Below, one piece after another: positions 1 to 64,000 of a stretch of 64,000 nucleotides of DNA (the stretch's first letter is position 1; every line of letters starts with the position of its first letter). Under the pieces are notes generated by a model that was given only the letters and a program-made list of their open reading frames with translations, ran no database searches and was not told the origin of the DNA. The stretch comes from Roseomonas sp. KE0001 (GTDB lineage: Bacteria; Pseudomonadota; Alphaproteobacteria; Acetobacterales; Acetobacteraceae): assembly GCF_016107285.1 (NCBI RefSeq), contig NZ_RCVQ01000004.1:62001-126000 (forward strand). The letters run 5' to 3'. The position numbers were made by a program, and so were the translations under genes.

Positions 1-2208
1 GAGACGGTCGCCGAGCCCGCCCTGGCGCCCGCCAGCCCGCCGGCCCTGGCCGCGACGGGCAGCGAGGCCCGGGTCGAGACGCGGACGCTGCGCCAGCTCG
101 GCCTGACCGGGCCGATGCAGCTGCGCGGCACCAACGACCTGCAGGGCGTGCTCTTCGGCCTGCGCGCCAACGAGGTGGTGACCGGCGCCAAGCTGGTGCT
201 GCAGGGCGCCAGCAGCCCGGCGCTGATCCCCGAGCTCAGTCAGATCGCCATCACGCTGAACGAGCAGTTCGTCGCCGCCGTCACCCCGGATCGGGCGCGG
301 CCGAGCTTCGGCCCGCTCGAATTTCCCATCAATCCGGTGTTCTTCACCGATGCCAACCGGCTGAACTTCCGCTTCACCGGCCGTTACGCGGTGGAGTGCA
401 ACGACCCGCTCTCGGGTCTGCTCTGGGCAAATATCTCCGACCTTTCGGCGCTGCACCTGACGATCGAGCAACTGCCGCTGCGGCGGGATCTCGCCCGCCT
501 GCCGGAACCCTTCTTCGACGCGCGGCTGCGCAACCAGGCGCTGAACCTGCCTGTGGTACTGCCGGAGGGCGCCGGCAACGAGCTGCTGCGCGCCGCCGCC
601 ATCGCCAGCTCCTGGTTCGCCGTGCAGGCCGATTACCGGGGCGCGAACTTCCCGGTCAGCAGCGCCGTGCCGCCGCGCGGGAACGCCATGGTACTGGTGG
701 CGGGGCCGGAGGGCATTCCCGGCCTCGCCCTGCCCCGGCTGGACGGGCCGACGCTCGCCATCGTGCCGAACCCGGCCGATCCGGATGCCGTGCTGCTGGT
801 GGTCGGCGGCCGTACCCCGGCCGAGGCGGTGGCCGCCGCCCAGGGCCTGACCGTCGGGCAGGAGGGGCTGGCCGGCGAGATCGCCCGCGTCGAGCCGCCG
901 CAGCTCGCCCCGCGCAAGCCCTATGACGCGCCGCGCTGGATCCGCGACGACCGTCCGATGCGCTTCGGCGAACTGGTCGATCCCTCCGAGCTGCAGAGCT
1001 ACGGCTTCTCCGGCGGCACCATCGCCGTGCCCTTCCGCACCGCGCCCGACATCTACACCTGGCGCGACCGGCCGTTGCCGGTGCAGCTGCGCTTCCGCGC
1101 GCCGCCGGGCCCGATCACCGACGTCTCGGTCTCTCGCCTCGACACCGCGCTGAACGGCAATTACCTGCGCTCGATCCCGCTGCGCGAGGCGGAGCCGACC
1201 TGGCCCTGGAGCTGGCTCGCGCGCCAGACCGGCCTCGGCCAGCCGGCCGAGGTGGGGGAGGGGCAGGTCGGCCTGCCGCCCTACCTGATCTTCGGCCAGA
1301 ACGAGCTGCAGATGCGCTTCGACATGCGCCCGCTCAACCGGGGCGACTGCGTCGCCATCCCGAGCGACGTGCGTGCCGGCATCGATCCGGACAGCACCAT
1401 CGACCTGGGCCGCGCGCACCGCTTCGCGGCCATGCCGAACCTTGCCTTCTTCGCCGGTTCGGGCTTTCCCTTCAGCACCATGGCGGACTTCTCCTCGACC
1501 GCCGCGGTGCTGCCCGACCGGCCGAACACGCTGGAGATCTCCTCCTTCCTGACGCTGCTCGGCAAGATGGCCGCCAATGTGGGCCATGCCGCGACCCGGA
1601 TCGAGGTGGTGCGGCCGGGCGCGCTGAGCCAGGTGAGCGGGCGTGACCTGCTGGTGATCGGCGCCCTGGGGCGGCAGCCGGCCCTGTCCTCGCTGCTCGG
1701 CGGGCGGAGCCCGCTGCAGGTGGAGGGCAACCGCATCGCCGTCTCGCTGCCGACGGCGCTGGAGAACTTCCGCAACCTCTTCCTGGGCGACAGCCGCCCG
1801 GCCGAGCGGGAACGGCTGGAGGCCAGCCTGGCCTCGCCGGGCGAGGGCACCGGCATGCTGATCGGCTTCGAGAGCCCGCTCAGCGCCGGACGCTCCGTGG
1901 TGGCGCTGAGCGGCACCAATCCGCAAGGCATGGAGGCCATGCTGGCGGCGCTGCGCGATCCGCAGCAGCTCTCCGCGATCCAGGGCGACCTGGCGCTGGC
2001 GAGCGGCGGCCGCGTCACCTCCTACAAGATCGGCGCCACCTACACCCTCGGCCACCTGCCGCCCTATCTCTGGCCGCAGTACTGGCTGGGCAGCCGGCCG
2101 GACATGCTGCTGCTGCTGGCCCTGGTGGCGGCCGTGCTGGTCGCCATGCCCACCTACTGGCTGCTGCGCCGCCGCGCCGCGCTTCGCCTCAGGACCCGGA
2201 CCCAATGA
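1..2208 (+). CDS. bcsB: Cellulose synthase regulatory subunit BcsB (5' end outside window)
   Basis: BcsB is the periplasmic partner that, anchored by one C-terminal membrane helix, supports the cellulose synthase BcsA in the inner membrane. The reading frame is open from base 1 without a stop, so the start codon and signal peptide lie upstream of the window; 735 codons are visible. The residues after position 115 match the BcsB pattern of jelly-roll and flavodoxin-like domains (for example LRGTNDLQGVLFGLRANEVV), and the last ~36 residues form a hydrophobic helix (LLLLALVAAVLVAMPTYWLL) followed by an arginine-rich cytoplasmic tail. The stop overlaps the start of bcsC (ATGA), so the two are co-translated. 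bcsA is expected just upstream but is not seen. Family assignment is strong; whether this is the only cellulose operon of the strain cannot be told. Confidence 0.93.
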   Translation, partial: ETVAEPALAPASPPALAATGSEARVETRTLRQLGLTGPMQLRGTNDLQGVLFGLRANEVVTGAKLVLQGASSPALIPELSQIAITLNEQFVAAVTPDRARPSFGPLEFPINPVFFTDANRLNFRFTGRYAVECNDPLSGLLWANISDLSALHLTIEQLPLRRDLARLPEPFFDARLRNQALNLPVVLPEGAGNELLRAAAIASSWFAVQADYRGANFPVSSAVPPRGNAMVLVAGPEGIPGLALPRLDGPTLAIVPNPADPDAVLLVVGGRTPAEAVAAAQGLTVGQEGLAGEIARVEPPQLAPRKPYDAPRWIRDDRPMRFGELVDPSELQSYGFSGGTIAVPFRTAPDIYTWRDRPLPVQLRFRAPPGPITDVSVSRLDTALNGNYLRSIPLREAEPTWPWSWLARQTGLGQPAEVGEGQVGLPPYLIFGQNELQMRFDMRPLNRGDCVAIPSDVRAGIDPDSTIDLGRAHRFAAMPNLAFFAGSGFPFSTMADFSSTAAVLPDRPNTLEISSFLTLLGKMAANVGHAATRIEVVRPGALSQVSGRDLLVIGALGRQPALSSLLGGRSPLQVEGNRIAVSLPTALENFRNLFLGDSRPAERERLEASLASPGEGTGMLIGFESPLSAGRSVVALSGTNPQGMEAMLAALRDPQQLSAIQGDLALASGGRVTSYKIGATYTLGHLPPYLWPQYWLGSRPDMLLLLALVAAVLVAMPTYWLLRRRAALRLRTRTQ

Positions 2209-5200
2209 GCCGCCTCCGCGCCCGCCTGCTGGCGACTGCCCTGTCGGCCACGCTGCTGCCCCTGCTGCCGCCCGGGCCCGCCGCGGCGCAGGAGGGCGGC
2301 AATGCCCTCGCCGTCCTACTGGAGCAGGCGCGCTACTGGCGCAGCCAGAACCAGTCGGACCGGGCGCTGCAGGCGCTGGAGCGGCTGCTGCAGGCCGACC
2401 CGGACAATATCGACGCGCTGACCCTGGCCGCCGAGGCCGCCGCCGGGGCGGGAGACAGCGCCGGGGCGAACCGCTACCTCGCCCGGCTGCGGCAGCTGGC
2501 GCCCTCCGATCCGCGCCTGTCCGCCGCCTCGCGCCAGGTGCGCGGCGCCATGGCCGACCCGGCCGCCGTGGCCGAGGCGCGGCGCCTGGCCCAGTCGGGC
2601 CAGGCCGCGCAGGCCCTGGCGCGCTACCGTCAGATCTTCGGCGGCACCGTGCCGCCGGATTCCTACGCGATCGAGTACTATCAGACGCTGGCCGGCACGC
2701 CGGATGGCTATGCCGAGGCGCGCCAGGCCATGGAGCGGCTGACGCAGGAGCGGCCCAACGACACGCGCCTGGCCCTCGCCTATGCGCAGATCCTGACCTA
2801 TCGCGAGGCCTCCCGCGCCGAGGGAGAGCGCCGCCTGCGCAACCTCGCGCAGCGGCCGGAGAGCGCCACCGCCGCCAATGCGGCGCTGCGCGACGCCCTG
2901 CTCTGGGAGGGGCCTAACCCGGAGGCGGTGCCGGCGCTGGAGGAGTATCTCCGGCGCAACCCCAACGATGCCGCCGTGCGGCAGCGGCTGGAGGAGGCAC
3001 GCAACCCGCCCCCCGGCTCGGTGGACGAGGTGGGGGCGGCGCGGGTGCGCGGCTTCGCGGCGCTGAATGCCGGCCGGCTGGCCGAGGCGGCGCAGGCGTT
3101 CGAGGCGGTGCTGGCGGAGCGTCCCGGCGATGCCGATGCCACCGGCGGGCTGGGCCTGGTCCGGCAGCGCCAGGGCCGGACGGCGGATGCGCGGCGCCTG
3201 CTGGCCGAGGCCATCGCCGCCGATCCCGCGGAGGGCCGGCGGAAATGGGGCCGTGCCCTGGATGGCGCCAGCGCCGGGGTCGAGATGGCCCAGGCGCGGG
3301 CGTTGATCCAGCGGGGCCAGGTCGAGGAGGCCGAGGCGCTGCTGCAGCGCATGGCCCGCCGCGAGGGGGGCGACCGGCCGGATGCCGAGGTGCTGCTGGG
3401 CGATCTGGCGCTACGTCGCGACGATCCGGCGGGCGCCGAGCAGCGCTACCGCGCCGCGCTGTCGCGCCGCCCCGAGCTGGCGCCGGCCCTGGCCGGTCTC
3501 TACGAGGCGCTGCAACGTCAGGGCCGCTTCGCCGAGGCGGAGCAGCTGGCGCAGCAGCGCGGCGGCCGCTTCGCCGCCAGTCTCGCCACCCAGCGGGCCG
3601 AGGGGCTGCGCGCCGAGGCAAGCCGCGCCGGCGATCCGGCCTCCGCCGTCGCCCTGCTGCACGCGGCCGCGCAGGCCGATCCCGACAATCCCTGGATTCG
3701 CCTGGATCTGGCCAGGCTGCTGGCGCGGCAGGGCTCCGCCTATGAGGGCCGCGCCCTGGTTGACCAGCTGGCCGCCACCGGCAAGCCGGAGGCGGTGCAC
3801 GCCGCGGCCCTGTTCGCCAGCGAGGAGGGGCGTTCGCAGGACGCCGCCGGCTGGATCGAGCGCATCCCCGCGCGGCTGCGCAGCGCCGACCAGAACCGGC
3901 TGTTGCAGCGCGTCCGCCTGCAGGAGCAGGTCGCGGCCGCCGCCGAGCCGGCGCGCTACGGCCGGCCGGACGAGGCGCGGCGCCGCCTGATGAGCCTCGC
4001 CGCGCGCCCCGACCCCTCGGGCGAGACGGCCGGGCTGGTGGTCGAGGCGCTGGCCGGGCTGGGCGATCGGGCCGCCGCGGCCGAGGCGGCGCGGGTGGCG
4101 CGCGCCGTCAATCGCGGCGCCCCGCCGGCCGGGCGGCTGGCGCTGGGCGAGGCCCTGCTCACCGCCGGGCTGGAGCAGGAGGCCGGGCTGGTCGTCGCCG
4201 ACCTGGCGCAGGACAGCCGCCTGACCGCCGACGAGCGGCGCCGGGTCGCCGGCCTGCGGGGCGGCCTCGCCGTGCGCGCCAGCGACCGTCTGAACGAGGC
4301 CGGCGATCAGGCCGCCGCCTATGACCAGCTGGTTCCGGCGCTGCGCGAGAACCCGCAGGATCCCGGCGCCAACCTGGCCCTGGCCCGGCTCTACCAGGGC
4401 GCGCGCGAGCCGCGCGAGGCGCTGCGCATCGCCGAGGCGGTGCTCCGCCGCGACCCGGGCAACGCCGAGGCCAGGGCCGGGGCGCTGGATGCCGCCATCG
4501 CGCTGGGCGACCGCCGCCGCGCCGAGACCCTGCTGGCCGAGGCCCGTTCCCTCGCCCCGAACGATCCGCGCACCGCGATGATGGAGGCCCGGCTGGCCCG
4601 CGCCTCGGGCGATGCCCGCCGCGCCCGCCGGGCGCTCGAGCTGGCCGCCGAGCAGCGCCGGGCGCAGCTGGGCGGCGGCATGGCCGGGGCGGTCGCGCCG
4701 GCCGCCGCGGCGCCCGCCATGCCCTCCGGCGCGGAGAACCCGTTCCGCCGCGTGGCCCTGGCCGGGGCCGGCCTTTCCGTGGCCGGCGGCGGCTACACCA
4801 TGCCGGCCACCGATCCGCTGCTGGAGCAGATCGACCGTGAGCTGGCGGTGGCCAGGGAGGAGGCGGGCACCCGCATCACCGCCGGGCCGGTGATCCGCAG
4901 CCGCACCGGCTCGGCCGGCCTCGACCGGCTGACCGAGTTCAGCGGCGAGGCCGAGGTCTCGACCGCGGTGGGCGGCATCGGCGGGCGCATCGCGCTGCGG
5001 GCTCGGCCGACCACCATCGACGCGGGCGACCTCGCGCTCGACACCGGCAGCCTGAAGCGCTTCGGCAGCAACGCGCTGACCGAGGCCGCCGCGGGCGAGG
5101 TCCTGCTCAACGCCGGGCTGCCGCGGGATTCGACCAATGCCCTGCCGGCCAGCCAGGCCCGGCAGTTCCTGCCGCGCGACACCTCGGCCTCGGGCGTGTC

Positions 5201-6026
5201 GGTCGGCCTCGCCTATACACGGGACAATCTCTCGGCCGATGTCGGCAGCACGCCGCTCGGTTTCCGCAAACAGAATGTCGTGGGTGGCGTGGAGTTCGCC
5301 CCGGCGCTGGGCGGCGGGGCGCGGCTGCGCGTCACCGGCGAGCGCCGGGCGATGACCGATTCGATGCTGTCCTGGGCCGGGATGCGCGACGCGACCACGG
5401 GCCGCGTCTGGGGTGGCGTGGTGCGCAACACCGCGCGCGGGCAGGTGGAGTTCGGCTCCGGCGACACGAACTTCTATGTCGGCGGCGGCTATTCGACGAT
5501 CGAGGGCGATGGCGTGGCGGACAACAGCCGGGTCGAGGCGGGCGCCGGCCTCAGCCACGCCCTGTTCCGCCGCCCGGACGAGGAGCTGGTGACCGGGCTC
5601 GACCTGCTCTACCAGTCCTACGACAAGAACCTGCGCTTCTTCAGCATCGGCCATGGCGGCTACTACAGCCCGCAATCCTACATGGCGGCGACCATCCCCC
5701 TGGATTACCGCGCCCGTTCCGGCGCGCTCTCCTATCGCCTGGGCGGCACGGTCGGCTTCGCCTCCTGGCGGGAGGATCGCGCGCCGATCTTCCCGACCGA
5801 GGCGGGGGCGCAGGCCTATATGGAGGCGCGCGCCCGGGCGGACAGCCAGGTCAGCGCCTACTACCCCGGCCAGTCCCAGACCGGCTTCACGGGCGGGCTG
5901 CGGGCCGATGCCGAGTACCAGGTGACGCCGGTGCTGCGCCTCGGCGCGGCGCTGCGCTACGACCGCTCGGCCGACTGGAGCGAGGCGCGCGGGCTGATCT
6001 ACGCGCGTTACCGTCTGGAGAACTGA
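2205..6026 (+). CDS. bcsC: Cellulose synthase outer-membrane export protein BcsC
   Basis: BcsC forms the outer-membrane exit pore for cellulose, with a long periplasmic TPR superhelix. The 1273-residue protein has a Sec signal peptide (cleavage predicted after AAA at 26-28), many tetratricopeptide repeats from about residue 35 to 800 (patterns such as ALAGLYEALQRQGRFAEAEQ), and a C-terminal BcsC domain from about 930 to the end, rich in alternating beta strands and ending in the aromatic-basic motif YARYRLEN expected of a porin. Length is in the usual range for the family. ATG overlaps the bcsB stop. Very GC-rich codon use creates long antisense frames over this gene, which are not genes. A short GC-rich hairpin follows the stop. 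Confidence 0.94.
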   Translation: MSRLRARLLATALSATLLPLLPPGPAAAQEGGNALAVLLEQARYWRSQNQSDRALQALERLLQADPDNIDALTLAAEAAAGAGDSAGANRYLARLRQLAPSDPRLSAASRQVRGAMADPAAVAEARRLAQSGQAAQALARYRQIFGGTVPPDSYAIEYYQTLAGTPDGYAEARQAMERLTQERPNDTRLALAYAQILTYREASRAEGERRLRNLAQRPESATAANAALRDALLWEGPNPEAVPALEEYLRRNPNDAAVRQRLEEARNPPPGSVDEVGAARVRGFAALNAGRLAEAAQAFEAVLAERPGDADATGGLGLVRQRQGRTADARRLLAEAIAADPAEGRRKWGRALDGASAGVEMAQARALIQRGQVEEAEALLQRMARREGGDRPDAEVLLGDLALRRDDPAGAEQRYRAALSRRPELAPALAGLYEALQRQGRFAEAEQLAQQRGGRFAASLATQRAEGLRAEASRAGDPASAVALLHAAAQADPDNPWIRLDLARLLARQGSAYEGRALVDQLAATGKPEAVHAAALFASEEGRSQDAAGWIERIPARLRSADQNRLLQRVRLQEQVAAAAEPARYGRPDEARRRLMSLAARPDPSGETAGLVVEALAGLGDRAAAAEAARVARAVNRGAPPAGRLALGEALLTAGLEQEAGLVVADLAQDSRLTADERRRVAGLRGGLAVRASDRLNEAGDQAAAYDQLVPALRENPQDPGANLALARLYQGAREPREALRIAEAVLRRDPGNAEARAGALDAAIALGDRRRAETLLAEARSLAPNDPRTAMMEARLARASGDARRARRALELAAEQRRAQLGGGMAGAVAPAAAAPAMPSGAENPFRRVALAGAGLSVAGGGYTMPATDPLLEQIDRELAVAREEAGTRITAGPVIRSRTGSAGLDRLTEFSGEAEVSTAVGGIGGRIALRARPTTIDAGDLALDTGSLKRFGSNALTEAAAGEVLLNAGLPRDSTNALPASQARQFLPRDTSASGVSVGLAYTRDNLSADVGSTPLGFRKQNVVGGVEFAPALGGGARLRVTGERRAMTDSMLSWAGMRDATTGRVWGGVVRNTARGQVEFGSGDTNFYVGGGYSTIEGDGVADNSRVEAGAGLSHALFRRPDEELVTGLDLLYQSYDKNLRFFSIGHGGYYSPQSYMAATIPLDYRARSGALSYRLGGTVGFASWREDRAPIFPTEAGAQAYMEARARADSQVSAYYPGQSQTGFTGGLRADAEYQVTPVLRLGAALRYDRSADWSEARGLIYARYRLEN

Positions 6027-6038
6027 GGCGCGGCGCGG

Positions 6039-6056
6039 CCCGGCGCCTTGCGGCGC
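6039..6056 (+). terminator. GC-rich stem-loop after bcsC
   Basis: Perfect 7-bp inverted repeat (CGGCGCC, loop TTGC, GGCGCCG) 13 bases after the bcsC stop and before pntAA. There is no T-tract, so an intrinsic terminator is only a possibility; it may be an attenuating or stabilising 3' hairpin. Confidence 0.35.
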
Positions 6057-6108
6057 CGCGGCCGCCCCGGCATGGTTCCCCTCCAAGAACAGTCTCGGAG
6101 GGTCCCGG

Positions 6109-7272
6109 ATGCGCCTCGCGGTGCTCAAGGAACGGCGTGGCGGCGAAAGCCGTGTCGCCGCCACGCCGGAAACGGTGAAGAAGTTCAAGGCGCTCGGGTT
6201 GGAGGTCGTGGTGGAGAGCGGCGCCGGCCTGGCCGCCGGCCTGACCGACGGCGCCTATCGCGAGGCGGGTGCCGAGGTCGCGCCCGATGCCGCCGCGGCG
6301 CTGTCCGGCGCCGGAATCGTGCTCAAGGTGCGGGCGCCGCTCGGCACCGGCGAGGGGGAGGTGGACGAGCTCTCCCTGATCCCGCGCGGCGCGCTGCTGA
6401 TCGGCGTGCTGGAGGCGCTGGGCGATCCGCAGCGGGCGCGGACCTATGCCGAACTCGGGCTGGATGCCTGCTCGATGGAGCTGCTGCCGCGCATCACGCG
6501 CGCGCAGAGCATGGACGTGCTCTCCTCCCAGGCCAATCTCGCCGGGTACCGCGCCGTGATCGAGGCCGCGGTCGCCTTCGACAAGGGTTTCCCCATGCTG
6601 ATGACGGCGGCGGGCACCATCCCGGCGGCCAATGTCTTCATCATGGGCGCGGGCGTCGCCGGGCTGCAGGCCATCGCGACGGCGCGGCGGCTGGGCGGTC
6701 GCGTCTCGGCCACCGATGTCCGCCCGGCGGCGAAGGAGGAGATCCGTTCGCTCGGCGCCAGCTTCGTGGGCTATGAGGACGAGGAGAGCCAGGCCGCGCA
6801 GACGGCGGGCGGCTATGCCAAGCAGCTCTCCGCCGAGTTCTACCGCAAGCAGGCCGAGGTGGTGGCCGGGCATATCGCCAAGCAGGACGTGGTGGTGACC
6901 ACGGCGCTGGTGCAGGGCCGCCGCGCGCCGACGCTGGTCACCGCCGAGATGGTGGCGAGCATGAAGCCCGGCAGCGTCATCGCCGACATCGCCGCCGATG
7001 CGGGTGGCAACTGCGCCCTGACCCGGCCGGGCGAGAGCATCGTGACGGAGAACGGGGTGCGGATCCTGGGCCACCGCAACTGGCCGGGCCGCATCGCCGG
7101 CGCCGCCAGCGCGCTCTATGCCCGCAACCTGCTGACCTTCCTGACCACCTTCTGGGACAAGGAGGCGGCGGCGCCGAAGCTGCCGCAGGAGGACGAGATC
7201 GTCCGCGGCGTGACGCTGACGCGCGGCGGGGCGGTGGTGCATCCGCAGCTCGCCCCGGCCCAGGCTGCCTGA
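6109..7272 (+). CDS. pntAA: NAD(P) transhydrogenase subunit alpha part 1
   Basis: This is the NAD(H)-binding domain I subunit of the proton-translocating transhydrogenase, which uses the proton gradient to drive hydride transfer from NADH to NADP+. The 387-residue protein carries the Rossmann motif GAGVAGLQA (180-188) and the conserved loop [17 protein letters not shown] (131-147) near the NAD site. The start is supported by GGAGG about 8 bases upstream. As in Rhodospirillum and most alphaproteobacteria, the alpha chain is split, with the membrane part on the next gene 17 bases downstream. The three pnt genes follow in the order expected for one operon. Confidence 0.95.
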
Positions 7273-7289
7273 GGAAACGGACCCGACCG

Positions 7290-7700
7290 ATGAACCCCAC
7301 CGAACTCGCCATCCAGGCGCAGGCCACCGCCGAGCGTGCCCTGGCGCTGGCCGCGCAGGCCCGCGCCGCCGCCGAGGCCGGGCTGGTCCAGGCCGCGCCG
7401 GTCGCCGCCGCCGCCGAGCCCTTCCTGATGCTGCTGACGATCTTCCTGCTGGCCTGCTTCGTCGGCTACTACGTCGTCTGGAACGTGACGCCGGCGCTGC
7501 ATTCGCCGCTGATGGGCGTCACCAACGCCATCTCCTCGGTCATCATCGTCGGCGCCATCCTGGCCACCGGCCTGGGTGACAGCTGGATCGCCAAGGTCTT
7601 CGGCTTCCTGGCGGCGACGCTGGCGGCGGTGAACATCTTCGGCGGCTTCCTGGTGACACGGCGCATGCTCGCCATGTTCGCCGGCAAGAAGAAGGGCTGA
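7290..7700 (+). CDS. pntAB: NAD(P) transhydrogenase subunit alpha part 2 (membrane)
   Basis: A small 136-residue membrane subunit that supplies part of the proton channel (domain IIa) of transhydrogenase. An alanine-rich N-terminal stretch (about 1-45) is followed by three hydrophobic helices (around 47-65, 72-95 and 100-122), ending in a lysine-rich tail KKKG. It sits between pntAA and pntB with only 4 bases to pntB, so it is surely co-transcribed. The short length is normal for the three-subunit form of the enzyme. Confidence 0.93.
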
Positions 7701-7704
7701 GCCG

Positions 7705-9114
7705 ATGGCGCAGACCCTCTCGACCCTGGCCTACCTGGTCGCCTCCGTCCTGTTCATCCTGGCGCTGCGCGGCCTGTCGCATCCGACGACGAGCCGGCGG
7801 GGCAATCTCTTCGGCATGGTCGGCATGGCGATCGCCATCCTCGCCACGCTGCTGCGGCCGGGGATGGAGTTCTCCGGCATCGTCATCGTGCTGGTCGGCC
7901 TCGTCATCGGCGGCGGCATCGGCACGGTGCTGGCGCGGCGGATCGACATGACGGCGCTGCCGCAGCTCGTCGCGGCCTTCCACTCGCTGGTGGGCCTGGC
8001 CGCCGTCTTCGTCGCGGCCGCCGCCTTCTACAATCCCGAGAGCTTCGGCATCGGCCACCCCGGCCACATCCATGGCGGCTCGCTGGTCGAGATGTCGCTC
8101 GGTGCCGCGATCGGCGCCATCACCTTCTCGGGTTCCGTCATCGCCTTCGCCAAGCTGCAGGCGCTGATGTCGGGCGCGCCGATCACCTTCCGCTTCCAGC
8201 ACTGGCTCAATCTCGGCCTCGGCATCCTGCTGGTGGTGCTGGTCGTGGCCTTCGTCGCCACCGGCAGCGGCGTGCTGTTCTGGCTGATCGTGCTGCTGGC
8301 GCTGGCGCTCGGCTTCCTGCTGATCATCCCGATCGGCGGCGCCGACATGCCGGTCGTGGTCTCGATGCTGAACTCCTACTCCGGCTGGGCGGCGGCGGGC
8401 ATCGGCTTCACGCTGCAGAACCTCCTGCTGGTGGTCACCGGCGCGCTGGTCGGCGCCTCGGGCGCCATCCTGTCCTACATCATGTGCAAGGGGATGAACC
8501 GCAGCATCGTCAACGTGCTGCTGGGCGGCTTCGGTTCTGAGGCTGGCGGCGCGGCGGCGGGCGGCGGCGCCGCGCAGCCGGCGCGGCCGGTGAAGTCCGG
8601 CAGCCCGGAGGACGCCGCCTACATCATGCGGAACGCGCAGAAGATCATCATCGTGCCGGGCTACGGCATGGCGGTGGCGCAGGCGCAGCAGGTGCTGCGC
8701 GAGATGGCGGACCTCCTGAAGAAGGAGGGCGCCACGGTGGAATACGCCATCCACCCCGTCGCCGGCCGCATGCCGGGCCACATGAACGTGCTGCTGGCCG
8801 AGGCCAATGTCCCCTATGACGAGGTGAAGGAGCTGGAGGAGATCAATCCCGAATTCGCCGAGGCCGACGTGGCCTATGTCATCGGCGCCAACGACGTGAC
8901 CAATCCGGCGGCCAAGACCGACAAGGCCTCGCCGATCTACGGCATGCCGATCCTCGATGTGGAGCGGGCCAAGACGGTGTTCTTCGTCAAGCGCGGCATG
9001 TCCTCGGGCTATGCCGGCGTCGAGAACGAACTGTTCTTCCGCGACAACACCATGATGCTGTTCGGGGACGCGAAGAAGGTGACGCAGCAGATCGTGCAGG
9101 CGTTGCAGCACTAG
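7705..9114 (+). CDS. pntB: NAD(P) transhydrogenase subunit beta
   Basis: The 469-residue beta subunit has a membrane half (domain IIb, about nine hydrophobic helices in residues 1-265) and a soluble NADP(H)-binding domain III (about 285-469). Domain III shows the typical GYGMAVAQAQ dinucleotide motif, HPVAGRMPGHMNVLLAEA and the GANDVTNPAAKTDKASPIYGMP region. It closes the pnt operon, which is followed by a long hairpin at 9115-9158. The enzyme supplies NADPH for biosynthesis and oxidative-stress defence. Confidence 0.95.
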   Translation: MAQTLSTLAYLVASVLFILALRGLSHPTTSRRGNLFGMVGMAIAILATLLRPGMEFSGIVIVLVGLVIGGGIGTVLARRIDMTALPQLVAAFHSLVGLAAVFVAAAAFYNPESFGIGHPGHIHGGSLVEMSLGAAIGAITFSGSVIAFAKLQALMSGAPITFRFQHWLNLGLGILLVVLVVAFVATGSGVLFWLIVLLALALGFLLIIPIGGADMPVVVSMLNSYSGWAAAGIGFTLQNLLLVVTGALVGASGAILSYIMCKGMNRSIVNVLLGGFGSEAGGAAAGGGAAQPARPVKSGSPEDAAYIMRNAQKIIIVPGYGMAVAQAQQVLREMADLLKKEGATVEYAIHPVAGRMPGHMNVLLAEANVPYDEVKELEEINPEFAEADVAYVIGANDVTNPAAKTDKASPIYGMPILDVERAKTVFFVKRGMSSGYAGVENELFFRDNTMMLFGDAKKVTQQIVQALQH

Positions 9115-9158
9115 GGCCGGGGATGGGCCGGGGCGAATGCCTCCGGCCCATCCCGGCC
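9115..9158 (+). terminator. Long stem-loop ending the pnt operon
   Basis: Starting right after the pntB TAG, 9115-9131 (GGCCGGGGATGGGCCGG) pairs with 9143-9158 (CCGGCCCATCCCGGCC): a 16-bp stem with a single bulged G and an 11-base loop. There is no T-run, as is common in very GC-rich genomes. It is best read as the transcription end or an mRNA-stabilising hairpin. Confidence 0.6.
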
Positions 9159-9184
9159 ACCGATGCGGGGACAGCAGGGAGGGC

Positions 9185-9532
9185 ATGATGCGCCTGACGC
9201 CACGGGATGCGGCCAACGGCATCGCCTGGCTCGGCATCCTCCTGCTGATCGGCCTGGCGGCTGTCCTGGTCTCGATCCTGGGTTTCCCCGGCGTTCTTCT
9301 CCTTGGACTGCTGACGACCCTGATCTGCGTGCGCGCCGAGCTCGCCGAAGCGGTGCCGACCTGGAGCCGCGCCATGTTCGAATCCCGCATGCGCGGCGCC
9401 TCGCCCAGGGGGGAGGCCGCGCTCCGGGAGGAACGAAGGCTTCATCGCGCGTCCCTGAGGTATTATCGGGGGTGCGGCCTGGTCCTGATCGCGGCGGGGC
9501 TGGCCGGGACCCTCTGGCAGATCTGGCGCTAG
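9185..9532 (+). CDS. Small membrane protein of unknown function
   Basis: I do not recognise a family. The 115-residue product has two adjacent hydrophobic helices near the N terminus (GIAWLGILLLIGLAAVLVSI, then FPGVLLLGLLTTLICV), a charged central stretch rich in Arg and Glu (about 47-85), and a third helix near the C terminus (GCGLVLIAAGLAGTLWQIW). A purine-rich AGGGAGGG sits just before tandem ATG codons at 9185 and 9188; either may be used. It follows the pnt operon after the hairpin, so it probably has its own transcript or depends on read-through. Confidence 0.6.
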   Translation: MMRLTPRDAANGIAWLGILLLIGLAAVLVSILGFPGVLLLGLLTTLICVRAELAEAVPTWSRAMFESRMRGASPRGEAALREERRLHRASLRYYRGCGLVLIAAGLAGTLWQIWR

Positions 9533-9725
9533 CCGCCCTGGCGGCCCCGACCGGCCGCCCGCCGCCACGTCCGGCGGGGGACGAGCACCCCGCCGCGGTG
9601 CGGCACCTTCCCCTGAACCTGCCGTCGCCGGAGCGGGGATCGCCTCCGGCCCCGATCGGGCGCGGCGCGCGGCGGCCCATCCCCGCTGGACAGGCGCGCC
9701 CCCGCCGCCGAGACTTCGCCGCCTC

Positions 9726-10628
9726 ATGCGCGACCTGCGGACTCTCGAAACCTTCGTCTGGGTGGCGCGGCTCGGTGGCTTCCGGGCCGCCTCGGCGCGG
9801 CTGAACACCACCCAGCCCGCCATCTCCGCCCGCATCGATCAGCTGGAGCGGGATCTCGGCGTGACGCTGTTCCATCGCGGGCAGCGGCCGATCGGGCTGA
9901 CGCCGGAGGGGGCGGTGCTGCTCGACCATGCCGAGCAGATGCTGGAGAAGCGGGCCGAGATGCTGCGCGCCGTGGCCAGCCCCGCGACCATGCGCGGCAC
10001 GCTGCGCATGGGCCTGTCGGAGACGCTGGTGCACACCCTGCTGCCGCGCCTGGTGGAGCGGATCGGCGCGGCCTATCCGGCCATCGTGCTCGACATGGTG
10101 GTGGACATCACGCCGACGCTGCGCGCCGGGCTGCTGGCGGGGCAGATCGACATCGCCATGATGGCCGGCACGGTGGAGCCGGGGCAGGGGGTGAGCGAGC
10201 CGCTCTGCGACTATCCGCTCTGCTGGGTGGCGAGTCCGCGCCTCGGCCTGCCGGAGGGGCCGCTGCGCCTGGCCGAGCTGACGCGCTGGCCGATCCTGAG
10301 CTTCTCGCACGGCACCAATGTCTCGGCCGACCTGCGCCGCGCCTTCGCCGCCGCCCCGGCGCCCGGGCTGCGCCTCTGGGGCAGTGCCTCGATCACCGCC
10401 ATGGCGCGGCTGGCCGAGCAGGGGATCGGCGTCTCGGTCATGCAGGAGGTGCTGGTGCGGCGGGAGCTCGCGGCGGGGACGCTGCGGCCGCTCACGGTCG
10501 CGGATGTCACCCTGCCGAGGGTCGGGTTCCACGTGGCCTATCTGCGGCGGCCCGACAGCCACCTCGCCGCCGCCGCGGCGCGGCTGGCGCATGAGGTGGC
10601 GGGGGAGCCGCTGCCCGACGAGGGGTGA
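9726..10628 (+). CDS. LysR-family transcriptional regulator
   Basis: The 300-residue protein has the classic N-terminal winged helix-turn-helix (about 3-60, with [25 protein letters not shown]) and a LysR substrate-binding domain from about 90 to 290. It lies upstream of, and in the same direction as, the DUF1445-HyuA-HyuB genes, so it is the likely regulator of that operon, with an amino-acid-derived ligand as the obvious candidate; this is inference. No good ribosome site precedes the ATG at 9726. The preceding gap (9533-9725) shows no clear gene. Confidence 0.88.
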
Positions 10629-10640
10629 AGGCCGGCTCCG

Positions 10641-10680
10641 ATAAGAATTCCGGATCAGTCCGATCCAAAATGACAATTCG
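10641..10680 (+). promoter_or_regulatory. AT-richer control region before the DUF1445-hyuAB operon
   Basis: This stretch between the LysR gene and the next start is clearly richer in A/T than its surroundings. It holds an inverted repeat GGATC-AGTCC-GATCC (10652-10666), 15 bases long with a 5-base centre, which fits the size of a LysR-type operator. No confident -35/-10 pair could be set. Proposed as promoter/operator only. Confidence 0.35.
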
Positions 10681-10741
10681 ACAAGGCGCCATGGCTGGAG
10701 TGCGATGCGGCGATCATCCGGCGATATGGAGGGCTTCCGGC

Positions 10742-11539
10742 ATGGACCACACCCCACCGCTGCGCGAGACCGGCTATGACCTGCGCCAGCGCATCCGGCG
10801 CAGCGCCTGGACCCGCACCACGGAGGGCCTGGCCCCCGGCTATGTCCAGGCCAACCTGGCCATCCTGCCGCGGGCCCTGGCGCCCGACTTCCAGCGCTTC
10901 TGCGCGCTGAACCCCAAGCCCTGCCCGCTGCTGGCGAGCTCCGAGCCGGGCGACCCCGCGCTGCCGGGCCTCGGCCGCGACATCGACATCCGCACCGACG
11001 TGCCGCGCTACCGGGTCTGGCGCGCCGGCGAGCTGGTCGAGGAGGTGGAGGACATCTCCGCCCTGTGGCGCGACGATCTGGTGACCTTCGCCATCGGCTG
11101 CTCGCATTCCTTCGAGGAACCGATGCTGGCCGACGGGCTGCGCCTGCGCCACATCGAGCGCGGCCATCCCGTCTCGGTCTACTACTCCTCGATCCCGTGC
11201 GTGCCCTCGGGGGTCTTCCACGGGCCGATGGCGGTCTCGATGCGGCCCTTCCGGCCGGCTGACGCGATCCGCGCCATCCAGATCACCTCGCGGTTCCCGG
11301 CTGTGCACGGCGCGCCGGTGCATCTGGGCCATCCGGAGCAGATCGGCATCCAGGACCTGGCGAAGGTCGATGACGGCCATCCGACCGAGGTGATGCCGGA
11401 CGAGATTCCGCTGTTCTGGGGCTGCGGCGTGACGCCGCAGACGGTGGTGCGGGCCTCGCGGCCCGAGTTTTGCATCACGCATGCACCCGGCCATATGCTG
11501 GTGACCGACCTGCTGAACTCCCGCCTTTCCGTCTTCTGA
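10742..11539 (+). CDS. DUF1445 putative hydro-lyase (D-glutamate cyclase-related)
   Basis: The 265-residue protein matches the DUF1445/UPF0317 family, with the conserved blocks [42 protein letters not shown] and [12 protein letters not shown], and the C-terminal [13 protein letters not shown]. The family is annotated as putative hydro-lyase and is related to part of the mammalian D-glutamate cyclase, which interconverts D-glutamate and 5-oxo-D-proline. GGAGGG about 8 bases before the ATG at 10742 decides the start over upstream in-frame codons. It is followed within 25 bases by hyuA-like and hyuB-like genes, so a role in 5-oxoproline metabolism is a reasonable inference, not shown. Confidence 0.85.
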
Positions 11540-11564
11540 GACCGACAAGGAGCACGACACGCTG

Positions 11565-13640
11565 ATGCCTTCCGCACGTCTCGCCGCCGATATCGGCGGC
11601 ACCTTCACCGACCTGGCGCTGGAGCGCGGGGCGGAGCGCTGGACCGCCAAGGTGCTGACCACGCCGGCGGCGCCGGAGCGGGGGGTGCTGGAAGGCATCC
11701 GCGTGGTGCTGGAGAAGGCGGGGATGACGCCCGCCGATGTCGAGATCTTCATCCATGGCACGACGCTCGCCACCAATGCGGTGATCGAGCGCAAGGGCGC
11801 CCGGACGGCCCTGCTGACCACCGAGGGCTTCCGCGACGTCCTCGCGCTCGGCAACGAGTCCCGCTACGACCAGTATGACCTCAACATCCAGCTCCCCCGT
11901 CCGCTGGTGCCGCGCCGCTGGCGCGTCGCCGTGCCGGAGCGGCTGGACAATGAGGGCCGCGTCCTGCTGGCGCTGGACGAGGCGGCGCTGCGCGAGCGGA
12001 TCGCCTTCCTGAAGTCCGAGGGGGTGGAGAGCCTGGCCATCGGCTTCCTGCATGCCTTCGTCAATCCGGCGCATGAGCGGCGCGCCGCCGAGATCCTGGC
12101 CGAGGCATGGCCGGAGGTGCCGGTCTCGCTCTCCTCCGAGGTCTCGCCCGAGATGCGGGAGTGGGAGCGTTTCTCCACCACCGTCGCCAATGCCTATGTG
12201 CAGCCGCTGATGGCCAGCTACCTGCACCGGCTGCGCGACGGGGTGAAGGAGGCGGGCTTCGCCTGCCCGCTCTTCCTGATGCTCTCCGGCGGCGGGCTGA
12301 CCACGCTCGACACCGCCGCGCGCTTCCCGATCCGGCTGGTGGAATCCGGCCCGGCGGGCGGCGCCATCTTCTCGGCCCATGTCGCGCGGCAGCGGGGCCT
12401 CGACAAGGTGCTCTCCTTCGACATGGGCGGCACCACCGCCAAGGTCTGCCTGATCGACGACTTCGCGCCGCAGGCCAGCCGCACCTTCGAGGTGGCCCGC
12501 GTCGGCCGCTTCAAGAAGGGCTCCGGTCTGCCGCTGCGCATCCCGGTGATCGAGATGGTGGAGATCGGCGCCGGTGGCGGCTCGATCGCGCAGCTCGACG
12601 CGCTGGGCCGCATCCAGGTCGGCCCCGAGAGCGCCGGCGCCGATCCCGGCCCGGCCTGCTACGGCCGCGGGGGCACCAGGCCGGCGGTGACCGACGCCAA
12701 TCTGGCGCTCGGCCGCTACGAGCCGGCGCTCTTCGCCGGCGGGCAGTTCCCGCTGCGGACGGAGCCGGCGAAGGCGGCGCTCGCGGCGCATATCGGCGAG
12801 GCGCTCGGCCTCTCGCCGGAGATGGCGGCGCTCGGCGTGGTCGAGATGGTCGACGAGAACATGGCCAATGCCGCGCGCGTCCATGCCATCGAGAGCGGCA
12901 AGGGCTATGAGGGCCGTGCCGTGATCGCCTTCGGCGGCGGCGGGCCGGTGCATGGCTACCGCGTGGCCGAGAAGATCGGCGTGTCGCGGATGCTGGTGCC
13001 CTCCGGCGCCGGCGTCGGCAGCGCCATCGGTTTCCTGCGCGCGCCGGTGGGCTACGAGGTGGTCAAGAGCCTCTATCAGCGCTTCCGCAGCTTCGACGCC
13101 GTGGCGGTGAACGCGCTGCTCGCCGCCATGTCGGCCGAGGCGCGCGGCGTGGTCGAGCGGGGCAGCTTCGGCGCGGCGCTGGAGGAGAGCCGCATCGCCT
13201 ATATGCGCTATGTCGGGCAGGGGCACGAGATCGCCGTCCGCCTGCCGACGCGGGACCTGGAGGGCGCCGATATCGCCGCCATCCGCGAGGCCTATGACAC
13301 GGAATACGCCCGTTTCTACGACCGCCCGGTGCCGGGCAGCGATGTCGAGATCCTCTCCTTCGCCGTGACGGTGCAGACCGTGCTGCCGGAGGTGGCGCCC
13401 GCCGCCGGGGCCGCGCCGGCCGAGGCGCCGGCCCCGGTCCGCACCCAGGCCGTGCGCGACACCAGCAGCGGCGCCGTGGCCGAATGGCCGGTCTATGACC
13501 GCGAGGAGATCTCGCCCGGCGCCCGGCTCTCCGGCCCCTGCATCGTCGCGGAGGCGGAGACCAGCACCCTGGTCGGCCCCGGCTGGACCTGCCGGATGGA
13601 TTCCCTCGGTTACCTCGAGCTGACGAAGGAGGCCGCGTGA
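11565..13640 (+). CDS. hyuA: Hydantoinase/5-oxoprolinase subunit A (HyuA family)
   Basis: An ATP-dependent amidohydrolase subunit of the ASKHA fold that opens 5-oxoproline, hydantoin or related lactam rings together with subunit B. The 691-residue chain begins with the phosphate-binding motif DIGGTFTDL (residues 9-17), and has the family blocks HGTTLATNAVIERKGA, SGPAGGAIFSA, FDMGGTTAKVCLI and FGGGGPVHGYRVAEKIG. Length is normal for a separate A subunit. The substrate cannot be told from sequence alone; the DUF1445 neighbour favours 5-oxoproline. Stop and start overlap with the next gene (TGATG), implying co-translation. Confidence 0.9.
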   Translation: MPSARLAADIGGTFTDLALERGAERWTAKVLTTPAAPERGVLEGIRVVLEKAGMTPADVEIFIHGTTLATNAVIERKGARTALLTTEGFRDVLALGNESRYDQYDLNIQLPRPLVPRRWRVAVPERLDNEGRVLLALDEAALRERIAFLKSEGVESLAIGFLHAFVNPAHERRAAEILAEAWPEVPVSLSSEVSPEMREWERFSTTVANAYVQPLMASYLHRLRDGVKEAGFACPLFLMLSGGGLTTLDTAARFPIRLVESGPAGGAIFSAHVARQRGLDKVLSFDMGGTTAKVCLIDDFAPQASRTFEVARVGRFKKGSGLPLRIPVIEMVEIGAGGGSIAQLDALGRIQVGPESAGADPGPACYGRGGTRPAVTDANLALGRYEPALFAGGQFPLRTEPAKAALAAHIGEALGLSPEMAALGVVEMVDENMANAARVHAIESGKGYEGRAVIAFGGGGPVHGYRVAEKIGVSRMLVPSGAGVGSAIGFLRAPVGYEVVKSLYQRFRSFDAVAVNALLAAMSAEARGVVERGSFGAALEESRIAYMRYVGQGHEIAVRLPTRDLEGADIAAIREAYDTEYARFYDRPVPGSDVEILSFAVTVQTVLPEVAPAAGAAPAEAPAPVRTQAVRDTSSGAVAEWPVYDREEISPGARLSGPCIVAEAETSTLVGPGWTCRMDSLGYLELTKEAA

Positions 13641-15289
13641 TGGACGCCCTCGAGACCATCCAGCGCCAGATCCAGTGGAACCGCCTGATCGCGGTGGTCG
13701 AGGAACAGGCGCAGACCATGATCCGCACCGCCTTCTCGACCACGGTGCGCGAGGCGGGCGATCTCTCGGCCGGCATCTTCGACCTCCAGGGGCGCATGCT
13801 GGCCCAGGCCGTCACCGGCACGCCGGGCCACGTCAATTCGATGATGGAATCCGTCGGCCACTTCCTCGTCAAGTTCCCGGCGGAGACGATGAAGCCGGGG
13901 GATCACTACATCACCAACGACCCCTGGCTCGGCACCGGTCACCTGCATGACCTGACCGTGGTCTCGCCCGCCTTCCGGGACGGGAAGATCGTCGGCCTCT
14001 TCGCCAACACCGCGCATGTCATCGATGTCGGCGGCCTCGGCATGGGGCCGGAGGGGCGCAGCGTCTTCGAGGAGGGGATGTACATCCCCATCGTCAAGTG
14101 CTTCGATCAGGGCGTCGCCAACGAGACCTTCTTCGACTTCATCCGCGCCGGCAGCCGCACCCCGGTCGAGCTGGAGGGCGATGTCTATTCGCTCTGCGCC
14201 TGCAATGACGCCGGCATCAAGCGGCTGGTCGAGATGCTGGACGAGTTCGGCATGGACAGCATCGACCCGCTGGCCGGCTACATCTTCGACAGTTCGCTGA
14301 AGGCGACGCTGGCCGAGATCGCGAAGCTGCCCGGCGGCACCTACCGCGCCGAGATCGCCTCCGACGGCTATGAGGCGCCGGTGACGCTGAAGGCGGCGAT
14401 GACCATCCATGGCGATCGCATCGTGGTGGACTATGCCGGCACCTCGGGCCTCTCGGGGCGCGGCATCAACGTGCCGCCGGCCTATACGCGCGCCTATGCC
14501 TGCTTCGGCATCAAATGCGTCGTCGCGCCCGAGATCCCGAACAACTGGGCGAGCCTCGCCCCGTTCCAGATGCAGATCCCCGAAGGGTGCATCCTGAACG
14601 CGCCGCGGCCCTTCCCGGTCTCGGTCCGGCATGTGGTGGGCCAGCTCCTGCCGGACCTGATGATGGGCTGCCTGCACCAGGCGGTGCCCGATCGGGTGGT
14701 GGCGGAGGGCTCCTCCTGCCTGTGGAACCCGCCGCTGCGCGGCGGCGCCCAGGTCTCGGGCGGCGAGGCCGAGTTGCCGGACTTCGAGATCATCACCTTC
14801 AACTCCGGTGGCACCGGCGCGCGGCGCGGCTTCGACGGGCTGGACGGCACCGCCTTCCCCTCCGGCGTGCGCACCATGCCGGTGGAGGCGACCGAGAACG
14901 TGGCGCCGGTGATCTTCTGGAAGAAGGAGCTGCGGCCGGATTCCGCCGGGCCGGGCCGCACCCGCGGCGGCTTCGGGCAGGTGATGGAGATCGGCACCAA
15001 GGGCGAGGCCGAATTCGCCGTGAACGCCATCTTCGACCGCGTGGCCAACCCGCCGAAGGGCCGCGAGGGCGGCGGCGAGGGCGCGCCGGGCTGGGTCGGG
15101 CTGGCGGATGGCACGGTGCTGCGCACCAAGGGCTACCAGGTCATTCCGAAAGGGCGGCGCCTGTTGCTGAAGCTGCCCGGTGGCGGCGGCATGGGCAGCG
15201 CGCTGGAGCGCGACCGTGCCCTCGTCGCCGCCGATGTCGCGGACGGGCTGGTCAGCGAGGAGGCGGCGAAGCGCGACTACGGCGCCTGA
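13640..15289 (+). CDS. hyuB: Hydantoinase/5-oxoprolinase subunit B (HyuB family)
   Basis: Partner of the A subunit in the two-component oxoprolinase/hydantoinase enzyme. The product is 549 residues from the ATG at 13640; a GTG at 13637 would add one residue. AAGGAGG about 8 bases upstream supports this start. Recognisable blocks are IRTAFSTTVREAGDLSAGIFD, GTPGHVNSM, HYITNDPWLGTGHLHDLTVVSP and the C-terminal LPGGGGMGSALERD. It ends the operon; two short GC hairpins follow within 90 bases. The convergent lipoprotein gene begins its 3' end at 15400. Confidence 0.9.
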   Translation: MDALETIQRQIQWNRLIAVVEEQAQTMIRTAFSTTVREAGDLSAGIFDLQGRMLAQAVTGTPGHVNSMMESVGHFLVKFPAETMKPGDHYITNDPWLGTGHLHDLTVVSPAFRDGKIVGLFANTAHVIDVGGLGMGPEGRSVFEEGMYIPIVKCFDQGVANETFFDFIRAGSRTPVELEGDVYSLCACNDAGIKRLVEMLDEFGMDSIDPLAGYIFDSSLKATLAEIAKLPGGTYRAEIASDGYEAPVTLKAAMTIHGDRIVVDYAGTSGLSGRGINVPPAYTRAYACFGIKCVVAPEIPNNWASLAPFQMQIPEGCILNAPRPFPVSVRHVVGQLLPDLMMGCLHQAVPDRVVAEGSSCLWNPPLRGGAQVSGGEAELPDFEIITFNSGGTGARRGFDGLDGTAFPSGVRTMPVEATENVAPVIFWKKELRPDSAGPGRTRGGFGQVMEIGTKGEAEFAVNAIFDRVANPPKGREGGGEGAPGWVGLADGTVLRTKGYQVIPKGRRLLLKLPGGGGMGSALERDRALVAADVADGLVSEEAAKRDYGA

Positions 15290-15399
15290 GGCCGGCAGGG
15301 GCGGCCCCCTGTGTCAGGCGTGCCTGTCGGGGGGGCGGTGCGCGGCGGGGCCCCGGGCCCCGTCTCGAGACGATCGTCCCGGAGGAGTAGCGCGGCGCC

Positions 15400-15954
15400 T
15401 CAGCGCGGCCCGCGCTCGCGGTTGAGCGCCAGCTCCTCCGGCGTCAGCACGAAGCCGAGCCAGATGGTCTTGCCCGCCGCCTCCTGCGGATTGCCGGGCA
15501 GGCGGATCAGCAGTTCCTCGCCCTCGCTCCGCACCCGCGCGACATTGGGCGGGAACTCGACCTGCAGCACATAGGCCGCGCGGTCGCGGATGCTTTCACC
15601 CTCGGCCACGGCCACCATATAGGGGATCTGGGCGGTGCGGCCCTGGGCCGCCGGCCCGCGCTCGGCGGTGAAGGCCGGCGTCAGGGTGACGTCCAGCCCG
15701 GCATGCTTCGGGGCGTAGTCGCATTTCGCCTGGAAACCCGCGAGGGAGGCATTCAGCGTCATGGCCGTCAGATCGCGCCCGCCGCCCGGGCGGAACCGCG
15801 TCAGGTCCGCCGCGTCGGCCAGCACGGCCACATGCGGGCAGGGGGCGGTGGCCTCCGCCAGCAGTGGCGCCGGGCTGCCGCCGCACCCCGCCAGCAACAA
15901 CAGCGCGCCTCCCGCCGCCGCCACGCCACCCCGGAGCTTCCATGCCTTGACCAT
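15400..15954 (-). CDS. Predicted lipoprotein of unknown function
   Basis: A 184-residue product with a signal sequence ending in a lipobox (LLLLAGC, cysteine at about residue 24), so it is probably lipid-anchored in the outer or inner membrane facing the periplasm. The mature part has blocks such as [35 protein letters not shown] and a conserved-looking end [17 protein letters not shown] recognise it as the kind of conserved lipoprotein common in Rhodospirillales, but cannot name a function. It is divergent from ispH, with 63 bases between the two starts. Confidence 0.72.
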
Positions 15955-16017
15955 GCCGCCTGTCTTCCCCTTAGTGCCGTTGAATCGCCGCCCGGCTTTC
16001 CGGCCGACCCTCGCCGC

Positions 16018-16995
16018 ATGAATGACCACGCCCCCATCGAACAGGCTCGCATGACCGTCAAGCCCGCCCTCCACGTCCTGCTCGCCGGCCCGCGCGGCTT
16101 CTGCGCCGGCGTGGACCGCGCCATCCGGATCGTCGAGGAATCGATCCGCCGCTTCGGCGCGCCGGTCTATGTGCGCCACGAGATCGTGCACAACAAGTTC
16201 GTGGTGGAGAACCTGGAGGCCCAGGGCGCCATTTTCGTCGAGGAGCTGGACGAGGTCCCGGAGGACGCGCCCGTGGTGTTCAGCGCCCATGGCGTGCCCA
16301 AGGCGGTGCCGGCCGAGGCGCGGCGGCGGCAGATGATCTACCTGGACGCGACCTGCCCGCTGGTCAGCAAGGTGCACCGCGCCGCCGAGCACCAGGCGGC
16401 GGCCGGGCGTCATATCCTGCTGATCGGCCATGAGGGCCATCCGGAGGTGGTCGGCACCATGGGCCAGCTGCCGGAGGGCGCCTTCACCCTGATCGAATCG
16501 GTGGAGGATGCCGAGGCCAAGCCGGTGCCCGACCTGCCGCTGACCTACACCACCCAGACCACGCTCTCGGTCGAGGATACGGAGGGGATCGTGGCGGCGC
16601 TGCGCCGGCGCTTTCCCGACATGGCCGAGCCGACCAAGGACAGCATCTGCTACGCCACCACCAACCGCCAGGCGGCGGTCAAGGCGATCGCCGCCCGGTC
16701 CGAGCTGATGGTGGTGGTGGGCGCGCCCAATTCCTCCAACAGCGTCCGGCTGCGCGAGGTGGCGGAGCGGGCCGGCTGCCCGCGCGCCATCATGGTGCAG
16801 CGGGGCGCCGAGCTGGACCCCGGACTGGCCCGCGGCCTCTCCACCATCGGCATCAGCGCCGGCGCCAGCGCGCCGGAGGTGCTGGTGGAGGAGGTGCTGG
16901 ACCGGCTGCGCGAGCACTTCGCCGTGACCACCGAGGAGGTGGTGGTGGCCGAGGAGACCATCACCTTCAAGCTGCCGCCCGCCCTGGTCAAATAG
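16018..16995 (+). CDS. ispH: 4-hydroxy-3-methylbut-2-enyl diphosphate reductase
   Basis: IspH (LytB) performs the last step of the MEP isoprenoid pathway, reducing HMBPP to IPP and DMAPP with an oxygen-sensitive iron-sulfur cluster. The three cluster cysteines are visible in [23 protein letters not shown] and [10 protein letters not shown], and the substrate-site motifs [14 protein letters not shown] and [11 protein letters not shown] are intact. The chosen ATG at 16018 gives 325 residues; an in-frame ATG at 16051 is also possible and would remove an 11-residue extension. The gene is followed 70 bases later by thrB. Confidence 0.95.
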
Positions 16996-17065
16996 CCGCT
17001 TCCTGCGTACTGACACCTGCGGCGCGGTGCGGACCCCGCGCCGGGGCAACCAGCATGGGGCGCGG

Positions 17066-18040
17066 ATGGCGGTCTATACCGAGGTCACGGACGAGGCGCT
17101 GCGCGCCTTCCTGGCCGATTATGCACTGGGCGAGCTGCTCGCCTTCCGCGGCATCGCGGAGGGTGTGGAGAACAGCAACTACGCGGTGAAGACCAGCCAT
17201 GGCGACTTCATCCTGACGCTCTACGAGAAGCGCGTCGACGCGGCCGAGCTGCCCTGGTTCCTCGGGCTGATGCGCCATCTGGCCTCGCGCGGGGTGTCCT
17301 GCCCGCTGCCGGTGGCGGCGCGGGACGGGGTCGCGCTGCGCGACCTGGCCGGGCGGCCGGCGGCGATCTGCACCTTCCTCCCTGGCACCTGGCCGCGCCG
17401 GGTGCGGCAGCAGCACTGCGCGCCGCTGGGCGCCGCCCTGGCGCTGCTGCACGCGGCGGGGGAGGGCTTCCGCGCCGAGCGCCCGAACGGTCTCGGCCCC
17501 CGCGCCTGGGCACCGCTGCTCGACCGCTGCCGCGAGGCCGGTGACACGGTGCAGGCCGGCCTGATCGCCGAGCTCGACGGGCATCTGGCCGGCATCCAGC
17601 GCGACTGGCCGCACGACCTGCCGCGCGGCCACATCCACGCCGATCTCTTTCCCGACAACGTCTTCTTCTTGGAGGAGGAGCGCGGCACGCCGCGTGTCTC
17701 CGGCCTGATCGACTTCTACTTCGCCTGCACCGACTTCCTGGCCTATGACCTGGCGATCTGCCTCAATGCCTGGTGCTTCGAGCCGGACCTGTCCTTCAAC
17801 GTGACCAAGGCGCGGGCGCTGCTCGGCGCCTACCGGGCGCTGCGGCCGCTGGGTGCGGCCGAGCTGGAGGCGCTGCCGGTGCTCTGCCGCGGCGCCGCCA
17901 TCCGCTTCCTGCTGACCCGGCTCTACGACTGGACGCACACGCCGCCCGGCGCGCTGGTGACGCGCAAGGACCCGCTGGAATATCTGCGCCGCCTGCGCTT
18001 CCACGCCGAGGCCCGGGATGCCGCCGCCTATGGCCTCTGA
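17066..18040 (+). CDS. thrB: Homoserine kinase (APH-type ThrB)
   Basis: This is the aminoglycoside-phosphotransferase-fold homoserine kinase of alphaproteobacteria, not the GHMP-type of enterics; it phosphorylates L-homoserine in threonine synthesis. The 324-residue protein shows the N-terminal [15 protein letters not shown] and the catalytic loop [14 protein letters not shown] with the metal-binding [18 protein letters not shown]. The start at 17066 is preceded by a weak purine stretch only. The 3' end overlaps the rnhA start region by up to 23 bases, a pairing (ispH-thrB-rnhA) that is common in this class. Confidence 0.93.
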
Positions 18041-18509
18041 CGTCTTCGCGGAAGCCCCTTCCGAGGCCGCCGGCCGCATGGTCGAGATCTGGACCGACGG
18101 CGGCTGCAAGCCCAACCCCGGCCCCGGTGGCTGGGCCGCCATCCTGCGCTATGGCGAGGCCGAGAAGGAACTCTCCGGCCACGATCCCGCGACCACCAAC
18201 AACCGCATGGAACTCACCGCCGCCATCATGGCGCTGGAGAGCCTGAAGCGGCCCTGCACCGTGCTGCTGCACACCGACAGCGAATACGTCCGCAACGGCA
18301 TCAGCCGATGGATCAACGGCTGGGTGCGCAACAACTGGCGCAACGCCTCGCGCGACCCGGTGGCGAACATGGAGCTGTGGCAGCGCCTGCTGGCGGCGGC
18401 CAGGCCGCACCGGGTGGAATGGCGCTGGGTGCGCGGCCATGCGGGGGATGTGATGAACGAACGCGCCGACCGGCTGGCCACGGCGGCGCGGCAGAGCGGC
18501 GGGGCCTGA
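18018..18509 (+). CDS. rnhA: Ribonuclease HI
   Basis: RNase HI cleaves the RNA strand of RNA-DNA hybrids. The catalytic acids are visible in [15 protein letters not shown] (Asp27 with this start), [20 protein letters not shown] and ERADRLA. It is 163 residues from the ATG at 18018; ATGs at 18030 and 18078 are alternatives, since the enzyme proper begins near MVEIWTDGG. The start region lies inside the thrB 3' end, so translation is probably coupled. RNase HII is also encoded in this window (32227-32859). Confidence 0.94.
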
Positions 18510-18540
18510 GCGGAACCGCAGCCGCCCGGGGCCGGTGCCG

Positions 18541-18587
18541 GAGCAGCTTCACCCGATCCGGTGCTTCCGCCTGATCGGGATCCGCTC
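18541..18587 (-). repeat. 47-bp dispersed palindromic repeat, copy 1
   Basis: On the minus strand this element begins on the last base of the TAG stop of the small gene at 18587-18811. It reads GAGC...GATCCCGATC, a central stem with a GAAG loop, then GATCGGGTGAAG and a final GCTC. It aligns over its whole 47-base length with 60668-60714, differing at about eight bases. It sits between two convergent genes (rnhA and the small gene) and may act as a terminator or REP-like element. Confidence 0.75.
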
Positions 18588-18811
18588 TAGCTCCGCTTGC
18601 CGCGCTTGCGGGACGGGGCCTTGCCCTTGGGGCCGCCGGCCGCGCCGCCGGTCCAGAAGGCGGTCATCGCCTGCGCGGCGGTCCGCGCCGCCTGGGCCCG
18701 CTGCCGCCCGGCCTGGCCGGCCATGATGCCGCGCGCCGCGCCGGTCCAGGCATTGGCGCCGCTCAGCATCAGGCTCAGCAGCGGGTTCTTCTTCATCCAG
18801 GGATTCGGCAC
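18587..18811 (-). CDS. Small basic protein of unknown function
   Basis: A 74-residue product starting at a GTG with a strong AGGAGG four bases upstream, which decides the start over an internal ATG. The N-terminal part NPLLSLMLSGANAWTGAARGIM looks like an amphipathic helix, followed by alanine- and glutamine-rich helix, an AFWTGG turn and a strongly basic tail (KAPSRKRGKRS). The pattern suggests a surface- or nucleic-acid-associated small protein; I cannot name the family. The TAG stop is the first base set of the 47-bp repeat. Short proteins of this build are seen near PHA-granule genes in related bacteria, but that is only an impression. Confidence 0.6.
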   Translation of the reverse strand: MPNPWMKKNPLLSLMLSGANAWTGAARGIMAGQAGRQRAQAARTAAQAMTAFWTGGAAGGPKGKAPSRKRGKRS

Positions 18812-18918
18812 GGGACCTCCTGTCGCGGCGCCCCGGGACCCGGCCCGACGCCGCCGGACGGGAAGCGCCCGGGCGCGGGCAGGGTTGCGCCGCGCCGGTC
18901 ACTTCCCCGTCGCCCGGC

Positions 18919-20058
18919 TCAGAGTGCGATGCGCGCCACGCTCTCCAGGTCCAGCGAGCCGCGCTTCGGCGCCGCCTTCACGGTGGCGAAGAGCGCCTTG
19001 CCCTGCTCGTCCAGCGCCAGGCTGTTGGGGTGCACCGGCAGCGGGACGCTGGCGCGCCGCTCGAGGCTGTCCAGCGCCAGCACGGTCACCGCCCCGCCGG
19101 CGCGGCTGCTGACATAGAGCTGGTTGCGCCCGGCATCCGCCAGAAGCGCCACCGGCCCCTCGGGCACCGGCCCCTCGGCCAGCAGCTTGCCGGTCTCCGG
19201 GTCCAGCGCCACCACCCGGTTGCCCGGATTGCGCGAGGTGAAGCCCGGCACGTTCTTCTCCTGCATCTTGCGGATGCCCTCGAGGCCCTGGTCGACCGCC
19301 AGCAGCCGCTGACGCGGCGCGTCCCAGGCGAGGTTCAGCGGCTGCTCGGCGCCGCCGGCGGCGAACTGCTTCACCACCGCCAGGCTCTCGGTGTTCACGG
19401 TGACGAGCTGGCCCGCCAGAGTGGAGACGAAGACGCGGTCGCCCGAGGGATGGAGGGCGATGCCGCTGGCGCCGGGCCCGATGCCGGAGACGGTCCTGGT
19501 CAGGCGCAGCGCCCTGGTGTCCACGACGTAGAGCACGCCCTCCTTGAGCGACAGGCCGGCGAGGTAGAGGCGGCCGCGGGCCGGGTCGAGCGCCAGGCGG
19601 CGCAGGCCATAGGGGGCCTCCTCCTTGCCGTCCTCGCCGCGCACCTTCGGCGCCAGGGTCAGCGTGCCGACCACGCTGTTCGCCGCGACGTCGATGGCGC
19701 TGACCGCGCCGTCGATCGCGTGGCTGACATAGAGCCGGCCGGCCGCGTCGTCGAGGATCACGCCGAAGCCCTTCAGCGGCAGCGGGATCTCGGCCTGCAC
19801 CGCCAGCGTCTGCGGGTCCAGGCGGAAGACGCGGCTCGGCGGGGCGCCCTCGCTGAAGCCGCCGGCCGAGGCGACGAAGAGGGCGCGCTGGCGCGGGCTG
19901 TAGGCCAGCTCGTAGAGATGCGGGGCCAGCTCCTGCCGGGTGGCCAGGCGCTGCGCCAGGGCCGGGCGCGCACCCAGCAGCGGGGCCAGCAGGCCGGCCG
20001 CGCCCAGCCCGAGGGCGTGGCGGCGGGTCAGCGGGAACGGGTGGGAAGGCTGCGGCAT
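18919..20058 (-). CDS. yncE: YncE-like secreted beta-propeller protein, Fur-type control
   Basis: The 379-residue protein has a twin-arginine signal peptide (TRRHALGLGAAGLL, ending ARPALAQ) and then a seven-bladed YVTN/NHL-type beta-propeller with repeated blade motifs such as GRLYVSHAIDGAVSAID, GDRVFVSTLAGQLVTVN and NQLYVSSRAGGAVTVLAL. This matches the YncE family, which in Escherichia coli is iron-repressed. GGAGG 9 bases upstream favours the ATG at 20058 over a GTG at 20085. A near-perfect Fur box overlaps its promoter (see 20092-20119). The exact role is unknown; periplasmic handling of iron-chelate or nucleic acid has been discussed for the family. No TonB receptor gene lies beside it here. 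Confidence 0.85.
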   Translation of the reverse strand: MPQPSHPFPLTRRHALGLGAAGLLAPLLGARPALAQRLATRQELAPHLYELAYSPRQRALFVASAGGFSEGAPPSRVFRLDPQTLAVQAEIPLPLKGFGVILDDAAGRLYVSHAIDGAVSAIDVAANSVVGTLTLAPKVRGEDGKEEAPYGLRRLALDPARGRLYLAGLSLKEGVLYVVDTRALRLTRTVSGIGPGASGIALHPSGDRVFVSTLAGQLVTVNTESLAVVKQFAAGGAEQPLNLAWDAPRQRLLAVDQGLEGIRKMQEKNVPGFTSRNPGNRVVALDPETGKLLAEGPVPEGPVALLADAGRNQLYVSSRAGGAVTVLALDSLERRASVPLPVHPNSLALDEQGKALFATVKAAPKRGSLDLESVARIAL

Positions 20059-20091
20059 GATGGGTCCTCCGGCGCCGGATGGCACGGTGTG

Positions 20092-20119
20092 CCTATACGA
20101 TAATGATAATCATTTTCAA
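20092..20119 (-). promoter_or_regulatory. Promoter with Fur box upstream of the yncE-like gene
   Basis: GATAATGATAATCATTTTC at 20099-20117 matches the 19-bp Fur consensus GATAATGATAATCATTATC at 18 of 19 positions. On the minus strand a -35 TTGAAA (20119-20114) and a -10-like TATAGG (20097-20092) are separated by 16 bases, so the box fills the promoter spacer; iron-bound Fur would block RNA polymerase. The leader to the ATG would be about 27 bases. This is one of the few A/T-rich spots in the window. Confidence 0.85.
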
Positions 20120-20132
20120 GCGGGAGCCGGCC

Positions 20133-20825
20133 TTACCCGCCTCGGCGGCAGACCAGCCTGGGCTGGCGCAGCGGCTGGTTCGGCGCCAGCCGCTTCGGCA
20201 GCGCGAGGGCCGGGCGCAGGCCGGGCGCGCAAAGCCCCTGGCCCAGCCGCGCCGGCAGCGGCACCTGCCCGCCGCGGCCCCAACCGGCGCCGAGCCGCGC
20301 CATGGCGACCCGGCGGCTATAGGCCAGGCCGCGCTCCGCCTCGCCCGAATGGTAGCGCGCGATGGCCCGGCCCCAGTCGCCATGCGCGGCATAGAGGCTG
20401 CGCAGGAAGCGGATGGCGTAGCGGACATTGGCGCGCGGCTCGAAACCCTCCTCCAGGCTGGCGAAGGCCTGGGGGTGGTGCATCAGGTTCACCTGCATGC
20501 AGCCGATGTCGATCGAGCGGGTGCCCCCGGCCAGCCGCGCGGCGACGGCGGCGATGGCGCTGTTCTTGCTCGGCGCGGTGAAGCCCTCACCGGCGGCGTT
20601 CCAGGTCCAGGGCCAGGAGGCCGGGCGGCCGGAAGGGTCGGTGCCGCCGCTTTCCACCAGGGCGATGGCGCCGAGCAGGCCGGGCGGCAGGCCGGAGCCC
20701 GGCTCCTCCGCCGCGATCGCCTGGCGGCAAAGCTGCCAGTCCGCGGCGGCGCGCTGCGCCCGGGCCGGGCCGGCGCTGAAAGCGAGGCAGAGCAACGGGG
20801 CCAGCAGGAGCGGCAGGAGGCGCAT
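20133..20825 (-). CDS. Lytic transglycosylase (SLT domain)
   Basis: A secreted murein lytic transglycosylase that cleaves the glycan backbone of peptidoglycan. The 230-residue protein has a Sec signal peptide (MRLLPLLLAPLLCLAFSAGPARAQ) and a goose-lysozyme-like SLT domain with the catalytic glutamate in GAIALVESGG, then DIGCMQVNLMHH (a variant of the usual GxMQ) and a conserved ARYHSGE. The C-terminal ~60 residues are basic and proline-rich without a recognised domain. The ATG at 20825 was chosen because it begins the signal peptide. It lies upstream of the Fur-controlled gene, same strand, 74 bases apart. Confidence 0.85.
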   Translation of the reverse strand: MRLLPLLLAPLLCLAFSAGPARAQRAAADWQLCRQAIAAEEPGSGLPPGLLGAIALVESGGTDPSGRPASWPWTWNAAGEGFTAPSKNSAIAAVAARLAGGTRSIDIGCMQVNLMHHPQAFASLEEGFEPRANVRYAIRFLRSLYAAHGDWGRAIARYHSGEAERGLAYSRRVAMARLGAGWGRGGQVPLPARLGQGLCAPGLRPALALPKRLAPNQPLRQPRLVCRRGG

Positions 20826-20985
20826 GGCCAGCAGATGCCTCGCGGCGCGCACCCGGGTCAAGCGTGGCGGGGGGGGCAGGTGTGGCGGGGGCCGGGCGTG
20901 GCCGGAGGGCGGCGCGGGCCGCCGTGCCGCGCGATCCCGCTTGCGCGGCGCTCCGCGCTCGGGCATGAGGGCCTGACCCGCTGAT

Positions 20986-21170
20986 CCCACGCGGGAGAGA
21001 GTGGCGCATGCCATCGCCGAAGGCGCAACCGGCCCCCGGAAACGCTCAGGCACAAAGGGCCGCGTGGGGAAGGGGCCTCTGGAAAGCCCGGCGCCTGGCG
21101 ACAGGCAATGGCACCGACGGAGTAAGGCGCGCAACGCCCGCGCTGAATCTCTCAGGTCATCGGACAGAGG
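20986..21170 (+). promoter_or_regulatory. Tandem glycine riboswitch upstream of gcvT
   Basis: Two glycine aptamers lie in tandem. Aptamer 1 (20986-21068) has a 9-bp P1 stem (CCCACGCGG with CCGCGTGGG), the GCCGAAGGCGCAA block and CGCTCAGGCACAAAGG. Aptamer 2 (21076-21170) has P1 CCTCTG with CAGAGG, ACCGACGGAGTAA and ATCTCTCAGGTCATCGGAC. This is the cooperative two-aptamer form found before gcv operons; glycine binding normally turns gcvTHP expression on. From 21171 to the GTG at 21220 a GC-rich stretch could form the expression platform; its mode (transcription or ribosome site) is not clear. The 160 bases before the riboswitch (20826-20985) hold no gene I can support. Confidence 0.95.
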
Positions 21171-21219
21171 GGGGCCACAACCCTGACCCGCCACGCGCGA
21201 GCGCGGCGCTGGAGGTTCC

Positions 21220-22317
21220 GTGGCCGAGACCCTGCTTGAAACGCCCCTGGCGTCCCTTCACCGTGAGCTCGGCGCCCGGATGGTGCCCTTCGCCGGCTAT
21301 GCCATGCCGGTGCAGTACCCGGCGGGCATCCTGGCCGAGCATCTGGCGACGCGGCGCGGCGCCACGCTGTTCGATGTCTCGCATATGGGCCAGGCGGAGC
21401 TCCGGGGCGAGGGCGCGGCGGAGGCGCTGGAGCGGCTGACGCCCGCCGATGTGCGGATCCTGAAGCCGGGGCGGCAGAAGTACGGCCTGCTGACCACCGA
21501 GGCCGGCGGCATCCTCGACGATTTCATGGTCGCCAATCTCGGGGACCGGCTGTTCCTGGTGCTCAACGCCAGCCGCAAGGATGTGGACTGCGCCGCCATC
21601 GAGGCCGCGCTGCCCGCCGGCGTCACGCTGAACCGCCTGCCGGACCGTGCCCTGCTGGCCTTCCAGGGGCCGGCGGCGGTGCCCGCCCTGGCGGCGCTGG
21701 CGCCGGATGTGGCGGCGTTGCCCTTCATGGGCGTGGCCGCCACCCGCATCGGCGACATCCCCGTCCTGGTCAGCCGCAGCGGCTATACCGGCGAGGACGG
21801 CGTCGAGATCAGCGTTGCCGGCGACCGGGCCGAGATCCTGGCCCGCGCCCTGCTGGCCCTGACGGGAGCCGCCCCGGCCGGGCTGGGCGCGCGGGATTCG
21901 CTGCGGCTGGAGGCCGGGCTCTGCCTCTACGGCAACGACATCGACGAGACGACCAGCCCGGTCGAGGCCGGCCTGACCTGGACCATCGGCAAGCGCCGCC
22001 GCACGGAGTGGAACTTCCCCGGCGCCGCGCGCGTTCGCGAGGAACTGGAGAACGGTCCGGCGCGGCTGCGCGTCGGCATCCTGCCCGAGGGCCGCCAGCC
22101 GGCCCGCGCCCACACCGCCATCGCGGTTGGCGGCGAGACGGTGGGCGAGGTGACGAGCGGCACCTTCGGCCCCTCGCTGAACGGCCCCTGCGCCATGGGC
22201 TATGTGGCGCGCGGCCATGCCGCCGACGGCACGGCGCTCGAACTGATGGTGCGCGGCAGGGCGATTCCCGCCCGGGTCGCCGCCACCCCCTTCATCCCTC
22301 ACCGTTACGCCCGATAA
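21220..22317 (+). CDS. gcvT: Glycine cleavage system T protein (aminomethyltransferase)
   Basis: GcvT releases ammonia from the lipoyl-bound aminomethyl group and makes 5,10-methylene-tetrahydrofolate. The 365-residue protein shows the folate-fold blocks [41 protein letters not shown] and [18 protein letters not shown]. The start is a GTG with GGAGG four bases upstream. First gene of the riboswitch-controlled operon; gcvH follows 11 bases later. Length is typical. Confidence 0.96.
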
Positions 22318-22328
22318 GGACCGCCACC

Positions 22329-22706
22329 ATGGCCGAGCTGAAATTCTCCCGCGACCACGAATGGGTCCGGCTGGACGGCAATATCGCTACCATCGGCATC
22401 ACCGACCACGCGCAGACCGCGCTGGGCGATGTGGTCTTCGTCGACCTGCCCGAGGCCGGGCGGCAGGTGGCGGCGGGCGACGCCGTCGCCGTGGTGGAGA
22501 GCGTGAAGGCGGCGTCCGACGTCTATGCCCCGGTCGGCGGCACCATCACCGAGAGCAACGCCGCGCTGGCCGACGACCCGGCCATGGTGAACAGCGCCGC
22601 GCAGTCGGAGGGCTGGTTCTTCAGGATGGAGGTGGCCGACCCCTCCGAGCTGGATGCGCTGATGGATGCCGAGGCCTACCAGGCCTTCGTCGACAGCGAA
22701 GCCTGA
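22329..22706 (+). CDS. gcvH: Glycine cleavage system H protein
   Basis: The lipoyl carrier of the glycine cleavage system, shuttling the aminomethyl group between P, T and L proteins. The 125-residue product has the lipoylation motif VESVKAASD with the modified lysine at residue 60, and the standard N-terminal KFSRDHEWV and C-terminal [19 protein letters not shown]. It lies between gcvT and gcvP, with 23 bases to gcvP. The ATG at 22329 fits the normal length. Confidence 0.96.
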
Positions 22707-22729
22707 GCGGACGCGGAAGGGGAGCGGGC

Positions 22730-25630
<2,901 letters not shown>

Positions 25631-25639
25631 GCCGCCATG

Positions 25640-25669
25640 CCCGGCCGGGGGCGCGTCCCCTCAGCCGGG
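25640..25669. terminator. Bidirectional hairpin between gcvP and the Lrp-type gene
   Basis: CCCGGC (25640-25645) with GGGG (25647-25650) pairs with CCCC (25657-25660) and GCCGGG (25664-25669), interrupted by one and three bases. The right arm overlaps the stop codon of the convergent regulator. There is no T-tract. A shared terminator is plausible. Confidence 0.45.
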
Positions 25670-26140
25670 CGGCAGGGGGAGGCGGCTCCGGTCCTTCAGC
25701 CGGTCGAGCACGATCGAGGAGCGCAGCCGGGCGACGCTCTCATGCGCCAGCAGCTCCTCGTTCACCAGCCGCGACAGGCCGGCGAGATCGGGCACGATGG
25801 CCTTCAGCACGTAGTCGGTGTCGCCGGTCGGCGCATAGGCCTCCTGGATGGCGTCGACGCAGGCCAGGAGATCGCGGAAGCGGCGCGCATTGTCGCCGCT
25901 GTGCGCCTTGAGCGTGACCTGGATGAAGGCCTGGACGTGCAGGCCAAGGGCCGCGGCGTCGAGTCCGGCGCGGTAGCCGCGGATCAGCCCGGCGGCCTCG
26001 AGCGCCGCGCGCCGGCGCGAGCATTGCGAGGCGGAGAGGCCGATGCGCTCGCCGAGCTGCTGGTTGGTCAGCCGCGCATCGGCCTGCAGCGCCGCCAGCA
26101 GGCGCAGGTCGAGCCGGTCGATCTCGAAGCTTTCGTGCAT
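25661..26140 (-). CDS. Lrp/AsnC-family transcriptional regulator
   Basis: The 159-residue protein has an N-terminal helix-turn-helix (about 8-60; LTNQQLGERIGLSASQCSRRRAALEAAGLI) and a C-terminal RAM/ACT ligand-binding domain (about 70-150; VQAFIQVTLKAHSGDN, YVLKAIVPDLAGLSR). AAGGAG upstream supports the ATG at 26140. It is divergent from the HPPD-like gene with 120 bases between starts. In many proteobacteria an Lrp-type protein (HpdR-like) controls hpd in response to aromatic amino acids; here the target gene is damaged, which raises the question of what the regulator now controls. Confidence 0.88.
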   Translation of the reverse strand: MHESFEIDRLDLRLLAALQADARLTNQQLGERIGLSASQCSRRRAALEAAGLIRGYRAGLDAAALGLHVQAFIQVTLKAHSGDNARRFRDLLACVDAIQEAYAPTGDTDYVLKAIVPDLAGLSRLVNEELLAHESVARLRSSIVLDRLKDRSRLPLPPG

Positions 26141-26233
26141 GGGCCGCTCCTTCCCCGCGTCTTTCCCGCATCCTGGACCGGATCGGCCGCCGCTATGCAC
26201 GCCCCTTGCCCGGGCGGAGGGCTAGCCTTGTGA

Positions 26234-26875
<642 letters not shown>

Positions 26876-27101
26876 CCATCCCCGTCCACCTCCCCCCGGG
26901 GGGGCCACCTCCAGCCGCTGCAACGGCCTTCCGTTCCCGACCACGGGATAGGCGGCATTCCGCCGTTCCCCCCTCCCCGGCGGCATCCTGACCGGGGAGT
27001 ATTCCCTCCCGGCGCGGCGCCGCTTGCGCCCGGCATGGCAGCTGGGCCATGGGAGGGAATGCTCCGGCGGTTGCGCGGGGGAAGGGCCTGGAGCCGGCGC
27101 G
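26876..27101. other. Intergenic stretch, no gene seen
   Basis: 226 bases between the HPPD-like gene and the Nudix gene. I see short G-runs and C-runs (for example CCCCCCGGGGGGGCC around 26892-26906) that can pair locally, and no coding frame or clear promoter hexamers. Confidence 0.5.
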
Positions 27102-27680
27102 ATGGACGACGACGCGATTCCCGACTGGACGGTGCTCGGCAGCCGCAGCGTGCTGCGCGACCGCTGGATCGACATCACCGCCGACCGCTGCCGCGACGCG
27201 CGCGGCAATATCCTCGAGGACTTCTACACCTTCGCCTATCCGGACTGGGTGAATGTCGTCGCCATCACTCCGCGCGACGAGCTGGTGCTGGTGCGGCAGT
27301 ACCGGCACGGCTGGCGGGGACGGGTGCTGGAGCTGCCGGCCGGCGCCATGGATGCGGGGGAGGACGACCCGGCCGTGGCCGGCGCGCGGGAGCTGCGCGA
27401 GGAGACCGGTTATGCCGCGCCCGGCTGCCGGCTGGTCTCGACCCTCAGCCCCAACACGGTGACGCACCGCAACCGCTGCCACGCCGTGCTGGCGCTCGGC
27501 GCCGAGTTGCGGCACCCGACGGCGCATGAGGCGGGCGAGGACATCACCGTCGAGCTCTGGCCGCTGCCCGAGGTGCTGGCGCGGCTGGGGGAGGGGCTGC
27601 TGCCGCAGGTGATGCATGTCTCGGCGCTGCTGCTGGCGCTCTCGGCGGCCGGGCGGCTCGATCTGCGGCTGCGGCCCTGA
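27102..27680 (+). CDS. Nudix hydrolase, ADP-ribose pyrophosphatase-like
   Basis: The 192-residue protein resembles ADP-sugar/ADP-ribose pyrophosphatases: an N-terminal swap domain (WTVLGSRSVLRDRWIDITADRC), VVAITPRDELVLVRQYRHG, the substrate-side ELPAGAMDAGED and a Nudix helix ARELREETGYAAPG holding the metal-binding glutamates. The spacing between the glycine part and RELREE is one residue longer than the standard Nudix box, a small oddity. The ATG at 27102 begins the recognisable domain; an upstream in-frame start exists but adds a low-complexity stretch. Confidence 0.85.
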   Translation: MDDDAIPDWTVLGSRSVLRDRWIDITADRCRDARGNILEDFYTFAYPDWVNVVAITPRDELVLVRQYRHGWRGRVLELPAGAMDAGEDDPAVAGARELREETGYAAPGCRLVSTLSPNTVTHRNRCHAVLALGAELRHPTAHEAGEDITVELWPLPEVLARLGEGLLPQVMHVSALLLALSAAGRLDLRLRP

Positions 27681-27749
27681 GGCGCGGTGCGGGTCCCGCC
27701 GCGCGGCGGGCCATGCGGCCGCCGCGCGGTTCGTGCCAGGCGCCTGGCA

Positions 27750-28121
27750 TCAGCGCCGCGGCCCCTGGCCATCCGGAGGCAGGTCCATACCGGCAAGGGC
27801 GCCGCGCCGCGGCTGGGGGGCGGAGTAGAGGATCTGCAGGCCTTCCCCCTCGCTCACGGTCTGCGCCAGCATGGGAGGCTGCTCGGCGGCGGCGTCCCGG
27901 TAGGTGATGGCGCCGTTCTCGCCGCCCGTCACCGAGAGCACGGCGCCGCCGCCCACCATGTTGAGGCGGTGGTCCTGCCCGTAGAGGACGGTGAAGTTCT
28001 CGCCCTCGCTGAGCACGGAAAGTCCCGCCTGCTGGGCGATGGCCGGACCGCAGGCGGCGATCCCGGCGGCGATCCCGGCGGAGATCAGGCAGCGGGCGCG
28101 TGCGGTGATGAGGATTGTCAT
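27750..28121 (-). CDS. Small secreted protein of unknown function
   Basis: A 123-residue product with an N-terminal signal sequence (CLISAGIAAGIAACGPAIAQ, cleavage after AIAQ or nearby; the cysteine in AACG is not a good lipobox). The mature part has two similar halves: LSVLSEGENFTVLYGQDHRLN and AQTVSEGEGLQILYSAPQPRR share the pattern S-E-G-E-x-[FL]-x-[VI]-L-Y, suggesting an internal duplication of about 55 residues. No family recognised. AGGA precedes the ATG at 28121. Confidence 0.6.
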   Translation of the reverse strand: MTILITARARCLISAGIAAGIAACGPAIAQQAGLSVLSEGENFTVLYGQDHRLNMVGGGAVLSVTGGENGAITYRDAAAEQPPMLAQTVSEGEGLQILYSAPQPRRGALAGMDLPPDGQGPRR

Positions 28122-28239
28122 GACACGTCCTGGGTCTTGTCGCGCAGAGGAGGATCTCTGCGGGGCGGAACTTCGCAGGATGGGAAATGTAAGAATGTGT
28201 CTGGACGCACAAAGCGGAGTCGCCCCCGCCCGCCGACCC

Positions 28240-29406
28240 TCAGCCCGCCGCCCGCCGCAGCCGTCCGTGCAGGAAGGCGAGCACCGCCGCCTCCTCTGGC
28301 CGCAGCGCGGGGAGCGCCCCGCTCAGCTCCGCCTCCACCTGGCGCTTCACCTGCAGCAGCAGCGCGCCGGACATGTAGCCCTCCAGCACCTCGGGATGGA
28401 CATAGCAGGTGCGGCAGATGGTCGGCGTGTTGCCGAGCCGGGCCGCTGCGCGCTCGATCGCCTGTCTGACGTTGCGCCGGGCGGCGGCCTCGGTGTCGGC
28501 GCGCTCGAACTCGCTCAGCGCCATGGCGGCGAGCACCGTGCCGGCCCAGGTACGGAAGTCCTTGGCGGTGATGTCGTGGCCGGAGATCGCGCGCAGATAG
28601 GCGTTCACGTCGGCGGAATCGATGCCCCGCCGCTCGCCCTCCCCGTCGATGTACTGGAACAGCGCCTGCCCCGGCAGCTCCTGGCACGCCCGCACGACCT
28701 TCGCCACGCGGCGGTCGCGCAGCGCCAGCCTCCACTCCTTTCCGCTCTTGCCACGAAAGGTGAAGCGCAGCTCGGTGCCCCGGACCGCGACATGGCGGTT
28801 GCGCAGCGTGGTCAGCCCATAGCTGCCGTTGCTCTCGGCATAGTCCTCGTTGCCGACGCGGATCAGCGTGGTGTCGAGCAGATGGACGACACTGGCCAGC
28901 ACCTTCTCCCGCCCCAGGCCGGGCCGCGCCATGTCCTCCGCCACGCGGGCGCGGAGCCGCGGCAGGATGCGCGCGAATTCCAGCACATGCCCGTACTTCG
29001 TCTCGTCCCGCGCGGCGCGCCAGTCGGGGTGGTAGCGGTACTGCTTGCGCCCCTTGGCGTCGCGGCCGGTGGCCTGGATATGGCCGTTCGCCTGCGGGCA
29101 GAGCCAGACCTCGCGCCAGGCCGGCGGCACGGCGAGGGCGCGCAGCCGCGCCAGCACCGCCTTGTCGCGCACCGTGGCGCCGCGCGCATCGCGATAGCTC
29201 CAGCCCGTGCCGCTGCGCCGGCGGGTGATGCCCGGCGTCGCGTCGGAGACATAGCGCAGGCCGATGGCGCGCGCCTCGGCGGCCTCCGGCGGAGGTGTCG
29301 CGCGGGGCGACGCCGGGGCCGCCTCGACCGGAACGCTGGCCTGTTGCAGCATGATGGCGAAACGCGCGGCCGCCGCTTCCGGTTCCGCGCCGGCAGGAGG
29401 AGACAT
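28240..29406 (-). CDS. DNA topoisomerase IB (eukaryotic-like)
   Basis: A type IB topoisomerase that relaxes supercoils through a 3'-phosphotyrosine intermediate, a family found sporadically in bacteria. Recognisable parts are RYVSDATPGITRRRSGTGWSY, the DNA-clamp GHIQATGRDAKGRKQYRYHPDWR, KYGHVLEFARILP, the catalytic RVGNEDYAESNGSYGLTTLRNRH, the conserved HDITAKDFRTWAGT and the C-terminal NTPTICRTCYVHPEV with the active-site tyrosine (YVHP). The start is uncertain: ATGs at 29409/29406 would overlap the divergent GNAT start, and an ATG at 29352 would leave a 55-base gap; the core begins after either. Confidence 0.9.
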   Translation of the reverse strand: MSPPAGAEPEAAAARFAIMLQQASVPVEAAPASPRATPPPEAAEARAIGLRYVSDATPGITRRRSGTGWSYRDARGATVRDKAVLARLRALAVPPAWREVWLCPQANGHIQATGRDAKGRKQYRYHPDWRAARDETKYGHVLEFARILPRLRARVAEDMARPGLGREKVLASVVHLLDTTLIRVGNEDYAESNGSYGLTTLRNRHVAVRGTELRFTFRGKSGKEWRLALRDRRVAKVVRACQELPGQALFQYIDGEGERRGIDSADVNAYLRAISGHDITAKDFRTWAGTVLAAMALSEFERADTEAAARRNVRQAIERAAARLGNTPTICRTCYVHPEVLEGYMSGALLLQVKRQVEAELSGALPALRPEEAAVLAFLHGRLRRAAG

Positions 29407-29407
29407 C

Positions 29408-29866
29408 ATGACCGCCACATCGCCGCCGCAGATCGTGCCCGTGGCCGAGGCGCACCGCGCCGACTGGGAGCGGCTCTATGCGGGCTACGCCGCCTTCTAC
29501 CGCGTCACGCAGACAGCCGAGATGCGGGCCCGCGTCTGGAGCTGGATCCAGGACCCGGCGCATGAGGTGAAGGGGCTGGTGGCGCTGGATGCCGGCGGGC
29601 GCGGTCTTGGCCTGGCGCATTACCGGCCCTTCGCCCGGCCGCTCTCCGCCAGCACCGGCGGCTTCCTCGACGATCTCTTCGTCGATCCGGCGGCGCGCGG
29701 GCAGCGCGTGGCGGATGCGCTGATCGGCGCGGTGGCGGCGATCGGGCGGGAGAAGGGCTGGAGCGTCATCCGCTGGATCACGGCGGAGGACAACTACCGC
29801 GGCCGCGCGGTCTATGACCGGGTGGCGCAGCTCACCCCCTGGAAGACCTACGACATCAAGCTGTGA
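29408..29866 (+). CDS. GNAT-family N-acetyltransferase
   Basis: A 152-residue acetyl-CoA-dependent acetyltransferase; the acceptor is unknown. The CoA-binding part reads [36 protein letters not shown], followed by [23 protein letters not shown], the usual GNAT beta4-alpha4 layout. GGAGGAG seven bases upstream sets the ATG at 29408. It is divergent from topoisomerase IB with starts almost touching. Its stop codon lies inside a 17-bp tandem duplication (29858-29891). Confidence 0.85.
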
Positions 29867-29891
29867 TCCGCCGGAAGCTGTGATCCGCCAG
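29858..29891 (+). repeat. 17-bp tandem duplication over the GNAT stop codon
   Basis: AAGCTGTGATCCGCCGG occurs twice back to back (29858-29874 and 29875-29891, one base different at the end). The TGA in the first unit ends the GNAT gene; the second unit is a silent copy in the 3' region. It looks like a recent slippage event. Confidence 0.85.
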
Positions 29892-29981
29892 CCCGGCGCT
29901 TCCCGGTGCCGGGCATTCCACCCCGCCCGGCCCGCGTGGCAGCATGCCCGGAACAGCATGCCCGGAAGGGGGGAGGCGCGC

Positions 29982-30332
29982 ATGACCTATGCCGAGTTCT
30001 GGCCGATCTACCTGCGGGCCCATGCGCGGCCGCAGACGCGGGCGCTGCACTACTGCGGCAGCCTGCTGGCCCTGGCGGCCCTGCTGACCGGGCTGCTCTC
30101 GCCGGACTGGCGCTGGCTGATCGCCGCGCCCCTGATCGGCTACGGCTTCGCCTGGGCGGCGCATTTCGGGCTGGAGGGCAACCGGCCGCAGACCTTCGGC
30201 CATCCGCTCTGGTCGCTCTGGAGCGACTTCCGCATGCTCGGCCTCTGGCTGGGCGGTCGGCTCGGGCCGCATCTGGCGGCGGCGGGGGTGGGGCGGCCGC
30301 CGGGCGCGCCCGGGTCCCGCCCCGGCGCCTGA
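29982..30332 (+). CDS. DUF962 / Mpo1-like membrane protein
   Basis: The 116-residue protein fits the DUF962 (YGL010w/Mpo1-like) family: [22 protein letters not shown], two membrane helices (about 24-40 and 44-62), then [25 protein letters not shown]. Yeast Mpo1 is an iron-dependent dioxygenase acting on 2-hydroxy fatty acids; bacterial members are less known, so function is inferred only. GGGGGGAGG lies about 5-8 bases before the ATG at 29982. Confidence 0.85.
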
Positions 30333-30363
30333 CCTCCGCCGTTCCGGTGGGCGGCCGGACGCC

Positions 30364-31167
30364 TCAGCGCGGCGCCAGCAGGATGGGCGTGCCCCAGGGG
30401 TCGGCCAGCGTCGCCGTGCCCCGCGGCGAGGCGGCCGCCAGGAAGGCGGGGTCGCAGCGCAGTTCCACCTCGGCGAGGCCGGTCGAGGGCAGGTCGCGCG
30501 GCAGGGCGCCCCGGCTGTTCCAGGTATTCGCCGCCAGGTGGTGATGGTAGCCGCCGGCGGCGAAGAAGCTGGCGCCCGGATAGCGGCAGGTGACGTCGAG
30601 GCCGAGCCGGCCGGCATAGAAGGCCTCGGCCGGGGCCAGGGCGCCGACCTGCAGGTGGACATGGCCGATGCCGCCCCCCTCCGGCATTCCCTGCCATTCG
30701 GCATCGCCGCCGGCGCGGGCCAGCGCCTCCAGGTCGAGCGGCGCGTTGATCATCTCGACCTGCCCCTCCCGCCAGCGCCAGGCCGAGGCCGGACGGTCGG
30801 CATAGACCTCGATGCCGTTCCCCTCGGGGTCCGCGAGGTAGAGCGCCTCGCTGACGGCATGGTCGGCGGCGCCGCTCAGCGGCACGCCGGCCGCCGCCGC
30901 CTGCCGCAGCCAGCGGCCGAGATCGGCGCGGCCGGGCAGCAGGAAGGCGGTGTGGAACAGCCCGGCCTCGCGCGGGCTCCGCACCCGTGCGGCGGCGTCG
31001 CGGCGCAGCTCCAGCAGCGGCCGGGACCCCACGCCGAGGCTCAGGCCGGCCTCGCCGCCCGCCAGCCGGTGCAGGCCGATGACCCGCTGATAGAAATCGC
31101 CCACGCGGACGAGATCGCGCACCGTGAGCACGACACGGCCGATGGCGACGGGACAGGCGGTGGTCAT
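30364..31167 (-). CDS. Two-domain VOC protein, CatE-like
   Basis: A vicinal-oxygen-chelate protein of 267 residues with two glyoxalase-like modules (about 8-130 and 150-262), like the catechol-2,3-dioxygenase-annotated CatE of Bacillus. The second module holds probable metal ligands: GHVHLQVG and GGYHHHLAANTW; the first module starts IGRVVLTVRDL and lacks the first histidine, as usual for the structural half. GGGAGG before ATG 31167 supports the start. The substrate is not clear; such proteins are often misnamed as ring-cleaving enzymes. It is divergent from an alpha/beta hydrolase. Confidence 0.82.
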   Translation of the reverse strand: MTTACPVAIGRVVLTVRDLVRVGDFYQRVIGLHRLAGGEAGLSLGVGSRPLLELRRDAAARVRSPREAGLFHTAFLLPGRADLGRWLRQAAAAGVPLSGAADHAVSEALYLADPEGNGIEVYADRPASAWRWREGQVEMINAPLDLEALARAGGDAEWQGMPEGGGIGHVHLQVGALAPAEAFYAGRLGLDVTCRYPGASFFAAGGYHHHLAANTWNSRGALPRDLPSTGLAEVELRCDPAFLAAASPRGTATLADPWGTPILLAPR

Positions 31168-31281
31168 GGCGGTCTCCCTCCCGGAGCGGTGTGCCGCGGC
31201 CCAGCGCTTGGCACGTGTGTCGGTGCCGGTCAACGCGGGCAGGGGCCTTCCACGCGCCGCCGCCAGGGCCACATCCGGGGC

Positions 31282-32226
31282 ATGAGGACCCCGCGCCGCG
31301 CCCTGCTGGCCCTTCCCGCCGCCCTCCTGCCGGCCCGGAGCCGCCCCGCCGGCGCCCGCCCCGCGCCGCGCGCGCTGAGCTGGACCGACGCCGCCCGGGG
31401 CCGCGACCTGCCGCTGCTGCTCCGCCTGCCCGGCGGGACGGGGCCGGCGCCGCTGGTGCTGGTCTCGCCCGGTCTCGGCGGCACGCGGCACGGCCTGGCC
31501 TATCTGGGCGAGGCGCTGGCGGAGGCGGGCTTCCTGGTGCTGCATCTGCAGCATCCCGGCACCGATGACGGGCTCTGGCGCGGCGCGGCCGACCGGCGCC
31601 TGGCCTTCGCCGCCGCCGCCAGCGATGCCGGGCGCGCGCTGGACCGGCTGCGCGACGTGGCCTTCGTGCTGGACGAACTGCCCCGCCGGACGGAGCTGGC
31701 CGGGCGGCTGGACGCGGCGCGCATCGCCATCGCCGGGCACTCCTACGGCGCCTGGCTGGTGCAGCACATGCTGGGCCAGCGCCTGCCCGGCGGCGATCGC
31801 GGCCTGGCGCTGCCCGACCCCCGGCTCGGCGCCGGCATCGCCCTCTCGCCCATGCCGGCCGAGGGCCTGCCGCAGCGCCTGGCCTTCGCCCGCGTCACCG
31901 CGCCGATCCTGCACGTCACCGGCACCGAGGATCGCGGCTGGATCGGCGGCACCCTGCCCGGGGACCGCCGCCAGCCCTTCGACGCCATCGCCGCGCCGGG
32001 GGCGCTGGCGATCCTGGAGGGCGCCGCGCATGGCAGCTTCGCCGGTGAGCCGGGGGCGGGCGGCCGTTGGGAGGAGGCCGGCTTCCACCCGCGCGTGGCC
32101 GGCCTTGCCCTGGCCTTCCTGCGCGGCCTATGGCTGGGCGATGCGGCGGCGCGGCGGGCGCTGCGGGCGGGAATGCCCGGCCTGCTGGAAGCGGGCGACC
32201 GGCTGGAGAGCAAGGGCCTGGGATGA
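31282..32226 (+). CDS. Alpha/beta hydrolase, dienelactone-hydrolase-like, exported
   Basis: The 314-residue protein begins with an arginine-rich signal-like stretch (MRTPRRALLALPAALLPA). An alpha/beta fold follows with PLVLVSPGLGGTRHG (oxyanion side), the nucleophile elbow IAGHSYGAW (serine), an acid in TGTEDRGW, and a histidine in EGAAHGSF. This is the predicted dienelactone hydrolase/chlorophyllase-like type; the substrate is unknown. The TGA is followed immediately by the rnhB ATG, so the two genes probably share a transcript despite unrelated jobs. Confidence 0.8.
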   Translation: MRTPRRALLALPAALLPARSRPAGARPAPRALSWTDAARGRDLPLLLRLPGGTGPAPLVLVSPGLGGTRHGLAYLGEALAEAGFLVLHLQHPGTDDGLWRGAADRRLAFAAAASDAGRALDRLRDVAFVLDELPRRTELAGRLDAARIAIAGHSYGAWLVQHMLGQRLPGGDRGLALPDPRLGAGIALSPMPAEGLPQRLAFARVTAPILHVTGTEDRGWIGGTLPGDRRQPFDAIAAPGALAILEGAAHGSFAGEPGAGGRWEEAGFHPRVAGLALAFLRGLWLGDAAARRALRAGMPGLLEAGDRLESKGLG

Positions 32227-34052
<1,826 letters not shown>

Positions 34053-34053
34053 C

Positions 34054-34073
34054 GGCCGGGGCCGCGCCCGGCC
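34054..34073. terminator. Bidirectional hairpin between ccrM and bphP
   Basis: Perfect 7-bp stem GGCCGGG-GCCGCG-CCCGGCC in the 24 bases between the convergent stops of ccrM and bphP. No T-run. A probable shared transcript end. Confidence 0.5.
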
Positions 34074-34076
34074 GCC

Positions 34077-36626
34077 TCAGCCCAGGCGCGCCTGCAGCGC
34101 CGCGCGCAGCTCGGTCGACGAATAGGGCTTGCTGATCACCGCCACGCCGCGCAGCCGGTCGGGGAAGGCATCCGCCTCGCCATAGCCGGTGGCGAAGAGG
34201 AAGGGGATGCCGCGCGCCAGCAGGGCGTCGGCCACCGGGAAGCTGCTCTCGCGTCCCAGGTTGACGTCGAGCAGGGCGAAGGCGGGCGGCGCCTGTTCCA
34301 GCAGGCGCAGCGCCGTCTGCACGCCGGCCGCCACATCCACCTCGGCCGCGCCCAGGCGCCGAAGCTGGTCCTCGGCATCCATGGCGATCAGCAGATTGTC
34401 CTCGACCAGCAGCACCCGGCCGGAGAGCGTGAATTCCGCCGCCGGCTCGCGCGCCGGGCGCGCCGGCGCGGCGGGCGGCGGCGCCCCCTCGGCGCGCTGC
34501 ACGCAATCGGCCGGCAGCAGGAAGCGGGCCTCGATCCCCTCCAGCCGGTAGCGCAGATCCGCCTCGCCGCCGAGGTCGTGCGGCACGGCGCGCTCCAGGA
34601 TGGTGGTGCCGAAGCCCTGGCGGCGCGGCGGGCGCACCGGCGGCCCGCCGCGCTCGCGCCAGAGCAGTTCGAGCCCGCCGCAGGGCGTGAAATCCCAGCA
34701 TACGTCCACCTCGCCATGGCGGTCGCAGAGCGCGCCGTACTTGGCGGCATTGGTGACCAGCTCGTGCATGACCAGCGCCAGGGTCGTATAGGCCGCCGGC
34801 TGCAGCAGCACGCCGGGGCCGCGCAGGTGCAGCCGCTCCGACTTCTCCTGCAGATAGGCCTCGGCCTCGGCCTGGATCAGCTCGGCGAGCGGCGCGGGCT
34901 GCCAACGGTCGGTGGTAATCTGGTCATGCGCGCGGGCCAGCGCCTGGATGCGGCCGCCGACCATGGCGGCGAACTCGTCCACCGTGCTGGCGTAGCTGCG
35001 GCTCTGCCCGACCAGGCCGCGGATCAGGCCGAGGATGTTGCGCACCCGGTGGTTCAGCTCGGCGATCAGGATCTCCTGCCGCTCCTGCGCCACCTTGCGC
35101 TCGCGCTCGGCGAGATCGGTCAGCTGCAGCACCACCTCGAGCAGCGTCACCCGCAGCCGCTCGGCCATGGTGAGGTCGCTCTCGCTCCAGGGCTGGCTGT
35201 GCCCCTCCACCGATTCGCGCCAGGCGGCGAAGCTCTTGCGCGGCGAGAGGCGCGGACCGTTCGGGCCGTAGCTCATCGTCTTGGCCGGCTCGCCGGCCCA
35301 GGTCACCGACTGGGTGACACCGCGCCGGAAGAACATGAGGTAGTCGCGCGGGGCGCGGGAGAGGGGGATGGCGAGCAGGCCGGAGGCGCGATGGGCATAG
35401 TCGCGCGCCGGCGGGTGCAGCTCGCCCAGCTGATGGGTGGACCAGACGCTGCCGGAGGCCGAGCGGTGCAGGAAGCGCGCGATGCCGACCAACTCCTCCG
35501 CCGTCGGCGTGTGACCGCGCAACGCCGTGCCGTCGGCGCTCCAGAGGCCGATGCCGTCGCAGGGGATGACCTCGGAGAGCGGCTCGAGGAACTCGGCGAG
35601 CGACCGGCTGCCGGGACGCATGGCGCCGAGCGCGGCCATCAGCCGCTGGTGCATCGCATTGGCCTGGGCGTCGCGCGCCTGGTCCTGCTCGCGCTCGCAG
35701 CTCTCCAGCAGCAGCGAGAAGATCTGGCCGAACAGCTCGGCGGCGGTGCGCCGCTCGAAGGGTACGCGCAGCGGCTCGTTGTGGTGGCAGGCGATCAGTC
35801 CCCAGAGCCGGCCCTTGCGCAGCACCGAGACCGACATCGAGGCGCGCACCCCCATGTTGCGGAGATACTCGACATGGATCGGCGAGACGCTGCGCAGCAG
35901 GCTGAGCGAGAGGTCCAGCGGCGCGCCCCGGCTGTCGAGCAGGGGCAGCACCGGCACCGAGGGCGCCTCGGTGTCGCCGATCAGCCGCAGCCAGTTGCGC
36001 TCATAGAGGCGGCGCGCCTGGCGCGGGATGTCGCTGGCCGGGAAATGCAGGCCCATGAAGGAGGAGAGGAAGCTTGCCGCCGATTCCGCGATCACCTCGC
36101 CGGCGCCGTCATGGTCGAAACGGTAGAGCATGACGCGGTGGAAGCCGGTCAGGCCGCGGATCTGCCGCACCGCCTCGCGGCAGAGCGCCTCGAAGCTGTC
36201 GGCGTGGTGCAGCCGGGCGATCATGCCGCGCACCGTGGTGCCGGCCTCCAGCGCATCCTGCAGGTCGGACGGCTCGCCCTCGACGACGATCAGCGGCCCG
36301 CTCTGATGCACGGCGAGGTCGTAGGGCGGCCCGCCCTCGCGCAGCGGCACGCCGAACAGGCGCTCCACGGCGTCCACCCCGCGCAGCAGATGCAGCCGGC
36401 CGCCGATCTGGTGCATGGCCTCGCGCGTCAGCAGCCCGGCCAGGGATTCGCCGCGCGCCGCCTCGGGGTCGAGCCCGAGATGCGCGGCGAGGTTGGCCGA
36501 GGCGCGCTGGATGAGCCAGTCGGCGCTGGTGGCGACGAGGAAGCCGGTGGGCTGGATGCCACCCAGGAGATGAATCGGCTCGCGATCGCAGTTGGTCAGA
36601 TCGACGGCGCCGGTCAGGTCAGGCAT
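34077..36626 (-). CDS. bphP: Bacteriophytochrome hybrid histidine kinase (PAS-GAF-PHY-HWE-REC)
   Basis: A red/far-red photoreceptor kinase of 849 residues. Layout: PAS about 10-115, GAF about 140-305, PHY about 330-505, HWE/HisKA2-type kinase about 515-715, receiver domain about 735-849. The biliverdin-binding Cys13 sits in NCDREPIHLLGGIQPTG. The GAF motif FPASDIP gives Asp199; His251 (SPIHVEYLRNMGV) and the PHY tongue PRKSF (462-466) are present. The likely phospho-histidine is His526 in ELNHRVRN, and the receiver has DVNLG with its acceptor aspartate. All chromophore residues look intact, so it should photoconvert. Its start lies inside the 3' end of the heme oxygenase gene (8-base overlap). 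Output partners are not in the window. Confidence 0.95.
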   Translation of the reverse strand: MPDLTGAVDLTNCDREPIHLLGGIQPTGFLVATSADWLIQRASANLAAHLGLDPEAARGESLAGLLTREAMHQIGGRLHLLRGVDAVERLFGVPLREGGPPYDLAVHQSGPLIVVEGEPSDLQDALEAGTTVRGMIARLHHADSFEALCREAVRQIRGLTGFHRVMLYRFDHDGAGEVIAESAASFLSSFMGLHFPASDIPRQARRLYERNWLRLIGDTEAPSVPVLPLLDSRGAPLDLSLSLLRSVSPIHVEYLRNMGVRASMSVSVLRKGRLWGLIACHHNEPLRVPFERRTAAELFGQIFSLLLESCEREQDQARDAQANAMHQRLMAALGAMRPGSRSLAEFLEPLSEVIPCDGIGLWSADGTALRGHTPTAEELVGIARFLHRSASGSVWSTHQLGELHPPARDYAHRASGLLAIPLSRAPRDYLMFFRRGVTQSVTWAGEPAKTMSYGPNGPRLSPRKSFAAWRESVEGHSQPWSESDLTMAERLRVTLLEVVLQLTDLAERERKVAQERQEILIAELNHRVRNILGLIRGLVGQSRSYASTVDEFAAMVGGRIQALARAHDQITTDRWQPAPLAELIQAEAEAYLQEKSERLHLRGPGVLLQPAAYTTLALVMHELVTNAAKYGALCDRHGEVDVCWDFTPCGGLELLWRERGGPPVRPPRRQGFGTTILERAVPHDLGGEADLRYRLEGIEARFLLPADCVQRAEGAPPPAAPARPAREPAAEFTLSGRVLLVEDNLLIAMDAEDQLRRLGAAEVDVAAGVQTALRLLEQAPPAFALLDVNLGRESSFPVADALLARGIPFLFATGYGEADAFPDRLRGVAVISKPYSSTELRAALQARLG

Positions 36627-37218
36627 TCAGCAAGGCTTCCTCGGTGTCCTCGCCCTGCAGGGCGGCCAGGAACTGGTTGAAGGCGGCACAGGCGCCGGCC
36701 AGCGCCTCGGGCCAGGCATCAGGCTCCGGCAGGGCCTGCTCCAGCATGGCGATGAAGGCTGGCCAACCGCCCGCGGCGGGAGCATGCGACAGATAGGCGG
36801 TGGCCACCCGCCCCGCCGCATCCCGGATAACGCCGCGCAGGAGCATTGCGTTGCCCAGGCGGGAGCCCTCCAGGACATAGGCGGCGCCGAGCGCCGCCGG
36901 CAGGCTGGCGAGGGCGCCGGCGGGAAGCGGCAGGGGCGGCGGCATCGGCTCGGCCAGCGCCGCCATGTCGCCGGCCAGGGCCGCGGTGCGCCGGCGCGCG
37001 GACCAGTCCGGCACCACCCGCTCCAGGCCCTGCCGGTCGCAGGCGGCCTCCAGCGCCGGCAGGGCGCGGGCATGGGCGCGCAGGAAGGCGCGATAGCCCG
37101 GCGCCGTCGCCAGCGCATAGCGGCCGCCCAGGGCATCGGCCCGGTCGTGCAGGGCCTGGGTGCCCTGGCGGAGGAACCAGCGGAGCCCGTCATGCCGGGG
37201 CCGGGAAGGGCGTGTCAT
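36619..37218 (-). CDS. bphO: Biliverdin-producing heme oxygenase BphO
   Basis: Opens heme to biliverdin, the chromophore of the phytochrome encoded just downstream. The 199-residue protein shows the proximal histidine (His24 in TQALHDRADAL) and the distal helix AAYVLEGSRLGNAML. AAGGAG is two bases before an ATG at 37221 and five before the ATG at 37218, so 37218 is preferred. The 8-base overlap with bphP makes one translation-coupled unit. A perfect 14-bp palindrome lies 26 bases upstream (37245-37258). Confidence 0.93.
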   Translation of the reverse strand: MTRPSRPRHDGLRWFLRQGTQALHDRADALGGRYALATAPGYRAFLRAHARALPALEAACDRQGLERVVPDWSARRRTAALAGDMAALAEPMPPPLPLPAGALASLPAALGAAYVLEGSRLGNAMLLRGVIRDAAGRVATAYLSHAPAAGGWPAFIAMLEQALPEPDAWPEALAGACAAFNQFLAALQGEDTEEALLNA

Positions 37219-37244
37219 CATGTCTCCTTTTGGGCCTGCGCGGC

Positions 37245-37258
37245 GGGTGGCGCCACCC
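37245..37258. promoter_or_regulatory. Palindrome upstream of bphO (operator candidate)
   Basis: GGGTGGCGCCACCC is a perfect 14-bp palindrome 26 bases upstream of the bphO start, in the 226-base gap between bphO and the divergent TctC gene. No nearby regulator gene is seen; the rest of this gap holds no gene. Confidence 0.35.
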
Positions 37259-37444
37259 CGGCGCGGATGGCGGAAGGGCGGGGAAGCGGTCCGTGCCGGT
37301 CAGGCATCTGGTCACCCGCGGGGGTCGGGAGGAGGGGCACGGGCGGCGGCGAAAGCGATCACCCGACCCTTGCGACCCGCAGCTCCCTCCCGTCAAATGG
37401 CCGGGAAGGCTGGCCCGCACGAGGCCGGCACATGGAGGAACGGA

Positions 37445-38434
37445 ATGACCAAGCTATCCCGTCGCGCGACCCTGGCGCTGTTCGGCGCCCCGGCCCTGGC
37501 TGTGCCGGGAGCGTCCCTTCTGGCCCGCCCGGCCCTGGCCCAGGCCAGCTTCCCCAGCCGGCCGGTCCGCATGCTGGTGCCATGGTCGCCGGGCGGCACG
37601 ACGGACGTGCAGATGCGCGCCTTCTGCGATGCCGCCTCCCGCCATCTCGGCCAGCCCGTGATCGTGGAGAACCGCGCGGGCGCGGGCGGCATCCTCGGCC
37701 CGCAGGCGCTGCTGAACGAGAGGCCGGACGGCTACACCCTCAGCCAGATGCCGATCAGCGTCTTCCGCTACCCGCACATGGCGCCCAAGCCGCCCTTCGA
37801 TGTCCTGCGCGACTTCACCTGGGTCAGCCACCTGACCGGCTATACCTTCGGCGTGGTGGTGCGGGCCGACGCGCCCTGGAAGACCTTCGCGGAATTCCTC
37901 GACCATGCCAAGAAGAACCCCGGCAAGGTGACCTACGGCTCGCCCGGCGTCGGAACCTCGCTGCACCTGACGATGGAGCGGATCGCCGGGGAGCGCGGCA
38001 TCGACTGGGTGCACGTGCCCTTCCGCGGCGTGGCCGACAACCTTACCGCCCTCCTCGGCGGGCAGACCGACGCCCTGGCCGACAGCTCGGGCTGGGCCGA
38101 GATGGTGCTGGAGGGACGCCTGCGCCTGCTCACCGTCTGGACGCCGGAGCGGGTGAAGCGCTTCCCCGACGTGCCGACGCTGCGCGAAGGGGGCATCGAC
38201 ATCGTCTCCACCTCGCCCTATGGCGTGGCCGGCCCGCGCGGCATGGAGCCGGCGGTGGTGAAGGTTCTGGACGAGGCCTTCCGCAAGGCGGTCAACGACC
38301 CGCAGCATGTCTCCATCCTGGAGCGCTACGACATGCCGGTGATCTACATGGGGCCGGAGGATTACGCCGCCTTCGCCGCGAAGACCGACGCGGAGGAGAA
38401 GGCGATGATCCAGCGCCTCGGCCTCAAGCTCTGA
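37445..38434 (+). CDS. Bug/TctC-family substrate-binding protein (orphan)
   Basis: A periplasmic solute-binding protein of the tripartite tricarboxylate transporter type, 329 residues. It has a twin-arginine-like signal (LSRRATLALFG ... ARPALAQ), then FPSRPVRMLVPWSPGGTTDVQMRAF, VIVENRAGAGGILGPQAL, and GKVTYGSPGVGTSLHLTMERI, all typical of Bug proteins. GGAGG 6 bases upstream sets the ATG at 37445. No tctA/tctB genes are beside it, so it either serves a distant transporter or acts in sensing; a full tctCBA set is at 56514-59512. Confidence 0.88.
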   Translation: MTKLSRRATLALFGAPALAVPGASLLARPALAQASFPSRPVRMLVPWSPGGTTDVQMRAFCDAASRHLGQPVIVENRAGAGGILGPQALLNERPDGYTLSQMPISVFRYPHMAPKPPFDVLRDFTWVSHLTGYTFGVVVRADAPWKTFAEFLDHAKKNPGKVTYGSPGVGTSLHLTMERIAGERGIDWVHVPFRGVADNLTALLGGQTDALADSSGWAEMVLEGRLRLLTVWTPERVKRFPDVPTLREGGIDIVSTSPYGVAGPRGMEPAVVKVLDEAFRKAVNDPQHVSILERYDMPVIYMGPEDYAAFAAKTDAEEKAMIQRLGLKL

Positions 38435-38592
38435 GGCCGGAAACACCCTTGCGTTTCGCGCCCATTCGCCGGTTTTGATGGCATGGCGGGCGGCTCCACG
38501 CCCATGCTCGCCCGCCCCTGGGAAAACAGGCCCGCCGCGCGCGATTCCGCGCCGGGCGGCTGTCCCGCTCCCGGGGATGGGGAGACATCACA

Positions 38593-39846
38593 ATGGCATT
38601 CATCATGGGTCCCGCCGCCGGCGGCGCCACCCTCGCCGGCACCGGAGCGAATGACGTTCTTGTCGCGCGGGGCGGCGGGAACCTCATCATCGGCGGCGGT
38701 GGCGAGGATGACGTCATCACCAGCTGGCGCGGCATGGACACGGTGCGGCTCGGCGAGCCGGGCGATGGCGATTCGGGGCGTGACACCGTGCTGCTGGCGG
38801 GGAAGGGCAACGGCGTCATTGCCGGCGATGCCGGGCTGGACCTGCTCTCCTGGGGCGGCGGCAACACCGTCAGCCTGGGCAACGGCGACAACCGGCTGGA
38901 GTTCTGGGGCCGCCACAACAGCGTCAGCACCGGCTTCGGCGACAACGACATCCTGTTCCATTGCGGCGGCAACAGCGTCCTGCTCGACGGCGGGCTCTAC
39001 CCCGGCAGCGCCGGCGAGACCTGGGTCCGCTTCGCCGGCACCGGCAACAGCTTCAGCCTGGCGGAATCCGCCTTCGCGCCGCCGCCGACCGTGAATCTTC
39101 GTATCGAGGGCGGAGCGGGGCAGGGCAGCTTCGACCTCGGCGGCCTCGGCACCGCCTCGCTCGACACCGGAGGCACCGGCAACCGGATCTTCCTGGGCCT
39201 TGGCGACTATGCCATCCAGCCGGGGGCGGGCGATAGCCTGGTGAGTTTTCCGCCCAGCGGGCGCGGCGCCGCCGCCGGGGAGGTCTCCATCACCCTGGAG
39301 GGGTATGGCGACCGCATCAGCGGCGCCGCCGGACATCTCGAGGTGCAGGGCGGCACGGGCGGCACGCGCGTCGAGCTGCTGGGCTTCACGGCCAATGACG
39401 TGGATCTGCGGCTGGGCGGCGAGGGCAACAGCGTCACCAGCCAGACCCTGGTGGAAGGGCACATCGCCTCGGCGGGTGGCCGGGCGCAGTACGATATCTT
39501 CGGCGTGGCCGCGGAGATCGTCCTGGCCGGAGCGGACAACCGGCTGCAGCTCGACACGCTGATCGGCGGACGGATCGTCGATGGCGGCGAGGCCACGCGA
39601 ATCGACATCTCCTACAGCAACACCCTCTACGACTTCTCCGGCAGCATCCTGGATTTCGGCGCCGGCCGGGGCGGCGTGGTGGCGCTCGACGACGGCACCA
39701 CCGGCTATGCCAGCGTCGCCGCGGTGCTGGCCGCGCTGGAGAGCGACGGTGCCGGCGGCAGCCTGCTGGCGATCGGCGGCGGCGCGCTGCATTTCGAGGG
39801 GCTCGCGCCCGCCGCGCTGGCGGCCGCCAACTTCGCCATCATCTGA
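38593..39846 (+). CDS. Glycine-rich beta-helix protein, RTX-like, probably type I secreted
   Basis: A 417-residue acidic, Gly/Asp/Asn-rich protein with no N-terminal signal peptide. It is made of short repeated turns such as AGTGANDVLVARGGGNLIIGGGGEDDVI, GNGDNRLEFWGRHNSVSTGFGDND and LAGADNRLQLDTLIGG, resembling RTX/hemolysin-type calcium-binding beta-rolls but with few exact GGxGxDxxx nonamers. The C terminus ends in a hydrophobic LAAANFAII, as in type I secretion signals. No HlyB/HlyD/TolC genes are adjacent. Function unknown; surface or extracellular location is an inference. GGGGAGA lies about 8 bases before the ATG. Confidence 0.72.
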   Translation: MAFIMGPAAGGATLAGTGANDVLVARGGGNLIIGGGGEDDVITSWRGMDTVRLGEPGDGDSGRDTVLLAGKGNGVIAGDAGLDLLSWGGGNTVSLGNGDNRLEFWGRHNSVSTGFGDNDILFHCGGNSVLLDGGLYPGSAGETWVRFAGTGNSFSLAESAFAPPPTVNLRIEGGAGQGSFDLGGLGTASLDTGGTGNRIFLGLGDYAIQPGAGDSLVSFPPSGRGAAAGEVSITLEGYGDRISGAAGHLEVQGGTGGTRVELLGFTANDVDLRLGGEGNSVTSQTLVEGHIASAGGRAQYDIFGVAAEIVLAGADNRLQLDTLIGGRIVDGGEATRIDISYSNTLYDFSGSILDFGAGRGGVVALDDGTTGYASVAAVLAALESDGAGGSLLAIGGGALHFEGLAPAALAAANFAII

Positions 39847-39847
39847 G

Positions 39848-39897
39848 CCGGCCGGACCCGGAGGGAGGCGCCCTCCAGGCGCCGCCTTCCCGGCCGG
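39848..39897. terminator. Hairpin between convergent genes at 39846 and 39911
   Basis: Outer arms CCGGCCGG (39848-39855 and 39890-39897) enclose an inner GGAGGG/CCCTCC hairpin (39860-39865 with 39871-39876). It fills the 64 bases between the convergent beta-helix and molybdenum hydroxylase genes and likely stops both. Confidence 0.5.
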
Positions 39898-39910
39898 CCG
39901 GACCAGGGGG

Positions 39911-42232
39911 TCAGGCGGCGCGCGACAGCGCCTTCCAGACCACCTCCGGCGTCGCCGGCATGTCGAGCCGGGTGACGCCATCCTCGCGCAGCGCGTCGAT
40001 CAGGGCGTTCATCACCGCCGGCGGCGAGCCGACCGCCCCGGCCTCGCCGGCACCCTTCACACCCAGCGGATTGGTCTCGCAGGGGATCTCGACCAGCTCG
40101 ACCTCGATGTCCGGCAGGTCGATGGCGCGCGGCAGGGCATAATCGTTCAGGCTGGCCGAGAGCAGCTGGCCGCTCTCGGGATCGTAGGCGGTGCGCTCCA
40201 TCACCGCCTGGCCGATGCCCTGCGCCACGCCGCCATGCACCTGGCCGCGGACGATCATCGGGTTCAGCGCGAAGCCGACATCATCCACCACGATGTAGCG
40301 GGCGATCTCGGTATGCCCGGTCTCGGGGTCCACCTCCACCTCGGCGATGTGGCAGCCATTCGGGAAGGTGTGCGCCGGGATGGCGGCGATCTCGGCGGCA
40401 TCCAGCAGCGTCACCGTCTCGCCCTTCGCCGCGCGGGCGCGCTGCGTCGCGGCCAGCTCCAGGATGCCGATGGCGCGGTCGGTGCCGGCGATGGTGAACC
40501 GGCCCTGCGCGAACTCGATATCGGCCGGCGCGGCCTCCAGCGCCTCGCCCGCCGCCTGCTTGCCCTTCTCGATCACGCTGGTGGCGGCGGCCAGCAGGGC
40601 GGTGCCCTCGGAATAGAGGCTCCGCGCGCCGCCCGTGCCGCCGCCGGTCGGGATGGCGTCGGAATCCCCCTGCACCACGCGGATCCTCTCGACCGGGATG
40701 CCGAGCTCATGCGCGGTGATCATGGCATAGGCGGTCTCGTGGCCCTGGCCGGTGGATTGCGTGCCGACCAGCACTTCGACGAAGCCGTCCTCGGCGAAGC
40801 GCATCTCGGCCCGCTCGGAGGCATCGCCGCCCGTGGCCTCCAGGTAATAGGCCATGCCGATGCCGCGCCGCTTGCCGCGCCGCGCCGCCTCGGCCCGCCG
40901 CTCGGCGAAGCCGGCCCAGCCGGACTTCTCCAGCGCCACGTCGAGCACCTTGTTGAAATCGCCCGAATCGTAGGTCTGCCCGACCGGGGTCTTGTGCGGC
41001 ATGGCCGAGGGCGGGACCATGTTGCGGCGGCGCAGCTCGACGCGGTCGATGCCGACCTCGGCCGCGGCGGCGTCGATCAGCCGCTCCACCAGGTAGTTGC
41101 TCTCCGGCCGCCCGGCGCCACGATAGGCATCGACCGGCACGGTGTTGGTCAGCACGCCGAGGACGTTGGCGTAGATCGCCTGGAAGCCATAGACGCTGGC
41201 CAGCACCTTGGTGCCCGCGCCGCAGGGGATGAAGGGCGCGAAGGTCGAGAGATAGCCGCCCATGTCGGCGTAGTTCCTGGTCCGCAGCGCCAGGAACCTG
41301 CCGTCCTCATCCAGCGCCAGCTCGCCCTCCGTCAGGTTGGCGCGCCCCTGGGTGTCGGACTGGAAGGCCTCCATCCGCTCCGAGGCCCATTTCACCGGCC
41401 GGCCCAGCCGGCGCGCCGCCCAGCAACACAGCGCGTATTCGGCATACATGTAGAGCTTCATGCCGAAGCCGCCGCCGACATCGGGGGTGACGACGCGGAA
41501 GTTCTCCTTCGGCAGGTGGAAGACGGCATCGGCCAGGATGTTCTTCACCAGCCAGGAGCCCTGGGTGCCGGCATACAGCGTGAACCTGCCGCTGGCCGCG
41601 TCATACTCGGCGAGCGCGGCGCGGCCCTCCATGCTGTTCACGACGATGCGGTTGTTCACCACCGTCAGCCTGGTGACATGCGCGGCGCGGGCAAAGAGCG
41701 CCTCGGTCGCCGCCTCGTCGCCGGCCGACCAGTCGAAGCAGATATTGCCAGGCGCGCTGTCCCAGACCTGCGGCTGGCCGGGCTGGAAGGCCGTCGCCAG
41801 ATCCACCGCGGCCGGCAGCACCTCGTAATCGACCATCACCGCCTCGGCCGCGTCGCGCGCCGCCTGGGGCGTCTCGGCGACGATGAAGGCGACGCCATCG
41901 CCGACATGGCGCACCACGTCGATGGCCAGGCCGTAGCGCGGCGTCTCGGCGCGCGGGCTGCCGTCGCGGTTCTTCAGCGGGATCAGGCAGGGGATCTCGC
42001 CGAGGCCGTCGGCCTTCCAGTCCGCCCCCGTCAGCACCGCCTTCACGCCGGGCAGGGCGGTGGCGGCGGCGGTGTCGATGGAGAGGATGCGCGCATGCGC
42101 GTGCGGGCTGCGCAGCACCAGGGCGTGCAGCTGCCCCGCCGCGCCGATATCGTCCGTGTAGCGCCCCTGCCCCTTGAGCAGCCGGGGATCCTCGATCCGC
42201 CGCATGGGCTGGCTGAAGCCGAACTTGGCCAT
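39911..42232 (-). CDS. Molybdenum hydroxylase large subunit (CoxL/xanthine dehydrogenase family), orphan
   Basis: The 773-residue catalytic subunit of the xanthine oxidase/CO dehydrogenase family. It has the N-terminal FSQPMRRIEDPRLLKGQGRYTDDI, the molybdopterin loops VTPDVGGGFGMKLYMYAE and QSTGQGHETAYAMI, and the catalytic glutamate in VKGAGEAGAVG. The loop AYRGAGRPE is the form II type, not the AYxCSFR of true CO dehydrogenase, so the substrate is probably an aldehyde or N-heterocycle, not CO. The usual FAD (CoxM) and 2Fe-2S (CoxS) subunits are missing from both sides, which is odd. The ATG at 42232 begins the family pattern. Confidence 0.9.
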   Translation of the reverse strand: MAKFGFSQPMRRIEDPRLLKGQGRYTDDIGAAGQLHALVLRSPHAHARILSIDTAAATALPGVKAVLTGADWKADGLGEIPCLIPLKNRDGSPRAETPRYGLAIDVVRHVGDGVAFIVAETPQAARDAAEAVMVDYEVLPAAVDLATAFQPGQPQVWDSAPGNICFDWSAGDEAATEALFARAAHVTRLTVVNNRIVVNSMEGRAALAEYDAASGRFTLYAGTQGSWLVKNILADAVFHLPKENFRVVTPDVGGGFGMKLYMYAEYALCCWAARRLGRPVKWASERMEAFQSDTQGRANLTEGELALDEDGRFLALRTRNYADMGGYLSTFAPFIPCGAGTKVLASVYGFQAIYANVLGVLTNTVPVDAYRGAGRPESNYLVERLIDAAAAEVGIDRVELRRRNMVPPSAMPHKTPVGQTYDSGDFNKVLDVALEKSGWAGFAERRAEAARRGKRRGIGMAYYLEATGGDASERAEMRFAEDGFVEVLVGTQSTGQGHETAYAMITAHELGIPVERIRVVQGDSDAIPTGGGTGGARSLYSEGTALLAAATSVIEKGKQAAGEALEAAPADIEFAQGRFTIAGTDRAIGILELAATQRARAAKGETVTLLDAAEIAAIPAHTFPNGCHIAEVEVDPETGHTEIARYIVVDDVGFALNPMIVRGQVHGGVAQGIGQAVMERTAYDPESGQLLSASLNDYALPRAIDLPDIEVELVEIPCETNPLGVKGAGEAGAVGSPPAVMNALIDALREDGVTRLDMPATPEVVWKALSRAA

Positions 42233-42334
42233 GTCGTGATCCGCTTTCCTGATCGTCCCGGGGATATCATTGGCCCCGAGGAGGTGATTGGGAAGGGGCT
42301 TCCGGCGCGGCCAAGAGCGGGGCAGGGTGCCTCG

Positions 42335-42634
42335 ATGGCCGATCTCGTCCCCCTGCTGCTGCGGCTGCACGATTCGCACGCCTATCCGGGCTGCCGCGCC
42401 AGTGCCGGGACGCTGCCGCCGCCGCCCTTCGCCGCGCGGCCCTGCCTGATCGAGTTCTCCGACGGCGCCGGCGCCTCCGGCGCGTTGTCCATGCCGGGGG
42501 CGGAGGAGATGCACCTCGCCATCGCCGCCTATCGCACCATGCGGGGGCACCGCATCGCCGCCAAGTCCTGGCTGCTGCGATCCGCGCAGAACCCGCCCGG
42601 GGAAGGCTGGAAGGTGGCGCGCCGGATGAGTTGA
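42335..42634 (+). CDS. Small protein of unknown function
   Basis: A 99-residue product, no family recognised. It has an N-terminal LVPLLLRLHDSHAYPGCRA, a cysteine-proline rich turn, CLIEFSDGAGASGAL and a C-terminal basic part (AKSWLLRSAQNPPGEGWKVARRMS). The start at 42335 gives a compact domain; a longer upstream frame runs through the antisense of the neighbouring molybdenum hydroxylase gene and is not believed. It is divergent from that gene (102 bases between starts). Confidence 0.5.
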   Translation: MADLVPLLLRLHDSHAYPGCRASAGTLPPPPFAARPCLIEFSDGAGASGALSMPGAEEMHLAIAAYRTMRGHRIAAKSWLLRSAQNPPGEGWKVARRMS

Positions 42635-42736
42635 ACCGCCGGGGGCGCTCCGAAGCGCGGCCTTTCGGCTCCGGCCGATCCAGCCTAGCCTCTCGCCACG
42701 CCTCGTCCCGTGGCGCGAAACTCCGGAGAAGCCCGC

Positions 42737-44323
42737 ATGAGCCTGACGCGTCGTCACCTGATCGCCGGCCTTGGCGCCACGCCGCTCCTGATGAGCGCAA
42801 CGGAGGCCCTGGCGCAGGGAATCCAGCCGAAGCGCGGCGGCATGCTGAACGTCATCCTGAACCCGGAGCCGCCGGTCCTGCAGATCGGCGTCAACAACCA
42901 GACGCCGACGCTGATCAGCGGCACCAAGATCACGCAGGGCCTGCTGAAGTTCACCCCCGGCCTCGAGCCCATGCCGGAACTGGCGAAGAGCTGGAGCGTC
43001 AGCCCGGACGGGCTCGAATACGTCTTCCGGCTGCAGGAGAACGTGACGTGGCATGACGGCCGGCCCTTCACGGCGGAGGACGTCATCTTCTCCGTGATGC
43101 AGTTCAACCGCGAGATCGCGCCCCGCCTGCGCGGCGTGCTCTCCGGCATCGCCGAGGCCACGGCGCCCGATCCGCTGACCGTGCGCTTCGTGCTGAAGCA
43201 GCCCTTCCAGCCCTTCCTGCTGTGCTTCGACGCCACCGCCCTGCCGATCGTGGCGAAGCACATCTATGGCGGCACCGATTTCCGCACCAATCCGGCCAAT
43301 GCCAGGCCGATCGGCACCGGGCCGTTCCGCTTCGTCGAATGGCAGCGCGGCAACTTCATCCGCATGGAGCGCTTCGAGGGGTACTGGAAGCCGGGCCAGC
43401 CCTACCTCGACGGCATTCTCTGGCGCGTCATCCCCGACGGGCAGAGCCGCCGGCTGGCGATCGAGGGCGGCCAGGTGCAGATGAGCACCGCCACCGACAT
43501 CGAGCCCTTCGACATCCCCGCGCTGCGTCAGGCGCCGAATCTCCAGGTCACGACCAAGGGCTGGGAGTACTTCTCGCCGCTCTTCTGGTTCGAGTTGAAC
43601 CTGCGCGTGAAGCCCTTCGACGACCGGCGGGTGCGGCAGGCGATGAGCATGGCGCTGGACCGCAACTTCATCGTCAACCGGCTGTGGTTCGGCCTCGGCA
43701 AGCCGGCCACCGGCCCGGTGGCCTCGACCACGCGCTTCCACGAGCCGGAGGCGAAGGTGGCGCCCTTCGACGTGGCGAAGGCCCGCGCGCTGCTGGACGA
43801 GGCCGGGCTGCGTCCGAACGCGCAGGGCATCCGGGCTGCCTTCCGCTACGTCGTGCCGCCCTATGGCGAGATCTGGACCCGCATGGGCGAGTATTTCCGC
43901 CAGGCCATGCGGCAGATCGGCATGGAGGTGACGCTGGAATCGACCGATGCCGGCACCTGGGCCTCGCGCATCGCCAACTGGGACTACGAGGCGACCTCCA
44001 ACGTGCTCTACCAGTTCGGCGACCCGACGCTCGGCGTGGAGCGCTCCTACGTGTCGTCCAACATCCAGAAGATCCTGTTCACCAACACCGCCGGCTATTC
44101 CAACCCGCGGGTGGACGAGCTTTTCGCCCGCGGCCGCAGCGCCGCCAGCGAGGCGGAGCGGCGCGCCGCCTTCTCCGAGGTGCAGAAGATCCTGGTCGAG
44201 GACATGCCGCTGCTCTGGGTGGTCGAAGTCAATTACCCGACCGTGATGGACAGGCGCCTGCACAACGCGGTGCAGCTCGGCACCGGCAACCATGCCAGCT
44301 TCGACGACGTGTTCCTGGCCTGA
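42737..44323 (+). CDS. ABC transporter substrate-binding protein, family 5 (peptide/nickel type)
   Basis: A periplasmic binding protein of the dipeptide/oligopeptide/nickel class, 528 residues. It has a twin-arginine-like signal (LTRRHLIAGLGATPLL ... ALAQ), the family block GLLKFTPGLEPMPELAKSWSVSPDG, VTWHDGRPFTAEDVIFS and VRQAMSMALDRNFIV. No ABC permease or ATPase gene is next to it, so it is an orphan in this window; the ligand is unknown. Its TGA abuts the TCA of the convergent MFS stop (TGATCA), leaving no intergenic space. Confidence 0.9.
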   Translation: MSLTRRHLIAGLGATPLLMSATEALAQGIQPKRGGMLNVILNPEPPVLQIGVNNQTPTLISGTKITQGLLKFTPGLEPMPELAKSWSVSPDGLEYVFRLQENVTWHDGRPFTAEDVIFSVMQFNREIAPRLRGVLSGIAEATAPDPLTVRFVLKQPFQPFLLCFDATALPIVAKHIYGGTDFRTNPANARPIGTGPFRFVEWQRGNFIRMERFEGYWKPGQPYLDGILWRVIPDGQSRRLAIEGGQVQMSTATDIEPFDIPALRQAPNLQVTTKGWEYFSPLFWFELNLRVKPFDDRRVRQAMSMALDRNFIVNRLWFGLGKPATGPVASTTRFHEPEAKVAPFDVAKARALLDEAGLRPNAQGIRAAFRYVVPPYGEIWTRMGEYFRQAMRQIGMEVTLESTDAGTWASRIANWDYEATSNVLYQFGDPTLGVERSYVSSNIQKILFTNTAGYSNPRVDELFARGRSAASEAERRAAFSEVQKILVEDMPLLWVVEVNYPTVMDRRLHNAVQLGTGNHASFDDVFLA

Positions 44324-45541
44324 TCAGCCGGGCCGCGTCACCGTCGCGCGGGTCCAGAAGGTGAGCGCCACCATGCCGGCGGCGGCGGTGAGGAAGGCGG
44401 CGGAATAGCCGCCGCGCGCCAGGATGGCGCCGAAGCCGATCGAGCCCAGTCCCTGGCCGAGGAACAGCGCCATGGCGAAGCCGGAGACGGCGGTGGCGCG
44501 GGCCTCGGGCAGGGCCTCGGTGCTGCGCGCCTGCAGCACGCCGTGGAACATGAAGAAGAACAGGCCCATCGCCGCCTGCAGCAGCGCCACCGCCCCCCAG
44601 CTCGGCGCCAGGGCGAGCAGGGCCAGGGCCGCGGCCAGCATCAGCCCGCCGGTGAGCAGCAGCCGCGCCTCGCCCAGGCGGCGCACCAGCCGCGCCGCCA
44701 TGCGGGTATAGGCCAGGGCGCCGAACCCGAAGCCGGCGGCGACCAGCCCGGCATGCCAGGGCTCCAGGTGGAAGTCCTGGATCAGGTAAGAACCGATGAA
44801 GGGCAGGGCGCCGCCGAAGAGCAGCAGCCCGTCCAGGAAGGCGGCGAGCAGCAGCAGGCGGGCCGCCGGGCGCCGCAGCAGCGCCGCGTAGCTGCCGAAG
44901 CCGAAGCCCGCCGGGGGGGCGCCGGGCGCGCGGCGCCAGAGGCCCGGCCCGAGCGCCAGCAGGATGCCGAGCGCGACCGAGAGCGCCACCCCGCCCACCG
45001 TGACGAAGACGGCGCGCCAGCCGAAGCCATGGGCGATGGTGCCGGAGACCGGCCCGGTCAGGAGCTGCGCCATGACCATGCCGGTGAGGAAGCGGCCGAG
45101 CGTCGCCTGCCGTTCCTCATAGGGCACGTTGTCGCCGATCCAGGCCATGGCCAGCGGGATGATGGCGCCGCCCATGGCCCCGGTCAGCGCCCGCAGCGCC
45201 AGCAACTGCCCGAGCGAGCCGGCCAGGGCGCAGGCCGCCATGGCCAGCCCGTAGAGCAGCAGGCCCAGGGTCAGCACGCGCAGCTTGCCGAAGCGGTCGC
45301 CGAGCGGCCCGAGCAGGATCTGGCAGAGGCCGTAGGGCAGGGCGAAGGCGGTGATCAGCACCGCGATCTCGGCCACCGTCACGCCGAGATCGCGGGCGAC
45401 CATGGGCAGCACGGGGTCCAGCATCCGCATGCCGGCGCCGGTCGCGAAGCCGGCGGCGGCCAGCAGCGGCAGGATGGCGAGAGGAGGCCGGGCAGGGGCT
45501 CCACCGGGTCGCGGAGCGCCGCCCCCGGCCGCGGCGCTCAC
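44324..45541 (-). CDS. MFS transporter
   Basis: A 405-residue major facilitator with about 12 hydrophobic helices. Between helices 2 and 3 it shows the MFS motif LLGPLGDRFGKLRVL. Other traits are FLTGMVMAQLLTGPVSGTIAHGFGWRAVF and the LQARSTEALPEARATAVSG loop; the closest feel is the YajR/Bcr-like drug-exporter group, but the substrate cannot be read. It starts at a GTG that overlaps the rlmN stop (GTGA), so it is translated from the rlmN message, an unusual pairing of a tRNA/rRNA methylase with an exporter. Confidence 0.85.
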   Translation of the reverse strand: MSAAAGGGAPRPGGAPARPPLAILPLLAAAGFATGAGMRMLDPVLPMVARDLGVTVAEIAVLITAFALPYGLCQILLGPLGDRFGKLRVLTLGLLLYGLAMAACALAGSLGQLLALRALTGAMGGAIIPLAMAWIGDNVPYEERQATLGRFLTGMVMAQLLTGPVSGTIAHGFGWRAVFVTVGGVALSVALGILLALGPGLWRRAPGAPPAGFGFGSYAALLRRPAARLLLLAAFLDGLLLFGGALPFIGSYLIQDFHLEPWHAGLVAAGFGFGALAYTRMAARLVRRLGEARLLLTGGLMLAAALALLALAPSWGAVALLQAAMGLFFFMFHGVLQARSTEALPEARATAVSGFAMALFLGQGLGSIGFGAILARGGYSAAFLTAAAGMVALTFWTRATVTRPG

Positions 45542-46764
45542 GCCGCGTCGGCCTTCGGCGCCTGGGCGCGGCGGGCCCGCTCGCTCTCGGTCTTCAGCTG
45601 GCCGCAGGCGGCCAGGATGTCGCGCCCGCGCGGGGTGCGGATCGGCGAGGAATAGCCCGCCTCCATGACGATCCGGCCGAAGCGGTGGATGGCGTTGTTC
45701 GACGAGGTCTCGTAGGGGCTGCCGGGCCAGGGGTTGAAGGGGATCAGGTTCACCTTGGCCGGGATGCCCTTCAGCAGCCGCACCAGCTCGCGCGCGTCGG
45801 CCTCCGAATCGTTCACGCCCTTCAGCATGACGTATTCGAAGGTGATGCGCCGGGCGTTGGAGGCGCCGGGATAGCGGCGGCAGGCCGCCATCAGCTCCTC
45901 GATCGGGTACTTGCGGTTCAGCGGCACGATCTCGTCGCGGATGTCGTTGCGCACCGCGTGCAGCGAGACGGCCAGGCCGATGCCGAGCTCCTCGCCGCAG
46001 CGGTCCATCATCGGCACCACGCCGGAGGTGGAGAGGGTGATGCGCCGGCGCGACAGGGCGATGCCCTCGCCGTCCATGATGACCTTCATCGCCTTGGCGA
46101 CGTTCTCGTAGTTATAGAGCGGCTCGCCCATGCCCATGATGACGATGGTGGAGAGCAGCCGCGGCGTGCCGTCGGTCGGGCTTGGCCACTCGCCATAGGA
46201 ATCGCGCGCCGCCATGAACTGCCCGACGATCTCGGCGGCGCCGAGATTGCGCACCAGCTTCTGCGTGCCGGTGTGGCAGAAGCGGCAGGACAGGGTGCAG
46301 CCCACCTGGGTCGAGACGCAGACGGCGCCGCGGTCCTCCTGCAGGCCGGGGATATAGACCGTCTCGACCTTCTGGTCGTCGCGGAACCGGAAGAGGAACT
46401 TGCGGGTGCCGTCCTCGCTGGTCTGCTGGGTGTCGAGGCCGGGGCGGCCGACGACGAAGCGCTCGGCGAGCCTTTCCTGCAGGGTCCTGGCGATGCTCGG
46501 CATGCGGGCGAAGTCGGTCTCGCCCTGGTGGTAGATCCAGTGCCAGAGCTGTTTGGCGCGGAACGGCTTCTCGCCGATCGCGAGCATCTCCGCCGCCAGC
46601 TCCTCGCGCGACAGGCCGACCAGGTCGCGGCGGCCGTCCGGCAGCGTGGCCGCGGGCGGCGCGAAGAGCGCGGCCTTGGCCAGGATGCGGGCGCGCTCCG
46701 CCTCGGTGAGGTCGGGCGTGGCCGTCGCGGCGTGGAGGGGTCCGGCGGGGGCGGAGATGCTCAT
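45538..46764 (-). CDS. rlmN: Dual-specificity rRNA/tRNA adenine-C2 methyltransferase RlmN
   Basis: A radical-SAM enzyme that makes 2-methyladenosine at A2503 of 23S rRNA and A37 of some tRNAs. The 408-residue protein has the radical-SAM cysteines in CTLSCRFCHTGTQ, the upstream AKQLWHWIYHQGETDF, STQVGCT, and VSLHAVRNDIRDEIVPLNRKYP. Two further cysteines needed for the mechanism are plausible: one near the C terminus (DILAACGQL) is the resolving cysteine of the family. The ATG at 46764 is the only good start, with a weak ribosome site. It shares a 4-base overlap with the MFS gene behind it. Confidence 0.95.
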   Translation of the reverse strand: MSISAPAGPLHAATATPDLTEAERARILAKAALFAPPAATLPDGRRDLVGLSREELAAEMLAIGEKPFRAKQLWHWIYHQGETDFARMPSIARTLQERLAERFVVGRPGLDTQQTSEDGTRKFLFRFRDDQKVETVYIPGLQEDRGAVCVSTQVGCTLSCRFCHTGTQKLVRNLGAAEIVGQFMAARDSYGEWPSPTDGTPRLLSTIVIMGMGEPLYNYENVAKAMKVIMDGEGIALSRRRITLSTSGVVPMMDRCGEELGIGLAVSLHAVRNDIRDEIVPLNRKYPIEELMAACRRYPGASNARRITFEYVMLKGVNDSEADARELVRLLKGIPAKVNLIPFNPWPGSPYETSSNNAIHRFGRIVMEAGYSSPIRTPRGRDILAACGQLKTESERARRAQAPKADAA

Positions 46765-46771
46765 TCGGACT

Positions 46772-47293
46772 TTACCGGCGGCCCGCCGGACACTCCTTGC
46801 TGATGGCCTCATAGGCCGCGGTGAAGCCGGAGAGGGAGAAGGTGTCGGTCGCGGTGCCGCGGCCGCCGGGGCCGGGGCCCTTGGCAACCGCCGTCGCGCC
46901 GCCCCGGAAGGCGGACACGGCCCGCGAGCCCTCGCGGGCGAAGGCGTTCTCCTGGGCGGTGTAGAAATCGAGCGCGGTGCCGCCGACCGCGACCTCCACC
47001 TCGGCCTTGGGAGCGTAGCTGTAGCCCGGGCGCAGCGCCACCTGGTCGCGGCCCTGCGGGCGGTGCGTCACCGTCAGCATGACGTTCTGCCGGCTGCCGG
47101 CGCCCTCGCTCTTGCTGGCCCGGGAGAAGGCGTAGCAGACCTTCTGCGCGCCCGAGCCGAGGGTCGCGGCGGTCCAGTCCTGGAAGCTGCCGAGCGCCTG
47201 CGGGCGCGGCTGCTGGGCCTGGGCGGAGGACGGGGAGGCCACCACGGCGAGCGGCGCGCCGAGCAGCATCAGCAGAGGGAGGAGCCGGGTCAT
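46772..47293 (-). CDS. Invasion-associated locus B (IalB)-like periplasmic protein
   Basis: The 173-residue product has a Sec signal (LLPLLMLLGAPLAVVASPSSAQAQ) and then the IalB-type block LGSFQDWTAATLGSGAQKVCYAFSRASK, VMLTVTHRP, and FSLSGFTAAYEAISKECP at the end. The family was named from Bartonella but is widespread in non-pathogenic alphaproteobacteria; here it most likely has an envelope role. It stops only 8 bases before the rlmN start on the same strand, so both may be one transcript. Confidence 0.8.
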   Translation of the reverse strand: MTRLLPLLMLLGAPLAVVASPSSAQAQQPRPQALGSFQDWTAATLGSGAQKVCYAFSRASKSEGAGSRQNVMLTVTHRPQGRDQVALRPGYSYAPKAEVEVAVGGTALDFYTAQENAFAREGSRAVSAFRGGATAVAKGPGPGGRGTATDTFSLSGFTAAYEAISKECPAGRR

Positions 47294-47446
47294 GGCGGTC
47301 ACATAAGGGTTCGGGGTGCGGTGGGGCAACCGCGCAAAGCCAGGGCCGGATGCGCGGCAGGCGCGGGCGTGATGACATTTCCCGCGCCCGCGGGGAAGCC
47401 GCCGCGTGGCCGCGGGCGAGATCGTTCCGCTTGCGGCGCATGGCGC

Positions 47447-48328
47447 TCACGCCGCGCGGGGCGGCGGCCACAGCACCTTGTCGCCGTAGTTGCACAGGTC
47501 GCGCACCACGCAGTGCCAGCATTCCGGCAGCCGCGCCTTGCAGATGTAGCGCCCGTGCAGGATCAGCCAGTGATGCGCGTCGCGCAGCAGCTCGGGCGGG
47601 ACGCGCTTCATCAGCGCGTCCTCCACCGCGCGGGGCGTCCGGCCGGGGGCGAGGCCGGTGCGGTTGCCCAGGCGGAAGATATGCGTGTCCACCGCCATGG
47701 CCTCCTCGCCGAAGGCGACGTTCAGGACGACATTGGCGGTCTTGCGGCCGACCCCCGGGAGGGCCTCCAGCGCCGCCCGGTCCGCCGGGACCTCGCCCCC
47801 GTGCCGCTCGATCAGCAGGCGCGACAGGGCGATGACATTGCGCGCCTTGGCCTTCCACAGTCCGATGCGGCGGATGTGCTCGGCCAGCCCCGCCTCGCCC
47901 AGCGCCACCATCTTCTGCGGCGTGTCGGCCAGCGGGAAGAGCGTGGCCGTGGCCTTGTTGACCGAGACATCGGTCGCCTGGGCGGACAGCGCCACCGCGA
48001 CCAGCAGCGTGTAGGGGGAGGTGTAGTTCAGTTCGGTTCGCGGCGCCGGGTTGTGGGCGGCGAGGGTGCGGACGAAGGCGGCGGCCTGAGCGGCGGACAT
48101 CTTCCGGGCGCGGCGCGGCGCCTCGGCCGAGCCATGCCGCGAGGCCGTCGGAGTGGCGCGCGCTGGCCTGGCGCGCGGGGTGGCGCGGGTAGCGGGCGGC
48201 GCCGTGATCTCGGGCGCCGTGACTTCCGGTGCCGTGACTTCCGGTGCCGCCTGGGGCGGGGCCATGGCGGGGGGAGAGGCGGCGCCGGCGGGAGCGGCCC
48301 GGCGGCGGCGGGAGGGGTTGGCGGTCAT
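47447..48328 (-). CDS. nth: Endonuclease III with extended N terminus
   Basis: A DNA glycosylase/AP-lyase that removes oxidised pyrimidines. The 293-residue protein has the helix-hairpin-helix LPGVGRKTANVVLN (with the catalytic lysine), the catalytic aspartate in AVDTHIFRLGNR, and a 4Fe-4S site with the spacing C-x6-C-x2-C-x5-C (CKARLPECWHCVVRDLC). The first ~75 residues are an Ala/Pro/Arg-rich extension absent from the ~210-residue standard enzyme, partly built of a tandem repeat (EITAP/EVTAP; DNA 48201-48245). Translation could also begin at an internal ATG near MSAAQ. It is divergent from DUF2244, a typical pair. Confidence 0.93.
   Translation of the reverse strand: MTANPSRRRRAAPAGAASPPAMAPPQAAPEVTAPEVTAPEITAPPATRATPRARPARATPTASRHGSAEAPRRARKMSAAQAAAFVRTLAAHNPAPRTELNYTSPYTLLVAVALSAQATDVSVNKATATLFPLADTPQKMVALGEAGLAEHIRRIGLWKAKARNVIALSRLLIERHGGEVPADRAALEALPGVGRKTANVVLNVAFGEEAMAVDTHIFRLGNRTGLAPGRTPRAVEDALMKRVPPELLRDAHHWLILHGRYICKARLPECWHCVVRDLCNYGDKVLWPPPRAA
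48201..48245 (-). repeat. Three 15-bp tandem units inside nth N-terminal extension
   Basis: GCCGTGACTTCCGGT occurs exactly twice (48216-48230 and 48231-48245), preceded by a diverged unit (48201-48215). On the minus strand they code Glu-[Val/Ile]-Thr-Ala-Pro repeats. It is a likely length-variable linker. Confidence 0.85.
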
Positions 48329-48424
48329 GGCACTCGCGGAGCTCCGCCGGGCGGGGCGGCAAGGGAGAAGAAAGGCCCCGCCGCCATCTGGCCGCGGTGC
48401 CGGAGCAGCCTATGTTTCCTGGCG

Positions 48425-48925
48425 ATGACGGCAAGTCCCGAACCCTTGATCTTCGAGGCGATCAGCGTGCCGCACCGCAGCCTGCGGCCCCTGGCGCTCG
48501 CCCTGCTGGCGGCGATGTGCCTGGGCTGGGCCCTGATCGGCAGCGTCGTCTTCCTGGTGCTGGGCGCCTGGCCGGTGGTGCCCTTCCTCGGCGTCGAGAC
48601 CCTGCTGGTCCTGGTCCTGGTCCTGCTGCACCACCGCTGGTCGGCCCGGGCGCGGGAGGTGGTCTCGCTCGGCGCCGGCCGGCTGGTGGTGCGCCGCACC
48701 GATGGGCGGGGCCGGCTGGAGGTGGCGGAGCTCGACCCCTACTGGAGCCGGGTGGAATGGAGCGAGCGGGAGGGGCTGGCACTTCGGCAGCGCGGCCGCC
48801 GGGTGGCGATCGGCCGCTACCTCTCCGAGCCCGAGCAGCGGGACCTGGCCGATGCCCTCGGCGCGGCGCTTGCCGCCTACCGCTCGCCGGTCTTCGACAA
48901 TCCGCAGCTGCGCGAGCCGGGCTGA
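48425..48925 (+). CDS. DUF2244 membrane protein
   Basis: A 166-residue protein of the DUF2244 family, widespread in alphaproteobacteria. It has an N-terminal FEAISVPHRSLRP, two membrane helices (about 22-50 and 53-70), then a cytoplasmic or periplasmic beta-rich part with YWSRVEWSEREGLALRQRGRRVAIGRYLSEPEQRDLADALGAAL. The function is unknown. It lies divergent to nth, as in many relatives. Confidence 0.85.
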   Translation: MTASPEPLIFEAISVPHRSLRPLALALLAAMCLGWALIGSVVFLVLGAWPVVPFLGVETLLVLVLVLLHHRWSARAREVVSLGAGRLVVRRTDGRGRLEVAELDPYWSRVEWSEREGLALRQRGRRVAIGRYLSEPEQRDLADALGAALAAYRSPVFDNPQLREPG

Positions 48926-48997
48926 GCGCGGGCGCACAACCCGGCGGCGGCCGGCGCGTTACGATTGTTACTTCGCGCATTTCCGGAAAGGCCGCCG

Positions 48998-49465
48998 ATG
49001 ACCTTCGATCCCAGGAGCGGTCCCCGCGCCCTCCGCCACGCCGGTGCCGTCGTCACGACGCTCGATCAGGCGCGCCGGGTGGTGCAGGCGCGGCTGTCCG
49101 CCGAGGCGGCGCAGGGCCGCACGCCGCTCGCCAACGGCCTCGAGGCGGCGCGGATGGTGCCGGAGAAGATGCTGGCCTTCTCGGCCGGCGGCATGGCCCT
49201 TGCGCAGGGCGGGGCGGATCTGTCCCGGCGCGCGCTGGAATACTCCCTGACGGAGATGGAGGCGGCCCACCGCGCCATGCTGCGCGCCGCCGCCAGCCGC
49301 TCGCCGCTGGGATGGTCGATGGCGCAGATGGAATGGGCGGCGGGGGCGATGGGCCGGGCCGCCGGCTTCGGCACCGCCTGCGTCACGGCGGGCCTCGGCG
49401 TGGCGGAGGCCTCGCTGCGCCCGGTCCGCCGGACGGTGGCCGGCAATGTCCGGCGCCTGCGCTGA
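48998..49465 (+). CDS. Phasin-like protein (possible PHA granule-associated)
   Basis: The 155-residue protein is largely helical, with the pattern RMVPEKMLAFSAGGMALAQGG, SRRALEYSLTEMEAAHRAML and WAAGAMGRAAGFGTACVTAG. This arrangement of long amphipathic helices with a Leu/Ala zipper resembles phasins that coat polyhydroxyalkanoate granules, but no phaC/phaZ gene is near and the sequence has no decisive motif. The start at 48998 has a GGAAAGG nearby. The gap before it (48926-48997) is A/T-richer in its last third and may hold the promoter. Confidence 0.55.
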   Translation: MTFDPRSGPRALRHAGAVVTTLDQARRVVQARLSAEAAQGRTPLANGLEAARMVPEKMLAFSAGGMALAQGGADLSRRALEYSLTEMEAAHRAMLRAAASRSPLGWSMAQMEWAAGAMGRAAGFGTACVTAGLGVAEASLRPVRRTVAGNVRRLR

Positions 49466-49565
49466 GAGCACGGCGTCCGGGGCGTCGTCGCGAGATCGGC
49501 GGGCGGTCATGGAGAAGGCGCCGGAGGTCTCCCCCCGGCGCCTGTTGCGGTCCTGGGCGGTGGCC

Positions 49566-50897
49566 TCAACCGAGGCGTTCGCCGTGCAGCGAGACGTCGA
49601 GGCCCTCGCGCTCCTCCTCCTCGGTGACGCGCAACCCGATCACCACATCGACCACCTTGAGAAGGATCCAGGTGCCGATGGCGGTGAAGATGAAGGTCGC
49701 GACCACCGCGTAGAGCTGCAGCATGAACTGCGCGAAGGAGCCGGCGATGCCTTCCGGCAGGCCCGGCGTGGCCGAGAGTGGGCCATAGGCGAAGATGCCG
49801 GTCAGCAGCGCGCCGACGATGCCGCAGATGCCGTGCACGCCGAAGGCGTCCAGGCTGTCGTCATAGCCGCACCAGTGCTTCAGCGCCGTGGCGCCCCAGA
49901 AGCCGGCGAGGCCGGCGACGACGCCGATGATCAGCGCCGGGAAGGGCAGCACGAAGCCGGCGGCCGGGGTGATGGCGACGAGGCCCGCCACCGCGCCCGA
50001 GATGGCGCCCAGCACCGAGGGCTTGCCCTTCAGCATCCACTCGGCGAACACCCAGGCGAGGGTGGCGGCGGCGGCGGCGATCTGCGTCACCAGCATGGCC
50101 ATGCCGGCGCGTCCGCCGGCCGCCGCGGCGGAGCCGGCGTTGAAGCCGAACCAGCCCACCCACAGCAGGGCAGCGCCGATCACGGCCAGGGACAGGTTGT
50201 AGGGCGACATGTTCTCGGTGCCGAGGCCGATGCGCTTGCCGAGCACCACGGCGCCGACCAGGCCCGCCACGCCGGCATTGATGTGCACCACCGTGCCGCC
50301 GGCGAAGTCGAGCGCGCCGAGGCCGAAGATCCAGCCGTTCGGATGCCAGACCCAGTGCGCGACCGGGCTGTAGATCAGCAGCGACCAGAGGATGGTGAAG
50401 ACCACCACGGCCGAGAACTTGGCGCGGTCCGCCCAGGCGCCCGTGGCCAGCGCCGGGGTGATGATGGCGAAGGTCATCTGGAACATGATGAAGACGGTCT
50501 CGGGCACGGTGAAGGCCACCGCGCCGTCGCCGCTGCCCAGGGTGAAGGGCTGGTCCCAGTTCGCCGCGACGCCCGAGAGGAAGACCTTCGACAGGTCGCC
50601 GATATAGGCGCCGCCCTCACCGAAGGCGATGCTGTAGCCGGCCACCATCCAGATGACGCTGCACAGCGCCGCCAGGAAGAAGGACTGCATCATGGTGGCC
50701 AGCACGTTCTTCTTGCGGACCATGCCCGCGTAGAAGAGCGCCAGGCCCGGGATGGTCATCATCAGCACCAGGGCGGTGCTGGTCAGCATCCAGGCGGTGT
50801 CGCCGGCGTTGACCGTGGCCTCCTCCTGCGCGAAGGCCGGCGCGGCCAGCAGCAGGACGGCGAGGGACGCGGATGCGCCGCGTGCCAGGATTCGCAT
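49566..50897 (-). CDS. amtB: Ammonium transporter AmtB
   Basis: An inner-membrane trimeric ammonium channel. The 443-residue precursor has a signal peptide (ending APAFAQ), about eleven membrane helices (DTAWMLTSTALVLMMTIPGLALFYAG is the first), and the conserved pore histidines in VVHINAGVAGLVG and FGVHGICGIVG. CGAGGATC before ATG 50897 decides the start. It follows glnK by 56 bases, the usual PII-regulated pair. Confidence 0.95.
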   Translation of the reverse strand: MRILARGASASLAVLLLAAPAFAQEEATVNAGDTAWMLTSTALVLMMTIPGLALFYAGMVRKKNVLATMMQSFFLAALCSVIWMVAGYSIAFGEGGAYIGDLSKVFLSGVAANWDQPFTLGSGDGAVAFTVPETVFIMFQMTFAIITPALATGAWADRAKFSAVVVFTILWSLLIYSPVAHWVWHPNGWIFGLGALDFAGGTVVHINAGVAGLVGAVVLGKRIGLGTENMSPYNLSLAVIGAALLWVGWFGFNAGSAAAAGGRAGMAMLVTQIAAAAATLAWVFAEWMLKGKPSVLGAISGAVAGLVAITPAAGFVLPFPALIIGVVAGLAGFWGATALKHWCGYDDSLDAFGVHGICGIVGALLTGIFAYGPLSATPGLPEGIAGSFAQFMLQLYAVVATFIFTAIGTWILLKVVDVVIGLRVTEEEEREGLDVSLHGERLG

Positions 50898-50953
50898 GAT
50901 CCTCGGTTCCACTTTCTTCTGCTTCTCGGGCTTCTGGGTCTCGGGGCGCGCGG

Positions 50954-51310
<357 letters not shown>

Positions 51311-51335
51311 TTATCCGCGTAGCCGAAGCCGCCAA

Positions 51336-51351
51336 TGCGAGCGGCGTGCCA
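51336..51351 (-). promoter_or_regulatory. Sigma-54 promoter of glnK-amtB
   Basis: On the minus strand TGGCACG (51351-51345) and TCGCA (51340-51336) keep the sigma-54 GG-N10-GC spacing and match TGGCACG-N4-TTGCA with one mismatch. It lies 44 bases upstream of the glnK ATG. An NtrC-type activator would be needed; no clear enhancer was found in the 150 bases beyond it. Confidence 0.78.
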
Positions 51352-51500
51352 CACTGCGTAACAGGCGCCAGGACCCTCAAGGCCAAGCCAGGTACCTCCG
51401 AATGCCCGGAATTTAGGCAGATGCGCCTGCTTGTCGCGCTCGCCGGCCCTTGTTCCCGCCCCGGCCTTCCGGCGCCGGGTCCGAGGCGGCATCATGGGCC

Positions 51501-52799
51501 ATGACCCAGAGCGACCCCGCATCCCCCGAGGCCCCGCCGCGCGCGGTGGATGTCTGCATCATCGGCGCCGGGCCGGTCGGCGCCACGCTGGCCACCGTGC
51601 TGGCCTCGCATGGCGTGACGGCCGCGGTGGTGGACAGCGCGCCGCTGCCGCCCATGGAACTGCCGGATTTCGATGGCCGCGCCTATGCCATCGCGCTCAC
51701 CAGCCGCAACCTGCTGGAGGCGGCTGGGGTCTGGCCGCTGCTGCCCTGGGCGCCGGGGCCGATCGAGCGCATCCGTTGCGCCGATGGCCGGCCGGGGGAG
51801 AGCGCGAGCCGGATGGCGCTGCATTTCGACGCCGCCGAGACGGGGGAGGGGCCCTTCGGCTGGATGGTCGAGGCGCGGGCGCTGCGCATGGCGCTGAATG
51901 CCCGCATGGCGGCGCTGGCGCATCTGACGGTCCTCGCCCCGGCGCGGGCGGAGGTGTCACGCGGGCCGGCCGGGGTGGAGATCCGCCTCTCGACGGGGCA
52001 GCGGCTGCGCGCCCGGCTGGTCGTGGCGGCCGAGGGGCGGCGCTCGCCCCTGCGCCGGCAGGCCGGCATCGGTGCCGCCAGCTTCGACTACCACCAGACC
52101 GGGATCGTCGGCGCCATCGCGCATGAGCGGCCGCACGGGGGCACGGCGCTGGAGCAGTTCCTGCCGAACGGCCCCTTCGCCCAGTTGCCGCTGGCGCCGA
52201 CGCCCGAGCACCCGAACGCCTCGGCCATCGTCTGGTCCGAGAAGCGCCATCTGGCCGAGCGCTTCCTGGCGCTGCCGGATGCCGCCTACGGGCACGAGAT
52301 CCAGCGCCGCATGGGGGATCACCTCGGCCGCGTCACGCCGATCGGCCGCCGCTGGTCCTATCCGCTGACCGCCATGCAGGCGGCGCGCTATGCCGATACC
52401 CGCCTTGCCCTGGTGGGGGACGCGGCGCATGGCATCCATCCGATCGCCGGTCAGGGGCTGAACCTCGGCTTCCGCGACGTCGCCGCCCTGGCCGAGATGG
52501 TGATCGAGGCGGTGCGGCTGGGCGGGGACCCGGGCGCCCCCGGGCTGCTGGCCCGCTATCAGGCGGCACGGCGGCCGGATGCCATGCTGATGCTGGGCGC
52601 GACCCATGCGCTGGAGCGGCTGTTCGGCAACAGCCTGCCGCCGCTCCGCCTGGCGCGCCGCCTCGGCCTCGCCGCCGTGGAGCGGATGCCGCCGCTGAAG
52701 CGGTTCTTCGCCCGCGGCGCCATGGGCTTCGGCCCCGTCACCGGCGCGCTGATGCTGGGGTCCGGCGTGGCGCCGGCGCTGCCCCGGCCGGATGGCTGA
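51501..52799 (+). CDS. UbiH/UbiF/COQ6-family FAD monooxygenase
   Basis: A ubiquinone-ring hydroxylase of the UbiH family, 432 residues. It has the FAD motif VDVCIIGAGPVGATLATVLASHG, GWMVEARALRMALNARM, LVGDAAHGIHPIAGQGLNLGFRDVAALAE (the flavin-binding GD block) and the C-terminal FARGAMGF. The ATG at 51501 begins the conserved region; the upstream in-frame ATG adds a GC-rich extension. Which ring carbon it hydroxylates cannot be told. It is divergent from glnK-amtB. Confidence 0.88.
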   Translation: MTQSDPASPEAPPRAVDVCIIGAGPVGATLATVLASHGVTAAVVDSAPLPPMELPDFDGRAYAIALTSRNLLEAAGVWPLLPWAPGPIERIRCADGRPGESASRMALHFDAAETGEGPFGWMVEARALRMALNARMAALAHLTVLAPARAEVSRGPAGVEIRLSTGQRLRARLVVAAEGRRSPLRRQAGIGAASFDYHQTGIVGAIAHERPHGGTALEQFLPNGPFAQLPLAPTPEHPNASAIVWSEKRHLAERFLALPDAAYGHEIQRRMGDHLGRVTPIGRRWSYPLTAMQAARYADTRLALVGDAAHGIHPIAGQGLNLGFRDVAALAEMVIEAVRLGGDPGAPGLLARYQAARRPDAMLMLGATHALERLFGNSLPPLRLARRLGLAAVERMPPLKRFFARGAMGFGPVTGALMLGSGVAPALPRPDG

Positions 52800-52808
52800 G
52801 CGCCGGCC

Positions 52809-53762
52809 TCAGCCGGGGAGCTTCGGTTGCCCCGCGGCGAGCGCCCGGCGGCGCCCGACGCCGAGGCGGGGGAGCAGGCCGCGCAGCCGGGCGGGGATCT
52901 TGCGCAGCTTGTCCATCAGCATGGGGCCGAGCGGCTTGACCGGATGCCACAGCATGTCCGGCTGGCGGCCGATGACGAAGCGCGGCGGCGCGGCGACGAA
53001 GCTGCCGGCGGTGCCGGCGAGGTCCTGGGGCGCGTTGCTGTACCAGCGGCCCCGGTTGTCGGCCCGCACGAAGTGGCCGTCGCTGCCCAGATCCTCCACC
53101 GCCAGCCCGGCCTGGCGCAGGATGGTCGGCAGGGTGACCTCGGCATGGCCGGCCCAGCCCTGGCGATAGGCGAGGTCGATCGCCTGCATGGCGGAGCGGC
53201 TGAGCCGGTAGACCGGCAGGAAGCAGCACAGGCGGTCCTCCGGCGCCAGGGGCGGCACGGCCGGCGGCGTGCGCAGCGTGTCCCAGTAGAGCCAGTTCGG
53301 GTGCTCCGCGCCGCTGCGCACCGTGGTGGTCAGCAGATCCGCGGCCGAACTCTCGAAATGCTGCAGGAAGCGGGTCCAGGAGCCGGAGATGCGGACGTCG
53401 TACTCGATGATCCAGTAGTAATCGTATTCCGGATGCCGGGCGTGGAAATGCAGCGGCATCAGGTCAGAGTGGCCGTCGTCGCGCACGCTCCAGCCGGGCA
53501 CCATCCGGCCTTCGGCGTCGATGCCGGCCTTGCGCCCATAGGCGGGCAGGCGGCACTCGGCGGTCAGCGCCACATGATGCCGCTCCCGCTCCAGCCGGGC
53601 CGGGATGCCCTTGCGGCTCGGCGTGTGCAGCAGCACGAAGGCGTCATAGCCGGGCGGGCACTCGGCCTTCAGCTTGCGGAACACGCGGGCGAGCGAGGGG
53701 TTGTAGAAGTGCGTCTGCAACAGGACGGCGCAGCGCCCGGGAGGGGCTGGGGGCGGGGACAT
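52809..53762 (-). CDS. Glycosyltransferase-like protein of unknown specificity
   Basis: The 317-residue protein opens with CAVLLQTHFYNPSLARVFRKLKAE and has an acidic turn YDYYWIIEYDVRISGSW that looks like a DxD-type nucleotide-sugar or metal site, followed by WTRFLQHFESSAADLLTTTV, LCCFLPVYRLSRSAMQAID and GHAEVTLPTILRQAG. This order (donor loop, late histidine/glutamate, TLP) recalls GT-A-type or DUF3405-like glycosyltransferases, but I cannot place it in a family with certainty. The ATG at 53762 begins the fold; an upstream frame adds a low-complexity leader. It is separated from the EF-hand gene by 125 bases that hold a palindrome. Confidence 0.6.
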   Translation of the reverse strand: MSPPPAPPGRCAVLLQTHFYNPSLARVFRKLKAECPPGYDAFVLLHTPSRKGIPARLERERHHVALTAECRLPAYGRKAGIDAEGRMVPGWSVRDDGHSDLMPLHFHARHPEYDYYWIIEYDVRISGSWTRFLQHFESSAADLLTTTVRSGAEHPNWLYWDTLRTPPAVPPLAPEDRLCCFLPVYRLSRSAMQAIDLAYRQGWAGHAEVTLPTILRQAGLAVEDLGSDGHFVRADNRGRWYSNAPQDLAGTAGSFVAAPPRFVIGRQPDMLWHPVKPLGPMLMDKLRKIPARLRGLLPRLGVGRRRALAAGQPKLPG

Positions 53763-53847
53763 GCTGCGCGGGCTCCATCGTCGCGATGGGGGCGTGAGAG
53801 TTGCGCCTCCCGAAACCAACCCTCCTATCGCAGATCGGGCCGGCCGC

Positions 53848-53863
53848 GCATCATTTATGATGC
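53848..53863. promoter_or_regulatory. AT-rich palindrome upstream of the glycosyltransferase-like gene
   Basis: GCATCAT-TT-ATGATGC is a 16-base inverted repeat in an unusually A/T-rich patch (53845-53885). It lies about 86 bases upstream of the gene at 53762 (minus strand) and just after the EF-hand gene stop. It could be an operator or part of a promoter; no hexamer pair is certain. Confidence 0.4.
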
Positions 53864-53887
53864 ACCGCGAAACGAATCGCCAGAAAG

Positions 53888-54790
53888 TTAATCTTCAAGC
53901 AACAGGCTGTCCAGAAGGCTGCGCATCAGGCTCATGCCCTCCTGCACCCCTTCCAGCCGCAGCGGCCGCCCGGCCTCGCTGCCGGTGGCGCGGCTGAAGC
54001 TGCTGCGGTCCTGCGCCAGCTCGGTGGCGGAGAGCTTGCCGTCGCCGTCATAGTCCAGGCTCTCCAGCGTCAGCCGGGCGACGGCCATGCCGGCGATCAC
54101 GCCGCCGCCTCCGGCCGCCACGAGCGCCTCCGGCGCCGCGTCCTCGGCGGCGGCCAGGACCCAGGCCATGCCGCGCACCAGGCGCGAGATCTCGGCCGGG
54201 GAGAGCAGCCGGTCCCCCGAGACGTCCGCCTCGCCCATCAGCGCGGCGATGCAGCCCGCCATGGAGGCGGCCGGACCGCCGCAGGCCGCCTCCAGCACCT
54301 CCAGGCTGGAGAGCACGGCCAGACCCTCGCCATGGCGGGCGGCGAAAGCCGGTGGCGGGATGGGGCAGCGCCGCCAGCTGCGGATCGGGGTCTCGCCCGG
54401 CAACCGGTCATCGCGCAGCTTGGCGTCCGGCTCGGCGCTCTCGAGGCTGGCGGGATCGCCGCGCAGCATCATCCGCGGCGCCTCCGCCCCCCGGCCGGTG
54501 CCGATGCTCCAGCCCTCCGCCTGCCGCATGCCGGTGAAGCGCACCAGCCGGGCCGGGCCATCGGCCGGCAGGCGGGCCACGGCGCGGGCGGTGACCTGGA
54601 GCATGGCGCCGGGGGCGGCGCAGTCGCCGGCGAACCAGGCCCCGCGCAGCCCCGCCGGGGTGGCCAGCGGCGGCGCCTCGGCGGCGGGCGCGGCCGGCTG
54701 CCCCCGGGCACCCTGGGGCGGGACGAGGCCGGCGAGGCAAAGGCCGAGCAGGAGGGGGCCAAGCAGGATGGGGAGACGAGCGCGGATCAT
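53888..54790 (-). CDS. Secreted EF-hand protein
   Basis: A 300-residue product with a signal sequence (LPILLGPLLLGLCLAGLVPPQGARGQ), a cysteine-containing N-terminal domain (GAWFAGDCAAPGAMLQVTARAV), and two calcium-type EF-hand loops: residues 189-200 (DVSGDRLLSPAE) and 246-257 (DYDGDGKLSATE), both with ligands at the standard positions 1, 3, 5, 9 and 12. The rest is not recognised. Its ATG overlaps the stop of the five-repeat protein (ATGA), so the two are translated together and probably work together outside the cytoplasm. Confidence 0.78.
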   Translation of the reverse strand: MIRARLPILLGPLLLGLCLAGLVPPQGARGQPAAPAAEAPPLATPAGLRGAWFAGDCAAPGAMLQVTARAVARLPADGPARLVRFTGMRQAEGWSIGTGRGAEAPRMMLRGDPASLESAEPDAKLRDDRLPGETPIRSWRRCPIPPPAFAARHGEGLAVLSSLEVLEAACGGPAASMAGCIAALMGEADVSGDRLLSPAEISRLVRGMAWVLAAAEDAAPEALVAAGGGGVIAGMAVARLTLESLDYDGDGKLSATELAQDRSSFSRATGSEAGRPLRLEGVQEGMSLMRSLLDSLLLED

Positions 54791-56358
54791 GGCAGGTTCA
54801 CCTCGGTGCCGGCGCAGAGGTCGAAATCCGGCCGGTCCAGCAGCCGCCCGTCGCGGAACACCCCGCGCAGGTGGACGGTGCAGCCCAGCCCGCCGGGCGG
54901 GGCGAAGTCCAGGGTCTCGCCGCGGCCGAGCACCGTGGCGCCCAGCCGGTCCGGCCCGCGGGGCGCCCCCGGCGCATCGGCATAGAGCTCGACCAGCGGC
55001 ACGCCGCCGGTGTTGCGGAAGCGCACGCTGCCCTCGCGCGGCGGCCCCTGCTCCACCGGCCCGGCGCCCTGGCCGAGCCGCTCCGCCAGGGTCCAGCCCG
55101 GGCGCAGCACGATCAGGCTGTTCTCGCAGATGTCGAGGCCGCGCCGCTCCTCGGCGCCGCCATTGGCGAAGACGATGCGCAGATCCGCCTCGCAGGCGCT
55201 GCGCAGCACCAGCTCGGTGCGCGCACCGCGCTCCATCGGCCGCCCCTCCAGCCGGTCCTCGCCCCAGTCGCTGTCATTGACCGGCGAGGCGTAGATCTCC
55301 TGCACCGCGGCGCCGTGGCGGTTGACCAGGGTGACGGCGCGCTCGGGCGCGCGCGGGATGCCGCCGCCGTCGAAGCGGATGGCGCCGCCATCGCAGAGAT
55401 CGACGCCGCTCTTCTCCTCGGCCGCGTCGTCCTCATAGACGGCGCGCAGGTCGGCGAGGCAGCTCCGGCTGCGCAGCCGCAGGCGCAGGCTCTCGCCGGA
55501 GTCGAGCAGGGTGGCGCCCAGCCGGTCGGGGCCCCAGCGTGGCCCGCCGCCCTCTCGCGCCCCCTCCGGCGCGCCCTCGGGCGCGGTGCCGCGGCCCACG
55601 GCGTAGAGATTGCGCATGGCGCGCCCGCTGGCGTTCTCGACCTCCGCCTGGCGCCAGGGGATGGCGGCGTCGCCGAAGCTCACCCGGCTGCGGCGGCAGA
55701 GATCGACACGCCGCTTCTCCTCGACCGAATCGTCCTCGAAGACCGCGGTCAGGTCGTAGAGGCACTGCCGGGCGCGCCCCAGGCGCAGCCGGAAGGTGGC
55801 CTCGGGGGCCACGATCTCGGCGCCCAGCCGGTCGGGGCCCCGTGCCCCCGCGCCGGCCGGCATGGCATAGAATTCACGGAGCGCCAGGTCGGTGTCGTTC
55901 ACCACATCGGCTTCGCGCAGGGGCGCCGAGGGATCTCCCAGCGTCAGCCGCGGGTTGCGGCAGAGATCGACGCCACGCCGTTCCTCGACGCTGCCATCGG
56001 CCAGCACGCCGCGCACGTCGTGGAGGCAGAGCCGCGCGCGGCCGAGCGGCACGCGCAGGCTGGCGCCGGAGGGCAGGGTGTCGGAGGCGCCCAGCCGGTC
56101 CTCGCCCTGCTCGGTGCTGCCGGCCGGCACGACGTACAGCTCGCTCAGCGCCAGGCCCAGCTCATTGGCGATCACCGCCTCCGTCACGGCATCCGGGCGC
56201 GCCGGTGGCCGGGCGGGCGGCTGTGCCGGGCGCTGCGCCAGGGCGGGGCGGAAGGCGGGAAGGCTCCAGGGAAGGACGCTGCCGGGAAAACCGTGCCCGG
56301 CCGGTTGCGGCAAGGGTGCGGCCAGCAGCGCCAGCACCATTCCCAGACAAAGCCGCAT
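54787..56358 (-). CDS. Secreted five-repeat protein with paired cysteines
   Basis: A 523-residue product with an N-terminal signal region and a Pro/Arg-rich linker (43-57), then five tandem domains of about 80 residues: 62-140, 151-229, 239-330, 342-418, 444-522. Each has an N-terminal LY.. strand pair, a GxDRLG(A/E) turn (87-90, 176-179, 278-281, 368-371, 470-473), and two cysteines exactly 22 residues apart (C111/133, C199/221, C300/322, C389/411, C493/515) within C-x-x-D-[LV]-x-x-[VAI]...EE[RK]xxx[DG]LC-type motifs. Single copies of such a domain occur in alphaproteobacterial secreted proteins; the five-fold array is unusual. The cysteine pairs are likely disulfides. Function unknown. The gene starts the operon with the EF-hand protein and is divergent from tctC. 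Confidence 0.72.
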   Translation of the reverse strand: MRLCLGMVLALLAAPLPQPAGHGFPGSVLPWSLPAFRPALAQRPAQPPARPPARPDAVTEAVIANELGLALSELYVVPAGSTEQGEDRLGASDTLPSGASLRVPLGRARLCLHDVRGVLADGSVEERRGVDLCRNPRLTLGDPSAPLREADVVNDTDLALREFYAMPAGAGARGPDRLGAEIVAPEATFRLRLGRARQCLYDLTAVFEDDSVEEKRRVDLCRRSRVSFGDAAIPWRQAEVENASGRAMRNLYAVGRGTAPEGAPEGAREGGGPRWGPDRLGATLLDSGESLRLRLRSRSCLADLRAVYEDDAAEEKSGVDLCDGGAIRFDGGGIPRAPERAVTLVNRHGAAVQEIYASPVNDSDWGEDRLEGRPMERGARTELVLRSACEADLRIVFANGGAEERRGLDICENSLIVLRPGWTLAERLGQGAGPVEQGPPREGSVRFRNTGGVPLVELYADAPGAPRGPDRLGATVLGRGETLDFAPPGGLGCTVHLRGVFRDGRLLDRPDFDLCAGTEVNLP

Positions 56359-56513
56359 TCAGCACACACCCCCAGACCGCGCGGCGGAGAATGCGGGGCG
56401 GGGAGGGGTGGCGCAAGCCGCAACCGGCGGTTTCCAAAACGCATTTTGCGCTTTGCCGGAAGTGTGGTTATCGCGCAACTTCGAACGCCAAGAAATCGTC
56501 CTGAGGAAGAGCC

Positions 56514-57512
56514 ATGTTGCGCCGTGATCTCCTGACCCTCGCCGCCGCCGGCGCCGTCCTGCCCTGGCTCGGCGCCTCCCGGGGCGCGCCGGCCCTGGTG
56601 CAATCTGCCCTGGCGCAATCCGCCCAGCGCTACGCCTCGATGCACATCTTCATCCCCGGCGGCCCGGGCGGCGGCTGGGACGGACTCGGCCGCGCCATCG
56701 AGCAGGTGGCGCGCCAGGCCGGCATGGTCGGCAACTTCCAGTTCGAGAATGTCGGCGGCGCCGGCGGCACGGTGGGCCTGCCGCGCTTCGTCTCGCAGCG
56801 CCGCGGCCGCGAAGGCAGCATCATGGTGTCCGGCGGCGTCATGGTCGGCTCGGTGCTGGCCAACAAGTCGCCGGTCGGCCTTAGGGACGTGACGCCGATC
56901 GCGCGCATGACCACCGAGCCCGCCGTCATCGTCGTGCCGGCGAGCAGCGACCTGAAGGACCTGCCCGCCTTCCTGGCGGCGCTGAAGAGCAATCCGGGCG
57001 GCACCTCGGTGGCCGGCGGCAGCGCCGGCGGCATGGACCACATCATCCTGGGCCTGCTGCTGAAGTCGCAGGGCCGTTCGGCCAAGGAGGCCTCCTACGT
57101 CGCCTTCGCCGGCGGCGGCCCGGCCCAGGCGGCGATCCTCGGCGCGCAGGTGAAGGCCGGCATCTCGGGCATCTCGGAGTTCGCCGAGCAGATCAAGGCC
57201 GGGCGGATGCGGGCCCTGGCCACCACCGGCGAGACGCGCAGCCTCGAGGGCGTGCCGACGCTGAAGGAGAGCGGCGTCGATATCGTCATGGGCAACTGGC
57301 GCGGCGTCTTCGGCCCGCCCGGCATCAAGCCCGAGGCGCGCGAGGGGCTGGTGAAGTTCGTCACGGATCTGCATGCGCTGCCGGCCTGGAAGGAGATGCT
57401 GCAGCGCCAGGGCTGGGACGACGCCTTCCTCTCCGGCGACGACTTCGACGCCTTCCTGAAGCGGGACGAGGCCGCCACCGCCGAGGTGCTGCGCGAGATC
57501 GGGCTGATCTGA
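56514..57512 (+). CDS. tctC: Tripartite tricarboxylate transporter binding protein TctC
   Basis: Periplasmic Bug-family receptor, 332 residues, with a signal sequence (LTLAAAGAVLPWLGASRGAPALVQSALAQ), FIPGGPGGGWDGLGRAIEQVARQAG and GNFQFENVGGAGGTVGLPRFV. It heads a complete tctC-tctB-tctA set, with 2 and 3 bases between the genes. The ligand is probably a carboxylate but cannot be read. The 155-base upstream gap, shared with the divergent five-repeat gene, is A/T-richer around 56432-56500 and presumably holds both promoters. Confidence 0.9.
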   Translation: MLRRDLLTLAAAGAVLPWLGASRGAPALVQSALAQSAQRYASMHIFIPGGPGGGWDGLGRAIEQVARQAGMVGNFQFENVGGAGGTVGLPRFVSQRRGREGSIMVSGGVMVGSVLANKSPVGLRDVTPIARMTTEPAVIVVPASSDLKDLPAFLAALKSNPGGTSVAGGSAGGMDHIILGLLLKSQGRSAKEASYVAFAGGGPAQAAILGAQVKAGISGISEFAEQIKAGRMRALATTGETRSLEGVPTLKESGVDIVMGNWRGVFGPPGIKPEAREGLVKFVTDLHALPAWKEMLQRQGWDDAFLSGDDFDAFLKRDEAATAEVLREIGLI

Positions 57513-57514
57513 CC

Positions 57515-58009
57515 ATGGCACCCTCCAGCGGGACAGCGGAGCGCGGCGCTGACCTCGCCGCCAGCCTCTTCGTGACGCTGCTCGGCCTGCTCTGCATCTG
57601 GCAGGCCTGGGCCATCCCGGTCACGCCGCTCTATGCCCAGGTCGGGCCGAAGTTCATGCCCTACCTGATCGGCGGGCTGGTCACGCTGGTCGGCCTCGGG
57701 CTGGTCGGGACCGCGTTGCGCGGCGGCTGGTCCGCCTCGCTGGAGGAGGTGCGGGAGGCGCCGCCGGTCAACTGGCGCGCCCTCGGGCTGGTCGGCGCCG
57801 GGCTGGTGGCCAACCTGGCGCTGATCGACACGCTGGGCTTCGTCTTCGCCGCCACGGCGCAGTTCGTGCTGGTCGCCATGGGCTTCGGCAGCCGCCATCC
57901 GCTGCGCGACCTCGCCATCGGCCTCGCCGTGACGCTCGGCGCCTTCCTGGCCTTCGACAAGCTGCTCGGCGTGAACATCGGCGCCGGCATCCTCGACGGG
58001 ATCCTCTAA
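57515..58009 (+). CDS. tctB: Tripartite tricarboxylate transporter small membrane subunit TctB
   Basis: A 164-residue membrane protein with four hydrophobic helices, the small subunit of the TTT transporter: LAASLFVTLLGLLCIWQAW, FMPYLIGGLVTLVGLGLVG, LGLVGAGLVANLALIDTLGFVF and LAIGLAVTLGAFLAFDKLLGVNIGAGIL. It sits between tctC and tctA with almost no spacing. Sequence conservation in this family is low; position and topology decide the call. Confidence 0.85.
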   Translation: MAPSSGTAERGADLAASLFVTLLGLLCIWQAWAIPVTPLYAQVGPKFMPYLIGGLVTLVGLGLVGTALRGGWSASLEEVREAPPVNWRALGLVGAGLVANLALIDTLGFVFAATAQFVLVAMGFGSRHPLRDLAIGLAVTLGAFLAFDKLLGVNIGAGILDGIL

Positions 58010-58012
58010 GCC

Positions 58013-59512
58013 ATGGACGTCTGGAGCGGACTGGCCTTCGGCTTCGGCAACGCGCTGACGCTGACCAATCTCGGCTGGGCGCTGCTCGGCTGCTTCCTCG
58101 GCACCGCGATCGGCGTGCTGCCGGGCATCGGCCCGGCGCTGACCATCGCCCTGCTGCTGCCGATCACCTTCCAGGTCTCGGCCACCGGCGCCTTCATCCT
58201 GTTCTGCGGCGTGTTCTACGGCGCCATGTACGGCGGCTCGACCACCTCGATCCTGCTCAACACGCCGGGCGAGAGCGGCTCCATCATCACCGCGCTGGAA
58301 GGCGCCAAGATGGCGCGGAACGGCCGTGCCGGGCCGGCGCTGGTCACCGCCGCCATCGGCAGCTTCGTCGCCGGCACCATCGGCACGCTGGGCATCTCCT
58401 TCCTCGGCCCGATCGTCGTCGAGCTGGCCCTGCAGCTCGGCCCGGCCGAGTACTTCGCGCTGATGATCCTCTGCTTCGTCACCGTCTCGGCGGTGCTGGG
58501 CGGCTCGGCGCTGCGCGGCCTGGCCTCGCTCGGCCTCGGCCTGACCATCGGGCTGATCGGCATCGACCTGCAGACCGGCCAGCCGCGCCTGACTTTCGGC
58601 ATCCCCGAGCTTCTGGACGGCGTCGATGTCGTGCTGGTCGCGGTCGCGCTCTTCGCGGTGGGCGAGACGCTCTACCTCGCCTGGCGCCATGTCGAGGGCC
58701 GGCAGGAGGTGCGCGAGGTCGGGCGGCTGATGATGTCGAAGGAGGACTGGAAGCGCAGCATCGGCCCCTGGCTGCGCGGTGCCGGCCTCGGCTTTCCCTT
58801 CGGCGTGATGCCGACCGGCGGCAGCGAGATGCCGACCATGCTGAGCTACTACGCCGAGAGGAAGCTGGTGAAGCCCGAGCACCGGCACGAGTTCGGCACC
58901 ACGGGCGCCATCGAGGGCGTGGCCGGGCCGGAGGCCGCCAACAACGCCGCCGCCGCCGGCATCCTGGTGCCGATGCTCACCCTCGGCCTGCCGACCTCGG
59001 CCACGGCGGCGATCATGCTCTCCGCCTTCCAGTCCTACGGCATCCAGCCGGGGCCCATGCTCTTCACCACGCAGGGCGAGCTGGTCTGGACGCTGATCGC
59101 CTCGCTCTACATCGCCAACATCATGCTCGTGGTGCTGAACCTGCCGCTGGTCGGGCTCTGGGCCCGCATCCTGAAGATCCCGACGCCGCAGCTCTACGCC
59201 GGCATCCTGGTCTTCGCCACCATCGGCACCTATGGCATCAGCAACAGCGTGGTCGACCTGATGCTGCTCTACGGCATCGGCATCATCGCCATGTTCATGC
59301 GGCGCTTCGACTTTCCCACAGCGCCGGTGGTGATCGGCATGATCCTGGGGCCCATGGCCGAGCAGGCGATGCGCCAGGCGCTGACCATCAGCCAGGGCGA
59401 CTGGACCACCTTCCTGACCCGTCCGGTCTCGCTCTGCATCCTGATCCTGGCGCTGATCGGGCTGGTCGGGCCGAAGCTCTGGGCACTGGCGGCGCGGCGG
59501 CGCGCGGCCTGA
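58013..59512 (+). CDS. tctA: Tripartite tricarboxylate transporter large membrane subunit TctA
   Basis: The 499-residue, about 12-helix transport subunit. The family blocks are clear: [108 protein letters not shown]. It ends the three-gene operon. The two asparagine/glycine-rich P-loops (residues near 30 and 330) are thought to line the substrate path. The next gene starts 106 bases later. Confidence 0.93.
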
Positions 59513-59618
59513 GGGTCGGGCGCGGCTTGCCAGGCTAGGGCCTGGCCGTTCTCATGGAGCTGGCCGGACATGGCGGCACGGACCGCGCCGGCCCAAAGGA
59601 TGATCCAGGAGGATGACG

Positions 59619-60668
59619 ATGCCCAGACCCGCCCGCCGCATGGCCCTGGCCCTGCTGCCGCTCGCGACCCTGCTCCTGACGGCCTGTCAGGCGCCCGCTC
59701 CCGTGACCGACGCCACCGCGGCGGCGGCGCCCGACGACCGGGCCGCCATCGCCGCCCGTGTCGAACTGCACCCCTACGCCTCCCGCACGATGAGCGACGC
59801 CGACTTCCTGCGCGGCGCCGCGCGGGCCGGCACGCCCGTCACGGTGGCGGGCGAGTTCCGCATCGCCCAGGGGGAGAGCCAGGGGGAGAGCCAGGGGGAA
59901 GGGCGGCGGCCGGTCGCGGTGCTGATGCACGGCTCGGGCGGCATCGGGCCGAATATCGAGATGTGGTCGCGGCTGCTGAACGCCCAGGGCGTCTCGACCT
60001 TCGCGATCGATGGCTTCACCGGGCGCGGCCTGGTCAGCACCAGCGCCGACCAGGCGAGGCTCGGCCGGCTGAACCTGATCCTCGACATCTATGGCGCGCT
60101 CGACATCCTGGCCAGACACCCACGCGTCGATCCCGAGCGCATCATCCTGATCGGCTTCTCGCGCGGCGGGCAGGCCGCCTTCTACGCGGCGATGGAGCGC
60201 TTCCACCGCCTGTGGAACCACAGCGGCGCGCAGTTCGCCGCCTACATCCCCTTCTACCCGGATTGCGCCACGCGCTACATCGACGACACGAAGCTGGTGG
60301 CGCGGCCGGTGCGGCTGATCCATGGCGAGGCGGACGACTACAACCCGCTCCGCAGCTGCGCCGCCCAGGTGAAGCGGCTGCGCGCGGCCGGCGCGGATGT
60401 CACCATCACCAGCTATCCCGGCGCGCATCACGGCTTCGACACGCCGCTCTCCGACACGCACAGCCGCGCCGCGCGGTCGCAGTCGGTGCGGGATTGCAGC
60501 ATCGAGGAGCGCCGGCCGGGCGTGCTGATCAACACCGCGACCGGGCGGCCCTTCGCCTATACCGACGACTGCGTGGTGCTCGGCCCGCATGTCGGCGGTC
60601 ATCCCGAGGCCCGCGCGGCGGCGCAGCGGGACGTGCCGGCGATCGTCCGGGAGGCCGTCGGGCGATAG
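59619..60668 (+). CDS. Alpha/beta hydrolase lipoprotein (dienelactone-hydrolase-like)
   Basis: The 349-residue product has a lipobox (LLLTAC, cysteine at about residue 23) and an alpha/beta hydrolase fold: PVAVLMHGSGGIGPNIEMWSRLLNAQG, nucleophile elbow LIGFSRGGQAAF, acid in IHGEADDYNP, and histidine in YPGAHHGFDTPL. AGGAGG six bases before the ATG at 59619 favours this over the ATG at 59613. A 12-bp tandem repeat lies inside (59868-59902). The TAG stop is also the first part of the 47-bp repeat. The substrate is unknown. Confidence 0.85.
   Translation: MPRPARRMALALLPLATLLLTACQAPAPVTDATAAAAPDDRAAIAARVELHPYASRTMSDADFLRGAARAGTPVTVAGEFRIAQGESQGESQGEGRRPVAVLMHGSGGIGPNIEMWSRLLNAQGVSTFAIDGFTGRGLVSTSADQARLGRLNLILDIYGALDILARHPRVDPERIILIGFSRGGQAAFYAAMERFHRLWNHSGAQFAAYIPFYPDCATRYIDDTKLVARPVRLIHGEADDYNPLRSCAAQVKRLRAAGADVTITSYPGAHHGFDTPLSDTHSRAARSQSVRDCSIEERRPGVLINTATGRPFAYTDDCVVLGPHVGGHPEARAAAQRDVPAIVREAVGR
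59868..59902 (+). repeat. 12-bp tandem repeat in the hydrolase lipoprotein
   Basis: CAGGGGGAGAGC occurs twice and a third, diverged unit follows (CAGGGGGAAGGG). It codes Gln-Gly-Glu-Ser units in a loop before the first beta strand, so length changes would keep the frame. Confidence 0.8.
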
Positions 60669-60714
60669 AGCAGATCCCGATCCGGTGGCATCACTGGATC
60701 GGGTGAAGATGCTC
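60668..60714 (+). repeat. 47-bp dispersed palindromic repeat, copy 2
   Basis: Begins on the last base of the TAG stop of the hydrolase lipoprotein. Outer arms GAGCA/TGCTC flank a 12-bp stem CCCGATCCGGTG-GCAT-CACTGGATCGGG with one mismatch. It matches copy 1 (18541-18587, opposite strand) along the whole length. Likely a REP-like element that also serves as a transcript end. Confidence 0.78.
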
Positions 60715-60811
60715 GCAAGAACAAATGGCCGGAGCGTTTGCCGTGAGCCCGTGCGAACGGAAGATGCTCCAGGGCGGCGCGGGAGGGGGCCCGCCCCCTC
60801 CCGGCGGCGGC

Positions 60812-61984
60812 TCAGCCCGCCAGCTCCCGCTCCACCAGGCGGGCGAAGTAGCCGGCGCCGATCGGCAGCAGGTTGTCGTTGAAGTCATAGGCCGGGTGGT
60901 GCACCGAGGTGGCGCCCTTCGCGCCCTCCGCCTGACCGACGAAGAGGAAGGCGCCTGGCCGCTTCTCCAGCATGAAGGAGAAGTCCTCGCCGCCCATCAC
61001 CGGCGGCGCCTCGCGCAGCAGGTTCCGCGCGCCCACCACCTCGGCCGCCGCCGCGGCCGCGCGCTCGGTCTGCTCGGCATGGTTCGCGGTCGGCGGGTAG
61101 CGGCGGTTGTAGCGCAGCTCGGCCACGGCGCCGTGCGCCGCGGCGGTGCCGGTGGCGATCTCGCCGATCAGCCGCTCGGCCATGTCGCGCATCTCCGGCG
61201 TCAGCGTGCGCACCGTGCCGCGGATCTCGGCCTCGTCGGGGATCACGTTGTCGGCGCTGCCGGCGTGGAACTGCGTGACCGAGACGACGACGCTGGCCAG
61301 CGGATCGGCGCGGCGGCTGGCGATGGCCTGCAGCCCGCCGACGATCTGCGCGCCGATCAGCACCGGGTCGATGGCGAGATGCGGCATGGCGCCATGCCCG
61401 CCGCGGCCGCGGACGGTCAGGCCGAAGGAATCCGAGGCCGCCATGACCACGCCGGCGACGGCGCGGACCTGGCCGAGCGGCATGGTCGGGTCGTTGTGGA
61501 TGCCGTAGACCGCATCGCAGGGGAAGCGGTCGAACAGCCCGTCCTCGATCATGGCGCGGGCGCCGGCCAGCCCCTCCTCGGCGGGCTGGAAGATGAAGTG
61601 CACCGTGCCGGCGAAGTTGCGCGTCTCGGCCAGGTACTTGGCGGCGCCGAGCAGCATGGCGGTGTGGCCGTCATGGCCGCAGGCGTGCATGGCGCCGGGG
61701 TTGGTGCTGCGGTGGGCGAAGTCGTTGATCTCCGGCATGGGCAGCGCGTCCATGTCGGCGCGCAGCCCGATGCTGCCGCCCCCCGCCTGGCGGCCCTTCA
61801 GCACGCCGACGAGGCCGGTCTGGCCGAGGCCGCGATGCACCTCGATCCCCCACCCCTCCAGCAGTCGGGCGACGGCCTCGCTGGTGCGCGTCTCCTGGAA
61901 GCCGAGTTCGGGATGGGCGTGGAAGTCGTGCCGCCAAGCGGTCATCTCGGGCACGAAGTCAGCGATACGGTTCGGGATCGGCAT
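60812..61984 (-). CDS. M20-family metal amidohydrolase (hippurate hydrolase-like)
   Basis: A cytoplasmic zinc/manganese hydrolase that removes acyl groups from amino acids or indole-amino acid conjugates. The 390-residue protein shows RHDFHAHPELGFQE, the metal site MHACGHDGHTAMLLG, IFQPAEEGLAGAR (catalytic glutamate pair), GRGGHGAMPHLAIDP and the late GGEDFSFMLEK. It is preceded, 17 bases upstream on the same strand, by a DUF1028 gene. Substrate not readable. Confidence 0.92.
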   Translation of the reverse strand: MPIPNRIADFVPEMTAWRHDFHAHPELGFQETRTSEAVARLLEGWGIEVHRGLGQTGLVGVLKGRQAGGGSIGLRADMDALPMPEINDFAHRSTNPGAMHACGHDGHTAMLLGAAKYLAETRNFAGTVHFIFQPAEEGLAGARAMIEDGLFDRFPCDAVYGIHNDPTMPLGQVRAVAGVVMAASDSFGLTVRGRGGHGAMPHLAIDPVLIGAQIVGGLQAIASRRADPLASVVVSVTQFHAGSADNVIPDEAEIRGTVRTLTPEMRDMAERLIGEIATGTAAAHGAVAELRYNRRYPPTANHAEQTERAAAAAAEVVGARNLLREAPPVMGGEDFSFMLEKRPGAFLFVGQAEGAKGATSVHHPAYDFNDNLLPIGAGYFARLVERELAG

Positions 61985-62001
61985 GGCAGGAGGGTCCCCG
62001 G

Positions 62002-62658
62002 TCAGGTCGGGCTGAAGGTCATGGGATCGACGGCGCGCAGGACATAGTCGTCGGCCTGCGGGGCGTAGTCGTGCCAGAGGCTGGCGAGGACGCCGATCGG
62101 ATCGGCATCGCGGTCCACGCGCAGGTCGGCGTAGGGGAAGCTCTCGCGCCCGACGATCAGCAGCGCGGCGGAGAGCAGCGGGCGGCCCTCGCCACCCGCC
62201 GCCTCGCCGGCCCGGAGCGCCGCCACCAGCCGGTCGCCCAGCGGCGATTCGGGCGAGGCCAGGAAGGCCGCGACCATGGCGGCGGGCACCCCCTCATCGG
62301 CCAGGATATTGCCGATGGCGACGCAATCCGGGCCATGCGCGGCGCCGCGGGCGGGCTTCACCCGGGCGCCGTCGCGGTGGGCGGTGCGGCCGGCGGCGTC
62401 GATCACGGCGATCTGCCGCCAGCCGAAATCCGGCGTGCTGGCCTCCAGCGCGGCGGCCGTCTGCCCGGCATCGCAGCCGCTGCGCAGCAGGTCGAGGCCG
62501 CGCGGGCCGAGGCGGGGGTCGGTGCGATGCTGGGTCAGTACGCCGCCGAGCCCCGGCGCCAGGAAAGGCACACGGGCGCCGATGGCAAGGCCCGAGGTGG
62601 TGGCGACGGCGCCGAACTGGCCGCTGCGGGCGCAGCGACCGAGAAGCGAGAAGGTCAT
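62002..62658 (-). CDS. DUF1028 protein (Ntn-hydrolase-like)
   Basis: A 218-residue DUF1028 protein; starts MTFSLLGRCARSGQFGAVATTSGLAIGAR and has PFLAPGLGGVLTQHRTDPRLGPRGLDLL and CVAIGNILA. The family is thought to have an Ntn-hydrolase-like fold and often lies beside M20 peptidases, as here. An ATG at 62667 would add three residues; the ribosome site is weak for both. Function unknown; a role in amide or peptide breakdown with the M20 enzyme is inferred. Confidence 0.85.
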   Translation of the reverse strand: MTFSLLGRCARSGQFGAVATTSGLAIGARVPFLAPGLGGVLTQHRTDPRLGPRGLDLLRSGCDAGQTAAALEASTPDFGWRQIAVIDAAGRTAHRDGARVKPARGAAHGPDCVAIGNILADEGVPAAMVAAFLASPESPLGDRLVAALRAGEAAGGEGRPLLSAALLIVGRESFPYADLRVDRDADPIGVLASLWHDYAPQADDYVLRAVDPMTFSPT

Positions 62659-62788
62659 GGGCGGCATTCTTGGGGCGGCCCCCCGGCTTGTCCATCCACG
62701 CGCAAGCGATGGCGTCCCAGGCGGCGTCCCGATGGGCTTTCCGATGGCGGGGCGATGCAACCCAGGCTAGAATCACGCCATCGTGAAG

Positions 62789-64000
62789 ATGACTCATCGC
62801 CTGTGCCTGGCGGGGCTCCTGCTGGCCGCCGCCGCCGCCCCGGCCAGGGTCGGGCCAGTCCGGGCCGAGGAGGTGCCGCCCAGCGGCGGCGACTGGGGCG
62901 GGGTGGGGCTGATCGAGACCCGCAACGCGCGGATGCGCGACGATGGCACCGTCGAACTGGGCGGCGCGCTGCGTCACCAGCGCCGCTTCTGGTTCGTCAA
63001 TTTCCAGGCGCTGCCCTTCCTGGAGACCACCTTCCGGGTCAGCGAGCGGCTGAACGCCACCACCGGCCAGGGCATGACCACCGACCGCTCCTTCGACCTG
63101 AAGCTGCGGTTGGTCGAGGAGAGCGAATGGCTACCGGCCGTCGCGGTCGGCCTGCAGGACTTCATCGGCACCGGCCTCTACGCCGGCGAATACCTCGTCG
63201 CCTCGAAGCGGTGGCACGGGCTGGACCTGACCGCCGGGCTGGGTTGGGGGCGGCTCGGCACGGGCGGCGAATGGAACAGTCCGCTGGCCTCGCTGAGCGG
63301 CCATTTCCGGGACCGGCCGCGCGATGTCGGGCGCGGCGGCACGGTGCAGCGCAACTGGTTCCGCGGCGAGGAGATGGCGCCCTTCCTCGGCCTCGAATGG
63401 TCGGTGCCGCCGTTGCCGACGCCCTGGGGCCCGGTGGCGGGGCTGCGTGCCAAGGCCGAATGGAACGGCGACGCCCTGCGCGACGAGCGCGGCGGCTGGC
63501 CGGCGCGGCGGGTGGATTCGCGGGGGGAGGCGGCCTCCCGCGTCAACCTCGGCCTGCAATGGTCGAACGGCTGGATGGATGCCGGGCTGCACTGGGTGCA
63601 CGGCACGGACCTGCTCTTCCGCCTGTCGCTGCGGATGAACCCGGCCGACCCTCCGCGCCTGCCGCCGCCGCCCATGCCGCCGCTGCCGGCGCGGGGCGCC
63701 GCCCTCGGCGCGGCGCCCGCCGGCGAGGCGGAGGTCGCGGCCGCGGTCTTCGCCGGGCTGGATCAGGCCGGGTTCCGCCCGCTCGCCTTCCGCCGGGAGG
63801 GGATGCTGGCCGAGATCGCGCTGGAAGGCGGCGATGCCCGCACCCCGGCGCAGATGGCGGCGCTGGCGCTCGGCGCGGTGCAGGCCGCCCTGCCGCCGGA
63901 GGTCGCGCTGCTGCGCCTGCGCTGGTGGCAGATGGGCGTCGAGATCGCCGTGCTGGAAGTGCCGCGGGCGGCGCTGGAGGCGGCGCGCGGCCCCGCCGGC
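62789..64000 (+). CDS. YjbH-like exopolysaccharide outer-membrane protein (3' end outside window)
   Basis: The frame is open from the ATG at 62789 (GTG at 62783 possible) to the last base, 404 codons, so the gene runs past the window. After a signal sequence (HRLCLAGLLLAAAAAPARVGPVRAE) it matches the YjbH family: GGVGLIETRNARMRDDGTVELG, FVNFQALPFLETTFRVSERL, SFDLKLRLVEESEWLPAVAVGLQD, GTGLYAGEYLVASKRW and LDLTAGLGWGRLG. YjbH is an outer-membrane protein of the yjbEFGH exopolysaccharide genes. A -10-like TAGAAT lies at 62768-62773. The yjbE/F/G partners are not upstream here. Confidence 0.85.
   Translation, partial: MTHRLCLAGLLLAAAAAPARVGPVRAEEVPPSGGDWGGVGLIETRNARMRDDGTVELGGALRHQRRFWFVNFQALPFLETTFRVSERLNATTGQGMTTDRSFDLKLRLVEESEWLPAVAVGLQDFIGTGLYAGEYLVASKRWHGLDLTAGLGWGRLGTGGEWNSPLASLSGHFRDRPRDVGRGGTVQRNWFRGEEMAPFLGLEWSVPPLPTPWGPVAGLRAKAEWNGDALRDERGGWPARRVDSRGEAASRVNLGLQWSNGWMDAGLHWVHGTDLLFRLSLRMNPADPPRLPPPPMPPLPARGAALGAAPAGEAEVAAAVFAGLDQAGFRPLAFRREGMLAEIALEGGDARTPAQMAALALGAVQAALPPEVALLRLRWWQMGVEIAVLEVPRAALEAARGPAG

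Follow-up and report, generated by a model that had tools for sequence, protein, structure and literature searches.

The gene pair and its encoded proteins

The window analysed here, a 64,000-nucleotide stretch of DNA from Roseomonas sp. KE0001, contains a pair of genes on the minus strand, of which the first encodes a protein made of repeats (the array) and the second a protein with EF-hand loops (the partner; Table 1). The five tandem, diverged repeats originally predicted in the 523-residue protein are present at the positions listed, and the two cysteines of each repeat are exactly 22 residues apart, as had been claimed. The four-base ATGA overlap between the genes is real, and the two EF-hand loops expected in the partner were found. 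With regard to the GxDRLG turn attributed to each repeat, only a part of the motif is general: DRL is present in all five repeats, but DRLG in only four, repeat 4 exhibiting DRLE instead. With the boundaries chosen here, the repeats are 87 to 104 residues long and share 29-48% pairwise identity, and the array protein has no cysteine outside the ten paired ones other than C4. The N termini of both proteins resemble signal segments by eye, which suggests that both proteins are exported. The gene downstream of the pair (52809-53819, minus strand) matches DUF3405 (E 1.6e-8) and lies beside the pair at no other locus compared.

Table 1. Features of the gene pair and of its surroundings in the window.
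Feature	Position	Strand	Basis
Array gene, 523 aa: signal-like N terminus, Pro-rich linker, five repeats	54787..56358	-	ORF, sequence and model
Repeat 1, approximately residues 55-145, Cys 111/133	55924..56196	-	Sequence alignment
Repeat 2, residues 146-233, Cys 199/221	55660..55923	-	Sequence alignment
Repeat 3, residues 234-337, Cys 300/322	55348..55659	-	Sequence alignment
Repeat 4, residues 338-424, Cys 389/411	55087..55347	-	Sequence alignment
Repeat 5 (type P5), residues 437-523, Cys 493/515; tracks the partner gene	54790..55050	-	Alignment and position models
ATGA stop-start overlap of the array and partner genes	54787..54790	-	Sequence
Partner gene, 300 aa: signal-like segment, predicted calycin-like barrel (approximately residues 50-140), helical EF-hand part	53888..54790	-	ORF and model
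EF loop 1, residues 189-200 (D189..E200), DVSGDRLLSPAE	54191..54226	-	Sequence
EF loop 2, residues 246-257 (D246..E257), DYDGDGKLSATE	54020..54055	-	Sequence
tctC-tctB-tctA, divergent from the array gene	56514-59512	+	Pfam TctC, TctA

The AlphaFold2 model of the array (471 residues, 19 sequences, mean pLDDT 82.6, pTM 0.53) is a chain of beta-sandwiches, or beads, whose strand pattern differs little between repeats. The cysteine pairs, which are 59/81, 147/169, 248/270, 337/359, and 441/463 in the numbering of the model, surround the same hairpin in all five repeats, the first cysteine standing directly before the strands and the second two residues past them, as in the case of C59, strands 60-67 and 72-79, and C81. 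Judging from the strand table of the model, the paired cysteines should face each other at the open end of the hairpin. As the cysteines flank both strands of one hairpin in all five copies, the disulfide that had been proposed for each repeat is plausible. A fold finer than "beta-sandwich" is not supported for the bead, since the structure comparison of the array returned generic beta-sandwich chains with tied rows; comparison with Cna_B-type and Ig-like folds likewise gave many tied rows, all under Z 8. As a predicted bead chain, the array is comparable to beta-sandwich chains such as that of the pilin BcpA, and a single bead aligns with 3kpt over 82 residues (3.2 A, Z 5.3). However, BcpA is tied with many unrelated sandwiches and gives no sequence match, and the top row for the bead is 2mca (Z 7.9).

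The model of the partner (mean pLDDT 76.3, pTM 0.73) exhibits eight strands at residues 50-140, followed by helices that flank both loops; parts of the model are at pLDDT 56-70. Foldseek gave no match below E 0.001 with this model. In a second structure comparison, most rows were lipocalins, FABPs or ZinT by title, with a best Z of 8.1. This best row is Tp0751 (5jk2), which aligns with residues 44-147 of the model (rmsd 3.1, 91 residues) with 11% identity and a Foldseek E of 0.016, the EF-hand part being an addition of the partner. A G-x-W motif on the first strand is a feature of calycin/lipocalin-like proteins; in the partners, the glycine is present in 52 of 52 and the tryptophan in 50 of 52. 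Two residues close to the last strand, W139 and R141, are invariant in 19 partner orthologs, and four cysteines are kept in all 52 partners. The partner is predicted to combine a lipocalin-like barrel with EF-hand helices.

Concerning the 12-residue loops themselves, 47 of the 52 partners have fitting acidic or polar residues at the EF ligand positions 1, 3, 5, and 12 of both loops; taken singly, loop 1 fits in 49 partners and loop 2 in 50. The loop starts are 57 residues apart in 49 of the 52. Loop 1 of the window partner carries an arginine at loop position 6. Against the Pfam EF-hand families, this protein stays below all four cut-offs listed (19.8 vs 30 bits, 18 vs 25.9), while the best E among 19 partner orthologs is 2.7e-8.

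The repeat beyond the array

The repeat gave no family match in Pfam, NCBIfam, or PHROGs, where the three PHROGs rows obtained are at chance level (E 0.06-0.1), and nothing under E 0.66 among PDB sequences. In these libraries, the repeat has neither a named family nor a solved relative at the sequence level. In the open-access literature, neither the repeat nor the array/partner pair was found under any name, and that they are undescribed holds within these sources. An occasional label "argininosuccinate lyase" for single-copy relatives has no support in this literature; plasmid records read "hypothetical protein" or trypsin-like, or are unannotated.

The repeat is a widespread small domain. 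Profile matches occur in at least 12 of 115 genomes of the class and in at least 20 of 150 genomes of the phylum, the own genome being counted in both; as 35-46 candidates were scored per genome, these counts are lower bounds and absences are soft. At the loci read, the relatives in these samples mostly have one small domain per protein. These small secreted proteins, for which no family name was found, share with the array the repeat by profile, both cysteines, and, by eye, a signal-like N terminus, but they mostly contain one copy in frames of approximately 105-190 residues, compared with four or five copies in the arrays. Long arrays thus look unusual outside Acetobacteraceae, where most relatives have one copy, in agreement with the expectation that such domains are usually single or double. 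Both cysteines are present in 332 of 334 aligned repeat copies, the remaining two being truncated by contig ends, and their spacing is 22 residues in 276 copies, 21 in 31, 23 in 23, and 24 in 2.

Several isolated occurrences were also recorded. The own genome contains a second repeat gene with two repeats in a 237-residue frame (L002, G000:C34:232463-232972) and, at the end of a frame otherwise unlikely to be a gene, a partial match (L085, G000:C4:21850-22050). At L096 (G269), a 362-residue frame has two other tandem stretches of approximately 100 residues, followed by one repeat copy. Outside Pseudomonadota, the Nostoc plasmid record NZ_CP091914.1 shows a weak repeat match (31% identity, E 2e-3). 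A plasmid search with the whole array as query gave no match.

The company of peptidases raises the question of whether the beads serve secreted proteolysis, as an inhibitor, a substrate, or a targeting domain of trypsin-like peptidases. In the own genome, a single repeat is located N-terminal to a Trypsin_2 peptidase domain (L086, G000:C12 near 188204), and the repeat matches on plasmids of Roseomonas marmotae and R. haemaphysalidis fall under trypsin-like peptidases. However, the pair includes no peptidase gene, and no conserved third gene was seen beside it among the 24 loci compared. We consider such a role very unlikely for the pair.

Distribution and coupling of the two genes

Arrays detected at E below 1e-100 are present in 19 of the 58 near genomes, namely the own genome, 14 of the same genus, and four of other genera. 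The partner is present in 21 of them, the two additional genomes being G004, with a contig that starts at the partner, and G009, with a run of N at the expected position of the array. All 19 array orthologs exhibit five repeats and all ten cysteines. In the wider set of 249 Acetobacteraceae genomes, the partner was found in at least 43, from 15 of 102 genera, and arrays (E up to 1e-30) in at least 55; at most 10 candidates per genome were scored for the partner and 5 for arrays, and these counts are lower bounds with soft absences.

We scanned 70 loci, in sets of 20 and 50, and 52 of them hold the partner. The array is located directly upstream, on the same strand, at 50 of these 52 loci, the misses being one N run and one contig edge; where contig and sequence permit the comparison, no partner was found apart from an array. 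These counts leave out G013, with its genes on two contigs, and G427, a fragment, and include L176 and L182, whose contig holds only a piece of the array. An in-frame overlap is observed at 45 of the 50 junctions (ATGA at 42, GTGA at 3); one further junction reads TGATG, and L181, L182, L186, and L190 have either no overlap or one that is not in frame. The proline codon CCA, which creates the overlap after the final proline, accounts for only 41 of 1741 proline codons in the arrays, and the overlap is therefore probably under selection. The coupling of the array and partner genes is real and tight, as the original prediction of a coupled pair had it.

The partner does not accompany every array. 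While partner-bearing arrays have four or five repeats, eight arrays with four or five repeats lack the partner according to a profile search of the loci, so the EF-hand gene is not always the neighbour of the array. L177 and L183 are not counted among the eight, as each represents one half of a locus split between contigs, and the other halves (L176 and L182) have P5, the last repeat type, and the partner. Arrays without a partner, together with coupled translation, would be compatible with the partner being a helper in the export or assembly of the array, through folding, disulfide formation, or a quality control that depends on calcium, rather than a permanent member of a complex. This is nonetheless unlikely, given that no oxidoreductase or chaperone family was matched and that the five-repeat arrays L191-L194 manage without the partner.

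The genes around the pair were compared as well. Divergent tctCBA genes adjoin the pair in genera g1, g4, g6, and g12 as well as in the window, where the Pfam families TctC and TctA were matched; in two of the three g285 loci they lie approximately 1.4 kb away. This layout could indicate that the pair serves the TctCBA tricarboxylate transporter. In contrast, no similar tctCBA was found in the partner-bearing genera g16, g292, g227, g212, g219, g226, g235, g254, and g287 (stretches of approximately 5-15 kb, E limit 1e-20). As tctCBA is confined to some genera, we rejected it as the general context of the pair, and a role in this transport appears highly improbable. The top candidates for a third gene were mostly other-frame ORFs of both genes, and the rest were tct, JmjC_2, and others common to few genera. 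A JmjC_2 cupin gene lies upstream of the array and in the same orientation at L123, L196, L198, and L214 (g16, g262, g234, and g292; Pfam assignment made on the copies of g16 and g262). Since g16 and g292 are partner-bearing and g234 and g262 partnerless, one and the same site is found in either state.

The last repeat and a proposed two-protein unit

Based on position models of the repeats (P1-P5), the last repeat is of type P5 at all 50 loci with both genes, 23 of which were used to train the models. With models from 18 loci, P5 is the final repeat in all 29 partner-bearing arrays with four or more repeats that were held out of training, including the strongly diverged arrays of g235, g254, and g287, and their P5 scores are 0.89-1.37 of the mean score of the P2-P4 type repeats in the same array. 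Repeat 5 is also the most conserved, with 29 invariant columns, compared with 14, 16, 14, and 19 in repeats 1 to 4.

The eight partnerless arrays, from seven genomes, fall into three states: P5 is absent in four, eroded in two, and intact in two. The four arrays without P5 (g262 and g234) stop after P4. The two arrays of g253 have an eroded P5, with ratios of 0.60 and 0.64, more decayed than the P1-P4 repeats beside it. Both arrays with a normal P5 (0.94 and 1.03) are in G342 (g265), a genome that is 77% complete. In a tree of the P2-P4 repeats (32 rows), g253 and g265 are nested inside the partner-bearing arrays with supports of 83-89, which points to partner loss, and g234 and g262 form a separate group; the firm branches of this tree force only one change of state. 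In this pattern, the last repeat tends to be present or lost together with the partner, which suggests that the two proteins are parts of one, as yet undescribed complex.

We tentatively propose, as a reading that falls somewhat short of probable, that the pair forms an exported two-protein unit in which the barrel/EF-hand protein docks on P5 of the bead chain. The array would consist of four or five small beta-sandwiches strung together, with a disulfide closing each bead across one hairpin, and the second protein would combine a lipocalin-like barrel with an EF-hand pair. The stop-start overlap would couple translation and thereby favour matched amounts of the two proteins. After export, the EF-hand protein would dock onto the last bead with its loops filled with calcium, which may stabilise either the fold of the partner or the docking. 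The remaining beads would act as a spacer or as a binding surface, and the barrel would present a face for binding a ligand or a protein. What is observed are the repeats, the conserved cysteines, the coupling, the co-occurrence of the two genes, and the correlation with P5; the putative elements of the proposal are export, the disulfides, the binding of calcium, docking at P5, and a target for the complex. Against docking, arrays exist without the partner, which is therefore dispensable for some of them, the two partnerless arrays of G342 retain a normal P5, and the EF-hand of the window protein scores under the Pfam cut-offs.

The strongest rival to docking at P5, and a serious one, is adjacency with shared loss of neighbouring DNA. 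The two proteins could be co-expressed and exported for one task without contact, and the P5 pattern could reflect neighbourhood and shared ancestry, a deletion having taken the partner gene plus the adjacent repeat. P5 adjoins the partner gene, so that one deletion could remove both, and the intact P5 of G342 and the single forced change of state also fit this explanation. In contrast, the P5 of g253 persists and yet is more decayed than its own P1-P4, and the high conservation of repeat 5 likewise speaks for more than neighbourhood. Overall, we regard the absence of contact as somewhat less likely than docking.

Docking on the last bead brings to mind the cohesin-dockerin system, in which an array of beta-sandwiches is likewise paired with a protein that has two calcium loops, calcium binding being predicted in our case. 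However, the beads are approximately 87 residues long, whereas cohesins have approximately 140, and the partner differs from dockerins by the 57-residue distance between loop starts and by helices predicted to flank each loop. Neither protein, nor any of 19 orthologs of each, matches the Cohesin or Dockerin families of Pfam; cohesin is also absent among the structure matches listed for the bead, which proves nothing. A bolder version of the docking proposal is a calcium-dependent scaffold-adaptor pair independent of cohesin-dockerin, in which the last bead of a disulfide-closed chain, located outside the cytoplasm of Acetobacteraceae, would be a dedicated socket for the lipocalin/EF-hand adaptor and outside calcium would control the assembly and display of the barrel. 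This version is unlikely. The component folds are already known. For a repeat with neither a match in Pfam, NCBIfam, or PHROGs nor a close PDB sequence, the pair provides the first candidate for a partner, with the last bead as predicted contact site and calcium as predicted signal. If this reading is true, the pair would represent a bead-and-socket system without sequence relation to cellulosome scaffolds.

Shorter arrays were also compared with the position models. At L072/L225 (G068), outside Acetobacteraceae, three consecutive repeats are present, to which the models fit poorly, the middle repeat of L225 scoring best as P5, at 47 vs 46. The last repeat of L202 fits best as P5, with 30 bits.
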